Below are positions 1 to 64,000 of a stretch of DNA of 64,000 nt, piece by piece. Numbering within the stretch: the first letter of the stretch is position 1; each line of letters opens with the position of its first letter. Both the position numbers and the translations under genes were made by a program. The notes below the pieces were generated by a model. It was given only the letters and a program-made list of their open reading frames with translations. It was not told the DNA's origin and made no database searches. The stretch comes from Crossiella equi (GTDB lineage: Bacteria > Actinomycetota > Actinomycetes > Mycobacteriales > Pseudonocardiaceae), in the NCBI RefSeq assembly GCF_017876755.1, contig NZ_JAGIOO010000001.1, forward strand, positions 4,511,786 to 4,575,785. The letters run 5' to 3'.

Positions 1-543
1 GCCAGGGACGCGGCGGGCACGGCGCTGGGCCTGCTGCCGGACACCACCGAGATCGGCCTGTGGGCCTTCTCCACCGACCACGCCCCGGGCAGGCACTGGA
101 CCGAGATGGTGAGCCTGGGTCCGCTGGCCGAGCCGCTGGGCCCGGGCAGCCGCCGGGACGCCCTGAAGGTGGCCGCGGTGCAGCTGCCCAAGGCGGTCCG
201 GGGCAACACCGCGCTCTACGACACGTTGCTGGCCGCGGTCCGCACGGTCCGCCAGGACTTCGACAACAAGCGCGTGAACTCGGTGGTGATCATCACCGAC
301 GGCGCCAACGACAACCGGGGCCTGGACCTGAACAACCTGATCAAGACGCTGACCGCGGAGACGGACCCGGCCCGGCCGGTGCCGGTGATCGCCATCGGGC
401 TCGGTCCGGAGGCCGACCTCAACGCCCTGGAGCAGGTGGCCAAGGTGACCGGCGGCAAGGCCTACGCGGCGAGGGAGGCCACGGACATCCGGGGCGTGCT
501 GATGGACGCCCTGATCCAGCGGCGGTGCCGCCCCAAGTGCTGA
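1..543 (+). CDS. von Willebrand factor A domain protein, C-terminal part
   Basis: This open frame enters from the left edge, so only the last 180 codons are seen. The visible part looks like the second half of a VWA (Rossmann-type) domain: a beta strand ending in VVIITDGANDN matches the conserved ITDG strand, and VIAIGLGPEADLNALEQVA matches the following strand and helix. Actinobacteria often have lipoproteins with a solute-binding domain followed by VWA, and this could be the end of one, but the N-terminus is outside the window. It runs convergently into hpt with a strong hairpin between them. Family call is good; substrate and role are unknown. Confidence 0.75.
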   Translation, partial: ARDAAGTALGLLPDTTEIGLWAFSTDHAPGRHWTEMVSLGPLAEPLGPGSRRDALKVAAVQLPKAVRGNTALYDTLLAAVRTVRQDFDNKRVNSVVIITDGANDNRGLDLNNLIKTLTAETDPARPVPVIAIGLGPEADLNALEQVAKVTGGKAYAAREATDIRGVLMDALIQRRCRPKC

Positions 544-553
544 CGGCTCCAAT

Positions 554-580
554 GGCCCGGTCCGCTCGCGGGACCGGGCC
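554..580. terminator. bidirectional hairpin terminator between VWA gene and hpt
   Basis: A perfect 10-bp inverted repeat (GGCCCGGTCC / GGACCGGGCC) with a 7-nt loop lies in the 46-nt gap between two convergent genes. There is no T-tract on either side, which is common for high-GC actinobacterial terminators. Confidence 0.7.
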
Positions 581-589
581 GTCAGCGGC

Positions 590-1144
590 TCAGCTCGTGT
601 AGACCTTCGGGTCCAGCGTGCCGATGTGCGGCAGGTCGCGGTAGCGCTCGGCGTAGTCCAGGCCGTAGCCCACCACGAACTCGTTCGGGATGTCGAAGCC
701 GACGTACTTCACCGGCACGTCGACCTTGACCGCGTCCGGCTTGCGCAGCAGCGTGCACACCTCCAGGGAGGCGGGGCGGCGCGAGGCCAGGTTCTTCAGC
801 AGCCAGGACAGCGTCAGGCCGGAGTCGATGATGTCCTCGATGATCAGGACGTCACGCCCGGCGATGTCCCGGTCGAGGTCCTTGAGGATGCGGACCACCC
901 CCGAGGAGGAGGTGGCCGACCCGTAGGAGCTCACGGCCATGAAGTCCAGCTGGACCGGCACCGGCAACGCCCGGGCCATGTCCGCCATGAACATCACCGC
1001 GCCCTTGAGGACGCCCACGAGCAACAGGTCCGAGGACCGGCCTTCAGTCGGGTAGTCGGCGGCGATCTTCTTCGCCAGCTCGGCGGTCTTCTCCTGGATC
1101 TGCTGCTCGGAAATGAGCACGGAGGCAATGTCGCCCTCGTACAC
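590..1144 (-). CDS. hpt: hypoxanthine phosphoribosyltransferase
   Basis: Transfers phosphoribose from PRPP to hypoxanthine/guanine in purine salvage, in the cytoplasm. The PRPP-binding loop is clear ([14 protein letters not shown], around residues 98-111), as is the C-terminal [18 protein letters not shown] region typical of the family. I chose the GTG at 1144 (184 aa) because AGGGGAAG lies 8-10 nt upstream and homologs begin near the YxGDIxSVL sequence. GTG at 1165 or ATG at 1162 are also in frame and would overlap the tilS stop. It is the last gene of a leftward block dacB, metalloprotease, tilS, hpt, the same order as in mycobacteria. Confidence 0.95.
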
Positions 1145-1161
1145 GGCGCGGCTTCCCCTCA

Positions 1162-2118
1162 TCACGACGAACGGTCGGTGACCAGCCTGTCATGCGCGCG
1201 CGCTGCCACCAACCCGCCGGGCAGGGCGACCCCGCCCTGACCTCGCCAGTCAGCCACGAGCGCGTCCACGGAACGCAGGTGCGCATCGGTGAGTTCGCTC
1301 ACACCGCAGGCCAGCAGCCAGGTCCGCAGCACCCGGCGACGCAGCGCGGCCGGGGCTGTCCGCAGTGGCCCCACGGCCAGACCTACACCGTCTTTGACCT
1401 GCTCGAACAGTGCGGCGGCCAGCTCGTCCAGGGTGGCCAGGTCCTCGCGCAGCTGGGCCGAGGTGCGGGCCAGCGCGGCGGCCACCCCGCCCTGGAGGAC
1501 CTCCTCCAGCAGCGGCAGGACCTCCCGCCGCAGCCGGACCCGGGTGAAGGCCGGGTCGGAGTTGTGCGGATCGCGCCAGGTGTCCAGCCCCAGCGCGGCG
1601 CACGCGGCCTCGGTGGTGGCGCGGGAGACCCCGAGCAGCGGGCGCCCCCACGGCGGGTCCAGCTCGGCCATCCCGGCGATCGACCGCGGCCCGGAACCCC
1701 GGCCCAGGCCGAGCAGCACGGTCTCGGCCTGGTCGTCGCGGGTGTGCCCGAGCAGCACCGGCACGCCGTCGCTGGCGGCCCGCAGCGCGGTGTAGCGGGC
1801 CCGCCGGGCGGCCGCCTCAGGCCCACCGGATCCGGTCACGCGCACGGTGAGCACCTCAGCCGAGGCACCCAGCCCACGCAGCTGTTCCGCCGCCCTCCTG
1901 GCCACCTCGGCCGACCCCGTCTGGAGCTGGTGGTCGACCACGAGCCCTTGCACGGCAAGACCCAGCTTCCGTCCACAGTGGACTGTCGCGGCGGCCAGCG
2001 CGAGCGAGTCGGCGCCGCCTGAGCAGGCCACCGCGACGCGGCCGGTGACGGCGAACCGCGCCAAGAAGCGGCGGACAGCGGTGCGTACCTCGGAGACCGA
2101 AGGGTCGGGCGCGGACAA
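1162..2118 (-). CDS. tilS: tRNA(Ile)-lysidine synthetase
   Basis: Ligates lysine to C34 of the CAU-anticodon tRNA-Ile so that it reads AUA; an ATP-dependent cytoplasmic enzyme. The PP-loop motif SGGADS is at residues 33-38, followed by the [21 protein letters not shown] segment and [17 protein letters not shown], which are family signatures; the C-terminal part is the helical domain. The start chosen is TTG at 2118, 4 nt after the stop of the upstream metalloprotease gene, giving 318 aa, usual for actinobacteria. No Shine-Dalgarno sequence is visible, so translational coupling is likely. The downstream hpt start region overlaps its stop. The TilS/Hpt pairing is widely conserved. Confidence 0.93.
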
Positions 2119-2122
2119 CGGC

Positions 2123-3196
2123 TCAGCCGGGCACGCGGCGGATCCAGGCGTCCGGATCGGCGATCTCGGCGCGGGTCGGCAGCGTCTCCGGCGAGGTCCA
2201 CACCTGGTTGAACCCGGCCATGCCCACGCGGTCCACGACGTGCCCGGTGAAGGCCGAGCCCTGGGCGTACTGGCGGATCTTGGCGTCCACGCCGAGCAGC
2301 GCGCGCAGCACCCGGTCGGCCACCCCGCGCGGGTTGCGGCGCACGGTGAACCGGGAGCGGATGGTGGCCACACTGGGCACGATCGCGGGCCCGGCGGCGT
2401 CCATCACGTGGTCGGCGTGGCCCTCCAGCAGCGTGGACAGCGCGATGATGCGGTCCAGCACCGCGCGCTGCTTGGGCGACTGGAGCAGCTCGACCAGCGC
2501 GACCGGGGCGTCCTCGCCCTCTCGGCGGCGGGCCGAGCGCAGCGCCTCGCCCGCCCGGGAGAGCAGCCCGGCGCTGGTCTCGTCCATCGTGGACAGCAGC
2601 GTGCCCACCTGGCCCGCGAAGTGGTCGCGCAGCCAGGGCACGGCGGTGAACTGGAGCCGGTGGGTGGACTCGTGCAGGCTCACCCACATCCAGAAGTCCT
2701 GCTCGGGCACCCGCAGCGCCTGCTGCGCGGCCACGATGTTGGGCGCGACCAGCAGCAGCCTGCCCCCGCCGTCGTCCCCGCCGAACGGGTCGTACTGCCC
2801 GAGCACGCGCGTGCTCAGGTAGGCCAGCACCATGCCCGCCTGCACCCCGGCGGTGCCCGCCATGACCCCGCCGCGCCAGCCCGCGGTACCCCGGGGCAGC
2901 GCGTGGTCGGTGAGCGCGGCCAGACCGTCCACCGCGGCGCGCACCCACGCGGGGCGGTCGACCACGTCGCCGGGCAGCAGGGGCAGGTCGTGGCCCAGCC
3001 CGGTGATGTCACGGACGTGCGCCTCGGCCGAGACGGACAGCTCGCGCATGCCGCGCACGGCCGCCTGGGCGGCGTCGCGGGCGATGACCGGTCCGGGGCG
3101 CAGCAGTCGCAGGGCGGTCGCCGTGGCGACGCCCCAGTCGACAGGCCCCGGCCCTTCGGCCGGATCCAGCGGCCGAGCGGCCGATCCCGCGTTCAC
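2123..3196 (-). CDS. zinc-dependent metalloprotease of the DUF2342 family
   Basis: Predicted soluble zincin-like peptidase. The zinc-binding HExxH is HESTH at residues 175-179, inside WVSLHESTHRLQF, the most conserved part of the DUF2342 family (also annotated as coenzyme F420 biosynthesis-associated). Length (357 aa) fits. GTG start at 3196 with GGGAGGT about 11 nt upstream. It sits between dacB and tilS, as does the mycobacterial homolog Rv3626c. Its substrate is not established; the dacB neighbourhood suggests, but does not show, a cell-wall link. Whether the protease is active cannot be judged beyond the intact motif. Confidence 0.88.
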   Translation of the reverse strand: MNAGSAARPLDPAEGPGPVDWGVATATALRLLRPGPVIARDAAQAAVRGMRELSVSAEAHVRDITGLGHDLPLLPGDVVDRPAWVRAAVDGLAALTDHALPRGTAGWRGGVMAGTAGVQAGMVLAYLSTRVLGQYDPFGGDDGGGRLLLVAPNIVAAQQALRVPEQDFWMWVSLHESTHRLQFTAVPWLRDHFAGQVGTLLSTMDETSAGLLSRAGEALRSARRREGEDAPVALVELLQSPKQRAVLDRIIALSTLLEGHADHVMDAAGPAIVPSVATIRSRFTVRRNPRGVADRVLRALLGVDAKIRQYAQGSAFTGHVVDRVGMAGFNQVWTSPETLPTRAEIADPDAWIRRVPG

Positions 3197-3285
3197 CCCA
3201 CTGACGCTACCTCCCGAGACCGGTGATCGTCATCGGCCGAGTGGTCAACAGGCGGGTTGCGGTCGGAGATCGGTGCCCGGCCGGG

Positions 3286-4854
3286 TCAGCCCGCGCACCC
3301 GCACTTGCGCAGCGACGAGGCCAGCGCGTCGAGCGCCTCGCGCGCGGCGTCGTTGTTCGCACCGGTGGCCATGAACGAGAACACGAGCAGCCTGCCGTCG
3401 TTGGTGGTCACGGTGCCCGCCAGGCTGTTCACACCGGACAGCGTGCCGGTCTTGGCCCGCACCCAGCCCTTGCCGGTGGCGTTGGCGCCCCTCTCGTAGC
3501 GCTTGCTGAGCGTGCCGGTGCCACCCGCCACCGGGAGGCCGGTGAGCAGCGGCCGCAGCTTGGCGGCACGCTCGTCGCCGCCCGCGGCGGCGGCCAGCAG
3601 GGCGCTGAGCACCTTCGCGGGCACCTGGTCCTCGCTGGACAGACCACTGCCGTCGGACATCTTCACCCCGGCCACGTCGATGCCGTTGCGGCCGAGCACG
3701 TCCAGGGTGGCCTTGGCCGCCCCGGCGAAGGACGGGTCGTTGCCGGTGCCCTTGGCGGTCTCCCGGGCCACCGCCTCGGCGAGGACGTTGTCCGAGGTGG
3801 AGAGGAACGCCGCGACCAGGCTGGGCAGCGCGGGCGAGGACACCTTGGCCAGCTCCTGGGCCCCGGCGGGCGCGGTGCCGACCTCGACCGGCGGGTTGCC
3901 CAGGCGCTTGGCCAGCTCCTGGCCCGCGGCCTGGGCGGGCTTGTCCGTGCGCGGCGTGGTGGCCAGCATGACGTTCTGCCTGCCCGAGTCGACCATCAGC
4001 GGCACCATCGGCGCCACGTGCCCACCCGCGACGTCCGCCGGCAGCCAGCCCGAGGCCAGCGCGGGCCCGGTGTACCGGCCGACGTCGATGATGATCTTGC
4101 GCACCGGCCCGCCCGCCTTGGCCTTGACCTGCTCGGCCAGGTCGTCCACGCGCGCGGCGTCCGGGAAGAAGTAGGTGGGCTTGTTCGCGGGCAGCGCGGA
4201 CAGCGTGGGGTCGCCGCCGCCGACCAGCACCACGGTGCCCGGCTCCGGACCGGCCACGACGGTGGTGGTGAACCTGGTCCGGTGGTCCAGCGCGAGCAGC
4301 GCCGCCGCCGCGGTGAGCACCTTGCCGGTGGACGCGGGCGTGCGGGCCTCCCCCGCGCCGCGCTCCCACAGCACACCGCCGGTGCTGGCGTCGAGCACGC
4401 TGCCGGTGAGCTGGCCGAGAGCCGCGTTGCCCGCCAGCCCGTCCAGCGCGGCCGCCACCCCCGCCGGGGTGGGGGTCGGCGCCTCCTTGGGCAGCGCGCG
4501 CAGCGCCATCTGCGGATTCACCGGAACGGGTGGCGCCTGGGTGCCGAATCCGTCCGGTCCGGCGAGCCCCAACTGCTGCGCGACCCACGGTCCGGCCAGC
4601 ACGCCGCCCACGCCGAGAGCCGCCACGACTACCAGCGAGACACCCACCAGGAGCAGTTTCCTGCCCCGTTTGCCCGGTTTGGCGATCACCTCGGTGGTGG
4701 TCGCGGCCGAGGGCGGCGGGCCCACCCGGACCGGCTGCGCGGGCCTGGCCTCGGGCACCGGCAGGCGCACGGTCACCTGGTCCAGATCAGGGCTGACCTG
4801 CGGCGACTGCGGTGGCACCGGTCCGCTTCCGTGGGGCTGCTCGCCTCCGGTCAC
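3286..4854 (-). CDS. dacB: D-alanyl-D-alanine carboxypeptidase/endopeptidase (S13, PBP4 type)
   Basis: Penicillin-binding protein that trims D-Ala from peptidoglycan stem peptides or opens cross-links, outside the membrane. All three active-site motifs are present: STGK (residues 175-178), SDN (354-356) and KTG (468-470). A cytosolic proline-rich N-terminus of about 60 residues precedes one membrane segment (about 67-88). Start is GTG at 4854, preceded by AGGAGG at 6-7 nt; the frame stays open further upstream, but that region overlaps ppa on the other strand and is not coding. 522 aa. First gene of the dacB to hpt block; divergent from ppa. Confidence 0.93.
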   Translation of the reverse strand: MTGGEQPHGSGPVPPQSPQVSPDLDQVTVRLPVPEARPAQPVRVGPPPSAATTTEVIAKPGKRGRKLLLVGVSLVVVAALGVGGVLAGPWVAQQLGLAGPDGFGTQAPPVPVNPQMALRALPKEAPTPTPAGVAAALDGLAGNAALGQLTGSVLDASTGGVLWERGAGEARTPASTGKVLTAAAALLALDHRTRFTTTVVAGPEPGTVVLVGGGDPTLSALPANKPTYFFPDAARVDDLAEQVKAKAGGPVRKIIIDVGRYTGPALASGWLPADVAGGHVAPMVPLMVDSGRQNVMLATTPRTDKPAQAAGQELAKRLGNPPVEVGTAPAGAQELAKVSSPALPSLVAAFLSTSDNVLAEAVARETAKGTGNDPSFAGAAKATLDVLGRNGIDVAGVKMSDGSGLSSEDQVPAKVLSALLAAAAGGDERAAKLRPLLTGLPVAGGTGTLSKRYERGANATGKGWVRAKTGTLSGVNSLAGTVTTNDGRLLVFSFMATGANNDAAREALDALASSLRKCGCAG

Positions 4855-4957
4855 GCGTGTCCTCCTGCGGCGGGTGAGGAAAGAACTTCTGAACTCGGTC
4901 AATGTCACACCGTCCCAGGCCCGCTCGGAGCGGTTTCGGCGCGACTCGTGGTCCACA

Positions 4958-4971
4958 CTAGACGGGTCTAG
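4958..4971. promoter_or_regulatory. palindrome in the divergent dacB/ppa promoter region
   Basis: CTAGAC and GTCTAG form a perfect inverted repeat with a 2-nt spacer, in the 180-bp gap between divergent dacB and ppa, 64 nt before the ppa start. It could be an operator or overlap a -10 element. No regulator can be assigned. Confidence 0.35.
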
Positions 4972-5034
4972 ACACAGCTCGGCTGCGCCTGCTAGCCGCG
5001 GCCGTGCCGAATCGAAGAACGAGCGAGGAACCGC

Positions 5035-5529
5035 GTGGAGTTCGACGTCACCATCGAGATCCCCAAGGGTGTGCGGAACAAGTACGAGATGGACCACGAG
5101 ACTGGTCGCATCCGGCTGGACCGCACCCTGTTCACCGCCACCCAGTACCCGGCGGACTACGGGTTCGTGGACAACACGCTCGGCGAGGACGGCGACCCGC
5201 TGGACGCCCTGGTGCTCGTGCAGGAGCCGACCTTCCCCGGCTGCCTCATCCGCTGCCGCACCATCGGCATGTTCCGCATGACCGACGAGAAGGGCGGCGA
5301 CGACAAGCTGCTCTGCGTCCCGGCTGAGGACCCGCGGTCGGAGCACCTCCGCGACATCCACCACCTCGCCGAGTACCACCGCCTGGAGATCCAGCACTTC
5401 TTCGAGGTCTACAAGGACCTCGAGCCGGGCAAGAGCGTGGAGGGCGCCACCTGGGTCGGCCGCACCGAGGCCGAGGCCGAGGTCGTCCGCTCCTACGAGC
5501 GCCTCAAGAACGCCGACGGCCACCACTGA
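5035..5529 (+). CDS. ppa: inorganic pyrophosphatase, family I
   Basis: Hydrolyses pyrophosphate to phosphate in the cytoplasm and so drives biosynthetic reactions. The family I signature DGDPLDALV is at residues 52-60 with its three metal-binding aspartates, and the typical KYE and ADYGFV segments come before it. 164 aa matches the bacterial hexameric enzyme. GTG start at 5035 behind GAGCGAGGAA. Note that a second pyrophosphate-using enzyme, the membrane pump hppA, lies at 34026-36350. Confidence 0.97.
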
Positions 5530-5550
5530 CGCGCCGTCGCTGAACAGGCC

Positions 5551-5587
5551 AACGGCCCCGAGCTCGCGATCCGAGCCCGGGGCCGTT
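5551..5587. terminator. bidirectional terminator after ppa
   Basis: A 16-bp stem with one mismatch (arms start AACGGCCCCG and end CGGGGCCGTT) and a 5-nt loop, followed by GTCTTTCG. It lies between convergent ppa and the exporter gene. Confidence 0.85.
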
Positions 5588-5619
5588 GTCTTTCGTGGTG
5601 GTCGCCAGTCAGCAGCCCG

Positions 5620-7296
5620 TCAGCCCGCCATGGCGGCGGCCGCGTGCTCCTCGGCGGCCCGGCGCTGGATGCCGGACTGCTGCGAGAGCGGCTTCTCCTT
5701 GAGGAACCACACCAGGGCGAAGGCCACGACCATGACCATCGCGCCGGTGAAGAACACCGTGTCCATCGCCGAGGAGAAGCCCTCCTGGAAGGGCTGCGCC
5801 AGCCTCGGGTCGAGGTGGGTCAGGAACGAGGTGTCGTCCAGCGAGGGACTCGCGCCGCTCGCGCCGTTGTTGGCGAGCATCTCCAGCACCGGCCGGTTCG
5901 CCGGGTTGGCCTGCACCGCCGGGTCGCGGACCGCGGCCAGGAACTCCGGGGTCAGCGCCGCGCTGCGGAAGGCGGCGGCGATGCGGTCTCCGACCACCCC
6001 GAACAGGATGGACAGGAACGCGGCCGCGCCGATGGTGCCGCCCATCTGCCGGAAGAACGTGACCGAGGCGGTGGCCACGCCCATGTCCGAGGGCGAGACG
6101 TCGTTCTGCACCGCGAGCACCAGGGTCTGCATGCACGCGCCCAGGCCCCAGCCCATCAGCACCATGTAGACCGCGCTCAGCCACAGCGGGGTGGCGAACC
6201 CGATGGTGCTGAACAGCAGCAGCGCGGTGACGATCAGGCCGATGCCCACGATCGGGAAGGCCTTGTAGCGCCCGGTCCGCGAGGTGACGATGCCGCTGAA
6301 CATGCTCGAGGTCAGGATGCCGAAGGTCAGCGGCAGCATCATCAGGCCGGACTCGGTCGGGGTCATGCCCTTCACGATCTGCAGGTACAGCGGCAGGGAC
6401 AGCAGGCCGCCGAACATGCCGATGCCGATGATGAAGTTGAGCAGGTTGCCGAGGCTGAACACCGAGCTGCGGAACAGCCGCAGCGGCAGCAGCGCCTCGT
6501 CGCCCATGCGCTTCTCCGCCAGCACGAACCCGGCCAGGCCGAGCACGCCGACCGCGATCAGGCCCAGGGACAGGCCGGAGGTCCAGCCCCACTCCCGGCC
6601 CTGCTCGGCCACGATCAGCAGCGGCACCAGGCCCACGGCCAGCGCGCCCGCGCCGAGGTAGTCGATGCGGTGGTTGACGCGGGTGTGCGGGATGTTGAGC
6701 ACTCGGGTGACCACGACCAGTGCCAGGACGCCCAGCGGCAGGTTGATCAGGAACACCCAGCGCCAGCCGTCCAGGCCGACGAAGGTGTCCAGACCGGCGA
6801 AGAAGCCGCCCACGACCGGGCCCGCGACGCTGGAGATGCCGAAGACGGCCATGAAGAAGCCCTGGTACTTGCTGCGCTCGCGGGGCGGCAGGATGTCCGC
6901 GATGATCGCCAGCGCGAGGGACATCAGGCCACCGGCGCCGAGGCCCTGCACCGCGCGGAAGGCGGCCAGCTCGTACATGGACCCGGCCACGCCGCACAGC
7001 GCGGAGCCGAGCAGGAACAGCGAGATGGCCGTCAGGTACATCGGCTTGCGGCCGTAGATGTCGGACAGCTTGCCGTACAGCGGGGTCGAGATGGTGGCGG
7101 TGATCAGGTAGGCGGTGGTCGCCCACGCCTGGATGGTCTGGCCGTGCAGCTGGTCCGCGATGGTGCGCATGGCGGCGGACACGATGGTCTGGTCGAGCGC
7201 GGCCAGGAACATGCCCATCATGAGGCCGCTCATGATGGCCATGATCTGGCGGTGGCTCAGGCCACCACCGGATTGGGCGGTCTGGGTGTCTGACAT
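5620..7296 (-). CDS. MFS drug exporter, DHA2 (14-TM, EmrB/QacA) family
   Basis: Predicted proton-driven multidrug efflux protein of the inner membrane. 558 aa with about 14 hydrophobic segments, the motif LDQTIVSAAMRTI at the end of TM1, and LYGKLSDIYGRKPMYL after TM2 (motif A of the MFS). The last predicted segment is followed by a short charged, Ala-rich tail. ATG at 7296 directly follows the TAG of the MarR gene with no gap, so the two are one transcript and MarR is very likely its repressor. Substrate unknown. Confidence 0.9.
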   Translation of the reverse strand: MSDTQTAQSGGGLSHRQIMAIMSGLMMGMFLAALDQTIVSAAMRTIADQLHGQTIQAWATTAYLITATISTPLYGKLSDIYGRKPMYLTAISLFLLGSALCGVAGSMYELAAFRAVQGLGAGGLMSLALAIIADILPPRERSKYQGFFMAVFGISSVAGPVVGGFFAGLDTFVGLDGWRWVFLINLPLGVLALVVVTRVLNIPHTRVNHRIDYLGAGALAVGLVPLLIVAEQGREWGWTSGLSLGLIAVGVLGLAGFVLAEKRMGDEALLPLRLFRSSVFSLGNLLNFIIGIGMFGGLLSLPLYLQIVKGMTPTESGLMMLPLTFGILTSSMFSGIVTSRTGRYKAFPIVGIGLIVTALLLFSTIGFATPLWLSAVYMVLMGWGLGACMQTLVLAVQNDVSPSDMGVATASVTFFRQMGGTIGAAAFLSILFGVVGDRIAAAFRSAALTPEFLAAVRDPAVQANPANRPVLEMLANNGASGASPSLDDTSFLTHLDPRLAQPFQEGFSSAMDTVFFTGAMVMVVAFALVWFLKEKPLSQQSGIQRRAAEEHAAAAMAG

Positions 7297-7788
7297 CTAC
7301 TTCTCCACTCCCGAACGGGCGGTCTGCACCAGTTCGGCGATCAGGCCGGGCATGTTCTCCTCGTAGGCGCCCACGAAGCGGTGGAACAAGGTCGCGAGCT
7401 GCCGTCGGTCCTCGGGAGACCAGTCGGCCAGGATGCTGGCGATCATCTCGTTGCGCCGGTCACGGCGTTGGCGGAAGAGCTCCCGCCCGGACTCGGTGGC
7501 CGCGAGCAGGGTCGCCCGGCCATCGAGGGGGTCGGCGGTTCGTTCGACCAGGCCGTCCTTGACCAGTTGGGCCACCTGACGGCTGATCGTCGACGGATCC
7601 GAGTACACGGCCTCCGCGAGCGCGCTCGAGCGCAGCGGACCGGTGTGCACCAGCGTGGCGAGCAGAGTGAACGAAGTCTTGTCGATCCCCAGTTTTGCGC
7701 TCTGCGCCGCCATGCAGGCCGTTGCCCGGTTGAGCCGGACGAGCGACATGCCGATCTCGTTGGCCTGTGCCAGATCCGTCTCGATCAT
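7297..7788 (-). CDS. MarR family transcriptional regulator
   Basis: DNA-binding repressor of the winged-helix MarR family. The helix-turn-helix is seen in SSALAEAVYSDPSTISRQVAQLVKDGLVER and the wing in DPLDGRATLLAAT. I place the start at ATG 7788 (163 aa), with GAGG 6-9 nt upstream. A TTG 30 nt further upstream would need a weaker signal and would put a 10-bp palindrome inside the coding region. It precedes and abuts the exporter gene, the usual arrangement for a ligand-relieved repressor of its own efflux operon. Confidence 0.9.
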   Translation of the reverse strand: MIETDLAQANEIGMSLVRLNRATACMAAQSAKLGIDKTSFTLLATLVHTGPLRSSALAEAVYSDPSTISRQVAQLVKDGLVERTADPLDGRATLLAATESGRELFRQRRDRRNEMIASILADWSPEDRRQLATLFHRFVGAYEENMPGLIAELVQTARSGVEK

Positions 7789-7815
7789 CACGGTCCTCAG
7801 GTTGCTTGCATCATC

Positions 7816-7870
7816 CAACTAGTTGCCAGACACAAGCATGAGCCCTGAAGTCTTAGATGGCAAACTATTT
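7816..7870. promoter_or_regulatory. candidate MarR operator sites
   Basis: CAACTAGTTG (7816-7825) is a perfect 10-bp palindrome 28-37 nt upstream of the chosen marR start. A similar half-site, GGCAAACTA, occurs at about 7859-7867 (compare GGCAACTA on the opposite strand at the first site). Two such sites upstream of a MarR gene suggest autoregulation; this is inference. Confidence 0.4.
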
Positions 7871-7911
7871 TTCCGGAGAGGCAAGTCACCTCACACCGCG
7901 TAACCAACGGT

Positions 7912-8259
7912 TCACTGAGCTGCGGCGATGACCTCGTCCAGCAGCTCCCTGGACCGGGAGATGGCAGCCAGCTGCATACTCAGCCGCTCACGCTCGGCGG
8001 CCAGTTCGGCCACCAGGTCGGCGCACGGCACCACCTTCGCGCCGTCCAGCGCGAGGCAGGGCAGCATGCGCGCGATGGTCCCCGTGCACACGCCAGCCGC
8101 GATCATCGCCTGCACCACGTGCACGACGGCCACCGCGGACTCGGCGTACTCGCGGTAGCCGTTGGCCGAGCGCGCCGAGGCGAGCAGCCCCTGCTTCTCG
8201 TAGTAGCGCAGCGAGCGCGCACTGACCCCGGTGCGCGCCGACAGTTCCCCGATCAGCAC
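7912..8259 (-). CDS. MerR family transcriptional regulator
   Basis: 115-aa regulator. The N-terminal MerR helix-turn-helix is plain (IGELSARTGVSARSLRYYEK), followed by the wing segment and a long helix at the C-terminus (about residues 84-112) for dimerisation. Two cysteines (in the CTGT and PCLA segments) and one in VPCADL are not arranged like a metal-binding MerR loop, so the ligand is unknown. GTG start at 8259. Divergent from the thioesterase-fold gene, with a 24-bp palindrome between them. Confidence 0.88.
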   Translation of the reverse strand: MLIGELSARTGVSARSLRYYEKQGLLASARSANGYREYAESAVAVVHVVQAMIAAGVCTGTIARMLPCLALDGAKVVPCADLVAELAAERERLSMQLAAISRSRELLDEVIAAAQ

Positions 8260-8309
8260 ACCACGGGCAACGGCCGAGGTCACCCAAATTGTTCCGCCCC
8301 TCTGGCGAC

Positions 8310-8333
8310 CGAGGTTACTCGCGAGTAACCTCG
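8310..8333. promoter_or_regulatory. 24-bp perfect palindrome (operator)
   Basis: A perfect 24-bp palindrome with the core TTACTCGCGAGTAA ends 5 nt before the thioesterase start and 51 nt from the MerR start. It has the form of a dimer-binding site; the closeness to the start codon suggests repression of the rightward gene. Which protein binds is not shown. Confidence 0.7.
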
Positions 8334-8338
8334 CCCGC

Positions 8339-8794
8339 ATGAGCGTGGACACCAGCCAGGTCGGCCAGATGATGAAGCAGGTCGTGCCGTGGGTGCGCAC
8401 CAACGGCATCGAGTTCGTGGAGACCACCCCGGAGCGGGTCGTGGTCACCCTCGAGGACACCGAGGACGCGCGCAACCACGTCGGCGGCCCGCACGCGGCC
8501 ATGATGTTCGGCGCGGCCGAGACCGCCTCCGGCGCCTTGGTGCTCGCCGCGTTCTCCGCCCAGCTGGCCATCGCGGTGCCACTGCCCACCAAGGGCCAGA
8601 TCGGCTTCTACAAGCTCGCGCTGGGCAAGCTGACCGCCACCGCGACGCTGGGCCGCCCCGCCGAGGAGGCCATCGCCGAGCTGGAGTCGGGCACCCGCCC
8701 GGACATCCCGGTGCACGTCGAGATCACCAACGCGGACGGCCTGGTCACCGGCGGGCTGGACATCATCTGGACCCTCAAGCCGCACGACAAGTAA
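8339..8794 (+). CDS. hotdog-fold thioesterase-like protein (DUF4442)
   Basis: 151-aa cytoplasmic protein resembling DUF4442 hotdog-fold proteins related to acyl-CoA thioesterases. Visible features are the segment NHVGGPHAAMMFGAAETASGAL, which resembles the N-x-x-G-x-x-H-x-G-x-x-F...AE pattern of the superfamily, and repeated strands in the C-terminal half. ATG at 8339; no clear Shine-Dalgarno sequence, so the mRNA may be leaderless or nearly so, with the palindrome overlapping the promoter. Substrate unknown; a fatty acyl-CoA is a reasonable guess. Confidence 0.75.
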   Translation: MSVDTSQVGQMMKQVVPWVRTNGIEFVETTPERVVVTLEDTEDARNHVGGPHAAMMFGAAETASGALVLAAFSAQLAIAVPLPTKGQIGFYKLALGKLTATATLGRPAEEAIAELESGTRPDIPVHVEITNADGLVTGGLDIIWTLKPHDK

Positions 8795-8812
8795 CCCCTC
8801 GCGTTGCCTGAA

Positions 8813-8849
8813 GGCCGGACTCTCCCCATCCGTGCGGGTCCGGCCTCTT
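8813..8849 (+). terminator. terminator after thioesterase gene
   Basis: GGCCGGAC and GTCCGGCC form a perfect 8-bp stem with a 17-nt loop, followed by TCTTT. It lies 18 nt after the stop codon. Confidence 0.7.
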
Positions 8850-8924
8850 TGGTGTGCCAGGATTGTCACGGCAGGTGAGGAGTGGTGAACTGCCCGCAGT
8901 CGTGTCGAGCCGCCAGGAGAAGCG

Positions 8925-9719
8925 ATGAGTGAGATGCCCAAGGCCTCCGCGCTGCGTCGCTGGTGGTGGCGGGCGGCGACGTGGCAGCGCCTGTTCAGCA
9001 CCACCGGCGGCACGCTCGCGGTGCTCGCCCTGGTCAGCGCCGCGATGTCGCTACCGGTCGCCCCGCCCGCACCCGCCGACCCGCTGGCCGCGCCCAACCC
9101 CGTGTCCCCGTTGAGCTCCCCCGATCCGGTCACGCCGAGCCCGCTGGACTCGGGCCAGCAGAGCAGCGCCCGGCCGCCCGCCTGGGCCAGCAAGTCGCTC
9201 ACCGTCTCCCAGGTGCACGACGCGAACACGATCACCGGCACCACCGAGCGCGGCGACCGCGTCACCGTGCAGGTCAAGGGTGCGCCGCGCACCGCCGAGA
9301 CCCCCGGCTGCGCCAAGGACGACGTCGCCAAGTTCGCGGAGAAGGAGCTGCTGGGCAAGCAGGTCGGCCTGCTGGACCTGGTCGAGGGCACCGACGGCGC
9401 GGCCGCCCGCATCTTCACCTCGGGCCACGAGTACTCCCAGCTGCTCAACGACTTCCTGGCGCACTGCCGCAAGCCCACCGGCACGCCCGCCCCGGCGGCC
9501 CCGCCGTCCCCCAGCCCGCAGCCGAACAGCCAAGGCGGCGGCGGTGCGCGGGAGCCCGGCGACCCGACCGCGAACACCCCCACCCCGTCCGAGCCCGCGC
9601 CGCACTACAAGAACTGCGCGCAGGTCCGGAAGGCGGGCAAGGCACCACTGCTGCGCGACCAGCCGGGCTACCGGCCGGAGCTGGACAAGGACGGCGACGG
9701 GGTTGCCTGTGACCGGTGA
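8925..9719 (+). CDS. secreted or anchored protein with SNase-like and excalibur domains
   Basis: 264 aa. A basic N-terminus and a hydrophobic segment (about residues 27-45) direct it out of the cytoplasm or anchor it. A Pro/Ser linker follows. Residues about 88-160 resemble a reduced staphylococcal-nuclease fold (VHDANTITG, then VQVKGAPRTAETPGC) but the catalytic Arg/Asp/Glu set is not recognisable, so activity is doubtful. A second Pro-rich linker leads to a C-terminal excalibur calcium-binding domain: YKNCAQVRKAGKAP and DKDGDGVACDR. ATG start with AGGAGA upstream. The stop overlaps the next gene by 11 nt. Confidence 0.82.
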   Translation: MSEMPKASALRRWWWRAATWQRLFSTTGGTLAVLALVSAAMSLPVAPPAPADPLAAPNPVSPLSSPDPVTPSPLDSGQQSSARPPAWASKSLTVSQVHDANTITGTTERGDRVTVQVKGAPRTAETPGCAKDDVAKFAEKELLGKQVGLLDLVEGTDGAAARIFTSGHEYSQLLNDFLAHCRKPTGTPAPAAPPSPSPQPNSQGGGGAREPGDPTANTPTPSEPAPHYKNCAQVRKAGKAPLLRDQPGYRPELDKDGDGVACDR

Positions 9720-10377
9720 GCACTCCGAGGACGCGGCGGTCACCGCGTTGACCGAGTGGCAGCGCGAGCCCGACCGGGCCTACGGCTGCCCGGTCGGTCA
9801 CGGCGAGCTGCAGCCGACCCGCAACGGCACCGGGCGGCTGTCCCTGGTGTGCCTGGAGTGCGCGCACACGCTGCCGGTGGACCCGTCGCTGGTCACCGAG
9901 GTCCTCGGCGAGGCGCCCCCACCCGGGCACGAGGTGCTGGAGCAGCCGGAGCTGCCCGACGGGCGCACCCCGCGCGGGCTGTGCGCGGACGGCACCGTGC
10001 GCACCACCGGCTGGCTGCTGGTGGGCCGCCGCCCGGTGCCCTCGCCGGTGCTCGCCGCCCTGGCCGCGGTGGCCGTGCTGACCCCCGTGCTCGGTGTGCT
10101 CGGGCTGGTCATCGGCCTGGTGGCGGGCTTCGGCGGCTGGCTGCTGCTCACCACCTGGCTGCAACCGGCCTCCACCTTCGTCGCGGGCCCGGCCGTGCTC
10201 GCCTCCGTGGTGCGCCCCGGCCAGTGGGCCCGCCTGTACGGCACGCTCGGCCCGGTCGGGCAGGTCTCCGGCACCGCGGCCACCTCGGCGGGCGACCTGG
10301 TGGTGCGCTTCCGGGGTGGGCGGCAGATCGTGGCCTCGCCCACCGACGAGCTGGTCATCGTCGAGCTGGTGAACTAG
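9709..10377 (+). CDS. zinc-ribbon-like two-TM membrane protein
   Basis: 222 aa, unknown function. The N-terminal 50 residues hold two Cys-containing knuckles (CPVGH and CLEC) that could form a zinc ribbon. The middle has two adjacent hydrophobic segments (about residues 105-150), and the C-terminal third is a small beta-rich domain. GTG at 9709 overlaps the excalibur gene by 11 nt, so translation is probably coupled. Alternative starts further in would break the Cys pair. Confidence 0.7.
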   Translation: MTGEHSEDAAVTALTEWQREPDRAYGCPVGHGELQPTRNGTGRLSLVCLECAHTLPVDPSLVTEVLGEAPPPGHEVLEQPELPDGRTPRGLCADGTVRTTGWLLVGRRPVPSPVLAALAAVAVLTPVLGVLGLVIGLVAGFGGWLLLTTWLQPASTFVAGPAVLASVVRPGQWARLYGTLGPVGQVSGTAATSAGDLVVRFRGGRQIVASPTDELVIVELVN

Positions 10378-10433
10378 GCAGGTGACTCACCCACTTGGCG
10401 CTAGACCAGGTGGAACTTTCACCAAACACTAGA

Positions 10434-10471
10434 GATAACCGAGCGCATCTGATTCGTAACTCTCAGTTATC
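10434..10471. promoter_or_regulatory. inverted repeat upstream of the amidase
   Basis: GATAACCGAG and CTCAGTTATC match as an inverted repeat at 9 of 10 positions with an 18-nt spacer, 29 nt before the amidase start. It may be an operator or a leader hairpin. Confidence 0.35.
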
Positions 10472-10499
10472 CACCCACGTTGAGCTTGGGGTGATCACC

Positions 10500-11333
10500 A
10501 TGGCTCACGCATTGACCTGGATGGCGACCGTGCTCCGGCAGGCCGGACTGGCCGTCCAGGAGGTGGCCGGTTGGCAGGACAGGGGCCACGGCAACGTCTC
10601 CGACATCCGCGGCGTGATGATGCACCACACGGCGGGCCCGGCGATCGGGAACTTCCCATCGCTGGACGTCGTGGTCAACGGCAGGCCCAGCCTGAAGGGC
10701 CCGCTGTCCAACCTGGGCCTGGCCCGGGACGGCACCTGGTACGTCATCGCGGCCGGGCTGGCCTACCACGCGGGCGCCGGGTACGTCGCCTGGTGCGGCC
10801 GGGACAACGGCAACAACCACATCATCGGCATCGAGGCCGAGTCCACCGGACGCGGCGACTGGACACAGGAACAGCAGGACGTCTACCCCCGAGGGGTCGC
10901 CGTGCTGCTCCGCCACCTACGCCTGGGCGTCGAGCGGGCGATCGCGCACAAGGAGTGGGCGCCCTCCCGCAAGATCGACCCGGCGGGCTGGCCCGGCGAC
11001 ATGGACGGCTTCCGGGCGGGCGTCGCGCAGTGGATCAACGGTGACCAGTTCCAGCAGTCCGACCGGGACAGACTGATCCGATTAGAGCAGGCCGTCGACG
11101 AGCTGCGTCGATGGCCCATGGGCGGCCCGAGGATGATCCGGCACGAGGCGACCGGGTCCCAGTGGCTGTACGTCCCCGGCTGCGTGCTGGTCGCCCTGCG
11201 AGGAGAAGAGGACGTGACCTTCCACGGCAACCACCGCCTGGCGGGTCAGAGCGATCCGATCGCACTGGACACCGACTCGATCCGGCGGCTGGCCGGGCTG
11301 GTGCCGCACGTGATCGGGGAGCTGCCAGCCTGA
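10500..11333 (+). CDS. phage-type N-acetylmuramoyl-L-alanine amidase
   Basis: 277 aa. The first ~180 residues are an Amidase_2 (PGRP-like) zinc hydrolase that cuts between MurNAc and L-Ala: the zinc ligands are expected in MHHTAGP, YHAGAGY and IAHKEWAPSRKIDPAG. This fold and the absence of a signal peptide resemble actinophage endolysins. The C-terminal ~90 residues (after a short coiled segment DRLIRLEQAVDELRRW) form an unrecognised domain. ATG at 10500 with GGGGTGA upstream; GTG at 10491 is possible. No holin, terminase or tail genes are nearby, so this looks like a domesticated lysin rather than part of a prophage. Confidence 0.85.
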   Translation: MAHALTWMATVLRQAGLAVQEVAGWQDRGHGNVSDIRGVMMHHTAGPAIGNFPSLDVVVNGRPSLKGPLSNLGLARDGTWYVIAAGLAYHAGAGYVAWCGRDNGNNHIIGIEAESTGRGDWTQEQQDVYPRGVAVLLRHLRLGVERAIAHKEWAPSRKIDPAGWPGDMDGFRAGVAQWINGDQFQQSDRDRLIRLEQAVDELRRWPMGGPRMIRHEATGSQWLYVPGCVLVALRGEEDVTFHGNHRLAGQSDPIALDTDSIRRLAGLVPHVIGELPA

Positions 11334-11337
11334 GCCC

Positions 11338-11751
11338 CTAGATGGCGCGTGCGAGGCGGGGGCTCGGCGCACCGGCGGGGATCCCGGCCTGCACCGCGGC
11401 GGCGAACACGTGGCCCGCCCGGTGGGAGCGCACCGCGTAGACGGTGCCCGCGGACTGGATCACCACGGTGTGGCCGAGCCAGCCGCCCGCGTCGACGCTG
11501 GCGATCTGCGAGTACAGCACCGACAGCTTCCAGCCCCGGGGGCCCGCCGCGAGCACCCGGCGGTTGGTGGCCACCACGACCACGGGCCCGGCGCCGGACA
11601 GGAACCCGGACACGGCGGCCCGGACCCGTTCGCCCGTGCCGAGCAGGCCTTCCAGCATCTGGGTGGTCGCCCCGTGCTTCACCCTGAGTCGCCGGGGTAG
11701 GACGGTGAGATGTTCTTCCAGGTCAGAACGCATGCGGGGAGTCTTCGCCAT
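11338..11751 (-). CDS. PH-like domain protein
   Basis: 137 aa, small soluble protein. Residues about 30-120 have the strand pattern of bacterial PH domains (LLGTGERVRAAVSGFL, VVVVATNRRVLAAGP, VLYSQIASVDAGGW), a family of unknown function often linked to membranes or stress. ATG 11751 behind GGGGTGG. It ends 4 nt from the convergent amidase stop. Transcribed in the same direction as cspA but separated by a strong terminator. Confidence 0.75.
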   Translation of the reverse strand: MAKTPRMRSDLEEHLTVLPRRLRVKHGATTQMLEGLLGTGERVRAAVSGFLSGAGPVVVVATNRRVLAAGPRGWKLSVLYSQIASVDAGGWLGHTVVIQSAGTVYAVRSHRAGHVFAAAVQAGIPAGAPSPRLARAI

Positions 11752-11870
11752 CGGACCACCCCGTGGAATCACCCATTTGGGTGCAACTAGCGCAGGCAAA
11801 CGGTTAACCGCAAGAGTCCCGCCGAGTGATCTTGCGCACGGAATCCATACAGACCGTAGTTGCCCAGACA

Positions 11871-11908
11871 CACGAAAGGCCCACGCCGAGCGGCGTGGGC
11901 CTTTCGTG
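11871..11908. terminator. cspA terminator (bidirectional)
   Basis: A perfect 17-bp stem (GGCGTGGGCCTTTCGTG and its complement) with a GAGC loop. It includes AAA on one arm and TTT on the other and lies 36 nt past the cspA stop. Among the strongest hairpins in the window. Confidence 0.9.
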
Positions 11909-11943
11909 GTGAAGATCAGATTCACACAGCCGGCTCAATGAGC

Positions 11944-12147
11944 TCAGACGGCGCGGACCTGGTCAGCCTGCGGGCCCTTGGGACCCTGGGTGATCTCGAA
12001 CTCCACCTGCTGGTTCTCCTCCAGCGAGCGGTAGCCCTTGGCCACGATGGCCGAGTAGTGCACGAACACGTCCGGTCCGCCGTCTTCCTGAGCGATGAAG
12101 CCGAAGCCCTTCTCGCTGTTGAACCACTTGACAGTGCCACGAGCCAT
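11944..12147 (-). CDS. cspA: cold-shock protein
   Basis: 67-aa single-stranded nucleic-acid-binding protein that melts RNA structure. RNP1 (KGFGFI) and RNP2 (VFVHYSAI) are intact, with the [15 protein letters not shown]-terminus. AAGGAGA precedes the ATG. The 5' region up to about 12420 is non-coding and hairpin-rich, as often seen for csp genes, and contains an intrinsic-terminator-like element (separate entry). The neighbourhood with topA and a helicase is also found around the mycobacterial cspA. Confidence 0.97.
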
Positions 12148-12236
12148 TTTATCTCTCCTTGCAGGGCCGATCCCACGCCCAGGTTGGTGGCGTGGTCATA
12201 GTCAAGATCCGCCCTTTCCCCGAAGGGTTCGGCATA

Positions 12237-12266
12237 CAAGAAAACCCGTGGTCATAAGCCCACGGG
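12237..12266 (-). terminator. intrinsic terminator or attenuator in the cspA leader
   Basis: Reading leftward, CCCGTGG, an 8-nt loop and CCACGGG form a perfect stem followed by TTTTCTTG. This is the most classical terminator in the window, 90 nt before cspA. It either ends the upstream gene at 12434-12934 or acts as an attenuator in the cspA leader. The rest of the region 12148-12433 has smaller hairpins and no open frame I believe in. Confidence 0.6.
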
Positions 12267-12433
12267 CGCTCAGAGCAAAGCCGACTACGACTAGCAAAGC
12301 GTAGCGCAGAACCGCTCTCCCGAGGAGAGATCGAGATAACGAGAGTGATCCAGAACACTACGCCTTCGTTATGAACAGCGGAACGTGTGGAAGTACATCG
12401 GCTGTCCAGGTGAACTTTCCGCTTTAGTGCGGA

Positions 12434-12934
12434 TCACCCACAGTTGTCGACCATGCTCAGCCACCCCGGGACCGGCACTCCGCGCCTCCGGCAGACCCCC
12501 AGCAACTGCTCGATGAGCTGCGCCGCGGTCACCAGCCCCCACACCAGGACGGCGTCGGGCCGGGCGTCGACCACCCGCCCGGCGAACTCGGCGGCCCCGG
12601 CCGGGTCCCCGTCGGCCTCCCGCTGCACGGCGGTCAGCACGAGCTCCCTGGCCAGCTCGACCTCGGGCGCCCCGGCCTGCCCGTCCGGCCGGGCCTCCAG
12701 CTTCACGGACAGCGTCCCGGCCAGGTCCCAGCCGACCTCGTGCACCATGGCCACCGCCCCGCGGACCAAGGCGTGCACCAGCTCCACCAGCCCGCCCCGC
12801 CCTTCGGTCGAGGCCTCGGCGAGCACGTCACGGGTGGTCACGAGGTCATGCGCCCGGAGCGCGAGCAGCAGCGCCACGGCCCGCTCCCGCGCCAGGGCAC
12901 CCTCTTCGGCTTCCGGTTGCACAAGGCGCATCAT
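12434..12934 (-). CDS. conserved-looking helical protein of unknown function
   Basis: 166 aa, unrecognised. The sequence is Ala/Glu/Leu-rich and looks all-helical, without a signal peptide or membrane segment. Codon position bias fits a real gene, and the frame ends just before the cspA leader. ATG at 12934 (or the next ATG at 12931) is chosen because the preceding 15 residues of open frame are low-quality; the Shine-Dalgarno sequence is weak (GGGGCC). Divergent from the CNNM gene. Confidence 0.6.
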   Translation of the reverse strand: MMRLVQPEAEEGALARERAVALLLALRAHDLVTTRDVLAEASTEGRGGLVELVHALVRGAVAMVHEVGWDLAGTLSVKLEARPDGQAGAPEVELARELVLTAVQREADGDPAGAAEFAGRVVDARPDAVLVWGLVTAAQLIEQLLGVCRRRGVPVPGWLSMVDNCG

Positions 12935-13048
12935 GCTGGGCCCCGGCCCGTACGCAAACCCAGAGACCGCCCGCGCCCTCGCCAGGTGGCGCGCCGACGC
13001 CGCACACGCGGGATGACCGGATCGGGCGGCATTAGTCTTGTCGCCACC

Positions 13049-14332
13049 ATGGACGGCTACTGGTTCAACCTCGCACTCGTCGCGTTCCTGATCTTGGTAA
13101 ACGCCCTCTTCGCGGGCAGTGAGATCGCGCTGATCTCCCTGCGCGAGGGGCAGCTGCGGCAGCTGGAGCGCAGTGGCGGGCGCACCGCCCGGGTCCTGCT
13201 GCGGCTCACCCGGGACCCCAACCGGTTCCTCGCGGCGATCCAGCTGGCGATCACGCTCTCCGGGGCGCTGGCCTCGGCGACCGCGGCGGTCACCCTGGCC
13301 CAGCCGCTGATCCCCGCGCTCGGGTTCGCCGGGGATGCCGCCGGGCCGCTCGCGGTGGCGCTGGTGACGCTCGTGCTGACCTTCTTCACCCTGGTCTTCG
13401 GCGAGCTCGCGCCCAAGCGCCTGGCCATGCAGTACGCCCACCGGTGGGCGATGCTCGTGGCCCGGCCCCTGGACCTGATCGCCACCATCGCCCGGCCCGC
13501 GATCTGGGCGCTGAGCCAGTCCACCAACGTGGTGGTGCGGTTGTTCGGCGGCAACCCGGACGCCGGGTCCGAGCAGCTGAGCCCGGAGGAGCTGCGCGAC
13601 CTGGTGGTCGGGCACCGTGGGCTCAACGCCGAGCAGCGCATGATCATCACCGGCGCGCTGGAGATCCACGAGCGGCTGCTGCGCCACGTGCTGGTGCCCC
13701 GCCGCAGCGTGGTGGTCATCCCGGCCGACGCCACGCCCCAGGAGGCGCGCACGATCCTGGCCGAGTCCGGGCACTCCCGCGCGCCCGTGGTGCGCAGCGG
13801 GCACCTGGACGACGTCGCGGGCCTGGTGCACCTGCGCGACCTGCTCGAGGACGGTGCCACCGTGCTGGAGCGCACCCGTCCGGCCACGATCTTCCCGGAC
13901 ACCCTGCGCGTGTCCGACGCCCTGCGGCAGTTCAAGGCCACGCACCAGCAGTTCGCGCTGGTGGTCGACGAGCGCGGCGCGGTGGACGGCATCGTCACGT
14001 TGGAGGACCTGCTCGAGGAGATCGTCGGCGAGATCTACGACGAGACCGACCGCGACATCCTCTCCGTGCAGACCGACGAGGACGGAACCCTGTTGCTGCC
14101 CGGGACCTTCCCGGTGCACGATCTGGTCGACCTCGGGGTGGAGCTCACCGACGCTCCCGCCGGCGACTACACCACCATCGCCGGGCTGGCGCTGATCGCG
14201 TTGCGCCGCATCCCGGACAAGGCCGGTGACAAGGTCGAGCTCGCCGACTGGACCATCGAGGTCACCGCGGTCGACCGGCACGCCATCACCGCGGTCCGCT
14301 TGCGCCCCAAGAGGAAACCCGCGGAGGACTGA
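13049..14332 (+). CDS. CNNM/CorC-type membrane protein with CBS domains
   Basis: 427 aa. The order is: DUF21 membrane domain with about four segments (residues 1-150, including NALFAGSEIALISL and FGELAPKRLAMQ), a CBS pair (about 205-330, including the segments RRSVVVIPADATPQEA and GIVTLEDLLEEIVGEIYDE), and a C-terminal CorC/HlyC domain (about 345-420). Members of this family are implicated in Mg/Co export, although many are called hemolysins. ATG 13049 chosen; ATG 13013 would add 12 residues. The ASCH gene starts 1 nt after its stop. Confidence 0.88.
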   Translation: MDGYWFNLALVAFLILVNALFAGSEIALISLREGQLRQLERSGGRTARVLLRLTRDPNRFLAAIQLAITLSGALASATAAVTLAQPLIPALGFAGDAAGPLAVALVTLVLTFFTLVFGELAPKRLAMQYAHRWAMLVARPLDLIATIARPAIWALSQSTNVVVRLFGGNPDAGSEQLSPEELRDLVVGHRGLNAEQRMIITGALEIHERLLRHVLVPRRSVVVIPADATPQEARTILAESGHSRAPVVRSGHLDDVAGLVHLRDLLEDGATVLERTRPATIFPDTLRVSDALRQFKATHQQFALVVDERGAVDGIVTLEDLLEEIVGEIYDETDRDILSVQTDEDGTLLLPGTFPVHDLVDLGVELTDAPAGDYTTIAGLALIALRRIPDKAGDKVELADWTIEVTAVDRHAITAVRLRPKRKPAED

Positions 14333-14333
14333 C

Positions 14334-14735
14334 ATGGCCTGGCCCCGGTGCGACGGCAAGCGCGTGCTCGGCCTCGGGGTGCCGGGCGAGCAGCGGGACT
14401 GGCTCAACGACTGCGTGCTCAACGGGAACAAGCGCGCCACCGCGGGTCTGCTCGAGACCGACTACGAGCCCGAGGGCGAGGCGCTGGAGCACGTCGGCGA
14501 GCTGCTCGCGCTGGTGGACAGCGAGGACGGCTACCTGCGCACGGTCGAGGTCACGCACGTGTCGGTGGTGCCCTTCGGCGAGGTGCCGTTCTCCTTCGCC
14601 GAGGCCGAGGGCGAGGGGTTCCGCTCGATCGAGCACTGGCGCGAGGCACACGCGGGGTTCTGGGCGGGCGCGGGTGCCACCGTGACCCCGGAGTCGGCCG
14701 TCGCGCTCATCCACTTCCGCGTGCTCGACCACTGA
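14334..14735 (+). CDS. ASCH domain protein
   Basis: 133 aa. The ASCH (PUA-like, presumed RNA-binding) fold is suggested by the size, the early NGNKRATAGLL segment (the family has a conserved G-x-K-x-x-T here), and the final strand VALIHFRVL. The segment FRSIEHWREAHAGFW is also typical of the family. The ATG lies 1 nt beyond the stop of the CNNM gene, with GGAGG upstream, so both are cotranscribed. Its last 29 nt overlap the convergent membrane protein gene. Confidence 0.8.
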   Translation: MAWPRCDGKRVLGLGVPGEQRDWLNDCVLNGNKRATAGLLETDYEPEGEALEHVGELLALVDSEDGYLRTVEVTHVSVVPFGEVPFSFAEAEGEGFRSIEHWREAHAGFWAGAGATVTPESAVALIHFRVLDH

Positions 14736-15087
14736 CCGCGCGCACGAGGGCGGCCGCGGCGAGGTAGCCGAGCGCACCGGCCAGCACCAGCAACACCGGT
14801 GTGCCGGGCTGCCACGCGACCGTGTCCAGCGCCCGGCCGAGCGCGAGCACCGCCGCACCGATCGCGACCCCGAGCAGGGCGGTCGGCCAGGGGTGGCCGT
14901 CCCGGCGCAGGGCCAGGGCGCTCAGCACCGTGCCGACGACCAGCGTCACCGGCAGCAGCACCATGGCCAAGCCGAGGCAGGCGAACCCCTCCGGCGTGCA
15001 CACCGTCCCCGAGGCGAGCAGCAGGGTGAGGAGTGCCAGCACCAGTCCCAGGGCGGCCCCGACCGAGGTGGCGAACAGCAGGCGCAT
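14707..15087 (-). CDS. small integral membrane protein
   Basis: 126 aa with four predicted membrane segments (about 2-27, 38-60, 67-86 and 92-115). No motif recognised. Two cysteines lie in the loop after TM1 (TVCTPEGFACLG) and could form a disulfide outside the cell. Ends inside the convergent ASCH gene. ATG at 15087. Confidence 0.65.
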   Translation of the reverse strand: MRLLFATSVGAALGLVLALLTLLLASGTVCTPEGFACLGLAMVLLPVTLVVGTVLSALALRRDGHPWPTALLGVAIGAAVLALGRALDTVAWQPGTPVLLVLAGALGYLAAAALVRAVSGRARGSG

Positions 15088-15145
15088 GCCCGGGGGGTGC
15101 CCGGCGCGGGCCTCGGAGAATCTTCTGGAAATCGGTCTGAGAATT

Positions 15146-15182
15146 AGGACCGAAGTTGTCCTCTTAGCTGACTAATGTAGTC
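15146..15182. promoter_or_regulatory. two small palindromes in the DinB gene promoter region
   Basis: AGGAC-N7-GTCCT (15146-15162) and GACTA-ATG-TAGTC (15170-15182) lie in AT-richer DNA 32-68 nt before the first DinB gene. They are candidate operator or promoter elements. Confidence 0.35.
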
Positions 15183-15213
15183 CTCACCAGCCCAGATGGA
15201 GAGGAACCCCGAG

Positions 15214-15738
15214 ATGACCAGCACCGACACCACCACCACCGAGGCCCCCGTGACCGGCGAGCGCGCGGACCTGCTCGAGGCCCTGAACCAGGTGCGCTTC
15301 TTCCTCCGGCACACCGCGCAGAACCTGACCGAGGACCAGGCGAACACCCGCAGCACGGTCAGCGAGCTGACGATCGCCAAGCTGCTCAAGCACGTGGCCC
15401 AGGTCGAGGAGACCTGGGTGGACTTCATCCTGGAGGGCCCGAAGCCGGTCTCCGAGGACCCGGCCGAGTGGGTGGAGCACTGGCTGGTCAAGGAGGAGGA
15501 GACCCTGGCGGTGCTGCTGGCCCGCTACGAGGAGGTCGCGGCGCGCACCGACCGCGTGATCACCGAGCTGCCGAGCCTGGACATCACCCACAAGCTGCCG
15601 GAGGCCCCGTGGTTCGAGCCGGGCAAGTCCTGGTCGGCACGCCGCGTGGTGGCCCACCTGATCGCCGAGATCGCCCAGCACACCGGCCACGCGGACATCA
15701 TCCGCGAGTCGATCGACGGCCAGAAGTCGATGGGCTGA
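15214..15738 (+). CDS. DinB/DUF664 family protein, copy 1
   Basis: 174 aa. Four-helix DinB-type metal-binding fold: the first metal histidine is in LLKHVAQVEETW and the other two in IAQHTGHADIIRE. In actinobacteria such proteins are often thiol (mycothiol)-dependent transferases, but the substrate cannot be read from sequence. I take the second ATG (15214) because GGAGAGGA lies 8 nt ahead of it; ATG 15196 would overlap that signal. Followed 4 nt later by a paralog. Confidence 0.85.
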   Translation: MTSTDTTTTEAPVTGERADLLEALNQVRFFLRHTAQNLTEDQANTRSTVSELTIAKLLKHVAQVEETWVDFILEGPKPVSEDPAEWVEHWLVKEEETLAVLLARYEEVAARTDRVITELPSLDITHKLPEAPWFEPGKSWSARRVVAHLIAEIAQHTGHADIIRESIDGQKSMG

Positions 15739-15742
15739 CCCC

Positions 15743-16252
15743 GTGCAGGGGGAACGCGCGGATCTGGTGGCAGCACTGGCAAGGGCCCGCCACCAGCTCC
15801 GCCGCAGCGCGGAGGGCCTGACGCTGGCGCAGGCCACCCGTCGCACCACGGTCAGCGAGCTGACCCTGGCGGGCTTGCTGAAACACCTGGCCGACGCCGA
15901 GGAGTCCTGGATGCACTTCGCGGTCCACGGCGCGATGGGCATGAACTACACCCAGGCCTACTTCGACCAGACCTTCACCCCGGCCGAGACCGACACCCTG
16001 GAAAGCCTGCTGGCGCGCTACGCGGCGGTGGCCCGGCACACCGACGAGATCATCACAACCGCGGACACCCTGGACACCAGCCACCAGCTGCCCGAAGCCC
16101 CGTGGTTCTACCCGGACCAGTCCTGGTCGATGCGCCGGGTGGTGGCGATGCTGATCGCGGAAACCGCCCAGCACGCGGGCCACGCCAGCCTCATCCGCGA
16201 GTCCCTGGACGGCAAGCGCCCCGCGGACGACCTCCCCCGGGCCGCGACCTAG
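15743..16252 (+). CDS. DinB/DUF664 family protein, copy 2
   Basis: 169 aa, clearly a tandem paralog of the gene before it: both carry GERADL near the start, TVSELT, LLKH, PEAPWF, SW-x-x-RRVVA and RES-x-DG-K in the same order. The metal ligands (LLKHLADAEESW and AQHAGHASLIRE) are kept. GTG start 4 nt after the previous stop, no Shine-Dalgarno sequence, so probably coupled. Its TAG overlaps the TAG of the convergent gene in one CTAG. Confidence 0.85.
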   Translation: MQGERADLVAALARARHQLRRSAEGLTLAQATRRTTVSELTLAGLLKHLADAEESWMHFAVHGAMGMNYTQAYFDQTFTPAETDTLESLLARYAAVARHTDEIITTADTLDTSHQLPEAPWFYPDQSWSMRRVVAMLIAETAQHAGHASLIRESLDGKRPADDLPRAAT

Positions 16253-16563
16253 AACCCGGACGCCCACCCGACGCAGTGCTTGCACCTCTTGTCGGCGACC
16301 CGGCTCGGGTTGTCCCCGCCGGTGGCCGGGATGGGCTCCTTGTTCCCCAACCGCTCCCAGGCCCGGGGCACCCCGCGGATCTCCCCCCACCCGGTGTAGT
16401 CGGTGTCCGAGTCGTGGTTGCACCCCCCGGGCAGGTGAGCCGTGTTGGTGCGACTGATGAGGATCAGCTCGGGCTCGCGCCGCACCACGACCCGCCGCCG
16501 GGTGTGCTCGCACTGACCAACCACCAGATCGCACCGTTCACATCGCGCCACAACAGAAGTCAC
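16249..16563 (-). CDS. small Cys-rich protein of unknown function
   Basis: 104 aa from GTG 16563. It begins with CERCDLVVGQCEH and ends with CKHCVG, so paired cysteines frame the protein and could bind zinc. The middle has no known motif. Stop overlaps the DinB stop (CTAG). An upstream extension of 26 codons is open but Pro/Arg-rich and unconvincing. Confidence 0.55.
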   Translation of the reverse strand: MTSVVARCERCDLVVGQCEHTRRRVVVRREPELILISRTNTAHLPGGCNHDSDTDYTGWGEIRGVPRAWERLGNKEPIPATGGDNPSRVADKRCKHCVGWASGF

Positions 16564-16659
16564 CCATCCATCATCCGGGTGACACCGACATCGGCCGGGC
16601 GATCCCGCAGGTCGGGGTGGAGGGCGATAAAGAACCCGCAACCGGGGCCGAACACGGAA

Positions 16660-16689
16660 CAGGGCGCCTCCGCGAACGGAAGCGCCCTG
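16660..16689 (-). terminator. terminator of the tRNA-Thr gene
   Basis: CAGGGCGC and GCGCCCTG plus an inner TCCG/CGGA pair around a CGAA tetraloop form a 12-bp stem with one mismatch, 13 nt past the 3' end of the tRNA on the leftward strand. Confidence 0.7.
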
Positions 16690-16701
16690 GTGTTCTCGCG
16701 A

Positions 16702-16774
16702 GCCGCCTAAGGGAGTCGAACCCTTGACCTACGCATTACGAGTGCGTCGCTCTAGCCGACTGAGCTAAGGCGGC
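16702..16774 (-). tRNA. tRNA-Thr (CGT anticodon)
   Basis: 73 nt without an encoded CCA. Acceptor stem GCCGCCT/AGGCGGC, D-stem GCTC/GAGC, anticodon stem ACGCA/TGCGT with loop CTCGTAA (anticodon CGT, reads ACG), and T-stem AAGGG/CCCTT with loop TTCGACT all pair perfectly. Confidence 0.97.
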
Positions 16775-16947
16775 GAGACGCGGTCAGTCTAGCGGCAACC
16801 ACCTCCGCCACCCAAACCGGTGCACACGAGCCGCCCCATCAGCCGTTTCCGCTGGTCAGAGGGCAGGTGCGTTACCCCGGTGCGGGGGCGTCGTTAGGGA
16901 GGGAGTGATGGCGGTCTCAGCGCCGAGGTGAGGAGGGGCCGGGGTTC

Positions 16948-18411
16948 ATGCGTGTTCGTCGTCTGTCCGTTGGGGTTGCCCTGGCCGCGGTGGGGGTGTT
17001 GGCGTTGGCGCCCGTTGCCGGGGCCGCGCCGCCGCCCACGACGCCGGTGCCCAGTCCCGTTGATCCCGGGCAGCCCGGGATGACCGATCCGAACGCACCC
17101 AAGCTGCCGCCGCTCGTGGCTGATGCCGGGACCGGGATCGGGATCGTTCGGGTGTTGCCCGGGTCGGTGCAGACCAACGCGCCTGGGCTCACCGATGAGG
17201 ACGAGAAGAAGCTGCCCAAGCAGGCCGTTGGGGAGCTTGGGCTCGGGTTGGCTTCCGCGCAGGTGAACTCGCAGGCGTTCCTGACCTTCGAGCGGGCGAT
17301 TGCCGAGTCCTCGCCGTTCGGGTTCGCCGTCAACGGGCGGGCGCCCCGGGTGCCCGGTGGGCTGTCGCAGATGGCCGTGCCCGACAACGCCCGGCCCACC
17401 ACCGGTGGGTTGACGCCGCCCGCGTCGCCCTTGGACGCGCTGCTCAAGGTCGGGGCGTTGCAGGGGAGTGTGCACGCCCGGTGGGACGAGAAGCTCGGGC
17501 CCTGCGTGGAGCCCGTGGCCGATGCCCGGACCTCGTTGGCCAGTCTGTCCGCCGTCAACGTCATCCCCACCCTGCCCGGGACCGCCGAGCTCGGGAAGGT
17601 GTTGCCCGGCAAGGACATCAAGCTCGACGGGCCGCTGAGCCAGCTCGGCGGGCTGCTGTCCGGGGAGAAGTCCGCCAACGGGGCCGGGGCGCTGCTCCGG
17701 CTGCCCGACCTGTTCAGCGCCCGCTCCACCGTGCGCCTCATCGACGTGCCCGGGGTGAAGGGCAAGGCCGTGCAGGCCACGTCCACGTTGCAGGTGGCCT
17801 CCATCCAGCTGCTCGCCGGGACGCCCGCCGAGGTGCGGATCGACGTGGTCAGCCAGCCCAAGCTCACCGCGATCTCGACCGGGGACGCCAAGACGTCCTC
17901 GGTGAAGTACGAGGCGCCCGTGCTGCGAGTCAGCCAGGGCGGCAAGGAGCTCGGCAAGCTCGACGCCGCCAACCCCAAGCTGGACGTGCCGATCCCGGTG
18001 CTGGGCGGGGCCTTGAACCTCGGCGTGCTGCGACTGAGCACGGCCCAGGTCAACGAGAAGCGGGACGGCTCGGCCGTGGGGGCCGTGGCCCGGCTGTTCG
18101 ACCTCGCGCTGCTGCCCACCGACGCCCTGAAACTGCCCGGACTGCCCAGCTCGCTCGTGCAGATCTCGTTGGGGGAACAGGTGGTTCGCGCCGCCGCGCC
18201 CGCGGGCGGGTACCCGTGCACGCCGGTCGCCGCGCCCACCAGCACCGCGCCCGCACCCGGTGCGCCCGCGCCGCAGGGGGCCGTGCCGCCGCTGGCTTAC
18301 ACCAACGGGGCCTACCAGACCGTGCCGCTGCTGTGGGCCGGGTTCATCCTGCTGCTGTCCGGCGTGGTCATCGTGGCCGCGCTGCCGGACCGCAGGCGCT
18401 ACCAGCGGTGA
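16948..18411 (+). CDS. secreted, C-terminally membrane-anchored protein of unknown function
   Basis: 487 aa. A clean signal peptide (basic start, hydrophobic core, cleavage near AGAAPPP) and a final membrane segment followed by DRRRYQR put the body outside the cell, anchored at the C-terminus. There is no LPxTG motif. The ectodomain is Gly/Leu/Pro-rich with many short strands; a Pro/Ala linker precedes the anchor. Two cysteines (GPCVEP and YPCTPV) could pair. GAGGAGGGG precedes the ATG. Codon use is similar to its neighbours but with more GGG and TTG codons in the first half. I do not recognise the family. Confidence 0.75.
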   Translation: MRVRRLSVGVALAAVGVLALAPVAGAAPPPTTPVPSPVDPGQPGMTDPNAPKLPPLVADAGTGIGIVRVLPGSVQTNAPGLTDEDEKKLPKQAVGELGLGLASAQVNSQAFLTFERAIAESSPFGFAVNGRAPRVPGGLSQMAVPDNARPTTGGLTPPASPLDALLKVGALQGSVHARWDEKLGPCVEPVADARTSLASLSAVNVIPTLPGTAELGKVLPGKDIKLDGPLSQLGGLLSGEKSANGAGALLRLPDLFSARSTVRLIDVPGVKGKAVQATSTLQVASIQLLAGTPAEVRIDVVSQPKLTAISTGDAKTSSVKYEAPVLRVSQGGKELGKLDAANPKLDVPIPVLGGALNLGVLRLSTAQVNEKRDGSAVGAVARLFDLALLPTDALKLPGLPSSLVQISLGEQVVRAAAPAGGYPCTPVAAPTSTAPAPGAPAPQGAVPPLAYTNGAYQTVPLLWAGFILLLSGVVIVAALPDRRRYQR

Positions 18412-18416
18412 GGACG

Positions 18417-18446
18417 GGGGTGGCCCGCCCGCGCGCGGACCACCCC
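18417..18446. terminator. hairpin between convergent genes
   Basis: GGGGTGG/CCACCCC with an inner CCGC/GCGG pair, located between the anchored-protein stop and the GH88 stop; followed rightward by TCGTTCCT. Confidence 0.65.
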
Positions 18447-18456
18447 TCGTTCCTCG

Positions 18457-19677
18457 TCAGAGACCGATCGCCTTGGCGATCTCCCGGGGCTTGAGCACCC
18501 GGAGGATGGCCTCCATCAGGTAGTAGTCGCCGTACGGCAGCGAGACCTCGATGCCGTTCTCCGCGCGGCGGTTCTTCGTCCCGCGCGCCAGCACCGCGTC
18601 GTGGTGCGGGATCTTCGTGGTGAGGCAGGTGCGGGACAGCGCGTCCAGCACGGTCAGCGCGGTGGTGTAGTACTTCGCGTTGCCGGTGATCTTGGCCAGG
18701 TCCAGCAGACCGCACGCGGTGACCGCGCCCGCCGAGGAGTCGCGGATGTCGTGGGGCGCCAACGGGGAGCGGTAGTCCCAGATCGGCACCGGGCTCTCCG
18801 CGAGGTAGGGCAGCACGTGGTCGGCCATCCGGGTGGCCGCGGTGAGGAACTCGCGGTTGCCGGTGCGGCGGTAGGTGGTGGCGAAGCCGTAGATGCCCCA
18901 GGCCTGGCCGCGCGCCCAGCACGAGGTCGGGCTGTAGCCCTGCACGGTGTTCGGGCCGAGCGTGGCACCGCTGACCGGGTCGAAGTCGAACACGTGCGGG
19001 GTGGAGCCGTCCGGGCGGATGAAGTGCTTGATCGTGGTGCGCGCGTGGTTGGTCGCGATGTCGGCGTACTTGGCGTTGCCGCTGACCTCGGTCGCCCAGT
19101 ACAGGAAGTCGAGGTTCATCATCGTGTCGATGATCGTGCGGCCCGCGTTGCCGGTGGAGCCGAGCGAGCCCCAGGCGCGGATGAACTTGCCCGCGGCGTT
19201 GTACCGCTTGCTCAGCGACTCCGCCGCCTGCAACGCGCCGTCCCGCCAGGAGGCCTCACCGGTGAGCCGCCACGCGGTGACCCAGGACGGGTAGAACAGG
19301 AAGCCCATGTCGTGCGTGCCGGTGTCCGGGATGCGCGGGGTCAGGCGCAGCGCCGCCTCGCGCGCCCAGGTCTCGAACTGCTTGTCGCCGCTGTCCACGT
19401 ACCCCAGCCACAGCAGGCCGGGCCAGAAGCCGCCGACCCAGCCGCCGTCGTTGACCGGGATCCACTTCTCGAACTTGGTCTCCTCCGGGAAGGTCTTGAC
19501 GTTGGGCGCGGTCTGGCGCAGCTTCGCGACCGCGTAGTCCAGCGTCTGCCGCAGCCGTGCCGGGTTGGGTGCGAACGCCTCCTGTGCGGGCGCGGCGAGC
19601 GCACCCGGCTGCATGGCCAGTGCTCCGGCGGTTGCTGCGGCTCCGGTGAGCAGCACACGTCGGGATAACGCGGTCAT
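18457..19677 (-). CDS. secreted glycoside hydrolase family 88 (unsaturated uronyl hydrolase)
   Basis: 406 aa. GH88 enzymes remove the 4,5-unsaturated uronic acid left at the non-reducing end by polysaccharide lyases (from glycosaminoglycans, gellan, xanthan or related polymers). Seen here: (alpha/alpha)-barrel pattern with DGGWVGGFWPGLLWLGY, GTHDMGFLF, TIIDTMMNLDFLYWA (catalytic Asp region), SCWARGQAWGIYG and IRDSSAGAV. The N-terminus MTALSRRVLLTGAAATAG resembles a Tat signal, so it should act outside the cell. AGAGGAC precedes the ATG. It is the second gene behind the permease (51-nt gap), and its product is the substrate of KduI encoded divergently. Relative GH105 is an alternative family. 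Confidence 0.85.
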   Translation of the reverse strand: MTALSRRVLLTGAAATAGALAMQPGALAAPAQEAFAPNPARLRQTLDYAVAKLRQTAPNVKTFPEETKFEKWIPVNDGGWVGGFWPGLLWLGYVDSGDKQFETWAREAALRLTPRIPDTGTHDMGFLFYPSWVTAWRLTGEASWRDGALQAAESLSKRYNAAGKFIRAWGSLGSTGNAGRTIIDTMMNLDFLYWATEVSGNAKYADIATNHARTTIKHFIRPDGSTPHVFDFDPVSGATLGPNTVQGYSPTSCWARGQAWGIYGFATTYRRTGNREFLTAATRMADHVLPYLAESPVPIWDYRSPLAPHDIRDSSAGAVTACGLLDLAKITGNAKYYTTALTVLDALSRTCLTTKIPHHDAVLARGTKNRRAENGIEVSLPYGDYYLMEAILRVLKPREIAKAIGL

Positions 19678-19728
19678 GTTGTCCTCTTCTCGGGGGAGTG
19701 CCTCACGGGGAAGGGGTGGCGCCCAGGT

Positions 19729-21330
19729 TCAGGGGGTGGGGACCATCCAGCCCAGCACGGGCGTGGACTGGAGGTAGCTGATGACGCACATGGCCAGTAG
19801 GAGCACCAGGCTCCAGCCGAACACGCGGCGGAACAGGTCGCCCTCCTTGCCGACCAGGCCGACCGCGGCGGTGCCGATGGCCAGGTTCTGCGGCGAGATC
19901 ATCTTGGCCATCACGCCGCCGGAGGAGTTGCTCGCGCCGAACAGGATCGGGGACGCGCCCACCTGCTGCGCCGCTGTGGTCTGGAGGCCGCCGAACAGGG
20001 CGTTCGCGCCCGCGTCGGTGCCGGTGATGGTGACGCCGAACCAGCCGACGATCGGCGAGAGGAAGGCGAAGAACGCGCCGGTCCCGGCCAGCCACACGCC
20101 GAGCGTGATGATCTGCCCGGACAGGTTCATCACGTAGGACAGCGCGAACACGCTCAGGATGGCCAGGATCGCCCAGCCGAACTGGCGGATCGTGCGCCCG
20201 TAGATGCGCAGCGCGGCACCGGGCGAGACCTTCAGCACCAGCAGCGAGAGCAAGCCGGAGAGCAGCAGCAGCGTGCCGGTGGCCGCGCCGATGTTGAAGG
20301 TGTACACGGTGGAGACCGCTTTCCCGTTCGCGGCGGCCACGTGCAGGCCCGGCCACTGGAACACCCAGGTGGCTTTGCCCAGCAACGCTTTCACCGCGTC
20401 GAACTGGGCCAGCGAGAAGACCGCCACGATGATCGCGTACGGCGCGAACGCGGTGACCACGTCCCGGCGCGAGTCCTCGGGCCCGTCGGCGTCCCCGGTA
20501 CCTCCGCCCACGCGCACCCGGTCGCGCTGCCGGACCCGGGTGACCAGCAGGACCGCGCCGACCGAGACGATCGCGGCGATGATGTCGCACAGCCGGTAGG
20601 AGATGTAGTTCGACACCACGAACTGCGTGCTGCCGAAGGACAGGCCCGCGGCCAGCGCCACCGGCCACGCCTCGCGCAGGCCACGCTTGCCGTCGGTGAT
20701 GAAGACCAGCAGGAACGGCACCGCCACGGCCAGGATGGACACCTGGCGCCCGGCCATCGCGCCATAGGCGTCCGCGGACAGGCCGGTGACCGAGCTGAGC
20801 ACGGTGATCGGGTTGCCCATGCCGCCGAAGGCGACCGGCGCGGTGTCCGCGACCAGCGACAACGTGGCCGCCTTGAGCGGGTGCACGCCGAGCGCGATGA
20901 GCATGACCGAGCAGATCGCGACCGGCCCGCCGCCTCCGGCAAGCGCTTCCAACAGAGCGCCGAAGGAGAACGCGATGACGATCGCCTGCACCCTCGGGTC
21001 GTCGCTGATCGAGCTGAACGCCCTGCGCAGCACGTTGAAGTGTCCGCTGTGGACGGTCAGGTTGTAGATCCAGATCGCGTTGAAGGTGATCCACAGGACC
21101 ACCAGCACGCTCTGCCCGGCGCCGTAGGCGGCCGCGTTGAGCGCCAGCCCGGCGGGCATCGAGTAGCCGAACACCGCGATGAGCAGGGACAACACCAGCG
21201 TGGCCAGGCCCGCCCAGTGCGCCTTCCAACGGAAGACGCCCAGCAGCACGAGCAGGGTCACCAGCGGCAGCAGCGCGAGCAGGGCGGAGAGGAAGAGCGA
21301 TCCCGTGGGGTTCGGGTCCTGCTGGTACAC
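19729..21330 (-). CDS. LctP-family permease (L-lactate permease type)
   Basis: 533 aa, about 13 membrane segments. Similarity to LldP/LctP is clear over the whole length: YQQDPNPTGSLFLSALLALLP at the start, FGALLEALAGGGGPVAI, TAPVAFGGMGNPI, GWFGVTITGTDAGANALFGG, and KMISPQNLAIGTAAVGLVGKE near the end. GTG 21330 is used because GAGAGGA lies 8 nt ahead; longer frames run into the divergent promoter. Known members carry lactate/glycolate. Its place between a GH88 gene and kduI/kduD suggests it imports a deoxy-keto-uronate instead, which would be a new substrate. That is inference. Confidence 0.9.
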   Translation of the reverse strand: MYQQDPNPTGSLFLSALLALLPLVTLLVLLGVFRWKAHWAGLATLVLSLLIAVFGYSMPAGLALNAAAYGAGQSVLVVLWITFNAIWIYNLTVHSGHFNVLRRAFSSISDDPRVQAIVIAFSFGALLEALAGGGGPVAICSVMLIALGVHPLKAATLSLVADTAPVAFGGMGNPITVLSSVTGLSADAYGAMAGRQVSILAVAVPFLLVFITDGKRGLREAWPVALAAGLSFGSTQFVVSNYISYRLCDIIAAIVSVGAVLLVTRVRQRDRVRVGGGTGDADGPEDSRRDVVTAFAPYAIIVAVFSLAQFDAVKALLGKATWVFQWPGLHVAAANGKAVSTVYTFNIGAATGTLLLLSGLLSLLVLKVSPGAALRIYGRTIRQFGWAILAILSVFALSYVMNLSGQIITLGVWLAGTGAFFAFLSPIVGWFGVTITGTDAGANALFGGLQTTAAQQVGASPILFGASNSSGGVMAKMISPQNLAIGTAAVGLVGKEGDLFRRVFGWSLVLLLAMCVISYLQSTPVLGWMVPTP

Positions 21331-21360
21331 GACTTCGGGTCCTCTCGCCTGACACAGGGT

Positions 21361-21386
21361 TGTTCCGTCGACAAGAACGGTGTTCC
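21361..21386. promoter_or_regulatory. repeat/palindrome in the divergent uronate promoter
   Basis: TGTTCC occurs twice (21361-21366 and 21381-21386), 20 bp apart, and the second copy overlaps the palindrome GAAC-GGT-GTTC (21375-21385). Two helical turns of spacing in the 140-bp gap between permease and kduI suits an operator for the IclR regulator of this island. Confidence 0.45.
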
Positions 21387-21470
21387 ATAGGCGGCGAGCC
21401 ACATCGTTACATCGCTCGGTCCGAATCGTAAAGGGCCATCCAGCGCAGACGCCCCGCCGGAGGCAAATTC

Positions 21471-22301
21471 ATGCAGATCAGGCACGCGACAAATCCCGCC
21501 CAGATCGACGGTTTCGACACCGAGGCGCTCCGCGCGCACTACCTGGTAGCGGATCTTTTCGAGCCCGGACAGGTGCACACGGTGTACTCGCACGAGGACC
21601 GGACGGTGCTCGGCGGGGCCGTGCCGAGGCCCGGCGAGCCCCTGCGGCTGCCGTCGGCCGACCCGCTCCGCGCCGAGAACTTCCTGGCACGGCGCGAGCT
21701 GGCGGTCGTGGCGGTGCGCGGCGGCGGCACCGTGACCGTGGACGGCACGGCGTACCAACTGGCTCATCGAGACTGCCTCTACGTCGGCCGGGGAGCGGTC
21801 GAGGTGCTGTTCGAAGCGGACGGAACGGACTCCCCGCATTTCTACCTCTTCTCCACTCCAGCCCACACCAGCCATCCGACGGAATTGGCGCGGTTCACGG
21901 ATGTGGACATTCTTGAATTGGGCGATCAGCGCACCGCGAACGTCCGCACGATCAGAAAGTTCATCCATGTGAATGGAATCTCCTCGTGCCAGCTCGTACT
22001 CGGCATCACCACGCTCGAGGAGGGCTCGGTGTGGAACACGATGCCCCCGCACACGCACGACCGGCGCACCGAGTGCTATCTCTACTTCGACCTGCCCGAG
22101 GAGCACCGGGTGATCCACCTGCTCGGTGAGCCGACGGCGACCAGGAACCTGGTGGTGTCCAACGAGCAGGCGGTGATCTCGCCCAGCTGGTCCGTCCACA
22201 GTGGAGCGGGCACGCACGCCTACTCGTTCGTGTGGGCCATGGGCGGGGAGAACCAGGCCTACGACGACATGGACCCGGTCGCCCTGACCGAGTTGCGCTG
22301 A
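21471..22301 (+). CDS. kduI: 5-keto-4-deoxyuronate isomerase
   Basis: Cupin-fold zinc isomerase that turns 4-deoxy-5-ketouronate, the spontaneous product of unsaturated uronate, into 2,5-diketo-3-deoxygluconate. 276 aa, as in E. coli (278). The metal-binding motif MPPHTHDRRTECYLYFD is intact, and YVGRGAVEVLF and MGGENQAYDDMD are family hallmarks. CGGAGG lies about 8 nt before the ATG. The first gene of kduI-kduD-iclR. A cluster of less GC-rich codons near residues 125-165 is mildly unusual. Confidence 0.95.
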   Translation: MQIRHATNPAQIDGFDTEALRAHYLVADLFEPGQVHTVYSHEDRTVLGGAVPRPGEPLRLPSADPLRAENFLARRELAVVAVRGGGTVTVDGTAYQLAHRDCLYVGRGAVEVLFEADGTDSPHFYLFSTPAHTSHPTELARFTDVDILELGDQRTANVRTIRKFIHVNGISSCQLVLGITTLEEGSVWNTMPPHTHDRRTECYLYFDLPEEHRVIHLLGEPTATRNLVVSNEQAVISPSWSVHSGAGTHAYSFVWAMGGENQAYDDMDPVALTELR

Positions 22302-22311
22302 GGAGCCCCGG

Positions 22312-23079
22312 GTGAACGTCGCAGTCCAGCAGCTGTTCTCGTTGCGCGGGCGTACCGCGCTGGTCACCGGCGCACGCACCGGCATCGGCCGGGCCATCGC
22401 CAACGGCCTGGCCAGCGCCGGTGCCGACCTGGTGCTGCTCGGCCGCAGCGGGGACCTCGCCGAGGTCGAGGCCGAGATCCGCGAGCACGGGGTGAAGGCG
22501 CGCAGCCTCGTGGTGGACCTGGCCGAGCCCGAAGCGGTACAGCAGGAGGTCGGTGCGCTGCTGGCGAACCAGGAAGTCGACGTCCTGGTCAACAACGCGG
22601 GCACGATCCACCGCCAGCCGGCGGCAGAGGTGCCGCTCGCGGACTGGCGGCGCGTGCTCAGCGTGAACCTGGACTCGGTGTTCGCCCTGTGCCAGCTGGC
22701 CGGGCGGCAGATGGTCGAGCGCGGCTCGGGCAAGATCATCAACATCGCCTCGCTGCTCAGCTTCCAGGGCGGCATCCTGGTGCCCGCCTACACCGCCAGC
22801 AAGCACGCGGTGGCCGGGCTGACCACGGCGCTGGCCAACGAGTGGGCCGAGCACGGCGTGCAGGTCAACGCGATCGCGCCCGGCTACATCAGCACGAACA
22901 ACACCGCGGCCATCCGCGCGGACCACGTGCGCGAGCCCGCGATCCGGGGCCGCATCCCGGCGGGCCGCTGGGGCGACCCGGAGGACCTGGTCGGCGCCGC
23001 GGTGTTCCTGGCCTCGCCCGCGTCCAACTACGTCAACGGCCACGTCCTGGTCGTCGACGGGGGCTGGATGGGCCGGTGA
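22312..23079 (+). CDS. kduD: 2-deoxy-D-gluconate 3-dehydrogenase (KduD)
   Basis: Short-chain dehydrogenase that reduces 2,5-diketo-3-deoxygluconate to KDG with NAD(P)H. The cofactor loop TGARTGIGRA (about residues 19-28), NNAG, the catalytic Ser in SLLSFQGG and Y-x-x-x-K (YTASK) are all present, and the C-terminus ends in VDGGWMGR, the usual KduD ending. 255 aa, GTG start with GAGGAG upstream, 10 nt after kduI. Its stop overlaps the start of the regulator gene (GTGA). Confidence 0.93.
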   Translation: MNVAVQQLFSLRGRTALVTGARTGIGRAIANGLASAGADLVLLGRSGDLAEVEAEIREHGVKARSLVVDLAEPEAVQQEVGALLANQEVDVLVNNAGTIHRQPAAEVPLADWRRVLSVNLDSVFALCQLAGRQMVERGSGKIINIASLLSFQGGILVPAYTASKHAVAGLTTALANEWAEHGVQVNAIAPGYISTNNTAAIRADHVREPAIRGRIPAGRWGDPEDLVGAAVFLASPASNYVNGHVLVVDGGWMGR

Positions 23080-23816
23080 CGGAGGCCCCGCCGGGCGCGG
23101 TGGAGAAGGCGCTCGCGGTGCTGGAGGCGCTGGCCGAGCACGGGCGCGTCACCGATCTGGCCCGGGTGACCGGGCTGCCGAAGTCCACCGTGCACCGGGT
23201 GTTGCGGACGCTGGTCGAGCAGGGGTTCGCCCTGCCCGACCAGCACGGCAACTACCTGGCCGGGCCGAAGGTGCTGGCGCTGGCCGGGCGGGTGCTGCAC
23301 CGCCTGGACCCGGCCCGCCGGGCCCGGGCACCGCTGGCGGCGTTGCAGGCCGATACCGGCGGCACGGTGCACCTCGCCGTGCTCACCGGCGATGAACTGG
23401 TGTGCGTGGACCGGGTCGAGGGCGACAAGCCGTACCGCCTGGCCTCGCGCGCGGGCCGGGCGCTGCCCTTGCACCGCAGCGCGATCGGCAAGGCCGTGCT
23501 GGCCGCGTTGCCGCCCGCCGAGCTGACCGCGGTGCTGGCGCGGCTGCCCCTGTCCCCCACCTCGCCGATCGCGGTGCGCGAGGCGCTGGCCCCGGTCCGG
23601 CGGGCCGGGTTCGCGCTGGACGACGAGGAGCACCAGGCGGGTGTGCGCTGCGTGGGTGCGGTGGTGCGCGACCACACCGGCGCGGTGCTCGGGGGTGTGG
23701 ACGTCTCCGCGCTGGCGATCGAGCACACCATGGCCGAGCTGCGCGAACACGGGCACCGGGTGGTGCGGGCGGCGGCCGAGGTCTCGCTCGCGTTCGGCCA
23801 CACCCCTACCCTGTGA
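23076..23816 (+). CDS. IclR family regulator of the uronate genes
   Basis: 246 aa. Winged helix at the N-terminus (DLARVTGLPKSTVHRVLRTLVEQG) and an IclR effector domain (SAIGKAVLAALP, then the DDEEHQAGVRCVGAVVRD motif). The GTG overlaps the kduD TGA by 4 nt, so it is translationally coupled to the pathway. Known relatives such as KdgR sense KDG or related keto-deoxy acids and repress uronate catabolism, which fits here. Kinase and aldolase for KDG are not in the window. Confidence 0.9.
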   Translation: MTEAPPGAVEKALAVLEALAEHGRVTDLARVTGLPKSTVHRVLRTLVEQGFALPDQHGNYLAGPKVLALAGRVLHRLDPARRARAPLAALQADTGGTVHLAVLTGDELVCVDRVEGDKPYRLASRAGRALPLHRSAIGKAVLAALPPAELTAVLARLPLSPTSPIAVREALAPVRRAGFALDDEEHQAGVRCVGAVVRDHTGAVLGGVDVSALAIEHTMAELREHGHRVVRAAAEVSLAFGHTPTL

Positions 23817-23826
23817 CCCACATTAC

Positions 23827-23906
23827 AGAACGACTGTTCTCCCCCCTCTTGTACTCGGCTCGACATCGGCCGTAACGTTCTCCCCAGCAGAGAGAACGAA
23901 CGTTCT
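23827..23906 (+). promoter_or_regulatory. promoter flanked by two GAAC-N4-GTTC palindromes
   Basis: AGAAC-GACT-GTTCT (23827-23840) and AGAACG-AA-CGTTCT (23893-23906) both contain GAAC-N4-GTTC. Between them lies a candidate promoter, TTGTAC (23849) - 18 nt - TAACGT (23873). Sites flanking the promoter of one gene suggest repression, by LexA or another regulator that uses the same core. Confidence 0.5.
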
Positions 23907-23928
23907 TTCCGGTCCGGAGGAGCCAGCC

Positions 23929-24756
23929 ATGAGCACCAAGACCGCCGACACCGTCCTGCTGATCCACGGCCTCTGGCTGACCCCGAAGAGCTGGGACGGC
24001 TGGGTCGCCCGCTTCACCGAGCAGGGCTACCGCGTGCTCACCCCCGGCTGGCCCGGCGTCACCACGCCCGAGGAGGTCAACGCCGACCCGGCGCGCCTGG
24101 ACGGCCTGGGCATCACCGAGATCGTCGACCACTACGCCGGGATCATCGACGGCCTGGACCGCCAGCCGATCCTGATGGGCCACTCCTTCGGCGGCCTGAT
24201 CGTGCAGATGCTGCTGGACCGCGGTTACGGCGCGGCGGGTGTGGCCATCCACTCCGGCGCCCCCAAGGGCGTGTGGCGGTTGCCGCTGCCCACCCTGCGC
24301 TCAGGCCTGCCGGTGCTGGGCAACCCGTTCAACGTGCGCCGCTCGGTACCGCTCAACGAGAAGCAGTTCCGCTACTCCTTCGGCAACCTGCTCAGCGTGG
24401 AGGAGTCCCGCCGCACCTGGCAGGAGCAGGCCATCCCCGGACCGGGCCGCCCGTACTTCCAGGCCGCGCTGGCCAACCTCAACCCGCGCGCCGTCACCAC
24501 GATCGACCGCCGCAACCCCGACCGCGCCCCGCTGCTCGTCGTCGGCGGCGGCAGGGACCACGTGGTCACCGCGAGCTACTCGCGGGCGAACTACCGCGTG
24601 CAGCGGCACAACCCGAACCTGACCGAGTACCTGGAGTACCCCGAGCGCGGGCACCTGACCGCGAGCGACCCGGGCTGGGAAGAGGTCGCGGACACCACGC
24701 TGGCCTGGGCCGTGCGGAACCAGCGCGCGTCGGTCAACCTTGCGCCAGCGTCGTGA
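23929..24756 (+). CDS. alpha/beta hydrolase
   Basis: 275-aa serine hydrolase without a signal peptide. Visible: oxyanion-hole sequence LLIHGLW, nucleophile elbow GHSFGG (Ser about residue 87), acidic residue region VVGGGRDHVV and the catalytic His in YPERGHL. GGAGGAGCC precedes the ATG. Substrate unknown; the fold covers esterases, lactonases, haloperoxidase-like and other enzymes. It has its own promoter with two palindromes and ends 23 nt inside the convergent holB gene. Confidence 0.87.
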   Translation: MSTKTADTVLLIHGLWLTPKSWDGWVARFTEQGYRVLTPGWPGVTTPEEVNADPARLDGLGITEIVDHYAGIIDGLDRQPILMGHSFGGLIVQMLLDRGYGAAGVAIHSGAPKGVWRLPLPTLRSGLPVLGNPFNVRRSVPLNEKQFRYSFGNLLSVEESRRTWQEQAIPGPGRPYFQAALANLNPRAVTTIDRRNPDRAPLLVVGGGRDHVVTASYSRANYRVQRHNPNLTEYLEYPERGHLTASDPGWEEVADTTLAWAVRNQRASVNLAPAS

Positions 24757-25966
24757 CCATGGCCTCGATCGCGATCCTCGGCTTCACGTTCATGCCGAGC
24801 GAGTCGCGGCAGGCCAGCACCGCCTCCAGCCGCCGCAGGGCGGTCTCCGGGGACCAGGAGGCCGCCGCGGTGCGGATGTCGGCGGCGCGGTCGGGGTGGT
24901 TGAGCGGGACCTCCGCCCCCAGCCTCGTGGTCAGCACGTCGCGGTAGAACCCGGCCAGGTCGACCAGCGCCAGGTCGAGCGCGTCCCGCTGGGTGCGGGT
25001 TGCGCGGGACTTCTGCCGCTTCTCCAGGTCCTTGATGGCCGATTTGGCACCCCGGGCGGCGGCCGCCACGCCCTTGCCGGTGCCGCCCCCGCCGAGCGCG
25101 GTCTCCAGCGCCTCCCGCTCAGCCCCGTCCTTGGCCTCGCTCACCGCGGCCGCCTCCGCCTCAGCCGCCTTGACCAGCTCGTCGGCGCAGCTGAACACGT
25201 CGGCGGGGCGGCGCAGGCCGGTCGGGATGCGCAGCACGGCCTCCCGGCGCTCCCGGGCCTGCTCGTCGGTGGCCAGGCGACGCGCCCGGCCCACGTGGCC
25301 GCCGCAGACCGAGGCCGCCCAGGTGGCCACGTCCTCGGCGATGCCGTCCCGGCGGCGCAGCACGTCCTCGATGGCCGCGACGGTCGGGGTGCCCAGCGAG
25401 ACCACGCGGCAGCGCGAGCGGATGGTGACCGAGACGTCCTCGGGGTGGTCGGACGGGGCGCACAGCAGGAACACCGTGCGGGCCGGGGGCTCCTCAACCG
25501 CCTTGAGCAGCGCGTTCGCCGCGCCCTCGGTGAGCCGGTCGGCGTCCTCGATGATCACCACCTGCCAGCGGCCGGAGGTCGGGCGGCGCGCGGCGATCTG
25601 CACCAGGGCCCGCATCTCGGCCACCGCGATGGACAGGCCCTCCGGGGCGACCACCCGCACGTCGGCGTGGGTACCGGCGAGCACGGTGCCGCAGGGCTTG
25701 CACTCCCCACAGCCCCACAGGCCGTCCGCGCTGGGCGCCACGCACTGCAGGCCCGCGGCGAAAGCCCGGGCGGCGGTGGAGCGGCCGGAGCCGGGCGGAC
25801 CGGTGAACAGCCAGGCGTGGGTCATCGCGCCCGGCGCGACCGGGCGGCCTTCGACCAGGTCGGCGGCGGCCTTGGCGGCGGTGGACAGGGTGCGCGCGGC
25901 GGCGGGCTGCCCCACCACGTCGGCCCACACGCCCGTGGTGGGCGCGGCCTCTTCCGTCTGGGTCAC
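24734..25966 (-). CDS. holB: DNA polymerase III subunit delta'
   Basis: Clamp-loader subunit of the replicative polymerase. 410 aa. AAA+ features: Walker A-like GPPGSGRST (Arg replaces the usual Lys, as delta' needs no ATPase activity), a four-Cys zinc module CGECKPCG preceded by C in GLQCVAP, Walker B-like VIIEDADRL, and sensor-type SRCR. GTG 25966 lies 5 nt past the stop of the upstream MFS-kinase gene, with AGGATAGGG ahead. The pairing with a tmk-like gene is a widespread bacterial arrangement. Confidence 0.9.
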   Translation of the reverse strand: MTQTEEAAPTTGVWADVVGQPAAARTLSTAAKAAADLVEGRPVAPGAMTHAWLFTGPPGSGRSTAARAFAAGLQCVAPSADGLWGCGECKPCGTVLAGTHADVRVVAPEGLSIAVAEMRALVQIAARRPTSGRWQVVIIEDADRLTEGAANALLKAVEEPPARTVFLLCAPSDHPEDVSVTIRSRCRVVSLGTPTVAAIEDVLRRRDGIAEDVATWAASVCGGHVGRARRLATDEQARERREAVLRIPTGLRRPADVFSCADELVKAAEAEAAAVSEAKDGAEREALETALGGGGTGKGVAAAARGAKSAIKDLEKRQKSRATRTQRDALDLALVDLAGFYRDVLTTRLGAEVPLNHPDRAADIRTAAASWSPETALRRLEAVLACRDSLGMNVKPRIAIEAMVTTLAQG

Positions 25967-25971
25967 GGTCC

Positions 25972-27927
25972 CTATCCTGCCTCCGCGGCCGACATTCCCC
26001 GCTCCGGCCTCACCTGACGGGCGGCCAGCACCGGGCGCACCGCGTCCCGCACCCGCTCGGCCACCTCCTCGGTGTCCCCGTCCGCCTCGACCACGACGTA
26101 GCGGTCGGGTGCCACGGAGGCCATCTCGGTGAGCAGCCCGTGCAGGCGCCAGCTGTGCTCGGCCAGGTTGCCCGAGCTCGTCGCGTCCTTGTCCAGCAGC
26201 ACGGTGACGTCGGCGGGCAGGTGGCCGGTGGCGAGCTCGGCCAGGCCCTCCACCTCCTCGGCGGTCAGCCCCTCGGCCACGCTGAGCAGGGCCAGCGGGC
26301 GTTCCAGCACCACCACCGAGCCCTGCGCGAGCGCGGGCCGGATGTGCTCCTCGACCAGCTCGGCGCGCACCGCCGCGGCCAGCAGCGCCTTCGCCCTCGG
26401 ACTGGTCAGCTCGGGTACGCCGGGCTCGGCGGGCTCCCCCGCCAGCACCACGGGATGCCCTTCCGCACGCAACCAGTCAGCGAGGCGGCAGGCCTGGGCG
26501 GTGGTATCGGCGACCGTATCGCCCTCGACCGCGATCAGCAGCCCGGTGCTGCGGCGGGGCTTGCGCAGCGCGGTCATCAGGTTGGTCAGCATCGGCTCGC
26601 GGCGCTCGGCCATCTGCCGGTGCGCGAGCACCCCGAGCACACCCGCGATCAGCCCCGCGCCGAACAGGATCGGGCGGGTGCCGTCGACCACCACGTGCAG
26701 GCCGAGCACGTCCCAGCTGCGCGGCGGCAGCAGGCCGACCAGCACCGGGACCAGCGCCATCGAGCCCATCAGCACCAGCCGGACCAGGGCCTGCATGAAC
26801 GAGACCACCCGGCCGCGCACGCCGTCCTCGACCCGGGCGCCGATGATCGTCATCCCGGTGAGGAAGGCGACGCCCGCGCAGGCGCCCACCGCGACCACGG
26901 TGACCAGGGCGACCCACAGGTGCGGGGCGAGCGCGACCAGCAGCAGGGACAGGCCCGCGCCGACGATGGCCGCGCCGAAGAGCCGGTGGTGCGGCACACG
27001 CTGGGACAGCTTGGGCGCGAGCACCATGCCGCCCGCCAGGCCCAGGAAGATCGAGACGAACAGCAGGCCGTAGGTGGCGTCGCCGCCGCGCAGGCTCACC
27101 GCGTACAGCTTGGCGCAGGCGATCACCGCGCCGCCCGCCGCGAACGCGCCGATGTTGCCGATGACCAGGCCGCGCACCAGCGGGGTGGTGCCGACGAACC
27201 GCAGGCCGTCCTTGATCAGCGCGAACAGGCCCTCGCCGCGCGTGGTCTGCCCGGTCCGGCCGGAGACCTCGGGGATGCGGGTGGCCACGGTGAGCGCGGT
27301 GCACAGGTAGATCAGCGCGTTGAGCACGAGCGCGGCGTAGAGCACCTGGGTCGGGGTGAGCGGCAGGCTCAGCGTCGGGCCGACCACGGTCAGCGCGGTG
27401 AACAGGCCGGAGGCGGTGACCACGGAGACGCCGTACATCATCACCATGGACAGCTGGTTGGCCGTCTCGACCTGGTCCGGGCGGCGCAGCAGGTTCGGGA
27501 TGGCCGCGTCCTTGGCCGGGGCCCAGAACAGCGTGCACATCTCCAGCAGGAAGGTGGCCACGAACAGCCACCACAGCGAGCCCGCCAGCGGGATGCTCAG
27601 CAGCACCAGGCAGCGCAGCACGTCGCAGACCACCATGAGCTTGCGGCGGTCGAACTTGTCCGCGAGCGCACCCGCCACCGGGGCCAGGAGCAGCGCGGGC
27701 AGCAGCTTGGTGGCCACCACACCGCCGAAGGCGAAGCTCTGCGCCTGGTAGCCGGTGGTGAGGTTGGTGGCCAGCGCGGTGGTGGCCAGCAGCGCGAGCC
27801 AGTCGCCGACACTGGCCGAGGCGTTGACCGCCCACAGCCTGCGGAAGGGCCCGATGGCCAGCACGCTGCGAATGCGGTGCACGGTGGAGGCGGTGGACTC
27901 GCCAGCTTCCGGCCGGATCCTGCTCAC
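25972..27927 (-). CDS. MFS transporter fused to a degenerate thymidylate-kinase domain
   Basis: 651 aa. Residues about 20-440 form a 12-TM MFS transporter (GALADKFDRRKLMVV is motif A). From about 461 the sequence follows thymidylate kinase: GLLIAVEG, then ADWLRAEGHPVVL, SPRAKALLAAAVRAELVEEHIRPAL, and VTVLLDKD. However, the P-loop expected as GxxGxGKST reads GDTVADTT, and the DRY-type substrate motif reads ERP, so kinase activity is not expected. Such MFS/dTMP kinase fusions are known in actinomycetes with intact P-loops. The gene sits ahead of holB, where tmk usually is. GTG at 27927. A true tmk must be elsewhere if this one is dead. Confidence 0.88.
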   Translation of the reverse strand: MSRIRPEAGESTASTVHRIRSVLAIGPFRRLWAVNASASVGDWLALLATTALATNLTTGYQAQSFAFGGVVATKLLPALLLAPVAGALADKFDRRKLMVVCDVLRCLVLLSIPLAGSLWWLFVATFLLEMCTLFWAPAKDAAIPNLLRRPDQVETANQLSMVMMYGVSVVTASGLFTALTVVGPTLSLPLTPTQVLYAALVLNALIYLCTALTVATRIPEVSGRTGQTTRGEGLFALIKDGLRFVGTTPLVRGLVIGNIGAFAAGGAVIACAKLYAVSLRGGDATYGLLFVSIFLGLAGGMVLAPKLSQRVPHHRLFGAAIVGAGLSLLLVALAPHLWVALVTVVAVGACAGVAFLTGMTIIGARVEDGVRGRVVSFMQALVRLVLMGSMALVPVLVGLLPPRSWDVLGLHVVVDGTRPILFGAGLIAGVLGVLAHRQMAERREPMLTNLMTALRKPRRSTGLLIAVEGDTVADTTAQACRLADWLRAEGHPVVLAGEPAEPGVPELTSPRAKALLAAAVRAELVEEHIRPALAQGSVVVLERPLALLSVAEGLTAEEVEGLAELATGHLPADVTVLLDKDATSSGNLAEHSWRLHGLLTEMASVAPDRYVVVEADGDTEEVAERVRDAVRPVLAARQVRPERGMSAAEAG

Positions 27928-27970
27928 CCCATCTCGCGCTGGCCCGATCGGGGCCCAGGGTAGCCGCAGG

Positions 27971-28468
27971 TCAGCCGAAAATGCCGCCGAACCACGTGAA
28001 CAGGCTGCTCAGGAAGGCCAGCACGACGACCACGACCACCACCACGAGCACGACGAAGCCGAGTGTGGCCGGGGCGATGCCGATCGCGGGCGCCGCCCGG
28101 TGGCGCACCTCGGGCACGGCGGGCTCCTGGTCCACGGGGCGTGCGAAGCGGGGCAGCTGGGGCTTGGCCTTGGGCACGAACCGGCGCCTGCGCACCGGCT
28201 CGACCTGCTGGTGGAAGGGGGTGGCCTGCTGGTACGCGGGTGCGGCGGTGGGGCCGTCGAGGCTGAGCGCGGCCTCGATCGCGGCCCGGACCTGCTCCGG
28301 GTCCCCGGGCAGACCGGGCAGGTCGACCCGGGGCAACGGCACGTTGGCCGGTTCCGGGTCGCTGGTCAGCGCGGACGGCATGGCCGGGCCCACCAGCGGG
28401 TCCGCCAGGGGGTCGGGCGGCTGTGGAGCCTGGGTGCCGTCCCTGCCGAAGAGTGCGTCCTGTGCCAC
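27971..28468 (-). CDS. C-terminally anchored membrane protein of unknown function
   Basis: 165 aa. The first ~125 residues are Pro-rich, charged and soluble; one strong membrane segment (a run of Val, about residues 138-158) is near the C-terminus. No motif known. GTG 28468 behind GGGAGGTGG, which lies on one arm of the 28479-28511 hairpin. Between topA and the MFS-kinase gene, same strand. Confidence 0.7.
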   Translation of the reverse strand: MAQDALFGRDGTQAPQPPDPLADPLVGPAMPSALTSDPEPANVPLPRVDLPGLPGDPEQVRAAIEAALSLDGPTAAPAYQQATPFHQQVEPVRRRRFVPKAKPQLPRFARPVDQEPAVPEVRHRAAPAIGIAPATLGFVVLVVVVVVVVLAFLSSLFTWFGGIFG

Positions 28469-28478
28469 CGGAAGCCAC

Positions 28479-28511
28479 CTCCCGGCACCAGGCTAACGCC
28501 GGTGCCGGGAG
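28479..28511. terminator. hairpin after topA covering the next ribosome-binding site
   Basis: An 11-bp perfect stem (CTCCCGGCACC/GGTGCCGGGAG) with an 11-nt loop, 16 nt past the topA stop. No T-tract. One arm includes the GGGAG of the next gene's Shine-Dalgarno sequence, so it may act on translation rather than, or as well as, termination. Confidence 0.55.
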
Positions 28512-28527
28512 ACGGCTCGCCGATCAG

Positions 28528-31398
28528 TCAGGACTTCGTGGTGGCCTTGGACTTGGTCGCGGCCGCCTTCGTCGTCTTCGCCGCGGTGGTGGTCTTCTTC
28601 GCCGCGGTCTTCGTGGTGGTGCTCTTGGCCGCCGCCGTCTTGGTGGTGGCCTTGGTGGTCTTGGCGGCCGTCGTCTTGGCCGCGGCCTTCTTCGGGGCGG
28701 CCTTCTTCTTCGGGGCCGGGCCCTTGGCACGCTTCTCGGCCAGCAACTCGGCCGCCCGCTCGTCGGTGAGCGTCTCCACGCTGTCGGTCTTGCGCAACGA
28801 GGCGTTGTACTCACCGTCGGTGACGTACGGGCCGAACCGGCCGTCCTTGACGATCATCGGCTTGCCGGAGACCGGGTCGTTGCCCATCTCCTTCAGCGGC
28901 GGTGCGGAGGCGGCGGCCTGGCGGCCCCGCTTCTTCGGCTCGGCGTAGAGCGCGAGCGCCTCCTCCAGCGTGACCGTGAACAGCTGGTCCTCGGTGGCCA
29001 GCGACCGCGAGTCGGTGCCCTTCTTGAGGTACGGGCCGTAGCGGCCGTTCTGCGCGGTGATCTCCTCGCCCGAGGTCGGGTCGTTGCCGACCACGCGGGG
29101 CAGGGAAAGCAGCCGGAGCGCGTCCTCCAGGGTGACCGTGGCCAGGTCCATGTCCTTGAACAGCGAGCCGGAGCGCGGCTTGTTCTTGCTGCCCTCGGGC
29201 AGGACCTCGGTGACGTAGGCGCCGAAGCGGCCGTCCTTGGCCACGATCTCGTGGCCGGAGACCGGGTCGGTGCCCAGCGAACGGCCCTCCATCGGGGTGG
29301 AGAACAGCTTCTCCGCGATCTCGGCGTCCAGCTCGTCCGGCGGCAGGTCGTCAGGCAGGTTGGCCCGCTGCGACTCGCCCGTGGGCTCACCGGCGTCGTT
29401 GTGCTCCGGGCGCTCGAGGTACGGGCCGTACCGGCCGACCCGGACCACCACGGTGCGCCCGGCCTCGTCGGTGAACATCGGGATCGAGTTCACCTCGCGG
29501 GCATCGATGTGCTCGACGCTGGAGCCGACCAGCTTCTTCAGGCCACCGGCCCGGCCGATCGAGCCCTCCGGGCCGATGTCGCCGCCGAAGTAGAACCCGG
29601 CCAGCCACTCGGTGCGGTCCTGGCGACCGCCCGCGATGCCGTCGAGCTCGTCCTCCAGCGCGGCGGTGAAGTCGTAGTCGACCAGGCGGCCGAAGTGCTG
29701 CTCCAGCAGGCCGACCACGGCGAAGGCGATCCAGCTCGGCACCAGCGCCGAGCCCTTCTTCCACACGTAGCCGCGGTTCTGGATGGTGCTGATGGTGGGC
29801 GAGTAGGTGGAGGGGCGGCCGATGCCCAGCTCCTCCATCGCCTTGATCAGGCTGGCCTCGCTGTACCGAGGTGGCGGGCTGGTGGTGTGCCCGTCCGGGG
29901 ACAGCTCGGTGGCCGTGATGGCCTGGTCCTTGACCAGGTTCGGCAGCCTGCGCTCGGCGTCGTCGGACTCGCCGCCCGCCTCGGAGTCGACCGCCTCCAC
30001 GTAGGCCTTGAGGAAGCCCGCGAAGGTGATCGTGCGGCCGGAGGCGGCGAACACGCACTCCTCGCCGGAGCTCGCGGTGCCGGTGATGCGCACGCTCATC
30101 GTGGTGCCGCGCGCGTCGGACATCTGCGAGGCGATGGTGCGCTGCCAGATGAGCTCGTACAGGCGGAACTCGTCGGACTCCAGCTCCTTGGCCACCTGGC
30201 CCGGGGTGCGGAAGGCCTCACCGGCGGGGCGGATGGCCTCGTGGGCCTCCTGCGCGTTCTTGACCTTGCGCGTGTACTGGCGCGGGCTCTTGCTGACGTA
30301 CTCGGCGCCGTAGAGCTGGGTGGCCTGCGTGCGCGCCGCCGCGATCGCCGTCTCCGACAGCGTGGTCGAGTCGGTACGCATGTAGGTGATGTAGCCGTTC
30401 TCGTACAGCCGCTGCGCGGTGCGCATGGTGCGCTCGGCGGAGAACCGCAGCTTGCGGCCCGCCTCCTGCTGCAGCGTCGAGGTCATGAACGGCGCGTACG
30501 GCTTGCGCGTGTACGGCTTCTCCTCGACCGAGGTGACCGCGTAGTCGACCCCGGCCAGCGCGGCGGCCAGCGCCCGGGCCTCGGCCTCGACCAGCACGCG
30601 CACCTCGCCGGAGCCCTTGAGGCGGCCGTCCGGGCCGAAGTCGCGGCCGGTGGCCAGGCGGGCACCGTCCACGGTGACCAGCCGGGCGCCGAAGGTGCGC
30701 GGGTCGGCGGTGGCCCCGCCGTCCAGCACGGCGGAGATGTCCCAGTACCCGGCGGGGGTGAAGCGCATGCGTTCGCGCTCGCGCTCGACCACGATGCGGG
30801 TGGCCACCGACTGCACGCGGCCAGCCGAGAGCTTCGGCATGACCTTCTTCCACAGCACGGGGCTGACCTCGTAGCCGTAGAGGCGGTCCAGGATGCGGCG
30901 GGTCTCCTGGGCGTCGACGAGGTCCTGGTCGAGGTCGCGCGGGTTGGCCGCGGCGGCCTGGATGGCCGACTCGGTGATCTCGTGGAAGACCATCCGGCGG
31001 ACCGGGACCTTCGGCTTGAGCGTCTCGAGCAGGTGCCACGCGATGGCCTCGCCCTCGCGGTCACCGTCTGTGGCGAGGTAGAGCTCGTCGACGGTCTTCA
31101 GGGCTTCCTTGAGCTCGCTGACCGTGGACTTCTTGTCCACCGAGACGACGTAGAGCGGCTCGAAGCCGTTGTCCACGTCGACGCCCAGGCGCGCCCACGC
31201 CTCGCCCTTGTACTTGGCAGGCACGTCCGCGGCGCCCTTGGGCAGGTCGCGGATGTGTCCCTTGGATGACTCCACGACGAAGTTGCGCCCGAGGTACGAG
31301 GCGATCTTGCGGGCCTTCGCGGGGGACTCGACGATCACCAACCGCCGGGTTCCGTTGCCACCGCCCGCCCCGTTTTCGCTGCTCTTCGTCCTTGCCAC
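28528..31398 (-). CDS. topA: DNA topoisomerase I
   Basis: Relaxes negative supercoils; type IA enzyme, essential in actinobacteria. 956 aa. TOPRIM domain at about 18-140 (VIVESPAKA, TDGDREGEAIAWH), catalytic Tyr339 in YITYMRTDS, then C-terminal repeated topoisomerase-binding modules (the GRFGAYVTE / GRYGPYLKK / GRFGPYVTD repeats), and a final ~65-residue Lys/Ala/Thr-rich tail. This lacks zinc fingers, as is usual for actinobacterial TopA; the basic tail gives processivity in mycobacteria and Streptomyces. GTG start at 31398. Confidence 0.97.
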   Translation of the reverse strand: MARTKSSENGAGGGNGTRRLVIVESPAKARKIASYLGRNFVVESSKGHIRDLPKGAADVPAKYKGEAWARLGVDVDNGFEPLYVVSVDKKSTVSELKEALKTVDELYLATDGDREGEAIAWHLLETLKPKVPVRRMVFHEITESAIQAAAANPRDLDQDLVDAQETRRILDRLYGYEVSPVLWKKVMPKLSAGRVQSVATRIVVERERERMRFTPAGYWDISAVLDGGATADPRTFGARLVTVDGARLATGRDFGPDGRLKGSGEVRVLVEAEARALAAALAGVDYAVTSVEEKPYTRKPYAPFMTSTLQQEAGRKLRFSAERTMRTAQRLYENGYITYMRTDSTTLSETAIAAARTQATQLYGAEYVSKSPRQYTRKVKNAQEAHEAIRPAGEAFRTPGQVAKELESDEFRLYELIWQRTIASQMSDARGTTMSVRITGTASSGEECVFAASGRTITFAGFLKAYVEAVDSEAGGESDDAERRLPNLVKDQAITATELSPDGHTTSPPPRYSEASLIKAMEELGIGRPSTYSPTISTIQNRGYVWKKGSALVPSWIAFAVVGLLEQHFGRLVDYDFTAALEDELDGIAGGRQDRTEWLAGFYFGGDIGPEGSIGRAGGLKKLVGSSVEHIDAREVNSIPMFTDEAGRTVVVRVGRYGPYLERPEHNDAGEPTGESQRANLPDDLPPDELDAEIAEKLFSTPMEGRSLGTDPVSGHEIVAKDGRFGAYVTEVLPEGSKNKPRSGSLFKDMDLATVTLEDALRLLSLPRVVGNDPTSGEEITAQNGRYGPYLKKGTDSRSLATEDQLFTVTLEEALALYAEPKKRGRQAAASAPPLKEMGNDPVSGKPMIVKDGRFGPYVTDGEYNASLRKTDSVETLTDERAAELLAEKRAKGPAPKKKAAPKKAAAKTTAAKTTKATTKTAAAKSTTTKTAAKKTTTAAKTTKAAATKSKATTKS

Positions 31399-31676
31399 GC
31401 GCGCCTGCTTCCTGTCTCTGACCGTTCTGCCCGTCCACCGGCCGGGCCCCCCGGCTGTATGCCACGCCCACCGTGCAATGACCCATCATGACAGCCGCTC
31501 CGGGCGGTCACCCACGCCGATGCGGTCACACCCCCCATTTCCCGCCGTTGTCAACACCCGACGAGGCCGTTGACTTCCACCGTTTGCGCGCCGACTTCCG
31601 GGGGTAGCGAGCAGGCAGCCGACAGGATGCACTCGACAACGGAAGTCATGTGCGGCCCGATCGAAGGAGACCCCGG

Positions 31677-32504
31677 ATGACCAGGCGTTTTGTCGGAATC
31701 GTGGCCGCGACGGCAGCCGCGTTGACCATGGCGGGCACCGTCGCCACGAGCCCCGCCGCGGCGGCCCCGGCCGCGGTCGACTACACCGCGATCGTGGCCC
31801 TGAACAACTGCTCGGGCTCCCTTGTCCGACCTTCGGGCGCGGCGGACACGGACAAGGCACTGGTACTGACCAACGGACACTGCGTCAAGTTCATGGCCGC
31901 GGGGGAAGTGATCGTGGACCAGCCGTCCACCCGCACCTTCACCCTGCTGAACCCGTCCGCGGGCAACCTGGGCACGCTGCGGGCCACCAAGCTGGCCTAC
32001 GCGACCATGACCGACACCGACCTGGCGCTGTACCAGCTGACCGAGAGCTACGCCGACATCCAGTCCAAGTACGGCACCAAGGCGCTGGCCCTCAACGCCG
32101 CCCACCCGAAGCAGGGCGCCGACATCCGCGTGGTCTCCGGGTACTGGAAGCGGATCTACTCCTGCAAGGTGGACGCCTTCGTCCACCAGCTGAAAGAGGC
32201 GAACTGGACCTGGCGCGACTCCATCCGCTACACCTCCAGCTGCAACACCATCGGCGGCACCTCGGGCTCGCCGATCATCGACACCGCGGACGGCACCGTG
32301 GTCGGGGTGAACAACACCGGCAACGAGAGCGGCGGCCGGTGCACCCAGAACAACCCGTGCGAGGTGGACGCGGCGGGCCAGGTGACCGTGCGCCGGGGCA
32401 TCAACTACGGACAGCAGACCTTCCAGGTCAACGCCTGCGTCACGGCCGGGAACACCATCAACCCGGCCAAGCCCGGCTGCACCCTGCCCAAGTCCAGGGT
32501 CTGA
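31677..32504 (+). CDS. secreted trypsin-like serine protease
   Basis: 275 aa with a signal peptide (cleavage near AAAAPAAV). Catalytic triad positions: His in LTNGHCV, Asp in MTDTDLALYQL and Ser in GGTSGSPI. Six to eight cysteines in the mature part suit disulfides outside the cell. AAGGAG is placed 7 nt before ATG 31677. It has its own promoter region and no cotranscribed partner. It may be a nutritional or housekeeping exoprotease; target unknown. Confidence 0.9.
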   Translation: MTRRFVGIVAATAAALTMAGTVATSPAAAAPAAVDYTAIVALNNCSGSLVRPSGAADTDKALVLTNGHCVKFMAAGEVIVDQPSTRTFTLLNPSAGNLGTLRATKLAYATMTDTDLALYQLTESYADIQSKYGTKALALNAAHPKQGADIRVVSGYWKRIYSCKVDAFVHQLKEANWTWRDSIRYTSSCNTIGGTSGSPIIDTADGTVVGVNNTGNESGGRCTQNNPCEVDAAGQVTVRRGINYGQQTFQVNACVTAGNTINPAKPGCTLPKSRV

Positions 32505-32518
32505 CGGCTCCGCCCCGG

Positions 32519-33112
32519 TCACGCGGCTGGCCAGCAGCTCTGGGCAGCCGCGGCCGGGGTCGGTCCGACCAGCTCGGCCAGGCGCGCGAGGCGGCGGCGG
32601 CCGGTGAACCGGAACGCGGGCCCGCCCGCCTTGGCCGGGACCAGGCCGCCGGTCAGCCCGACGCGCAGCAGGGCCTGGCCGATCAGCGGGTAGGTGTGCG
32701 GGGCGGCCGGGTCCAAGCGCAGCAGGTAGCCGGTCTGCTCGTACTGCCCGCAGGCCAGGGCCCACAGCCGCAGTGCCGGTCCGGCCAGCTCCCAGTCGCA
32801 CGGCACGGACTTCTCGGTGCCGTGCTCGGTGGTGCGCAGCCAGGCCCCGGCCAGCGGCGCGAGGTCCCGCCGGAAGGCCGTGCTGAGCCGCCTGCCCTCG
32901 CCCTCACCCGCGCAGACGTCGACCTGCACGCCGCGCTCGGCGCAGGCCGTGGCCACCGCGTGCACGCGCCAGGGCTCGGTCAGCTCGACCGAGACCCTGG
33001 CCGCGGTGCCGCGCCCGAAGCCGACCGCCTGCCCGGGCCCGCACAGCAGCCCGGCCAGGTCGGCAACCCTCGGCTGCCTGGCCTCCGCGGAGTAGAAGGA
33101 CAGCTGTCCCAC
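32519..33112 (-). CDS. conserved-looking protein behind an SOS-like box
   Basis: 197 aa from GTG 33112, unrecognised. The N-terminal half (GQLSFYSAEARQPRVADLAGLLCGPGQ) alternates strands and helices and ends in a basic region (FTGRRRLARL). A remote likeness to LAGLIDADG-type or WhiA-like N-terminal domains crossed my mind but I cannot support it. An LexA-type box lies 14-25 nt upstream of the start, so the gene may be DNA-damage-induced. Upstream open frame to 33172 would run through this box and is rejected. Confidence 0.6.
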   Translation of the reverse strand: MGQLSFYSAEARQPRVADLAGLLCGPGQAVGFGRGTAARVSVELTEPWRVHAVATACAERGVQVDVCAGEGEGRRLSTAFRRDLAPLAGAWLRTTEHGTEKSVPCDWELAGPALRLWALACGQYEQTGYLLRLDPAAPHTYPLIGQALLRVGLTGGLVPAKAGGPAFRFTGRRRLARLAELVGPTPAAAAQSCWPAA

Positions 33113-33125
33113 AGCGCGCAGGATA

Positions 33126-33137
33126 GAACACGTGTTC
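33126..33137 (-). promoter_or_regulatory. SOS box (LexA-type)
   Basis: GAACACGTGTTC is a perfect 12-bp palindrome; with flanks it reads AGAACACGTGTTCGA. The actinobacterial LexA consensus is TCGAAC-N4-GTTCGA, so only one flank position differs. It lies just upstream of the gene at 32519-33112. Confidence 0.7.
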
Positions 33138-33205
33138 GATTGAGGCGAGGCCCGGACAGCCCGGAATCCCACCCGATCGTGTAGTCGGAAATTTCGGCGT
33201 GCGGC

Positions 33206-33916
33206 TCAGCCGCCGCCGAACATGCCCTCGGTGTCCTTGGTCATCTGCTGGCACTCGGGAGCCTTGCGGTAGGCCTCCTCCATGCCGGGGGCGGCCTTGA
33301 CCTCCTCCAGCTTCGCGGACAGCTTCGACGGGTCCAGGTCGTCGCTGGAGAAGGGCTGGAGCTTCTCCTCGAAGTCCGGGGCGTTGACGTCCACCGCGGC
33401 CACCTCGGGCCGCTTCTTCTTGATCAGTTCGACCGCGGTGCCCAGGAAGGCGACCAGCTCGTCGTGGGTCTGCTGGCTCAGTGCGGCCGGACGGCCCAGG
33501 CCCTGGAGCCCGGTGCGCGCGGCGCCCAGGGAGGACTCGACCGTGTTCAGGTAGGCCAGCGTCGCGGCCTTGCGGTCCTCCTTCTTGGCGCCGGACGAGC
33601 CGCTCTTGAGCACGGTGATCAGCGCGCGGGTGGACTCGCCGAGGCCCTTGCAGAAGGTGCCGGTCCAGCGCACCGGGTCGGCGTTGGTCCCGCCGCTCGG
33701 TCCACCGGCGGCGCCACCACCGCCGCCGGGCTGCCCGCTGGGGGCACCGGGGGCGCCCTCGGCGGCGTTTCCGGGGGCTGAGGTCGCGCTGGCAGCGCCG
33801 GACGGCGTGTCGGGACTCTGAGCGCCCGGCGTGTCGCTGCCGCCGCCACAGGCGGCCAGGACCAGGGTCAGGCCGGTCACCGCGGCCACGATGCCGGCGG
33901 GGGTACGGCGGGCCAT
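33206..33916 (-). CDS. lipoprotein with Gly/Pro-rich linker
   Basis: 236 aa. Signal peptide with lipobox LVLAAC (Cys about residue 23), then a ~55-residue low-complexity stretch rich in Gly, Pro, Ser and Ala, then an all-helical domain (about 80-230) with two cysteines (TFCKGLGE and PECQQM) likely joined by a disulfide. GGAGGAGAAC precedes ATG 33916. Function unknown; separated from hppA by a terminator. Confidence 0.8.
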   Translation of the reverse strand: MARRTPAGIVAAVTGLTLVLAACGGGSDTPGAQSPDTPSGAASATSAPGNAAEGAPGAPSGQPGGGGGAAGGPSGGTNADPVRWTGTFCKGLGESTRALITVLKSGSSGAKKEDRKAATLAYLNTVESSLGAARTGLQGLGRPAALSQQTHDELVAFLGTAVELIKKKRPEVAAVDVNAPDFEEKLQPFSSDDLDPSKLSAKLEEVKAAPGMEEAYRKAPECQQMTKDTEGMFGGG

Positions 33917-33973
33917 GGGGTTCTCCTCCTCGCTGGGGACGCGTCGCACGCTAGGCGACGGCTCGTGAGAACG

Positions 33974-34013
33974 ACGTGCGGCCCGCCCCCGGTGCCGGGG
34001 ACGGGCCGCACGT
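33974..34013. terminator. hppA terminator
   Basis: A 19-bp stem with one mismatch (outer arms ACGTGCGGCCCG/CGGGCCGCACGT, inner CCCCGG/CCGGGG), 12 nt past the hppA stop. Confidence 0.85.
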
Positions 34014-34025
34014 GTCTGATCAACT

Positions 34026-36350
34026 TCAGGCGGTGCTGGCCGCCTTCTCACCGTCGTTCGCGCCGTCCTCGGCGATCGAGGTCGAGCGCCGCTTGGACAC
34101 GACCACCGCCGCGACGATGATCACGACCGCCACGAGGGCGATGGCCGCCCGGATGCCCGGGGAGGCGTCCGCGCCCACGCTCAGGGTGATGATCGCCGGG
34201 GCGATGAGCACCGAGACCAGGTTCATCACCTTGATCAGCGGGTTGATCGCCGGGCCCGCGGTGTCCTTGAACGGGTCACCCACGGTGTCGCCGATGACCG
34301 TCGCGGCGTGCGCGTCGGAGCCCTTGCCACCGTGGTGGCCGTCCTCGACCAGCTTCTTCGCGTTGTCCCACGCGCCACCGGCGTTGGCGAGGAAGACCGC
34401 CATCAGGGTGCCGGAGGCGATGGCACCGGCGAGGTAACCCGCCAGCGGGCCGACGCCGAGGCCGAAGCCGACCGCGATCGGGGCCAGCACGGCGAGCAGA
34501 CCGGGGGTGGCCAGCTCGCGCAGCGAGTCCTTGGTGCAGATGTCGACGACCTTGCCGTACTCCGGCTTGGTGGTGCCGTCCATGATGCCCGGGTTCTCGC
34601 GGAACTGGCGGCGCACCTCGAACACGATCGCGCCCGCGGCACGGGTGACCGCGTTGACCGCGAGGCCGGAGAACATGAACACCACGGCCGCACCGATGAT
34701 CAGGCCGACCAGGATGCCCGGGCCGTAGACGACGTAGTCGATGTCGGCGAAGGTCTGGCCGACGCCGGCCAGCGCCTGCTTGATCGCGTCGGTGTAGGAG
34801 CCGAACAGCGCGGTCGCGGCGAGCACGGCCGTCGCGATCGCGATGCCCTTGGTGATCGCCTTGGTGGTGTTGCCCACCGCGTCGAGCTCGGTGAGGATCT
34901 GCGCGCCCTCGCCGTGCACGTCACCGGACATCTCGGCGATGCCCTGCGCGTTGTCCGAGACCGGGCCGAAGGTGTCCATGGCCACGATGACGCCCACCGT
35001 GGTCAGCAGACCACAGCCGGCCAGCGCGATCGCGAACAGCGCGACGGTGATGGAACCGGAGAGCAGGAACGCGCCGTACACCGCGCCGCCGATGACGATG
35101 GCGGTGTACACGGCGGACTCGAAGCCGACCGAGATGCCGGAGAGCACGACGGTGGCCGCGCCGGTGAGCGAGGTCTTGCCGACGTCCTTGACCGGGCGGT
35201 AGTCGGTGCCGGTGAAGTAGCCGGTCAGCCAGAGGATGACACCGGCCAGCACGATGCCGATGATCACCGCGATCGCCGCGACCATGGCCGGGTTGCCCGC
35301 GGTGGCACCGATCTCGTCGGTGACGCCGGTGAGGCCGCTGAAGCTGCTGGGCAGGAAGGCGAAGGCCGCGACGGTGCAGAGGACCGCGGAGATGATCGCC
35401 GAGATGTAGAAGGAGCGGTTGATCGCGGTCAGGCCGCTCTCGCCCGCGCGGGCCCGGGTGATGTAGACGCCGATCACCGCGGTCAGCACGCCGATGGCGG
35501 GCACGATCAGCGGGAACAGCAGGCCCTGCGCGCCGAACGCGGCGGTGCCGAGGATCAGCGAGGCGACCAGGGTCACCGCGTAGGACTCGAACAGGTCGGC
35601 CGCCATGCCGGCGCAGTCACCGACGTTGTCGCCCACGTTGTCCGCGATGGTCGCGGCGTTGCGGGGGTCGTCCTCGGGGATGTTCTGCTCCACCTTGCCG
35701 ACCAGGTCGGCGCCGACGTCCGCGGCCTTGGTGAAGATGCCGCCGCCGACTCGCATGAACATCGCGAGCAGCGCGGCGCCGAACCCGAAGCCCTCCAACA
35801 CCTTCGGGGCCTGGCCCATGTAGACGAACACGACCAGCGCGGCACCGAACAGGCCGAGGCCCACGGTGATCATGCCGACCACACCGCCGGTGCGGAAGGC
35901 GATGCGGGTCGCCTTCTCGCGGCCGCCGTCACCCTCGTTGGCCGCGGCCGCCACGCGCACGTTGGCGCGGGTGGACAGCCACATGCCGAGGTAGCCGATG
36001 GCCGCGGAGAACGCGGCGCCGACGATGAAGAACAGCGACCGGCCGAGGCGTTCATTGAAGTCCGCCGCGGGCAGTGCGAACAGCAGCAGGAACACCACGA
36101 CGACGAAGATGCCGAGGGTCCGGAACTGCCGGTTCAGGTATGCCGCGGCGCCTTCCTGCACCGCTTTCGCGATCTCCTGCATCTTCGGGGTGCCTTGGCC
36201 TGCGGCCAGCACCTCGCGGAGCAGGACGTACCCAATGACAAGGGCGGCGAGGGCGACTACCGCGACCGCCGCGACGATGCCGCGGTCAGTCCCGGTGAGC
36301 ACCAGATCCTGCGCCGCCCAGTTGCCCTGGGCGAGGCTTTGGGGGGACAT
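34026..36350 (-). CDS. hppA: membrane-bound proton-translocating pyrophosphatase
   Basis: Couples pyrophosphate hydrolysis to ion pumping across the inner membrane. 774 aa, about 15-16 membrane segments. Signature segments are intact: GGGIFTKAADVGADLVGKVE, IPEDDPRNAATIADNVGDNVGD with the metal-binding DNVGDNVGDC, and the C-terminal GDTVGDPFKDTAGPAINPLIK. The residue that sets K+ dependence and the pumped ion were not resolved by eye. AGGAGGACGG precedes ATG 36350. Streptomyces and other actinomycetes keep hppA near the tad and topA genes too. Confidence 0.96.
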   Translation of the reverse strand: MSPQSLAQGNWAAQDLVLTGTDRGIVAAVAVVALAALVIGYVLLREVLAAGQGTPKMQEIAKAVQEGAAAYLNRQFRTLGIFVVVVFLLLFALPAADFNERLGRSLFFIVGAAFSAAIGYLGMWLSTRANVRVAAAANEGDGGREKATRIAFRTGGVVGMITVGLGLFGAALVVFVYMGQAPKVLEGFGFGAALLAMFMRVGGGIFTKAADVGADLVGKVEQNIPEDDPRNAATIADNVGDNVGDCAGMAADLFESYAVTLVASLILGTAAFGAQGLLFPLIVPAIGVLTAVIGVYITRARAGESGLTAINRSFYISAIISAVLCTVAAFAFLPSSFSGLTGVTDEIGATAGNPAMVAAIAVIIGIVLAGVILWLTGYFTGTDYRPVKDVGKTSLTGAATVVLSGISVGFESAVYTAIVIGGAVYGAFLLSGSITVALFAIALAGCGLLTTVGVIVAMDTFGPVSDNAQGIAEMSGDVHGEGAQILTELDAVGNTTKAITKGIAIATAVLAATALFGSYTDAIKQALAGVGQTFADIDYVVYGPGILVGLIIGAAVVFMFSGLAVNAVTRAAGAIVFEVRRQFRENPGIMDGTTKPEYGKVVDICTKDSLRELATPGLLAVLAPIAVGFGLGVGPLAGYLAGAIASGTLMAVFLANAGGAWDNAKKLVEDGHHGGKGSDAHAATVIGDTVGDPFKDTAGPAINPLIKVMNLVSVLIAPAIITLSVGADASPGIRAAIALVAVVIIVAAVVVSKRRSTSIAEDGANDGEKAASTA

Positions 36351-36602
36351 CCGTCCTCCTGCTTCTCCGTGGTCCGTGCGCCAGGAGCCGGGCTCTTGCG
36401 TCCGCTCTGACGCGTGGTGATTCCGCGTCGCACCGCCCGCGCGGCGGTGCGACGGAGGCGGAGTCTATTGCCAACCTCACATGGCCTTGCGGGGCGTCCC
36501 TTGTCAAATACCTAGAGTGACCGATGGGTCATCGCGCTAGGCCGTACTAGTGGCCTGAGCAGTGGATCTTCGGCCGTTCGGGGACAGGCGCGAACCCTCG
36601 GT

Positions 36603-39029
36603 GTGCTGTGCCAGGCTGCGGTGGTGGGCGTGGAAGTGGGACCGGCGGGGCGTCGGCGAGGGCGGGGCGGGCACCTCCTTGATCGGGTTGTCGCGGGCAT
36701 CCCCGCGGAGTCCTCGCCGCTGACCCATGTGGCCGAGTTGCCCGAACGCGTTGCTTCGCACGCGGACTGGCCGTCCTGGGCGGCGGAGGAGCTGGTGGCC
36801 CGGCTCACCGACTCCGGGGTCCCCCGGCCGTGGGCGCACCAGGCGCGCGCGGCCGAGCTGGCGTGGTCCGGGCAGCACGTCGTGGTGGCCACCGGCACCG
36901 CCTCCGGCAAGTCGCTGGCCTACCAGCTGCCGGTGCTCTCGCGGCTGCTCGCCGACCCCAAGGCGACCGCCCTGTACCTGTCGCCGACCAAGGCGCTGGG
37001 CGCCGACCAGTTACGCGCGGTGAAGGAGCTGGACCTGCCCGGCGTGCGCCCGGCCTCCTTCGACGGGGACACCCCGCTGGTGGAGCGGGACTGGGTGCGC
37101 GCGCACTCCCGGTGGATCTTCAGCAACCCGGACATGGTGCACCGCGGCCTGCTGCCCGGCCACCAGCGCTGGGCGGCCTTCTTCCGCAGGCTGGCCTTCG
37201 TGGTGGTGGACGAGTGCCACGGCTACCGCGGCCTGTTCGGCTCGCACGTGGCCCTGCTGCTGCGGCGGCTGCGGCGCATCGCCCGCCGCTACGGCGCGGA
37301 CCCGGTGTTCGTGCTGGCCTCGGCCACGGTCGCCGAGCCCGAGCTGTCCGCCACCCGGCTCACCGGCGTGCCCTGCACGGGGGTCACCGAGGACGCCTCC
37401 CCAGCGGGTCCGCGCACGGTCGCGCTGTGGGAGCCGCCGCTGCTGGCCGAGCTGGCCGGGGAGAACGGCGCCCCGGTGCGCCGCTCGGCGGGCGCGGAGT
37501 CGGCGCGGATCATGGCCGACCTGGTGCTCTCCGGGGCCCGCACGCTGGCGTTCGTGCGCTCGCGGCGGGGTGCGGAGCTGACCGCGATGGCCGCCCGGCG
37601 CGCGCTGGCCGACGTGGACCTGGACTCCGCCGAACGCGTGGCCGCCTACCGCGGCGGTTACCTGCCGGAGGAGCGCCGGGCGCTGGAGAACGCGCTGACC
37701 ACCGGTGACCTGCTCGCGGTGGCCACCACGAACGCCCTGGAGCTGGGCGTGGACATCGCGGGCCTGGACGCGGTGCTGATCGCGGGCTACCCGGGCACGC
37801 TGGCCTCGTTCTGGCAGCAGGCCGGACGGGCGGGCCGGGACGGGCAGGGCGCGCTGGTGGTCTTCGTGGCCAACGACGACCCCCTGGACACCTACCTGGT
37901 GCACCACCCGGAGGCGATCCTGGCCCGGCCGGTCGAGGCGACCGTGCTGGACCCGGCCAACCCGTACGTGCTGGCCCCGCAGCTGGTGTGCGCGGCTGCC
38001 GAGCAGCCGCTCACCGAGGACTGCCTGCCGGACTTCGGCGGTGCCGCGGCCCGCGAGGTGGTCGAGCAGCTGGTCGCCGACGGGCACCTGCGTCGCCGCC
38101 CGGCGGGCTGGTACTGGACGCAGACCCGCCCGCCGCACGGCGAGGTCGACATCCGGGGCACCGGTGGGGACAAGATCTCGGTGGTGGAGGCCGACTCGGG
38201 CCGCCTGCTCGGCACGGTCGACCCGGACTCGGCCTGCGCGGTGGTGCACCCGGGCGCGGTGTACCTGCACCAGGGCCGGTCGTACGTGGTGGACGACCTG
38301 GACCTGTCCAGCTGCCTGGCGCTGGTGCACGCGGAGGACCCGGAGTGGTCGACGATGGCCAGCTCGAGCGTGGACATCACGGTGACCAGGACGCTGGAGG
38401 AGCGCCGCTTCACCGCGCCGGGCGGCGGGGAGGTGACCGTGTGCCTGGGCGAGGTGGAGGTGACCAGCCAGGTGGTCGGCTACCTGCGCCGCCTGCCCTC
38501 GGGCGCGGTGCTCGACCGGGTGCCCCTGGACCTGCCCGCGCAGTCCCTGCCCACGCGGGCGGTCTGGTACACGGTCTCCGAGGAGCTGTTGCGGGGCAGT
38601 GCACCGGGGGGCGCCGGACTGGAGCCGGCGCGCACCCCCGGTGCGCTGCATGCCGCCGAGCACGCCGCGATCGGCCTGCTACCGCTGTTCGCGACCTGTG
38701 ACCGTTGGGACATCGGCGGGGTGTCCACCGCGATGCACGCTGACACCGGGGAGGCGACGGTGTTCGTGCACGACGGACATCCTGGAGGAGCCGGTTTTGC
38801 CGACCGCGGTTTTGCCGCGGTGGTCCCGTGGTTGGTCGCCACGCGGGAGGCAATCGCTGCCTGCGAGTGCCCGGCGGGCTGCCCATCCTGTGTCCAGTCG
38901 CCGAAGTGCGGCAACGGCAACGAGCCGCTGGACAAGGCGGGCGCGGTGGCCGTGCTGGACGTCGTCCTGGGGGTGCTGCCCCGCGACGTCTCGCCGGCTC
39001 ACCCCATCAGAGGGAGCGCTCGGAGCTGA
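36603..39029 (+). CDS. DEAD/DEAH helicase of the MrfA/YprA type
   Basis: About 808 aa. Walker A ATGTASGKS (residues 96-104), DECH box (203-206), SAT in LASATVAEP, and the helicase C motif QQAGRAGRDGQ. The C-terminal DUF1998 part has the four-Cys zinc cluster CECPAGCPSCVQSPKCGNGN, which identifies the MrfA family (mitomycin repair in Bacillus) rather than a RecQ- or RecG-type. The exact start is uncertain: GTG 36603 is the most upstream in frame; the GTG codons at 36621-36636 are possible, and the homologous region begins near THVAELPERV. Same place as mycobacterial Rv3649. Confidence 0.92.
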   Translation: MLCQAAVVGVEVGPAGRRRGRGGHLLDRVVAGIPAESSPLTHVAELPERVASHADWPSWAAEELVARLTDSGVPRPWAHQARAAELAWSGQHVVVATGTASGKSLAYQLPVLSRLLADPKATALYLSPTKALGADQLRAVKELDLPGVRPASFDGDTPLVERDWVRAHSRWIFSNPDMVHRGLLPGHQRWAAFFRRLAFVVVDECHGYRGLFGSHVALLLRRLRRIARRYGADPVFVLASATVAEPELSATRLTGVPCTGVTEDASPAGPRTVALWEPPLLAELAGENGAPVRRSAGAESARIMADLVLSGARTLAFVRSRRGAELTAMAARRALADVDLDSAERVAAYRGGYLPEERRALENALTTGDLLAVATTNALELGVDIAGLDAVLIAGYPGTLASFWQQAGRAGRDGQGALVVFVANDDPLDTYLVHHPEAILARPVEATVLDPANPYVLAPQLVCAAAEQPLTEDCLPDFGGAAAREVVEQLVADGHLRRRPAGWYWTQTRPPHGEVDIRGTGGDKISVVEADSGRLLGTVDPDSACAVVHPGAVYLHQGRSYVVDDLDLSSCLALVHAEDPEWSTMASSSVDITVTRTLEERRFTAPGGGEVTVCLGEVEVTSQVVGYLRRLPSGAVLDRVPLDLPAQSLPTRAVWYTVSEELLRGSAPGGAGLEPARTPGALHAAEHAAIGLLPLFATCDRWDIGGVSTAMHADTGEATVFVHDGHPGGAGFADRGFAAVVPWLVATREAIAACECPAGCPSCVQSPKCGNGNEPLDKAGAVAVLDVVLGVLPRDVSPAHPIRGSARS

Positions 39030-39633
39030 CCAGCTCGGCGACCCCGGTGAGCGCGTCATCGCTCAGGGCTTCGGTGAGGGCGTCCTGCACGACGTGGGAC
39101 TCGGGCAGGTTCCAGTTGCAGATCTGCGGCTTCACGCGCCAGTGCACAACACCGTGCTGCGCGGGCGAGGGCGGCAGCGGGATGTAGCTGCCCTTGCCGT
39201 GGATGATGATGTCGCCGTGCTCGGCCAGGGGCTCGCGCAGCGTGTCGCCGGTGGTGGTGAGGAACAGCCACTTGCCGGTCGGCAGGGCCGCGATCGGCAC
39301 CGGCCCGCCGGAGACACGCAGCGCGGCGGCGGCGCGGCGGCCCAGCTCGGCGTCGACCTCGATGGCGTCCAGCACAACGCCCGTGGCGAGCAGGAGGGAG
39401 TAGGGGCGGCCGGTCCACCACGAGGCGACCTGCTCGGCCTTGGTGCCGATCCGCTCTTCCCAGTCGCGGTGCACCGGCACCGGACCCTCTTCCTGCACAC
39501 CGTCCCGGCCCGCCCACTGCGAGCCCGCCGGATAGGTGCCGGGCAGCACCGGCCAGCCGCGGAACGCGAGGCCGATGGCCTCCGCCCGAAGCTCGATCCG
39601 GAACGCGCTGCGCCAGCTATCCGACCAGTCCAT
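39007..39633 (-). CDS. primase/polymerase (prim-pol N-terminal domain)-like protein
   Basis: 208 aa. The first half resembles the bifunctional primase/polymerase N-terminal domain (ALRAEAIGLAFRGWPVLPGTYP at the start, the LPTGKWLFLTTTGD strand, and HGDIIIHGKGSYIPLPPS). The catalytic Asp pair of true prim-pols is not obvious, so it may be non-catalytic. ATG 39633 has GGAGGCGAC just ahead. Ends 23 nt inside the convergent helicase gene. A similar small protein is common in actinobacteria beside this helicase. Confidence 0.7.
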   Translation of the reverse strand: MDWSDSWRSAFRIELRAEAIGLAFRGWPVLPGTYPAGSQWAGRDGVQEEGPVPVHRDWEERIGTKAEQVASWWTGRPYSLLLATGVVLDAIEVDAELGRRAAAALRVSGGPVPIAALPTGKWLFLTTTGDTLREPLAEHGDIIIHGKGSYIPLPPSPAQHGVVHWRVKPQICNWNLPESHVVQDALTEALSDDALTGVAELVSSERSL

Positions 39634-39802
39634 GTCGCCTCCATCTGCGGCCAAACCCTTCACTTACACAAGACGGCAATACCCCCGAGGGGGGAAACCG
39701 GGAAGTCGACAACCGGTCGGTACGGCACGGCGAGTAACGCACGCCACAAGGCGGACGGAACCGGCCTTCAAGCGTTGACCGGGACCCCGGAACCCGTGTA
39801 TT

Positions 39803-39865
39803 GCGGCTCACAGTCCGCTCACCGCCGCTCGATGACCGCTCATCGCGTTTGACGCGGCTCACAGT
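39803..39865. repeat. short direct repeat and hairpin before the tad stop
   Basis: GCGGCTCACAGT occurs at 39803-39814 and 39854-39865, and a 6-bp hairpin CGATGA-CCGC-TCATCG lies between (39830-39845), followed by CGTTTGAC. The hairpin may end the tad operon transcript. The remaining stretch 39634-39858 has no gene. Confidence 0.4.
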
Positions 39866-40209
39866 TCGGCCGGACCGGCCCTGGCCCGTGCGTTCGTCGT
39901 GCCGATCATCCCGAGCAGCCCGGGCGGCCGGAGGCGCACCTCCACCCGCACCGACCGCTCGTCGACGCGGCAGCCGACCAGCTCGACGCGCATTTCCGCA
40001 GCTACCCGGCCCGCGGCGGCACACGCCCCACCTCCGCGCACCGCCCGCCCCGCCGCCGACAGGGCGGCGAGATCAGCGGCGGCCTCCGCCCGTCGACGAG
40101 TGGTCACGGCCGCGACGAGGCTGGCGGCGAGCAGGACCGCCACGAGCAGCACGGCGACCGCGGCCACCGCGAGCACGGAGGCGGCCCCGCGCTCCCCACC
40201 GCGCCTCAC
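39859..40209 (-). CDS. TadE-like protein, Rv3654c family
   Basis: 116 aa. One membrane segment (about 10-36) near the N-terminus after a short basic region, then AEAAADLAALSAAGRA, the helix typical of the Rv3654c/TadE-like family (minor pseudopilin or secreted effector). Two cysteines in the body. GTG overlaps the previous gene's TGA by 4 nt. Last gene of the tad operon. Confidence 0.85.
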   Translation of the reverse strand: MRRGGERGAASVLAVAAVAVLLVAVLLAASLVAAVTTRRRAEAAADLAALSAAGRAVRGGGACAAAGRVAAEMRVELVGCRVDERSVRVEVRLRPPGLLGMIGTTNARARAGPAEL

Positions 40210-40544
40210 GGCCGCTCCCCCTCGACCGTGACGTACGCGGATTCCGTTACCCGCCAGGGCATCGGCCCACCCAGCGAGGGCGCGGACACCTCGACCCGGG
40301 CGAGCACGCCCTGGTAGCTGACGGTGTGGGTGGCACCGGAGGGCCCGACCTCCCGAACGGCCTCGGCCACCCGCCCCGCCTCTCCCCTGGCCACCAGCCG
40401 GGCGGCCTCGCGGGCGGCGTCAACGCACCGGAGCTGGGTGATCAGTATTCGGTACCCGCCGAGGGCCAGTGCCAGCACCACGACCACGGCGCTGACCGCG
40501 AAGGCGGCCTCGACGGTGACCGACCCCCGGTCGCCCCGGATCAC
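40206..40544 (-). CDS. tadE: TadE family pseudopilin
   Basis: 112 aa. RGSVTVEAAFAVSAVVVVLALA is a prepilin-like start: Gly followed by E at +5, then a hydrophobic helix. The conserved RCVDAAREAARLVARGE that follows is typical of TadE. Expected to be processed by a prepilin peptidase, which is not encoded here. GTG overlaps the pilin TGA (ATGA-type overlap). Confidence 0.88.
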   Translation of the reverse strand: MIRGDRGSVTVEAAFAVSAVVVVLALALGGYRILITQLRCVDAAREAARLVARGEAGRVAEAVREVGPSGATHTVSYQGVLARVEVSAPSLGGPMPWRVTESAYVTVEGERP

Positions 40545-40741
40545 GACGCCCGCTCCAGGGCATCCCGCACGAGGTCGAACAGCGCGTCCCTGACGAACTG
40601 GCTGTTGACGATGCCGTACAGGATCAGCGCGATGGCCACCGCGGTCACGACGGCGAAGGCGTACTCCACGGTGGCGGAGCCGCGGTCATCGCGGACGAGG
40701 TGCGAGAACTTTCCGTCCACAGTGGACGATTTGCCGTTCAT
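40541..40741 (-). CDS. Flp-like pilin (DUF4244)
   Basis: 66-aa probable structural pilin. The prepilin site is in DRGSATVEYAFAV (cleavage after Gly, Glu at +5), then one hydrophobic helix to about residue 46 and a short amphipathic tail with SQFVRDALFDLVRDAL. ATG overlaps the tadC-like stop (ATGA). Matches Rv3656c of mycobacteria. It contains one copy of the motif TCCGTCCACAGTGGA. Confidence 0.88.
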   Translation of the reverse strand: MNGKSSTVDGKFSHLVRDDRGSATVEYAFAVVTAVAIALILYGIVNSQFVRDALFDLVRDALERAS

Positions 40742-41433
40742 GGGCGCTCCCAGTCGAGGAAGAGGGTGTCGGCCAGCCCGAGCACCATCGGCGCGACACC
40801 GAGGCACAGGAAGGCCGGGAGGAAACACAGTCCGAGCGGCGCGGTGCTGAGCACGACGGCCCGCTGCGCCCGGGCCTCCGCCTCGTGCTCCACGGCGCCC
40901 CGCAGCCGCGCGGCCAGCCCCGCGGCGGTCTCCGCGAGCGCGGCCCCGGACCGCGCGGTGTGCCGGGCGGCCCGGGCAAGCCGCCGAAGCCCGACCACCC
41001 CCTCGGCGGGCGCCCACGCCTCCACCGGCCCGGCCCCCAACACGAGCAGCCGAGCCACCTCCACCAGCGGCTTGGCCAGGTGCGCAGGCAGCTCCCCGGC
41101 GGCGAGCCCCAACGCGGCGGGCACGGCCAGCCCCGACCGGAGGCACGCGGCGAGCAGATCCCAGGCGGCGGCCAGGTCCAACGGATCGGACGGCGGGATC
41201 ACGGTCCGGCCAGGCAGCACGTGGGCGCCCAGTGCGAGCAGGACGGCCACCACGCCGGCCAACACCGGGTGGATGCCGTGCAGAGCGGCCACTGCCGTGG
41301 TCAGCCCAACGACGACCGGCAGCACGGACGGCTTCCACCGACGGGTCTTGCCCAGCCCGAGCCGGAGACGAGGATCGGGCCGGGTAGGCCAGACCAGCAC
41401 GGCAAGAGCAAGGAGGAGGACGGCGGCACTCAT
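40738..41433 (-). CDS. TadC-like type II secretion F-domain protein
   Basis: 231 aa. Inner-membrane platform protein of the Tad/Flp pilus machine. Several hydrophobic segments (about 2-17, 42-70, 200-225) and an F-domain of helices (DLAAAWDLLAACLRSGLAVPAALGLAAGEL). ATG 41433 overlaps the tadB-like TGA. GGGTGGG lies upstream. Confidence 0.85.
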   Translation of the reverse strand: MSAAVLLLALAVLVWPTRPDPRLRLGLGKTRRWKPSVLPVVVGLTTAVAALHGIHPVLAGVVAVLLALGAHVLPGRTVIPPSDPLDLAAAWDLLAACLRSGLAVPAALGLAAGELPAHLAKPLVEVARLLVLGAGPVEAWAPAEGVVGLRRLARAARHTARSGAALAETAAGLAARLRGAVEHEAEARAQRAVVLSTAPLGLCFLPAFLCLGVAPMVLGLADTLFLDWERP

Positions 41434-42320
41434 GCGGCACCCACCCTTCCTGCCAGTCGGGCGCTCCACTCCAGCCCGGCACAGACCAGGACCACCCCCG
41501 CGACGAGCAGCACCTGCCCGGCCGCGGTGCTGGTGAGCACGTGCAGCGGAGCGGCCCGCATGACCTCACCGAGTCCGAGCGCGACCAGCGGCAACACCGC
41601 CAGCACGGCCGCGGTGGCCCTGGGCCCGGCCAGCCGGGCGTGGACCTGGCTGGCGAAGCGGGCGCGTTGTTCGAGGTCGCGGCGCTGGGCATCGAGCAGC
41701 TCGGCCAGCGGGACGCCGTGCTCCCGCGCGATCCGCCAGGCCCGGAGCAGCCGGCCGGACACCGCATCCGGACTGGCGGCGGCCCGGCCAGGGGTGCAGA
41801 CCGGATCCGCACCACGGCCAGTGCCGTCCCGTTCCAGGACGAAGCCAGTGCCAGCCGGGACTTTCCAGCGGGAGCTCGCCCCGGGCCCGGAATCCGGGCG
41901 GGCGGCAACCGGATCGGCGCCGAGGCGGGCGGCCGTGGCCAGTGCGGTCAGTTCCCGGGCGATGGCTGGGGCGGCGTCGGCCGCGACGGCGGTCGCCGCT
42001 GTCGCCGGGTCGGCGCCGGTGCGGAGCTGCGCGACCACCAGGTGCAGTGCGTCCGCCTGGGCGGTGGTGGTCCGGAGGCGGGTGCGGACCTGCTGTCCGC
42101 GTCGGTGCCAGCGGTGCAGCGTCAGCGTCAGCGCCCCGGCGGCGAACAGGCCGCCGATCCCGGCGAGCAGGGTCGCGGCCGTTGCCGGGAGCACCAGCCA
42201 GAACCGTGTGCCGCGTAGTTGCCGGGGTGGTCGTGGGCGGAGGGAGGCCAGGCGGTGTGCCGAGCCTCGGGGCCAGGTGAGGAGGGCGGCGGCCAGGAGC
42301 AGGGCGGCGAGGGCGGTCAT
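41430..42320 (-). CDS. TadB-like type II secretion F-domain protein
   Basis: 296 aa. Second platform protein. N-terminal pair of membrane segments (to about residue 70), a soluble F-domain (DALHLVVAQLRTGADP...WRIAREHGVPLAELLDA) and a C-terminal pair (about 233-290). The stretch of about residues 135-180 is unusual: Gly/Pro/Arg-rich insert not expected in TadB. ATG overlaps the tadA stop by 4 nt. Confidence 0.83.
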   Translation of the reverse strand: MTALAALLLAAALLTWPRGSAHRLASLRPRPPRQLRGTRFWLVLPATAATLLAGIGGLFAAGALTLTLHRWHRRGQQVRTRLRTTTAQADALHLVVAQLRTGADPATAATAVAADAAPAIARELTALATAARLGADPVAARPDSGPGASSRWKVPAGTGFVLERDGTGRGADPVCTPGRAAASPDAVSGRLLRAWRIAREHGVPLAELLDAQRRDLEQRARFASQVHARLAGPRATAAVLAVLPLVALGLGEVMRAAPLHVLTSTAAGQVLLVAGVVLVCAGLEWSARLAGRVGAA

Positions 42321-43453
42321 GTCCGGGCCCCGCTCTCCAGCAGGGTGGTGAGGCGTTTGGCGCCGACCGTCCAGCCGTGCACGTGGTGCCAGGCAGGCAC
42401 CGCCCGTACGTGGTCGTCGGTGCGGTCGAGCACGGCGAGGCCGGTGAGGCGGCGCAGGCCGTCCTGGTCGCGGCGCAGGTGCAGGACCACCTGGAGGGCG
42501 GCGCCGAGCTGGCTGTGCAGGGCGGGCCGGGGCAGCCCGGCCAGGGCTTCCAGGCGGGCGGGCACCTCGGTGGCGGAGTTCGCGTGCAGGGTGCCCGCGC
42601 AGCCCTCGTGGCCGGTGTTCATGGCGGCGAGCAGGTCGGCGACCTCGGGGCCCCGGACCTCGCCGACCACGATGCGGTCCGGGCGCATGCGCAAGGCCTG
42701 CCGCACCAGGTCCTGCGTGGTGACCAGGCCCGCGCCCTCGATGTTGGGCGGTCGGGCGAGGAGGCGGACCACGTGCGGGTGCGCGGGCTGGAGCTCCTCG
42801 GCCTCCTCCACGCAGAGGATGCGTTCCCGGTGGTCGACCTGGCCGAGCAGCGCGTTGAGCAGCGTGCTCTTGCCCGAGCCGGTGCCGCCGACCACGAGGA
42901 AGCTCAGCCGCGCGGCGACCAGCGCGCGGAGCAGGTCCTCGGCTTCCCCGTCGAATGTGCCCAGGCGGCGGAGCGCGGCGAGGTCGTGCGTGGCCGGGCG
43001 CAGGACGCGGAGCGAGACGCAGGTGCCCGCGGCCGCGACCGGGGCGAGCACGGCGTGCAGGCGGACACCGCCGGGCAGCCAGCCGTCGACGAACGGCTGG
43101 GCGTCGTCCAGCCGCCGACCGGCGGTGGCGGCCAGGCGCTGGGCGAGGCGGCGGACGCCGTCCTCGTCGGGCAGCACGACATCGGTGCGTTCCAGGCCGT
43201 CGCCCCGGTCGACCCAGACCGGCCCCGGGCCGGTGACCAGGACGTCGGTGATCCCGTCCAGGCGCAGCAGCGGGTCGAGCGGTCCGGCACCGGCGAGCTC
43301 GCGGTTGAGCAGCCGCAGGGTCTCCAGCAGGTCGGCGTCGGTGACCACTCCGCCGGTCTCCGCGCGGACGGCCTCGGCGAGGCGGTCGTGGGTGACGGCG
43401 GCGCCGTCCCGGACGAGCCGGGTGCGGACGCGGTTGAGCAGTGCGGTGTCCAC
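42317..43453 (-). CDS. tadA: TadA/VirB11-type pilus assembly ATPase
   Basis: 378 aa. Powers pilus assembly at the inner face of the membrane. Walker A GGTGSGKSTLL (about residues 187-197), Asp box/Walker B-like region RILCVEEAEEL, and the Arg-rich MRPDRIVVGEVRGPEV segment are plain. GTG 43453 starts 2 nt past the upstream stop. Homolog of Rv3659c. Confidence 0.92.
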   Translation of the reverse strand: MDTALLNRVRTRLVRDGAAVTHDRLAEAVRAETGGVVTDADLLETLRLLNRELAGAGPLDPLLRLDGITDVLVTGPGPVWVDRGDGLERTDVVLPDEDGVRRLAQRLAATAGRRLDDAQPFVDGWLPGGVRLHAVLAPVAAAGTCVSLRVLRPATHDLAALRRLGTFDGEAEDLLRALVAARLSFLVVGGTGSGKSTLLNALLGQVDHRERILCVEEAEELQPAHPHVVRLLARPPNIEGAGLVTTQDLVRQALRMRPDRIVVGEVRGPEVADLLAAMNTGHEGCAGTLHANSATEVPARLEALAGLPRPALHSQLGAALQVVLHLRRDQDGLRRLTGLAVLDRTDDHVRAVPAWHHVHGWTVGAKRLTTLLESGART

Positions 43454-43455
43454 GG

Positions 43456-44520
43456 TCAGTCCCGCCCCCGGTCGGCGCGGCCGAGGACCCTGCGCGCGGT
43501 GCGGGCCAGCGGGCTGGTGCCCCGGAGGGGCAACCGACCGGTGTCCAGCGCGGCCTCCAGGCCGTTGCAGGGCTTCATGGTGGCGAGGGCGGGCAGGCCG
43601 ACGGCGGCCGCGACGTCCTTGGTGGTGAGCCCGGTGGGCGCGGGACCCCGCACGACCATGGCGAGCGGGGTCCCGCGCTTGCCCACCAGTCGCGCGACCC
43701 GGGCGGCCGAGGTGCAGGCGCGTACCTCGGCGGGTACGAGCAGCACGGTCAGGTCAGCGGTGTCGAGGACGACGCCGGCGGCCTCGTCGAAGTGCCTGGG
43801 CAGGTCGCACACCACGGTGCCGCCACCCCGCCTCCCCGCGGCCAGCACGGAGTCGACGGCCTGGGGTTCGAGCGCGCCGGTGTCCTCGTCACAGGAGAGG
43901 ACGGCGAGGTCGTTGCGCCCGTAGCGCGGCAGGGCCTGGCGCAGGGCGACGGCGTCCAGACGCCCCTTGGTGACGGAGATGCCGGACCACCGCAGCCCCC
44001 GGCGCCGCTCCCCGCCGAGCACGAGGTCGAGCCCACCGCCCAGCGGGTCGCAGTCGAGCAGCATGGCGGGCCTGCCCTCGTCAGCGGCGGTGACCCCGAG
44101 CGCGGCGGCGAACACCGACGCCCCGGCCCCACCCCGCCCACCGACCACACCGATGACCCGCCCGTCGGGCTCGGCGCCCACGTCGAGGCAGTCGGCCATG
44201 GCGGCGGCCAGGGTCGCCTCGGCCTCGGGCAGGACGGCGACGTGCTCGGCCCCGATGGCCACGGCATGGGCCCAGGTGTCCTCAGCGGGCGTGCTGCGGC
44301 AGAGCACGAACACCCCACCACGCCGGGGCAGCCCGGCCACGGCGGCATCGGCGACGGTCTGGTCGTCGAGCACGACGAGCGGCGCCCGGCTCCACCGCTG
44401 CCGCACGGCGGCCAGGTCCGGAGCGCGCTCCACGTCCCGCCCGGCCGCCGCGGCGACCCGCAGCACCTCGTCGAGGAGGGTGTCCTCGTTGACGAGTACC
44501 AACGGCCGTGTCTCCTGCAT
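43456..44520 (-). CDS. Ssd/CpaE-like MinD-family protein heading the tad operon
   Basis: 354 aa. The N-terminal ~110 residues form a receiver-like Rossmann domain (VLVNEDTLLDEVLRVAAAAG), and the C-terminal part is MinD/ParA-like. The nucleotide loop reads GGRGGAGASVF: the Lys of the KGGxGKT motif is missing, so ATP binding or hydrolysis may be altered. In mycobacteria the homolog Rv3660c (Ssd) is linked with septum placement, and CpaE-type proteins localise pili. ATG 44520 follows AGGGGGCACC. Confidence 0.85.
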   Translation of the reverse strand: MQETRPLVLVNEDTLLDEVLRVAAAAGRDVERAPDLAAVRQRWSRAPLVVLDDQTVADAAVAGLPRRGGVFVLCRSTPAEDTWAHAVAIGAEHVAVLPEAEATLAAAMADCLDVGAEPDGRVIGVVGGRGGAGASVFAAALGVTAADEGRPAMLLDCDPLGGGLDLVLGGERRRGLRWSGISVTKGRLDAVALRQALPRYGRNDLAVLSCDEDTGALEPQAVDSVLAAGRRGGGTVVCDLPRHFDEAAGVVLDTADLTVLLVPAEVRACTSAARVARLVGKRGTPLAMVVRGPAPTGLTTKDVAAAVGLPALATMKPCNGLEAALDTGRLPLRGTSPLARTARRVLGRADRGRD

Positions 44521-44758
44521 GGTGCCCCCTGGGGTGTGCGGTTGTGGTCGTGCGTGGGACCACCGTGGCGCGTCTGGAGGGGCTGGGCAGGCAAGGGCGG
44601 CTGGGCTGTGGACAGGTGGGGTGCACTGTGCACAAGTCGCGATCTTGGAGGCCGTCCGCAGGGGTGCTGTCGGAGGCATGGGGTACTGCCGCGAGTGCGC
44701 GGTGGCCCGGCGATCCGGGGCTCCAGTGGCTACTGAGCGCCACCGGCCGCAGACATGG

Positions 44759-44827
44759 GACGACCCCCGCCAGGGGGGAGGGACGGGGGTCGTCTGGAGT
44801 TCAGCCCCGGGGGGTCGGACTGAACTC
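44759..44827. promoter_or_regulatory. paired hairpins in the tad/HAD intergenic leader
   Basis: GACGACCCCC/GGGGGTCGTC (10 bp, 16-nt loop, 44759-44794) and GAGTTCAG/CTGAACTC (8 bp, 15-nt loop, 44797-44827) stand side by side in the 425-bp gap 44521-44945. TACAGT on the leftward strand at 44851-44856 is a possible -10, which would put both hairpins in the tad leader RNA. The rest of the gap shows nothing I can name. Confidence 0.5.
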
Positions 44828-44933
44828 ATCCGGCACAGCCGGACGTCACTACTGTATCCCCCCTTGGGCGGGTGACGCTTCTCGTCCGTTCGAGCGACAC
44901 GGCTCGCAACCGCATCGCTATCTGGCCGACACC

Positions 44934-44948
44934 TATGCTGGTCGGGTG
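44934..44948 (+). promoter_or_regulatory. leaderless promoter of the HAD gene
   Basis: TATGCT (44934-44939) ends 6 nt before the GTG start, the layout of a leaderless transcript. No good -35 is seen. Confidence 0.45.
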
Positions 44949-45782
44949 AGTGAACCTCGTGGCACCGGGAACAGTGCAGCTGGCACGCGGGTGGCCGCGT
45001 TCTTCGACCTCGACAAGACCGTCATCGCGAAGTCCAGCACCCTCGCCTTCAGCCGTCCGTTCTTCCAGGAGGGGCTGATCAACCGGCGGGCCGTGCTGAA
45101 GAGTGCCTACGCGCAGTTCGTGTTCATGCTGGCCGGGGCCGACGCGGACCAGATGGACCGGATGCGGGCGCACATCACCGCTCTGTGCACCGGGTGGGAT
45201 GTCGAGCAGGTTCGCTCGATCGTCGAGGAGACCTTGCACGACATCGTCGACCCCCTGGTCTACGCCGAGGCCACCCAGCTGATCGGCGAGCACAAGCAGG
45301 AGGGCCACGACGTCGTCGTGGTGTCCGCGTCCGGGGCGGAGATCGTCGCGCCCATCGCCTCGATGGTGGGGGCCTCGCGCAGCGTCGGCACCCGGATGGT
45401 GGTCACCGAGGGTCGATACTCTGGAGATGTCGACTTCTACTGCTACGGCGAGAACAAGGCCGTGGCGGTGCGGGAGCTGGCCGCCGAGCAGGGGTACGAC
45501 CTCGGTGCCTCGCACGCCTACTCCGACTCGATCACCGACCTCCCGCTGCTGGAGGCCGTCGGGCACCCGACCGTGGTCAACCCCGACCGTGCGCTGCGGA
45601 AACTCGCGGCACAGCGCGGGTGGCCCGTGCTGACCTTCTCCGACCCGGTGTCGCTGCGCGCCCGCATCCCCACCCCGTCCGGCACCACGGTGGCCGCCGC
45701 GGCGGTCGGGCTCGGGGTGGTCGCCGCGGCCGGGGCGGCCTGGTACGGCCTCCGCAGGCACCGCCGCGGCCGCGCGCGATAG
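44946..45782 (+). CDS. HAD-IB phosphatase (SerB-like) with C-terminal membrane anchor
   Basis: 278 aa. HAD motif I FFDLDKTVI, motif II VVVSASGAE, and motif IV AYSDSITDLPLLE are intact, placing it with phosphoserine-phosphatase-like HAD-IB enzymes. Unlike SerB it ends in a hydrophobic segment (about 248-268) and RRHRRGRAR, suggesting attachment to the membrane. Probably leaderless (see promoter entry). Homolog of Rv3661, upstream of the Ms1 RNA locus in mycobacteria. Physiological substrate unknown. Confidence 0.9.
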   Translation: MSEPRGTGNSAAGTRVAAFFDLDKTVIAKSSTLAFSRPFFQEGLINRRAVLKSAYAQFVFMLAGADADQMDRMRAHITALCTGWDVEQVRSIVEETLHDIVDPLVYAEATQLIGEHKQEGHDVVVVSASGAEIVAPIASMVGASRSVGTRMVVTEGRYSGDVDFYCYGENKAVAVRELAAEQGYDLGASHAYSDSITDLPLLEAVGHPTVVNPDRALRKLAAQRGWPVLTFSDPVSLRARIPTPSGTTVAAAAVGLGVVAAAGAAWYGLRRHRRGRAR

Positions 45783-45935
45783 TGAGGCGGGCGACTGATC
45801 CGGCTCGGGGATTGACCTGGGCCCGCTCCGGTCCAACCCCGGCGTGTCCGATACCTTCCGTGCATCTGCGCGTCTGAAACGGTGCACCCGTCTGAGCCCT
45901 TGTTGTGACCGCCACCACTGGCTAAGAATGGTGGT

Positions 45936-46172
45936 GCGGACCTCAGTTGGCCCGGGAGGATGCGAAGAGAAGCATCATCCACCCCGCTGGGCTCCGTGCG
46001 TGAACAGCGGGCACCCACGCGCAGCACGCCGCGGGAGGCTTGTCGTCTAGGGGCTACGTACCGGGACGCCGGACGTCGAGCTCAGGTTTGTACGACACGA
46101 GATGCACGCTTGGTAACCTGACTGTTCACGCAGTTGGTGGCGCCCTCGGCGGAAGCCGGTGGGCGCCACCAT
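45936..46172 (+). ncRNA. candidate Ms1-like small RNA
   Basis: The 498-nt gap between the HAD gene and the binding-protein gene (45783-46280) has no credible open frame. TTGTTG-17 nt-TAAGAA (45900-45928) looks like a good promoter, so an RNA could begin near 45936. Downstream are hairpins at 45958-45980, 45983-46011 and 46136-46170 (10-bp stem GGTGGCGCCC with a nested CGGC/GCCG stem) that could end it. In mycobacteria the Ms1/MTS2823 RNA is encoded just after the homolog of this HAD gene on the same strand. Boundaries and identity are inferred; I cannot verify primary-sequence conservation. Confidence 0.45.
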
Positions 46173-46280
46173 CGCGTTCGAAGGAAAAGCGGGGACAACG
46201 CTCGGATGGGCGTAGCCACACACACCGAGGCTTCTCTACCGTCCGCGACACGCAAGGTCAGTTGCGGGCGGGAGGGCTCC

Positions 46281-47579
46281 ATGAGGATGGCGCGCGCGTT
46301 CAGCGCCGTACTCGCGCTGCTCGTGTTCCTCACCTCGTGTTCTCCTGGCGACCCCGAGATCGGGCAGCCCGAGGACGGCCGCCCGGCCCGGCCGGAGGAG
46401 CTGCGCGGGGTCGAGCTCAACTACCTGTACTTCACCGACGGCCCGGACGAGCTGGCCACGCGCGCGATCGCGGAGAAGTTCGAGCAGGCCACCGGGGCCC
46501 GGGTGAACCTCCAGCTGGTGGCCTACGCCGACCTGGAGCGCACCCTGCAGGCCCGCCTGGCCGGGGACAACCCGCCGGACGTGGCCCGCACCCAGGACCT
46601 CAACGCCTACCGCAACGACCTGCTGAACCTGCGCCCGTACCTGTCCGATCCGGCCTTCGCGGACGCCTTCCTGGACGACGCGAGCCGGGCGGTGCGCGGC
46701 CCCTCCGGGGAGCTCCTCGGCGTGCCGAGCGACCTCACGGTGAACGCGCCGTTCGTCAACCTCGACCTGTTCGAGAAGGCGGGCGTCCCGGTGCCCGAGC
46801 GCTGGACCTGGCCGGAGCTGGTGGCGGCCGCGCAGAAGGTCAAGCAGGCCACCGGCAAGCCGTTCGCGCTGGCCATGGACAAGTCCGGGCACCGGCTGGC
46901 CACCGTGCTCAGCCAGTTCGGCACCACCTTCTTCGACCTGGAGGGCCGCCCGGCGCTGGACGTGGCCAAGGCGACGAAGGCCCTGGCGCTGTTCACCGGG
47001 CTGCACGAGGACGGCTCGATGTCCAAGGACTTCTGGCTGGAGTCGGGCAGCCGCTACAAGGGCGCCAACGAGATCTTCCTGGCCCAGGACGCCCCGGTGT
47101 ACTTCTCCGGCAACTGGCAGGTCAGCCAGCTGGTCAGCAACAGCGCCTTCCGCTGGGCGGCCGCGCCCAACCCGTGCGCCGAACGCTGCGGCGGCTTCCC
47201 GGGCGGCAAGTACATGGTCTCGTTCAAGCAGTCCAAGCACCGGGCGGCGGCCGCGGCCTTCATCGAGTGGATGAACGCGGCGCAGCGGCAGCGCGAGCTG
47301 GTGGCCAAGGCCCAGTTCCTGCCCACCCGCAAGGACCTGGTCAACACCGGCGTGAACTACCCGGAGCGGCTGGAGGACATGCGGCTGCTGATCAACGAGG
47401 TCCGCCAGGTGCCCGCCGAGGCCTACACGACCAACGCCTCGGCCGCGTTCGTGCGCACGGCCAACGCCCTGCGCGACGAGGTGAGCAAGGTGCTCTCCGG
47501 CCAGGGCACCCCGGAGGACGCGGCCAGGGCCGTGCGCACGGTCAGCGAACGGGCGTACGCGGAGGCCGGGGGGCGGTGA
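46281..47579 (+). CDS. ABC transporter sugar-binding lipoprotein
   Basis: 432 aa. Lipoprotein signal with lipobox LTSC (Cys about residue 19). The remainder follows family 1 carbohydrate-binding proteins of the CUT1 group (NPPDVARTQDLNAYR, then WTWPELVAAAQKVKQATGKPF, and the C-terminal FIEWMNAAQRQRELVAKAQFLPTR). Shine-Dalgarno GGGAGGGC before ATG 46281. First gene of the peptidoglycan-salvage cluster; a muropeptide sugar (MurNAc or a MurNAc/GlcNAc saccharide) is a reasonable ligand from context. The gene overlaps the first permease by 4 nt. Confidence 0.88.
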   Translation: MRMARAFSAVLALLVFLTSCSPGDPEIGQPEDGRPARPEELRGVELNYLYFTDGPDELATRAIAEKFEQATGARVNLQLVAYADLERTLQARLAGDNPPDVARTQDLNAYRNDLLNLRPYLSDPAFADAFLDDASRAVRGPSGELLGVPSDLTVNAPFVNLDLFEKAGVPVPERWTWPELVAAAQKVKQATGKPFALAMDKSGHRLATVLSQFGTTFFDLEGRPALDVAKATKALALFTGLHEDGSMSKDFWLESGSRYKGANEIFLAQDAPVYFSGNWQVSQLVSNSAFRWAAAPNPCAERCGGFPGGKYMVSFKQSKHRAAAAAFIEWMNAAQRQRELVAKAQFLPTRKDLVNTGVNYPERLEDMRLLINEVRQVPAEAYTTNASAAFVRTANALRDEVSKVLSGQGTPEDAARAVRTVSERAYAEAGGR

Positions 47580-48412
47580 CCGGGCGCCGGATCGGCTGGG
47601 GGCAGCGGCTGGCGCCGTACGCCTTCCTCCTGCCGAACCTGGCGATCTTCGGCATCTTCACCGTCTACCCGGCGCTGAACAGCGTCAACATCAGCTTCTA
47701 CGACAGCCGCAACGGCCGGAACTTCCGCCCGGTCGGCTTGGACAACTACCGGCGGATCATCAACGACGAGCAGTTCTGGAGCGCGGCCTGGAACACGCTG
47801 GTCTTCGTCAGCGCCTACGTGCTCATCTCGGTACCCGCCGCCCTGGCCGTCGCGGTGGTGCTCAACCGGCGGCTGCGCGGCCGGTCCTTCTTCCGCGCCA
47901 CGGTGTTCCTGCCGATGGTGCTCTCCCCCGTGGTGGTCGGCCTGGTGTGGGGCTGGCTGCTCGGCGGGCGCGGCATCCTGACCGACGCGCTCGGCTCGAT
48001 GGCGGCCGCGGTCGGCGTCGGCGTGTGGATCCACCTGGGCTTCTACACGCTGATCCTGCTCGCCGGGCTGCAGGCGGTGGACCCGCACCTGCTGGAGGCC
48101 GCCGCGCTGGACGGGGCGAACCGGTGGCAGCGGTTCCGGCTGGTGACCGTGCCGCTGCTGCGGCCCACGACACTGGTGGTCCTCGTGCTGGCCACGATCG
48201 CGGGCTTCCAGTCCTTCGACTTCGTCTACACGCTCACCGGCGGCGGTCCGCTCGGCGCGACCACGCTGCTCGTGCAGTACCTCTACCAGCGCGGGTTCGA
48301 GCCGCCGGTCAGCTACGGCCTGGCCGCCGCGGGCTCGGTGCTGCTGTTCGCGGTGATCCTGGCGGTGACGCTCGTGCAGTACCGGCTGGCCCGCAGGCGG
48401 GAGGCCGTGTGA
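47576..48412 (+). CDS. sugar ABC transporter permease, MalF type
   Basis: 278 aa, six membrane segments. EAA motif: LEAAALDGANRWQRFRLVTVPLL, where the ATPase would dock. GTG overlaps the binding-protein stop (GTGA). Forms a heterodimer with the next gene product. No ATPase gene is linked; actinomycetes often share one MsiK-type ATPase among many sugar importers. Confidence 0.92.
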   Translation: MTGRRIGWGQRLAPYAFLLPNLAIFGIFTVYPALNSVNISFYDSRNGRNFRPVGLDNYRRIINDEQFWSAAWNTLVFVSAYVLISVPAALAVAVVLNRRLRGRSFFRATVFLPMVLSPVVVGLVWGWLLGGRGILTDALGSMAAAVGVGVWIHLGFYTLILLAGLQAVDPHLLEAAALDGANRWQRFRLVTVPLLRPTTLVVLVLATIAGFQSFDFVYTLTGGGPLGATTLLVQYLYQRGFEPPVSYGLAAAGSVLLFAVILAVTLVQYRLARRREAV

Positions 48413-49263
48413 CCCGGCCCCGCTGGACCGGGGTCGGCGGTGCGGTGGTGCCCTCCCTCGGCAGGCTGGCGGGGTACACGCTGCTGGTCTCGCTCGCGCT
48501 GCTGGTGCTGGCCCCGGTGGTGTGGACGGTGCTGTCCTCGTTCAAGACACCGGCAGAGCTCGCGCTGCGCCCGCCCAGGCTGCTGCCGGCGGAGTTCGCC
48601 GCGACCAACTACGTGGACGCCCTGGGACGCTTCAACTTCCTGCTCTACCTGCGCAACAGCGTGCTGGTCACGGTGGCCGCGACCCTGCTGACGCTGGTGG
48701 TCAACGTGCTGGCGGCCTACGCGCTGGCCAAGTACAACTTCCGCGGCCGCACCACGGTCTTCCTCGTCATCCTGGGCACGGTGATGGTGCCCATCCAGGT
48801 CATCTTCATCCCGGTCTACCAGGTTGTCTCCGACCTGGGGCTGGTGAACTCGTTGTGGGGCCTCATCATCCCGGCCGCGGCCACGCCGACCGGGGTGTTC
48901 CTGCTGCGCCAGTACCTGCTGACCATCCCGGACGAGCTGATCGAGGCCGCCCGCATCGACGGCGCGGGCGAGCTGCGGATCTTCCTGCGCATCGTGCTGC
49001 CGCTGTGCCGCCCGGCGCTGGCGGTGGTGGCCATCTTCTCGGTGGTGTGGCGGTGGAACGACTTCCTCTGGCCGCTGGTGGTGGCCCAGGACGAGCAGAC
49101 GTACACGCTCCAGGTCGCGCTCGCCCGGTTCGCCGGGGAGGAGGTTGTCCCGTTCAACCTGATCCTGGCCATGAGCGTGGTGACGATGGCACCCGTCCTG
49201 GTGGTTTTCCTGGTGGTGCAGCGCCAGATCGTCCAGGGGGTGGCGGTCACCGGGTTCAAATGA
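48409..49263 (+). CDS. sugar ABC transporter permease, MalG type
   Basis: 284 aa, six membrane segments, with the EAA motif IEAARIDGAGELRIFLRIVLPLC. GTG overlaps the previous stop by 4 nt. Ends 93 nt before nagZ, which has its own promoter. Confidence 0.92.
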   Translation: MTRPRWTGVGGAVVPSLGRLAGYTLLVSLALLVLAPVVWTVLSSFKTPAELALRPPRLLPAEFAATNYVDALGRFNFLLYLRNSVLVTVAATLLTLVVNVLAAYALAKYNFRGRTTVFLVILGTVMVPIQVIFIPVYQVVSDLGLVNSLWGLIIPAAATPTGVFLLRQYLLTIPDELIEAARIDGAGELRIFLRIVLPLCRPALAVVAIFSVVWRWNDFLWPLVVAQDEQTYTLQVALARFAGEEVVPFNLILAMSVVTMAPVLVVFLVVQRQIVQGVAVTGFK

Positions 49264-49276
49264 CGCCGTACGGGCG

Positions 49277-49319
49277 TTGACCCTCTCCGGGCACGTCAGT
49301 AACTTGCAGGAAACCTAGT
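49277..49319 (+). promoter_or_regulatory. promoter of nagZ with possible MurR half-site
   Basis: TTGACC (49277-49282), 17 nt, TAACTT (49300-49305) is a well-spaced promoter. GGAAACCTAGT (49309-49319) matches GGAAACTTACT on the opposite strand before murR (54579-54589) at 9 of 11 bases, so both may bind the same regulator. Confidence 0.5.
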
Positions 49320-49356
49320 CCAATTTGTGAAGAGTTGACGAGGCAGGGAGGCTCCG

Positions 49357-51168
49357 GTGCAGCACCGCCGACCCCTCGCGGCAGCCCTCTCGGCGCTGAC
49401 CGCGGTCACCGTCATGGGCATTCTCCCCGCGAGCGCGACACCAGACACGGTACGGGGACCAGCGCCCGCGCCGGAAGGACGCGACAGCGAGCAGCTGGCC
49501 CAGGCGTGGAGCGAGTCACGGCTGCGGCTGATGTCCCTGGAGGAGAAGGTCGGGCAGCTCTTCGTCACCTATGCCTACGGCCCGAACGCCGACTCGGCGC
49601 ACCCGAAGAACCAGGCCGAGTTCGGTGTGGACACCCCGGCCGAGGTGGTGCGCAAGTTCCACCTGGGCGGCGTCATCTACTTCAACTGGACCGACAGCTT
49701 CGTCAACCCGAAGCAGGTCGCCGCGCTGTCCAACGGCCTGCAACGGGCCGCGATGGACAGCGGCGCCAGGATCCCGCTGCTGATCTCCACCGACCAGGAG
49801 CAGGGCGTGGTCACGCGCTTCAGCTCCCCCGCGACGCTGTTCCCCGGCAGCATGGCGCTGGGCGCCACCCGGGACGCCGGGTTCGCGCGGGAGGCCGCGG
49901 AGATCACCGGGCGCGAGCTGCGCGCGGTCGGCATCAACCAGAACTTCGCCCCGGACTCCGACGTCAACGTCAACCCGGCCAACCCGGTGATCGGCGTGCG
50001 CAGCTTCGGCAGTGACCCCAAGCTCGTCTCGGACCTGGTGTCCGCGCAGGTCAAGGGCTACCAGCAGGGCCGGTACGGGCAGACCGTGTCGGCCACGGTC
50101 AAGCACTTCCCGGGGCACGGCGACACCAACCAGGACAGCCACCTGGAGCTGCCGGTCATCAACCACACCCCCGAGGAGTGGGCGGCCGTCGACGCGCCGC
50201 CGTTCAAGGCGGCCATCTCGGCGGGCGTGGACTCGATCATGAGCGCGCACATCGTGACACCGAAGCTGGACGACTCCGGTGAGCCCGCCACGCTCTCCCC
50301 GAACGTGCTGACCGGCCTGCTGCGCAAGAAGCTGGGCTACCGGGGCGTGGTCATCACCGACTCGCTCCAGATGGAGGCCGTGCGGGTGAAGCACCCGGAC
50401 GCGCGCATCCCGGTCCTGGCGCTGAAGGCGGGCGCGGACATGCTGCTCATGCCACAGCGCATCGACGTGGGCATCCAGGGCGTGCTGGACGCCGTGCGCT
50501 CCGGTGAGATCAGCGAGCGGCGCATCGACGAGAGCCTGCTGCGGGTGCTGCTGCTCAAGCTCAAGCGCGGTGCGCTGACCCACCCGCTGGTGGACGAGAA
50601 CGCCGTGGACAGGATCGTGGGCGTGCCGAAGCACCTGGCCACCGCGCAGCGGATCACCGACCACACGGTCACCGCGACCCGCAACGACGCCGGTCTGCTG
50701 CCGCTGGCGACCAAGCCGGGCAAGGCCCTGGTCACCGGTTGGAGCACCGCGAACGTGCTGGGCCCGCGCCTGGCCGCACGCGGCATCACGCCGACCGTGC
50801 AGGTCACCGGGGACAAGCCGAACGAGGCGGCCATCGCGAAGGCGGTCGCGGCCGCGGAGGGCCAGGACCTGGTGGTGGTGCTGACGCACCGGGCCACCAA
50901 GGACGCCCAGCAGCAGGCACTGGTCAAACGCCTGGTGGCCACGGGCAAGCCGGTGGTCGCGGTCGCGGTGCGCGACCCGTACGACGTGGCCATCGAGGAC
51001 GCCAAGACCTGGCTGACCACGTACTCCTTCACCGGGGTGTCGATGGAGTCGCTGACCAAGGTGCTGCTCGGCGAGACCAAGCCCAGCGGCAAGCTGCCGG
51101 TGGCGGTGCCCTCGCTGGCCGACCCCACCCAGACCAAGTACCCGTTCGGCTTCGGCCTCTCCTGGTGA
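49357..51168 (+). CDS. nagZ: secreted beta-N-acetylglucosaminidase, GH3 (NagZ)
   Basis: 603 aa. Releases GlcNAc from the non-reducing end of peptidoglycan fragments. Signal peptide to about residue 27; GH3 barrel with KHFPGHGDTNQDSHLELP, which holds the NagZ-specific His/Asp acid-base dyad, and TDSLQMEAV with the nucleophile Asp. The C-terminal ~190 residues are a GH3 C-terminal (alpha/beta sandwich) domain, as in the two-domain Bacillus NagZ. GTG behind GGGAGGC. Acts outside the cell here, together with NamZ downstream. Confidence 0.94.
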   Translation: MQHRRPLAAALSALTAVTVMGILPASATPDTVRGPAPAPEGRDSEQLAQAWSESRLRLMSLEEKVGQLFVTYAYGPNADSAHPKNQAEFGVDTPAEVVRKFHLGGVIYFNWTDSFVNPKQVAALSNGLQRAAMDSGARIPLLISTDQEQGVVTRFSSPATLFPGSMALGATRDAGFAREAAEITGRELRAVGINQNFAPDSDVNVNPANPVIGVRSFGSDPKLVSDLVSAQVKGYQQGRYGQTVSATVKHFPGHGDTNQDSHLELPVINHTPEEWAAVDAPPFKAAISAGVDSIMSAHIVTPKLDDSGEPATLSPNVLTGLLRKKLGYRGVVITDSLQMEAVRVKHPDARIPVLALKAGADMLLMPQRIDVGIQGVLDAVRSGEISERRIDESLLRVLLLKLKRGALTHPLVDENAVDRIVGVPKHLATAQRITDHTVTATRNDAGLLPLATKPGKALVTGWSTANVLGPRLAARGITPTVQVTGDKPNEAAIAKAVAAAEGQDLVVVLTHRATKDAQQQALVKRLVATGKPVVAVAVRDPYDVAIEDAKTWLTTYSFTGVSMESLTKVLLGETKPSGKLPVAVPSLADPTQTKYPFGFGLSW

Positions 51169-51184
51169 GCTTGGAGTCCCCACG

Positions 51185-52453
51185 ATGGACGGTGTGAGCA
51201 GGCGCGGCTTCCTCGCCGCCTCGGCCCTGTCGGTACCGCTGCTGACCGCCGCTCCGGCCGTCGCGCAGCCCGGGGGTGATGGCCGCCGGGGCGTGCAGAC
51301 CGGCGCGGACCGGTTGGCCGCCAACGGTTTCCGGCAGCTGGCCGGGCGCAAGGTCGGCGTGGTGACCAACCCGACGGGTGTGCTCTCCGACGGCCTCGGG
51401 CACCTGGTGGACACCATGGTGGCCTCCGGCGCGGTCAACCTGGTCGGTGTGTTCGGGCCCGAGCACGGGTTCCGGGGCACCGCGCAGGCGGGCGGTTCGG
51501 AGGGCGAGTACGACGACCCGCGCACCGGCGTGCGGGTCTACGACGCCTACGGGGCCAACGCCGAGAAGCTCGCGGGCATGTACCGCAAGGCGGGCGTCGA
51601 GGTGGTGGTCTTCGACATCGCCGACGCGGGCGTGCGCTTCTACACCTACATGTGGATGCTCTACACCGCGATGCACGCGGCCGTGCTGACCGGCGCGGCG
51701 GTGCTGGTGCTCGACCGCCCGAACCCCATCGGCGGCCAGGCGCACGGCCCCATGCTCGACCCGAAGCACGCCTCGGGCGTGGGCCGCAAACCCGTGGTGC
51801 TGCGGCACGGCATGACCATGGGCGAGCTGGCGCGCTTCTACAACACCGAGTTCCTGCCGCAGGAGACCGGCAAGCGCGTCGAGCAGCTGGACGTGGTCAC
51901 GCTGCGGAACTGGCGGCGGGAGATGTACTTCGCCGACACCGGGCTGACCTGGGTGCCGCCGAGCCCGAACATGCCCACCCCGGACACCGCGCTGGTCTAC
52001 CCGGGCACCTGCCTGTTCGAGGGCACCCTGTTGTCCGAGGGCCGGGGCACCACGCGGCCGTTCGAGACGATCGGGCTGCCCAAACTGGACTGGAAGTGGG
52101 CGGAGCGGCTGAGCTCGCTCGGCCTGCGCGGGGTCCTCTTCCGCGAGAACTACTTCGTGCCCACCTTCAACAAGCACGTCAACGTCAACTGCGGCGGCGT
52201 GCAGCTGGTGGTCACCGACCCGGCGGCCTTCGACCCGATCCGCACCGGGGTGGCGATGATCGTCGAGGCCAAGCGCCTGTACCCGGCGCTGTTCGGCTGG
52301 CGGCCGGACAACTTCATCCACAAGCTGTGGGGCACCGAACGCCTCAAGGACATGGTCGACGCGGGCGCGGGCACCGAGGAGGTCGTGGCCACCTACCGGG
52401 AGGAGCAGGCGGCCTTCCGCCGCCAGCGCGCCCCGTACCTGCTGTACCGCTGA
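51185..52453 (+). CDS. namZ: exo-beta-N-acetylmuramidase (DUF1343, GH171)
   Basis: 422 aa. Removes MurNAc from the non-reducing end once NagZ has taken the GlcNAc. The DUF1343 pattern is strong: GVVTNPTG, VGVFGPEHGFRG, VVVFDIADAGVRFYTYMWML, VLDRPNPIGG, SPNMPTPDTALVYPGTCLFEG and SEGRGTTRPFE. N-terminus MDGVSRRGFLAASALS is a Tat-type signal, so the enzyme is exported folded. Only 17 nt after nagZ. The same nagZ/namZ/amiE order occurs in Bacillus (ybbD-ybbC-ybbE). Confidence 0.94.
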   Translation: MDGVSRRGFLAASALSVPLLTAAPAVAQPGGDGRRGVQTGADRLAANGFRQLAGRKVGVVTNPTGVLSDGLGHLVDTMVASGAVNLVGVFGPEHGFRGTAQAGGSEGEYDDPRTGVRVYDAYGANAEKLAGMYRKAGVEVVVFDIADAGVRFYTYMWMLYTAMHAAVLTGAAVLVLDRPNPIGGQAHGPMLDPKHASGVGRKPVVLRHGMTMGELARFYNTEFLPQETGKRVEQLDVVTLRNWRREMYFADTGLTWVPPSPNMPTPDTALVYPGTCLFEGTLLSEGRGTTRPFETIGLPKLDWKWAERLSSLGLRGVLFRENYFVPTFNKHVNVNCGGVQLVVTDPAAFDPIRTGVAMIVEAKRLYPALFGWRPDNFIHKLWGTERLKDMVDAGAGTEEVVATYREEQAAFRRQRAPYLLYR

Positions 52454-52464
52454 GGGGGAAGCAC

Positions 52465-54192
52465 ATGCGCAGCCGGACTCTCGCCGCGATCACCGCTGGC
52501 CTGGTGCTGACGGCCGGGCTACCCGCGTCCGCCGCACCGGTGGAGGACAGTGGTGGGATGTCCGGCCGCTTCGACCGCCCGCACCCGGGGTTCGCCCCCG
52601 AGTGGACGGTGCTGCGCGAGTCCACCCCGGCGCGGGCGGGCCTGGACCCGGCGCCGATCGACGCCGCCCTGGCCAAGGTCGAGGCGTGGACGAAGCAGCC
52701 CGGCTCGCTGTTCCCTGGCGCGGTGTCGCTGCTCGTGCACGACGGCAAGGTGGTCACGCGCACCGCGACCGGGCACGCCCTGCGTTACGCCGACGCGGCG
52801 GGCACCGAACTGCCGGCCGGGCAGCAGGTGCCGATGCGCACCGACACGATCTTCGACCTGGCCTCGATCTCCAAGCTGTTCACCTCGATCGCGGTGATGC
52901 AGCAGGTTGAGGCGGGCCGGGTGGACCTGGGCCGGACGGTGGCGAGCTACCTGCCGGAGTTCGCGGCCAACGGCAAGGAGGCCATCACCGTCGAGCAGCT
53001 GCTGACGCACACCTCCGGCCTGCCGCCGTTCCTGCCGCTGTGGCGCGACTTCCCGGACAAGGCCAGCCGCATCCAGGGCGCGCTGACCGCCAGGCTCCAG
53101 CAGCCGCCGGGCAAGGCCTACATCTACTCCGACCTCAACCTCATCGCGCTCGGCGTGCTGGTCGAGAAGGTCACCGGGCACGGCCTGGACGTGGTGGTGC
53201 GCGAGCGGATCACCGAGCCGCTGGGCATGCGCGACACCGGCTACAACCCCGTGGCCAAGGACCGCACGGCCGCCACCGAGTTCATGGCCACTCCCCCGCG
53301 CGGGATGGTGCGCGGCGAGGTGCACGACGAGAACGCCTGGTCGCTGGGCGGGGTGGCCGGGCACGCGGGGGTGTTCAGCACCGCCGACGACCTGGCCGTG
53401 CTCGGGCAGGCCGTCCTCAACGGCGGCACCTACCGGGGCCAGCGGATCCTGCGCGAGCGCACGCTGCGGCAGATGCTGGCCAACCACAACCCCGGCTTCC
53501 CGGACAACGCGCACGGCCTGGGCTTCGAGCTCGACCAGCGCTGGTACATGGAGGGCCTGTCCAGCCCGCGCACGGCCGGGCACACCGGGTTCACCGGCAC
53601 CTCGCTGGTCATCGACCCCGTCTCGCGCTCGGTCGCGGTGCTGCTGACCAACCGCGTGCACCCCAACCGCGCGCTGTCCAACAACCCGGCCCGCCGGGCG
53701 CTCGCCCAGGGCTTCGCCGCGGCCCTGGCGGTACGGCCGAAGCACGGGCCGGACTCGTGGTTCTCCTCCGTCAACGAGCAGCGCACCGGTCTGCTCACCG
53801 CGCGGGCGGTCTACCAGCGCGGTCCGGCCCGGCTGGGCTTCGACACGTTCGTGGACACCGAGGCCACCGACCGGCTCACCGTGGAGGCCAGTGTGGACGG
53901 CGGCGCCAGCTGGACACCGCTGGCCCTGGACGTGCGCGGGCCGGGTGCGCCCGCGGAGGCCGTGGCCTCGCTCGGCGGCGCCGGGCACCGCGCCTGGTGG
54001 CGGGTTTCCGCCGAGCTGCCCGCCGCGTCCTCGGTGACCGTGCGGTGGCGCTACGCCAGCGACAAGCAGTACACCGGGCGCGGGGTGTTCGTGGACGGCG
54101 TGCGGATCACCGACCGCCGGGGCGTGCTGCTGGACGGGGAGAAGGACCCGGCCGCGCTGTCCGGCGAGGGCTGGTCGCGCGCCGCCAGGTGA
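52465..54192 (+). CDS. serine beta-lactamase-fold hydrolase, AmiE/YbbE-like
   Basis: 575 aa. Signal peptide, then a class C beta-lactamase fold: S134-x-x-K137 (SISK), the YSD motif in YIYSDLN, and HTG in GHTGFTGTS. In Bacillus the homologous gene of this cluster encodes AmiE, an amidase that removes the stem peptide from MurNAc, and context supports the same here. Residues about 435-575 are an additional beta-rich domain (ending near RGVFVDGVRITDRRG) not usual for AmiE; it resembles a lectin- or MAM-like sandwich. 11 nt after namZ with GAGGGGGAA. Confidence 0.85.
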   Translation: MRSRTLAAITAGLVLTAGLPASAAPVEDSGGMSGRFDRPHPGFAPEWTVLRESTPARAGLDPAPIDAALAKVEAWTKQPGSLFPGAVSLLVHDGKVVTRTATGHALRYADAAGTELPAGQQVPMRTDTIFDLASISKLFTSIAVMQQVEAGRVDLGRTVASYLPEFAANGKEAITVEQLLTHTSGLPPFLPLWRDFPDKASRIQGALTARLQQPPGKAYIYSDLNLIALGVLVEKVTGHGLDVVVRERITEPLGMRDTGYNPVAKDRTAATEFMATPPRGMVRGEVHDENAWSLGGVAGHAGVFSTADDLAVLGQAVLNGGTYRGQRILRERTLRQMLANHNPGFPDNAHGLGFELDQRWYMEGLSSPRTAGHTGFTGTSLVIDPVSRSVAVLLTNRVHPNRALSNNPARRALAQGFAAALAVRPKHGPDSWFSSVNEQRTGLLTARAVYQRGPARLGFDTFVDTEATDRLTVEASVDGGASWTPLALDVRGPGAPAEAVASLGGAGHRAWWRVSAELPAASSVTVRWRYASDKQYTGRGVFVDGVRITDRRGVLLDGEKDPAALSGEGWSRAAR

Positions 54193-54218
54193 TCACGGAC
54201 ACGCCCCGGTGACAGATC

Positions 54219-54252
54219 GGGTTCGGGCACGTCAACCTGCGGTCCCGAGCCC
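54219..54252 (+). terminator. weak hairpin after the amiE-like gene
   Basis: GGGTTCGGG and CCCGAGCCC pair with one G-U; 16-nt loop. The 400-nt gap up to murR also holds the 54430 palindrome and the murR promoter; no gene. Confidence 0.4.
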
Positions 54253-54429
54253 GCCACCAGGGCGTAACGATCTGGTGTCACGGCCGGGCCGACCAGGCCA
54301 TCGGCGTAGGCCGTTCGGCGTCCGGCAAGCACGCGTATGGCCAAGTGACATGATCTTGGCAGACTGGTGGAGGGCACTGCCGCCGAAGCCGCCGGTAAGG
54401 GCCCTGACCTGCGCTCCGATCCCATCCTT

Positions 54430-54455
54430 CGTTGTCGTTCGATCGAATGACAACG
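54430..54455. promoter_or_regulatory. 26-bp near-perfect palindrome upstream of murR
   Basis: Arms begin CGTTGTC and end GACAACG around TTCGATCGAA; only one symmetric pair is mismatched. It is 138 nt before murR and 238 nt after the amiE-like gene. A dimeric regulator site is likely, identity unknown. Confidence 0.55.
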
Positions 54456-54554
54456 GTGACCTACTCCCCGTTCGCCGGTGTCGAAAGTTCTTCCTCAACA
54501 TCGTGGAGTAACCGAGCTACAGTGGGTTGAGGCAGCGCGGAGACGCCAGATGAC

Positions 54555-54589
54555 CTGTTGATTCTCCGTCTAACTGTTAGTAAGTTTCC
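54555..54589 (+). promoter_or_regulatory. murR promoter with CTAAC-T-GTTAG palindrome
   Basis: CTGTTG - 17 nt - TAGTAA (54578-54583) ends about 9 nt before the ATG, so the transcript would be nearly leaderless. CTAACTGTTAG (54570-54580) is a perfect palindrome in the spacer, and the GGAAACTTACT half-site (opposite strand) covers 54579-54589; both suit autoregulation. Confidence 0.45.
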
Positions 54590-54592
54590 GAC

Positions 54593-55528
54593 ATGGCCTC
54601 TTCCCTTGGCACGGCGGCGGATATCGTCGAAGCAAGTCCGCTGGTCCGGATCCGCTCGCTGTTCCCGGGGCTCGCACGGGCCGAGCAGCGCGTGGCCCAG
54701 GTGGTGCTCAGCGACCCCGCGGTCGTGGCCCACCGCTCCATCACCGAGGTCGCCGAGGCCGCCGGTACGAGCGAGACGACGGTCACCCGCTTCTGCAAGG
54801 CAATCGGTGTCGGCGGCTACCCGGACCTGCGCATCGCGCTGGCCGCGGACACCGCGCGCACCGCGGCCCGCGCCGAGCGCGACCTGGGCAGCGACATCGG
54901 CCCGGGCGACGACCTGCGCCAGGTGGTCAGCAAGGTCTCCTTCGCCGACGCCCGCGCGGTCGAGGAGACCGCCGACCAGCTGGACGTGGCCGAGCTGCAG
55001 AAGGTCGTCGACGCGCTGTCGGTGGCCGGGCGGGTCGACGTCTACGGCGTCGGGGCCAGCGCGTTCGTGGCCATGGACCTCCAGCAGAAGCTGCACCGCA
55101 TCGGCCGCATCAGCTTCGCCTGGAGCGACACGCACATCGCGCTGACCTCCGCGGCCGTGCTGAACAAGGGCGACGTCGCGGTCGGCATCTCGCACACCGG
55201 CGCCACCGCGGACACCGTCGAGGCCCTGCGGGTGGCCCGCAGCCGGGGCGCCACCACGGTCGCCCTCACCAACTTCCCCCGCTCCCCCATCGCCGAGGTC
55301 GCCGACTACGTGCTGACCACCGCGGCCCGGGAGACCACGTTCCGCTCCGGTGCCACCGCGAGCCGGATCGCGCAGCTCACCGTGATCGACTGCCTGTTCG
55401 TGGGCGTGGCCCAGCGCCACCACGAGTCGGCCACCGCCGCCCTGGAGGCCACGTTCGAGGCGGTCAGCGGACATCGGCTCGGCCCGCGGCCGGACGGTCG
55501 GCGCCGCGCCCGGGAGACCGGGAAATGA
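54593..55528 (+). CDS. murR: RpiR-family regulator, MurR-like
   Basis: 311 aa. N-terminal HTH_6 domain (SITEVAEAAGTSETTVTRFCKAIGVGGYPDLRIAL) and a SIS sugar-phosphate domain (GVGASAFVAMDLQQKLHRIG, then SHTGATADTVEAL). Relatives sense MurNAc-6-phosphate and control murQ. The start has no Shine-Dalgarno sequence but sits close behind a promoter, so it may be leaderless. The stop overlaps murQ by 4 nt, tying regulator and enzyme together. Confidence 0.9.
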   Translation: MASSLGTAADIVEASPLVRIRSLFPGLARAEQRVAQVVLSDPAVVAHRSITEVAEAAGTSETTVTRFCKAIGVGGYPDLRIALAADTARTAARAERDLGSDIGPGDDLRQVVSKVSFADARAVEETADQLDVAELQKVVDALSVAGRVDVYGVGASAFVAMDLQQKLHRIGRISFAWSDTHIALTSAAVLNKGDVAVGISHTGATADTVEALRVARSRGATTVALTNFPRSPIAEVADYVLTTAARETTFRSGATASRIAQLTVIDCLFVGVAQRHHESATAALEATFEAVSGHRLGPRPDGRRRARETGK

Positions 55529-56448
55529 GCTTGCCGATGCCCCGGCCGTCGGTGCGGGTGGACTCCCCGACCGAACGCCGCAACCCGCGCACCACCGACC
55601 TGGACGTGCTGCCGACGGTCGACGTGCTGCGCCTGATCAACAACGAGGACCGCCTGGTCCCGGCCGCGGTGGGCGACGTGCTGCCCGAGCTGGCGCGGGC
55701 GGTGGACTTCGCCGTGGAGTCGCTGCGCTCCGGCGGGCGTGTGCACTACGTGGGCGCGGGCACCTCCGGGCGTCTGGCCACGCTGGACGCGGCCGAGCTG
55801 GTGCCGACCTTCAGCGCGCCCTCGGACTGGTTCCTGGCCCACCACGCGGGCGGCGCGACCGCGCTGCGACAGGCCGTGGAGAACGCCGAGGACGATGAGG
55901 GCGCGGGCGCCGCGGTCATCAACGAGCACGCCTCGCCCAAGGACTTCGTGCTGGGCCTGGCGGCCTCGGGCCGCACGCCGTTCGTGCTGTCCGCGCTGGC
56001 CGCCGCCCGGCGGCTGGGCGCGCGCACCGGGCTGGTCTCGGCCAACCCGGAGTCCATCGCCGGCGTGGACGTGGACGTGCGGCTGGCCGTGGACACCGGT
56101 CCGGAGGCCATCGCCGGCTCCACCCGGATGAAGGCGGGCACCGCGCAGAAGCTGGTGCTCACCTCGTTCTCCACCGCGGTCATGGTGAAGCTGGGCCGCG
56201 TCTACTCCAACCTCATGGTCAGCATGAAGGCCACCAACGCGAAGCTGCGCGGGCGGTCCCTGGTGATCCTGGGCGAGGCGACCGGCCTGGACGAGGACAC
56301 CTGCTCGGAGGCGTTGCAGGCGGCCGACGGCGACGTGAAGACGGCGCTGCTGTGCCTGCTCTCCGGCGTGGACGTGCCAACCGCCACCCGGGCGCTGGAG
56401 ACCAGCGGCGGGCACGTGCGGCACGCCCTGGACAGCGTGCGGCTCTAG
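55525..56448 (+). CDS. murQ: N-acetylmuramic acid 6-phosphate etherase
   Basis: Cleaves the lactyl ether of MurNAc-6-P to give GlcNAc-6-P and lactate, in the cytoplasm. 307 aa. SIS fold with VGAGTSGRLA, the catalytic Glu region NAEDDEGAGA and the strict signature TGPEAIAGSTRMKAGTAQK. ATG overlaps the murR stop (ATGA). It needs phosphorylated MurNAc, yet no kinase or PTS is encoded next to it. Its stop shares a CTAG with the convergent Fic-like gene. Confidence 0.96.
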   Translation: MSLPMPRPSVRVDSPTERRNPRTTDLDVLPTVDVLRLINNEDRLVPAAVGDVLPELARAVDFAVESLRSGGRVHYVGAGTSGRLATLDAAELVPTFSAPSDWFLAHHAGGATALRQAVENAEDDEGAGAAVINEHASPKDFVLGLAASGRTPFVLSALAAARRLGARTGLVSANPESIAGVDVDVRLAVDTGPEAIAGSTRMKAGTAQKLVLTSFSTAVMVKLGRVYSNLMVSMKATNAKLRGRSLVILGEATGLDEDTCSEALQAADGDVKTALLCLLSGVDVPTATRALETSGGHVRHALDSVRL

Positions 56449-57209
56449 CCGGCGGCGGCCTCGGCGATCGACACCGCTTCCTTGGCCCCGGCCTCCAGGG
56501 CCTGGCAGTGGTGCACGATCCACGCGGCCACGCCGTCCGGCTCCCCGGAGGCGAACCCGCGCGCGGCGGCCAGGTAGGCGTCCTTGTGACGCATCCAGCT
56601 GACCTCCGGCACGCCCAGGCCCTTGAGGTCCAGGCCGGTGGCGATGCCGGTGAGCCGGGCGGCCGCGCGCGCGATCACGCCATTGGCCTCGCTGAAGGGC
56701 ACCAGGGTGAGCAGCTCGCCGTGCACCACGGCGGCCACCACCGGGCCGGGCACCTTGCTGCCCCCGGCGACCAGCTGGGCCAGCAGGTCCAGGCGGGCGG
56801 ATACCGCGGGGTCGGCGGTCGGACGGCCGAGGGCCTCCTGGTCGCGTTCGGGCACCAGGTCGGCGGCGGCCAGCACGTGCATGCGGGCCAGGGCCTGCAA
56901 CGGGGCACGCTGCCAGGTGGTGAGCAGCAGGCCGACCGACTCGGCCACGCGCAGCGAACCGGCCAGCACCGGGTCGGTGACCTCGCCGCCCGACGGGATC
57001 TCCGCGCTGCCGCCGTCCAGCACGGCCGAGGCGCGGGCCGCGCGGACCGAGGCCTCGGCGGCCGTGGCGGGCCAGCCGCGCCGGTTCGTGGGATGCCGGT
57101 GCACCTCCGCGATGGCGAACCGGGCCGACTCCACCGCCTCGGCCACCCCGGGCAGCTCGAGCAGTGGACGCAACGGGTCGGTGGCGAGCGGGCTCACGCG
57201 GGCGGACAT
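56445..57209 (-). CDS. Fic-like protein with degenerate active site
   Basis: 254 aa, all-helical. The segment VPFSEANGVIARAAAR aligns with the Fic motif HPFxxGNGRxxR, but the catalytic His is Val, the first Gly is Ala and the Arg after NG is Val. AMP transfer is therefore unlikely. The upstream part (EASVRAARASAVLDGGS) matches the inhibitory-helix side of Fic proteins. ATG 57209. Divergent from the GNAT gene. In actinobacteria a similar protein is often found near acs. Confidence 0.75.
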   Translation of the reverse strand: MSARVSPLATDPLRPLLELPGVAEAVESARFAIAEVHRHPTNRRGWPATAAEASVRAARASAVLDGGSAEIPSGGEVTDPVLAGSLRVAESVGLLLTTWQRAPLQALARMHVLAAADLVPERDQEALGRPTADPAVSARLDLLAQLVAGGSKVPGPVVAAVVHGELLTLVPFSEANGVIARAAARLTGIATGLDLKGLGVPEVSWMRHKDAYLAAARGFASGEPDGVAAWIVHHCQALEAGAKEAVSIAEAAAG

Positions 57210-57301
57210 TACTCGGCTGGGCCCTCCCCCAGAAGTGGCCTGCCAGATTGCTCACAGAGTGGCCGTTCAAGGGGCCATTTCCCGGATCTAGCGTCGTGGG
57301 C

Positions 57302-57913
57302 GTGGACATCGACTGGTGGCGCCAACCGACCCTGACCGGAACCCACGTGCGACTCGAACCGCTGTCCCTCGACCACGCCGAGGACCTGCACGAGGCGGGC
57401 CGCGACCCGGCGGTCTGGGCCTGGCTCTCGCACCGCTGGCCCAGCGACCTGGCGGGCACCGTCGAGTTCGTGCACGCCCACCTGACCGCCCAGGCCGACG
57501 GCGACCGCCTGGTCTACGCCCAGATCGACCTGGCCACCGGCAAGGCCGCCGGGGTCACCTCCTACTACGAGATCGTGCCCGCGCACCGGGCCCTGGCCAT
57601 CGGCCACACCTGGATCGGCACGCCCTGGCAGCGCACCGGGCTGAACACCGAGTCGAAGCTGCTGCTGCTGGCCAGGGCCTTCGAGCAGCTGTCCGCGCTG
57701 CGCGTGGTCTGGCACACCGACAACCGCAACCAGCAGTCCCAGCGGGCCATCGAACGCCTTGGCGCCCAACGGGAAGGGCTGCTGCGGCACCACCGGGTCC
57801 GGCCGGACGGGACCTTGCGCGACACCGTGCAGTACTCGATGCTCGCGGAGGAGTGGCCCGGGGTCCGCGAGCGGTTGCGCGCACGGCTCGACCGGGCCGC
57901 CGCAGCCGTCTGA
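57302..57913 (+). CDS. GNAT family N-acetyltransferase (RimJ-like)
   Basis: 203 aa. Strand order and HVRLEPLSLDHAEDL at the start, IGHTWIGTPWQRTGLNTESKLLLL as the acetyl-CoA binding region and WHTDNRNQQSQRAIERLGAQREGLLR at the end match the Acetyltransf_3 group that includes ribosomal-protein acetyltransferases. GTG 57302 chosen (57296 is possible); no Shine-Dalgarno sequence. Target unknown. Confidence 0.85.
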   Translation: MDIDWWRQPTLTGTHVRLEPLSLDHAEDLHEAGRDPAVWAWLSHRWPSDLAGTVEFVHAHLTAQADGDRLVYAQIDLATGKAAGVTSYYEIVPAHRALAIGHTWIGTPWQRTGLNTESKLLLLARAFEQLSALRVVWHTDNRNQQSQRAIERLGAQREGLLRHHRVRPDGTLRDTVQYSMLAEEWPGVRERLRARLDRAAAAV

Positions 57914-58041
57914 CATGCCACTCCTTCGAGTGACCATGGCTGAAGTGGTCTGGACCTTTGTAGGGGGATGTCTACCTCAGTGAGGCGGATCGCACTACCG
58001 TTGCGCGCAGCCACCACGACGATGCAGGGAGGGCGCACGCG

Positions 58042-60033
58042 ATGACCCCGCCTAGCGGCGACGCTGGAACAAGCAACACCTTGGACAACCTGCTCACGGA
58101 GAGCAGGACGTTCCCGCCGAGCGACGAGTTCGCCGCCCAGGCCAATGCCAAGCCCGCCCTGTACGAGCAGGCGGACGCGGACCGGGAGGCGTTCTGGGCC
58201 GAGCAGGCCCGCCAGCTGCACTGGCACACCCCGTTCACGCAGGTACTGGACTGGTCGAACGCCCCGTTCGCCAAGTGGTTCGCCGACGGCAAGCTGAACG
58301 TCGCGTACAACTGCGTCGACCGGCACGTGGAGTCCGGCCACGGCGAGCAGGTCGCCATCCACTGGGAGGGCGAGCCGGGCGACACCCGCACCATCACCTA
58401 CGCCGACCTCAAGGACGAGGTGAGCAAGGCGGCCAACGCGCTGACCAAGCTCGGCCTGGTCGCCGGGGACCGCGTGGCCATCTACATGCCGATGGTGCCC
58501 GAGGCGATCTTCTCCATGCTCGCCTGCGCGCGCCTGGGCCTGACGCACAGCGTGGTCTTCGGCGGCTTCTCCGCCGAGGCGCTGCGCTCGCGCATCGAGG
58601 ACGCCTCCGCCCGCCTGGTGATCACCACCGACGGCCAGTACCGGCGGGGCAACCCGGCCGCGCTCAAGCCCGCCGTGGACGAGGCCGTGGCCAGCACCCC
58701 GAGCATCGAGCACGTGCTCGTGGTGCGCCGCACCGGCACGGAGGTGGACTGGACCGAGGGCCGCGACCTGTGGTGGCACGACGTCGTGGACGGCGAGTCC
58801 ACCGAGCACGCCGCGCAGGCCTTCGACGCCGAGCACCCGCTGTACATCCTGTACACCTCGGGCACCACGGGCAGGCCCAAGGGCATCCTGCACACCTCGG
58901 GCGGCTACCTCACGCAGGCGGCCTACACCCACCGCAACGTCTTCGACCTCAAGCCGGAGACCGACGTCTACTGGTGCACCGCCGACATCGGCTGGGTCAC
59001 CGGGCACTCCTACATCGTGTACGGCCCGCTGGCCAACCGCGCCACGCAGGTCGTCTACGAGGGCACCCCGAACACCCCGCACGAGGGCCGCCACTGGGAG
59101 ATCATCCAGAAGTACGGCGTCTCGATCTACTACACCGCGCCGACGCTGATCCGCACCTTCATGAAGTGGGGCGCGGACATCCCGGCCAAGTACGACCTGT
59201 CGACGCTGCGGGTGCTGGGCAGCGTGGGCGAGCCGATCAACCCCGAGGCCTGGATGTGGTACCGGGAGCACGTGGGTGCCAACAAGGCGCCCATCGTGGA
59301 CACCTGGTGGCAGACCGAGACCGGCGCGATCATGATCTCCCCGCTGCCGGGCGTCACCTCCACCAAGCCCGGTTCGGCCATGGGCCCACTGCCCGGCATC
59401 GGCGCGAAGGTCGTCGACGAGCAGGGCACCGAGGTCGGCAAGGGCGGCGGCGGTTACCTCGTGCTGGACAAGCCGTGGCCGTCGATGCTGCGCGGCATCT
59501 GGGGCGACGAGGAGCGCTTCCGCGACACCTACTGGTCGCGCTTCACCGAGCAGGGCTTCTACTTCGCGGGCGACGGTGCCAAGTACGACACCGACGGCGC
59601 GATCTGGCTGCTGGGCCGCGTGGACGACGTGATGAACGTGTCCGGCCACCGCATCTCCACCACCGAGGTGGAGTCGGCGCTGGTCTCGCACCCGACCGTG
59701 GCCGAGGCCGCGGTGGTGGGCGCGACCGACCCGACCACCGGCCAGGGCATCGTGGCCTTCGTGATCCTGCGCGGCGACGCGGTGGACGGCGGCGACGAGG
59801 CGGTCCAGGCGCTGCGCAACCACGTGGCCAAGGAGATCGGCCCGATCGCCAAGCCGCGCCAGATCATGGTCGTGCCCGAGCTGCCCAAGACGCGCTCCGG
59901 CAAGATCATGCGGCGGCTGCTGCGCGACGTCGCGGAGAACCGGCAGGTCGGCGACGTCACCACGCTGGCGGACTCCACGGTGATGAACCTGATCAGCGCG
60001 GGTCTGCAGAAGGGCTCGTCCAACGACGAGTGA
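58042..60033 (+). CDS. acsA: acetyl-CoA synthetase
   Basis: Makes acetyl-CoA from acetate, ATP and CoA via acetyl-AMP. 663 aa. Adenylation signatures: YTSGTTGRPKG (A3), WWQTETG, the DDVMNVSGHRIST region (A8), and the C-terminal PKTRSGKIMRR with the Lys that is acetylated to switch the enzyme off. GGGAGGGC precedes the ATG. Flanked by a GNAT gene and a strong terminator; homolog of Rv3667. The nearby GNAT may modify it, but RimJ-type similarity argues against this. Confidence 0.97.
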   Translation: MTPPSGDAGTSNTLDNLLTESRTFPPSDEFAAQANAKPALYEQADADREAFWAEQARQLHWHTPFTQVLDWSNAPFAKWFADGKLNVAYNCVDRHVESGHGEQVAIHWEGEPGDTRTITYADLKDEVSKAANALTKLGLVAGDRVAIYMPMVPEAIFSMLACARLGLTHSVVFGGFSAEALRSRIEDASARLVITTDGQYRRGNPAALKPAVDEAVASTPSIEHVLVVRRTGTEVDWTEGRDLWWHDVVDGESTEHAAQAFDAEHPLYILYTSGTTGRPKGILHTSGGYLTQAAYTHRNVFDLKPETDVYWCTADIGWVTGHSYIVYGPLANRATQVVYEGTPNTPHEGRHWEIIQKYGVSIYYTAPTLIRTFMKWGADIPAKYDLSTLRVLGSVGEPINPEAWMWYREHVGANKAPIVDTWWQTETGAIMISPLPGVTSTKPGSAMGPLPGIGAKVVDEQGTEVGKGGGGYLVLDKPWPSMLRGIWGDEERFRDTYWSRFTEQGFYFAGDGAKYDTDGAIWLLGRVDDVMNVSGHRISTTEVESALVSHPTVAEAAVVGATDPTTGQGIVAFVILRGDAVDGGDEAVQALRNHVAKEIGPIAKPRQIMVVPELPKTRSGKIMRRLLRDVAENRQVGDVTTLADSTVMNLISAGLQKGSSNDE

Positions 60034-60041
60034 GCAGACGA

Positions 60042-60078
60042 GGAAGGCGCCGTTCCCGAGCCGGGAACGGCGCCTTCC
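60042..60078. terminator. acsA terminator (bidirectional)
   Basis: A perfect 17-bp stem (GGAAGGCGCCGTTCCCG and complement) with a 3-nt loop, 8 nt past the stop, between convergent genes. Confidence 0.9.
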
Positions 60079-60085
60079 GCACGTC

Positions 60086-60745
60086 TCAGCCCTGGTAGGG
60101 CGGCGGCTGCTGGCCGGGCTGCGGGTAGCCGGGCGGCGGGTACTGGCCGGGCACCGGCTGCGGCCCGGTCTGCGGGTGCCCCTGCTGCGGGTAACCCTGC
60201 GGCCCGGGCTGCGGGTAACCGGGCTGCTGGGGGAAGCCCTGCGGACCCGTCTGCGGGTAACCGGGCGGGGGCTGCTGGGGGTGGCCCTGCTGCGGGAAGC
60301 CCTGCGGCCCCGTCTGGGGCGGGTAACCGGGCTGCGGGTAACCGGGCTGGCCCTGGCCGTCCGGGCCGGGCTGCTGAGGGTAGCCGGGCTGCTGGCCCTC
60401 CGGGCCGGGCTGCTGGCCGTTGTACCAGGGCTGGCCGTTGAACCGCGCGGTCGCCTCCGCCATGGCCTTGTTCTGCTTCTTCTTCTCGCGGAAGGCGAGG
60501 AAGCCGCCGAGGGCGACCAGGCCGGGCCCGATGAACATCATGGCCAGGCCACCGGCCTTGTCGGAGTCACGCTGTTCGGCGTAGGAGCGCGTGGTCGAGC
60601 GGCCCTTGCGAGTGGTGGTGCACTGGTCGCCGGGCGACATGACCTGGCTGCCGCAGGTGACCTCGGTGGAGTTCCTCTCGCTGAAGCCGACGAAGAACAG
60701 GATCACCCCGACCACGCACATCAAGATCCACTTAACCAGCTTCAT
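60086..60745 (-). CDS. membrane protein with Pro/Gln/Gly repeat tail
   Basis: 219 aa. Two membrane segments (about 5-22 and 66-86) flank a short loop with two cysteines ([17 protein letters not shown]), then a charged linker, and from about residue 105 a tail of imperfect GYPQPGPQG-like repeats. The tail is predicted cytoplasmic and disordered. Start ATG 60745. Function unknown. Confidence 0.8.
60100..60430 (-). repeat. imperfect repeat tract coding the PQG tail
   Basis: CTGCGGGTA, GGGCTGCGG and related units recur about every 20-30 nt, encoding the Pro/Gln/Gly repeats. No exact unit length is kept. Confidence 0.6.
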
Positions 60746-60832
60746 ATGACCCGTCCCCAGTGTTGGCTCGCCCTGTCGAGGGAGTGGACGCAGCGGGCCG
60801 CCCGCCCGTTCCGCCCACTTCCGGCGGGCAGG

Positions 60833-61636
60833 CTAGCCCGAACGACCCAGCATCCGCCGGAGATCGGCCCAAACAGTCCGAATCGCAACCACGATCAGCA
60901 GTCCACCGAAGAGCAAATCGGACAAACGGGGATCAAGTGCCACGGACACGAAGCTGGTGGCGACCGCGGTGACGATGCCCGCCAGCCCGATCCAGGCGGC
61001 GTCGCGCACCGAGCCGTTGCCGTTGCGGGCGTTGCGCCAGGCACCGAGCAGTGAGGACGGCAGCACGACCAGCAGCGAGGTGCCCTTGGCCGCCGCCGCG
61101 CCCAGGCCGAAGCCCAGCTGCATCACCGGGATCATCGCGGTGCTGCCGCCGATGCCGGTCAGCCCGGCCAGGATCCCGATGGGCACGCCCACCGGGATGA
61201 GCAGCAGCAGCGCGGTCAGGTCGTGGTTGAGGGTGCCGCTGCCGATACCGGGTGCGGCCAGGAAGCGGACCGCGGTGGCCAGGGCCAGCGCCGCGTACAG
61301 CCAGCGCAGCACGGCCAGCGGGGCGCGGTCCAGCAGTGCGGCGCCGAGCCAGGCGCCGATCATGGTGCCCACCGCGAGGAACAGCGCGACCAGGAAGTCG
61401 ATCTGCCCGGCCACCAGGTAGCCCACCGTGCCGGAGACGGCCAGCGGGCCGATCGCCATCACCGAGGTGCCCACCGCCTGGCGCTGGTCCCGGCCGCAGA
61501 AGATCGCCAGCGCGGGCACGATGACCATGCCGCCGCCGACCCCGAAGAACCCGGCCAGCACACCGGCGGCCAGGCCGATCGCGGCAAGCGTCCACCAGGG
61601 CGGGCGCTCGGCATCGGTCGGATCACCGGCTGTCAC
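60833..61636 (-). CDS. TauE/SafE family permease
   Basis: 267 aa with about eight membrane segments in two halves. The GFFGVGGGMVIVPAL and GLTGIGGSTAMIPVM repeats are diagnostic of the family, whose members export sulfite/sulfoacetate or import organosulfur anions. GTG 61636, weak AAGGCC signal. The last ~20 residues are basic. Substrate cannot be read. Confidence 0.88.
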   Translation of the reverse strand: MTAGDPTDAERPPWWTLAAIGLAAGVLAGFFGVGGGMVIVPALAIFCGRDQRQAVGTSVMAIGPLAVSGTVGYLVAGQIDFLVALFLAVGTMIGAWLGAALLDRAPLAVLRWLYAALALATAVRFLAAPGIGSGTLNHDLTALLLLIPVGVPIGILAGLTGIGGSTAMIPVMQLGFGLGAAAAKGTSLLVVLPSSLLGAWRNARNGNGSVRDAAWIGLAGIVTAVATSFVSVALDPRLSDLLFGGLLIVVAIRTVWADLRRMLGRSG

Positions 61637-61800
61637 GGCCTTGACCCTAGGAGCCGAATACCAACGTTGTCCTGGTGCTTCGTGTCACTCCGCGTGGTCA
61701 TCGGGCTGTGCCCCGAGAGGCGTGTGCGTTAAAATTCCGTCAAGGTGTGCCGGGAAGTCTGGTCGGCGAGTCCGTTCGCCGTACCCACCTGGAGCCGCCC

Positions 61801-63009
61801 GTGCACGCACGTCTCCGCAAGCCCAAGGCCGCCGCCGCCGAGTTCGCGCGCTACCTGCGCACCGAGACCGTGGGCGGCATGGTCCTGCTGGCCGCCACCG
61901 CGATCGCCCTGCTGTGGGCCAACTCACCGTGGGGCGCCTCCTTCACCGCGCTGCGCGACTTCACCATCGGGCCCGCCGCGCTGCACCTGGACCTGACCGT
62001 CGGCGAATGGGCCAAGGACGGGCTGCTCGCGCTGTTCTTCTTCGTGGTCGGGCTGGAGCTCAAGCGCGAGCTGGTGGTCGGCGAGCTGGCCGACGTGCGC
62101 ACCGCGCTGCTGCCGGTGATCGCCGCGCTCGGCGGCATGGTCGCCCCGGCCGCGCTGGCCTTCGTGCTCACCCTGGGCGTGCCCAACGCGGGCGGGGCCT
62201 GGGCGATCCCGGTGGCCACCGACATCGCCTTCGCGCTCGGTGTGCTCGCGCTGACCGGATCCGGGCTGCCCAGCAGCGCGCGGATCTTCCTGCTCAGCCT
62301 GGCCGTGGTGGACGACCTCGGCGCGATCCTGGTCATCGCGCTCGGCTTCACCAACACGTTCAACCTGCTCGCCTTCGGCGCGGCCGTGCTGCTGTGCCTG
62401 CTCTACGCCTGGCTCCAGCACCGCCGGGTCACCAGCACCCTGCTCTACGTCCCGATCGCGCTGCTCACCTGGTACGCGGTACACGCGGCGGGCATCCACG
62501 CCACGATCGCCGGGGTGGCGCTCGGCCTGCTCACCCGGGTGCGCCCGGACCCGTACGAGCGGGAGGCCCCGGCGCTGCGCCTGGAGCACCGCCTCCAGCC
62601 GTGGTCGGCGGGCCTGGCCGTGCCGGTGTTCGCCCTGTTCGCCGCCGGGGTGCCGCTGGGCGCGGACGCGCTGCGCGCGCTCACCGAGGACCCGATCGCG
62701 CTCGCGGTCATCGTGGGGCTGCTGGCGGGCAAGCTGATCGGCATCTTCGGCTTCTCCTTCCTCGCGGTGCAGTTCAAGATCGCCAGCAAGCCCTCGGACC
62801 TGGCCTGGCGGGACATGGCCGCGGTGGCGATGCTCGGCGGCGTCGGGTTCACGGTCAGCCTGCTGATCGCCGAGCTGTCCCTGCCCGTCGCCGAGGCCGA
62901 GGTGGCCAAGGCCGCGGTGCTGGTGGCCTCCGCGACCGCCGCGCTGCTGGCCGCGGTGATGTTGCTGCGCCGAAGCCGGGCACACCGGGATGCAGGAACT
63001 GTGGGCTGA
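61801..63009 (+). CDS. nhaA: Na+/H+ antiporter NhaA
   Basis: 402 aa from GTG 61801. About 12 membrane segments; VVDDLGAILVIA carries the paired aspartates of the ion site, and ATDIAFALGVLAL and LALFFFVVGLELKREL are family segments. The start follows CTGGAG; the frame is open further upstream to 61675, but only from 61801 does the sequence fit. Exports Na+ in exchange for protons. Confidence 0.92.
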   Translation: MHARLRKPKAAAAEFARYLRTETVGGMVLLAATAIALLWANSPWGASFTALRDFTIGPAALHLDLTVGEWAKDGLLALFFFVVGLELKRELVVGELADVRTALLPVIAALGGMVAPAALAFVLTLGVPNAGGAWAIPVATDIAFALGVLALTGSGLPSSARIFLLSLAVVDDLGAILVIALGFTNTFNLLAFGAAVLLCLLYAWLQHRRVTSTLLYVPIALLTWYAVHAAGIHATIAGVALGLLTRVRPDPYEREAPALRLEHRLQPWSAGLAVPVFALFAAGVPLGADALRALTEDPIALAVIVGLLAGKLIGIFGFSFLAVQFKIASKPSDLAWRDMAAVAMLGGVGFTVSLLIAELSLPVAEAEVAKAAVLVASATAALLAAVMLLRRSRAHRDAGTVG

Positions 63010-63025
63010 GCGGCTGCATGGCACG

Positions 63026-63535
63026 ATGTCGGGCGTGAACAGCGCCCAGCGAAACGCCAACGGCAGTCCCGACGGCGCCGGGCTGCCGCCCGTTCCGTCC
63101 ATCCCGCTGTCGGACTACGAGGCCGAGCCCGGTGAGCAGACGATCGGTGGCCTGGTCCGCGAGGCGACCACCCACCTGTCGGTCCTGCTGCGCAGCGAGC
63201 TCGAGCTGGCCAAGGCGGAGCTGGGCGCGGAGGTGAAGAAGGGGCTCAAGGGCTCCGTCTACTTCATCCTCGCGGTGGCGGTGCTGGCCTTCAGCATGTT
63301 CTTCCTGTTCTTCACCTTCGGCGAGCTGCTGTCGGTGTGGCTGCCGCGCTGGGCGGGCTTCGGCATCGTGTTCCTGCTGATGCTCGTCACCGCGGGCCTG
63401 CTGGGCTTCCTCGGCTACCGCCGGGTGCGCACGATCCGCGGCCCGCAGCGCACGATCGAGACCCTCAAGGACGCGGGTCAGGTCATCCCGCGCCGCAGTG
63501 CCCCGGCCGAGGAAGAACCGGCCAAGACCGCCTAG
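63026..63535 (+). CDS. holin-like membrane protein (DUF1469)
   Basis: 169 aa. Soluble amphipathic N-terminal part (LVREATTHLSVLLRSELELAKAELGAEVKKG) and two adjacent membrane segments (about 78-100 and 108-130), the DUF1469/phage-holin-like layout found beside marP in mycobacteria (Rv3669). ATG 63026 is given; GTG 63035 is equally possible, as CACGAT lies just upstream like a leaderless promoter. Confidence 0.82.
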   Translation: MSGVNSAQRNANGSPDGAGLPPVPSIPLSDYEAEPGEQTIGGLVREATTHLSVLLRSELELAKAELGAEVKKGLKGSVYFILAVAVLAFSMFFLFFTFGELLSVWLPRWAGFGIVFLLMLVTAGLLGFLGYRRVRTIRGPQRTIETLKDAGQVIPRRSAPAEEEPAKTA

Positions 63536-63536
63536 C

Positions 63537-64000
63537 TCAACGCGCGCAGGCCCCGGTCGAGACCTTCCTGGTCAGGCCGGGGGCCGCGCGCACCTCGTCG
63601 GCGACCTCGTCCGCGGTGAGCACGAACCCGGTCTCCTGGTCGTCCACGGCCGCGCCGAAGACCACACCGACGACCCGGCCCTGCGGGTCGACCAGCGGGC
63701 CGCCGGAGTTGCCGCTGCGCACGGTGCCGCGCACGGTGTAGACGTCGCGGGTGACCGTGCGGGACTCGTAGATGTCCGGGCCGCGCAGCTGGATGCGGTC
63801 GCGCACGCGGGCCGCGGTCGCGGTGTACGGGCCGTCCAGCGGGTAGCCGAGCACGATGCCGTCCTGGCCGGACCTGGCGTCCTCGGGCGCGAAGGACAGC
63901 GCCGGCGCGGTCAGGTCGGGCACGTCCAGCACCGCGAGGTCGGTCTGCGGGTCGTAGAGCACCACGGTGGCGTCGAACTGCCCGCGCCCGACCTCCACGG
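63537..64000 (-). CDS. marP: MarP-like membrane serine protease, C-terminal part
   Basis: Only the last 154 codons are in the window; the gene continues past the right edge. The visible trypsin-fold part has the catalytic Asp in QTDLAVLDV and Ser in RGTVRSGNSGGPL, and near-end VFGAAVDDQETGFVLTADEV. In mycobacteria MarP is a periplasmic protease, anchored by four membrane helices, needed for acid resistance. The order holin-like gene and marP is the same. The N-terminal membrane part cannot be seen here. Confidence 0.85.
   Translation of the reverse strand, partial: VEVGRGQFDATVVLYDPQTDLAVLDVPDLTAPALSFAPEDARSGQDGIVLGYPLDGPYTATAARVRDRIQLRGPDIYESRTVTRDVYTVRGTVRSGNSGGPLVDPQGRVVGVVFGAAVDDQETGFVLTADEVADEVRAAPGLTRKVSTGACAR

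Follow-up and report, generated by a model that had tools for sequence, protein, structure and literature searches.

Permeases of the LctP family are commonly annotated as lactate permeases. In Crossiella equi (genome 9.44 Mb, single contig), a gene for one such permease lies among genes for the breakdown of unsaturated uronates, which raises the question of what this permease carries. We analysed a 64,000-nucleotide stretch of the genome that holds this locus, referred to below as the window. The five genes named by the original prediction, encoding a GH88 enzyme, an LctP-family permease, KduI, KduD and an IclR regulator, were all confirmed by coordinates and profile scores (Table 1), and they form two arms on either side of a 140-bp divergent region. 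The prediction had also placed them around one divergent promoter: the divergent region is there, but no sigma-70-type consensus was found between 18300 and 24000, and a promoter is presumed from the divergent layout together with a conserved motif. The iclR and kduD genes overlap by 4 bp. For the permease, the most likely start is a GTG at 21330, the point at which homologues begin.

Table 1. Features of the kdu locus in the window
Feature	Coordinates	Strand	Basis
GH88 unsaturated glucuronyl hydrolase-like enzyme, twin-arginine signal (MTALSRRVLLTGAA...)	18457..19677	-	PF07470, 1vd5 match
LctP-family permease, GGG...GGMGNP core motif	19729..21330 (open frame to 21402)	-	TIGR00795, PF02652
Conserved operator-like motif, GGAAC-N3-GTTCY-N7-GGAAC	21362..21386	-	Intergenic comparison; putative IclR binding
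KduI, 5-dehydro-4-deoxy-D-glucuronate isomerase	21471..22301	+	NF002091, solved structures by sequence
KduD, 2-dehydro-3-deoxy-D-gluconate 5-dehydrogenase	22312..23079	+	TIGR01832
IclR-family regulator	23076..23816	+	HTH_IclR, IclR_C

We compared each product with family and equivalog models. The permease scored 434.5 bits against TIGR00795 (cut-off 341.15), a model that carries the lactate-permease name, and it also exceeded the PF02652 cut-off; both place it in the LctP family. It is neither an LldP equivalog (NF007740, 392.6 against a cut-off of 918 bits) nor a GlcA equivalog (NF007249, 388.8 against 1121 bits). The nearest permeases among the matches listed were from Crossiella, identity to the non-actinobacterial rows of our alignment A1 was 29-40%, and no solved relative of the LctP family was found by sequence. 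KduI belongs to its family by NF002091 (386.7 bits, cut-off 250) and aligned lengthwise with DHU ketol-isomerases of known structure, 1x8m among them; 1xru and 7e4s were also matched by sequence. KduD belongs to the TIGR01832 family (342.0 bits, cut-off 338.85) and misses the alternative model NF005390 (347.1 against 369). The regulator was above cut-off for HTH_IclR and IclR_C and below it for the KdgR equivalog (NF011671, 112.1 against 275 bits), which leaves it outside KdgR.

To see how widely this arrangement occurs, we scanned genome contigs with the permease, taking one genome per species (84,980 species). The best 80 matches corresponded to 77 distinct loci, and linkage to kdu was called where tblastn placed KduI in a flank of up to 8 kb. 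The original prediction had named, as the observation that would count against it, close permease homologues that never lie beside kdu genes; among the matches listed, kduI was near the permease in 28 of the 77 loci, which clearly goes against this objection. All but one of the 28 share the window's divergent layout, the exception (L038) having all genes on one strand. Again among the matches listed, kduD lay beside kduI in 26 of the 28 (not in L018 or L020) and iclR was present in 27 (not in L003). The kduI of L018 is partial only, and L018 and L020, without kduD, retain the permease and the operator-like motif. Hosts of kdu-linked permeases include Pseudonocardiaceae, Actinopolysporaceae, Streptosporangiaceae, Thermomonosporaceae, Micromonosporaceae and Catenulisporaceae. 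The cluster layout goes beyond chance, because it recurs in 27 further loci. Chance co-location was considered and rejected, since linkage and the operator-like motif are both conserved.

This motif, GGAAC-N3-GTTCY-N7-GGAAC, was found by reading the intergenic regions between permease and kduI genes. In relaxed form it matches immediately ahead of the permease, 26 times in 25 of the 28 kdu-linked loci (twice in L037), and it occurred in 0 of 49 non-kdu loci and nowhere else in the 1.276 Mb of the 77 loci, among the matches listed. As the pattern was drawn from those same intergenic regions, what counts as evidence is that it is missing elsewhere. In L003 the palindrome is present but the third half-site is lacking at that spacing, L021 has a variant recognized by eye, and L038 has no match. 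We also used the pattern to seek a wider IclR regulon throughout the Crossiella equi genome. The cluster site was the only copy with 0 mismatches and one further site had 1 mismatch (G000:C1:3973413), so that no lyase, kinase or aldolase is tied to the motif. We infer that the IclR protein binds the motif and would, from this shared site, repress both transcripts until an intermediate appears.

In a class-wide sample of 394 genomes, KduI was above cut-off in 31, and only 2 of these 31 had it adjacent to an LctP gene. KduI and LctP occurred together in 8 genomes (G000, G085, G200, G248, G321, G328, G362 and G371) against 6.2 expected, which is no clear enrichment. Other kdu clusters have a different transporter. 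In five loci of one host family, f19, probably Streptosporangiaceae (L124, L125, L126, L130 and L131), kduI-kduD-iclR lies near a gene for a PF00474 sodium:solute symporter, and the IclR proteins are 51-54% identical to that of the window; the L124 symporter is below the narrower TIGR00813 cut-off (119.4 against 184 bits). In Kribbella, the genome that holds locus L036, a kduI-kduD-iclR unit (L216) has a divergent PF00474 symporter, which shares 75% identity with the L124 protein, in the slot of LctP. The gene order of the f19 and Kribbella clusters is that of the window and their IclR proteins are 44-54% identical to it, whereas the transporter belongs to another family and the operator-like motif differs. 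Unlike the window, some kdu loci also have a kinase gene beside the kdu unit: its best NCBIfam match in L124 and L127 is a KDG/KDGal kinase model, below cut-off, and in L131 it is a PfkB gene.

The motif of the f19 loci, GTTYYATGTARYRGAAC, was spotted by eye and counted afterwards. It precedes the symporter gene in 5 of 5 f19 loci with 0 or 1 mismatch and kduI in these loci with 1 to 3 mismatches; it also lies at the start of the kinase gene in L124, L127 and L131 (1 mismatch) and just past iclR in L125, L126 and L130 (1 or 2 mismatches). In 70 control loci (794 kb) there were 0 matches at up to 1 mismatch, 1 at 2 and 13 at 3, and on these counts the weaker kduI sites (3 mismatches in L124, 2 in L130 and L131) are not compelling alone.

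An alignment with LldP, GlcA and Bacillota members revealed fixed differences in the kdu-linked permeases. The most informative of them lie in two core segments that are otherwise conserved, where EGAAGFG is replaced by EALAGGG and FGAxGIP by FGGxGNP. All 29 kdu-linked permeases aligned have GGG...GGxGNP, abbreviated here as GGN, in which the Phe of GFG is replaced by Gly, and the Ala and Ile of GAxGIP by Gly and Asn. In the window permease, counted from the GTG at 21330, the three residues are G133, G170 and N173. We refer to LctP proteins with Phe in the GFG core motif as F-type, a grouping of this analysis with no published criterion; the window permease, with GGG in place of GFG, is not F-type. 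The rarity of the change was assessed in 72 class loci, consisting of 70 loci from a class-wide LctP search together with L128 and L129. Phe was present in 71 of the 72. The sole exception, which is GGN, was L128 (genome G362), where KduI is ~2 kb from the permease; in L129, KduI is ~13 kb from an F-type permease. Flanking sequence of up to 5 kb contained KduI in 0 of the 70 class LctP loci. GGN coincided with kdu adjacency in 2 of 2 loci (the window and L128), compared with 0 of the 71 F-type loci, which carry 72 genes because L146 has two. The Fisher p of ~4e-4 for this contrast overstates independence, as the GGN rows cluster in the phylogeny.

A tree of 135 rows, made with the three motif columns left out, divided the 41 GGN rows into three groups: 36 in the window's clade, L036 with L128, and three Acidobacteria. 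All 29 kdu-linked rows in it are GGN, and 12 GGN rows are without kdu linkage. A single GGN clade was rejected when 26 GGN rows were held together in a 48-row tree (AU p 1.4e-10), the group having been named after the larger tree was seen and the 48 rows chosen by hand. The tree needs at least three changes of the GGN state, two of which are forced by strongly supported branches, and it fits repeated loss of GGN as well as repeated gain.

These observations bear on whether the permease is an ordinary lactate, glycolate or pyruvate carrier that is merely co-located with the kdu genes, or that exports or re-imports pyruvate from the pathway. In favour of such a carrier, KDPG aldolase yields pyruvate, and characterized members of the family transport monocarboxylates. 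The annotation of LldP and GlcA from E. coli is that of lactate/glycolate:H+ symporters. S. aureus LctP and LldP are described, in the accessible part of PMC12632267, as pyruvate carriers, and the range of the family is therefore already wider than lactate. Against a monocarboxylate carrier, the Phe of 71 of 72 class loci is lost, the operator-like motif is shared with kduI, and a sodium:solute symporter takes the permease slot in Kribbella. Using E. coli queries, we found no LldD-, GlcD-, GlcE- or GlcF-like gene in the window, nor near the permease at any of 42 further loci where it is GGN or kdu-linked, among them the 28 kdu-linked loci, L128 and 12 unlinked GGN loci. Such genes do accompany the permease elsewhere: they lie near it at 21 of the 70 class loci, at 4 of 35 additional F-type loci and at L129. 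We consider a monocarboxylate carrier improbable.

A second alternative is that the permease carries other C6 sugar acids, or a wider range of them (saturated hexuronates, KDG, aldonates), with KduI-KduD being one route that it feeds. Of eight unlinked members of the window's permease clade, two (L027, L031) are from genomes that have KduI elsewhere; KduI was absent from the genomes of the other six (L014, L015, L017, L024, L028, L035), and in these GGN is kept. Counting also the genomes of partial permeases L041 and L046, KduI was missing in 8 of 11 genomes searched. The three Acidobacteria GGN permeases are without kdu linkage; that of L078 has enolase-superfamily (MR_MLE) and RraA-like genes as neighbours, and in L055 an MR_MLE gene is found at a distance of ~7 kb. 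A Pfam scan of 30 neighbour genes from selected loci gave no consistent pathway for unlinked permeases. Judged from these genomes, GGN is associated with kdu linkage but does not by itself guarantee it. In addition, E. coli KduI facilitates galacturonate and glucuronate conversion under osmotic stress, as stated in the part of PMC3578941 available to us. Set against a wider range, the partners that are linked to the permease are KduI and KduD, and in most loci with a GH88 gene, that gene, whose enzyme yields an unsaturated uronate, overlaps the one for the permease. This alternative is unlikely overall. Because several permeases of the same clade occur in genomes without KduI, the substrate range may exceed DHU. 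DHU, a cyclic unsaturated uronate and another sugar acid are all candidates for the compound carried.

The GH88 enzyme bears on where the unsaturated uronate is released. The window's protein exceeds the PF07470 cut-off (30.6 against 26.6 bits), has no NCBIfam match, and strongly matches unsaturated glucuronyl hydrolases of known structure (1vd5, E 8e-63). The aspartates in HDxGFL and IxD, which we take to be catalytic, align with those of 1vd5 and are kept in 16 of 16 clustered GH88s; by the PF07470 cut-off and these two residues, the protein is a GH88 member. By inspection, the N-termini of all 16, the window's included, have a twin-arginine signal (RR followed by a hydrophobic stretch), the feature by which we class them as Tat-exported, and the enzyme is predicted to act outside the membrane. 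Apart from the window, GH88 was found in the flank of only 15 of the 28 kdu-linked loci among the matches listed. Its start overlaps the permease stop or is at most 1 bp away in 13 of these 15, among the same matches, and the gap is 65 bp in L002, 49 bp in L003 and 51 bp in the window. Four further PF07470 matches lie elsewhere in the Crossiella equi genome. From this distribution we conclude that the core unit is permease-kduI-kduD-iclR, and that the extracellular GH88 would be an addition in some lineages.

It could instead be that the permease imports intact unsaturated oligosaccharides and that GH88 works inside the cell. Streptococcal GH88 acts in this way, with import of unsaturated disaccharides by PTS and ABC systems preceding UGL, in the portion of PMC12838403 that we could consult; the words "permease" and "lactate" each occur 0 times in the main text of that article as available. 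We regard intracellular action as highly improbable in the window's cluster, given the twin-arginine signals in 16 of 16 clustered GH88s and the 13 of 28 kdu-linked loci that show no GH88 in the flank, among the matches listed. LctP-family carriers, to our knowledge, take small monocarboxylates, which also argues against oligosaccharide uptake.

The remaining steps would be encoded outside the cluster. The original prediction that the window has no polysaccharide lyase and no KDG kinase or aldolase stands for kinase and aldolase, as the PfkB-kinase and KDPG-aldolase matches of the genome are all elsewhere, and for lyases it holds as far as PL1 and PL8 are concerned, these being the families covered. 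The genome has two KDPG-aldolase matches (2914254 and 5153319), both of which neighbour an ILVD_EDD dehydratase gene; a GntR/FCD regulator accompanies the second. A PfkB-type kinase at G000:C1:2417790 has its highest scores against KDG-kinase models without reaching their cut-offs, and it adjoins a KdgR-like IclR gene, which is also below cut-off. The genome has one PL1 match, outside the window. PL8 was considered as the source lyase and is absent from the genome, though it was detected in 64 of 394 class genomes. The locus fits scavenging of unsaturated products made by other organisms.

The most likely reading, which we hold with some but not high confidence, is that the cluster encodes a form of the Kdu pathway that scavenges monosaccharides, in which the LctP-family permease imports the GH88 product, as DHU or its unsaturated precursor. 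We favour uptake of the Kdu substrate because of the shared operator-like motif, the transporter replacement, the twin-arginine signals, the core-motif changes and the absence of lactate or glycolate oxidase genes nearby. Counting against it are the six unlinked clade members from genomes without KduI, the loci L018 and L020 without kduD, the unlinked Acidobacteria permeases and the class-wide co-occurrence of KduI and LctP close to expectation. Lyases outside the cluster, possibly of other organisms, would leave oligosaccharides with unsaturated uronate ends, and the Tat-exported GH88 would release the unsaturated uronate outside the membrane. The permease, its core changed from a GFG...GAxGIP-like form to GGG...GGxGNP, would then import DHU or its cyclic precursor, probably coupled to H+, as annotated for LldP and GlcA. 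Inside the cell, KduI would isomerize DHU and KduD would reduce the product to KDG, the breakdown of which could be completed by the candidate kinase at 2417790 and one of the two KDPG aldolases.

Among known systems, LctP-family members (LldP, GlcA, LutP and S. aureus LctP) resemble the window permease in that it passes their TIGR00795 and PF02652 cut-offs; it differs in its altered core motif and its place with kdu genes. Streptococci and Dickeya, in their Kdu pathways for glycosaminoglycans and pectin, have the isomerase and reductase steps and GH88 in common with the window, but they take up oligosaccharides by PTS, ABC or porin, whereas here GH88 is apparently exported and the transporter would take a monosaccharide (PMC12838403, available portion). 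Secondary carriers encoded with unsaturated-uronate and KDG enzymes, as here, occur in the Vibrio alginate systems (SSS ToaABC, TTT); unlike the window, these take up oligosaccharides, and their sugar is DEH and their reductase DehR (PMC13390454, PMC8286568, both as far as accessible). We recognized no link between LctP and uronates in the open-licence PMC literature, as covered by titles and abstract starts among the matches listed.

More broadly, we tentatively propose, as a possibility that we would not yet call probable, that LctP proteins with GGG...GGxGNP are functionally distinct sugar-acid importers of Actinomycetota and Acidobacteriota, which probably arose repeatedly through an identical set of three core changes. 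The actinobacterial ones would import extracellular DHU, and the three residues would report a switch from lactate to a C6 keto-uronate. If these residues do mark carriers of uronate-derived sugar acids, lactate-permease annotations can be corrected, and the LctP family, for which sequence comparison gave no solved relative, would gain a testable specificity determinant. The Kdu pathway would also be supplied with a specific DHU importer. Some soil actinobacteria would then complete the degradation of unsaturated oligosaccharides on the outer side of the membrane, leaving the product open to sharing or scavenging.

The permease appears to outlast its partners in Actinoallomurus and Actinoplanes: kduD is missing from one locus (L020), kduD and part of kduI from a second (L018), and all kdu-cluster partners from a third (L024), with the permease retained in each. 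This series has the appearance of stepwise cluster erosion. The altered core motif GGG...GGxGNP is also present in LctP proteins of three Acidobacteria loci (L055, L065, and L078); RraA-like and enolase-superfamily genes adjoin the LctP gene of L078, and an enolase-superfamily gene lies near that of L055.

Close to the Actinopolyspora kdu cluster (L032), we observed a second KduD-like gene whose neighbours encode a permease of the GntP family and a regulator of the GntR/FCD type. The operator-like site listed below is the only one found in the window's genome besides that of the window's own kdu cluster. Elsewhere in the window, the paired open frames may perhaps represent a tandem duplication, judging from their sequences.

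Coordinates and basis of additional features
Feature	Location	Strand	Basis
Operator-like site, one mismatch	G000:C1:3973413-3973437 (window's genome)	+	pattern search of genome
6C RNA	window 44755-44829	-	76.5 bits
Two neighbouring open frames, alike in sequence	window 15196-16252	+	judged by eye
Second KduD-like gene with its neighbouring permease and regulator genes	L032:1769-5492		

A separate motif is common to kduI-kduD and a sodium:solute symporter in five f19-family loci (L124, L125, L126, L130, and L131), and is also found at a sugar-kinase gene in L124 and L131. This shared motif suggests a candidate IclR regulon that would comprise kduI-kduD and the symporter, together with the sugar-kinase gene in the latter two loci.
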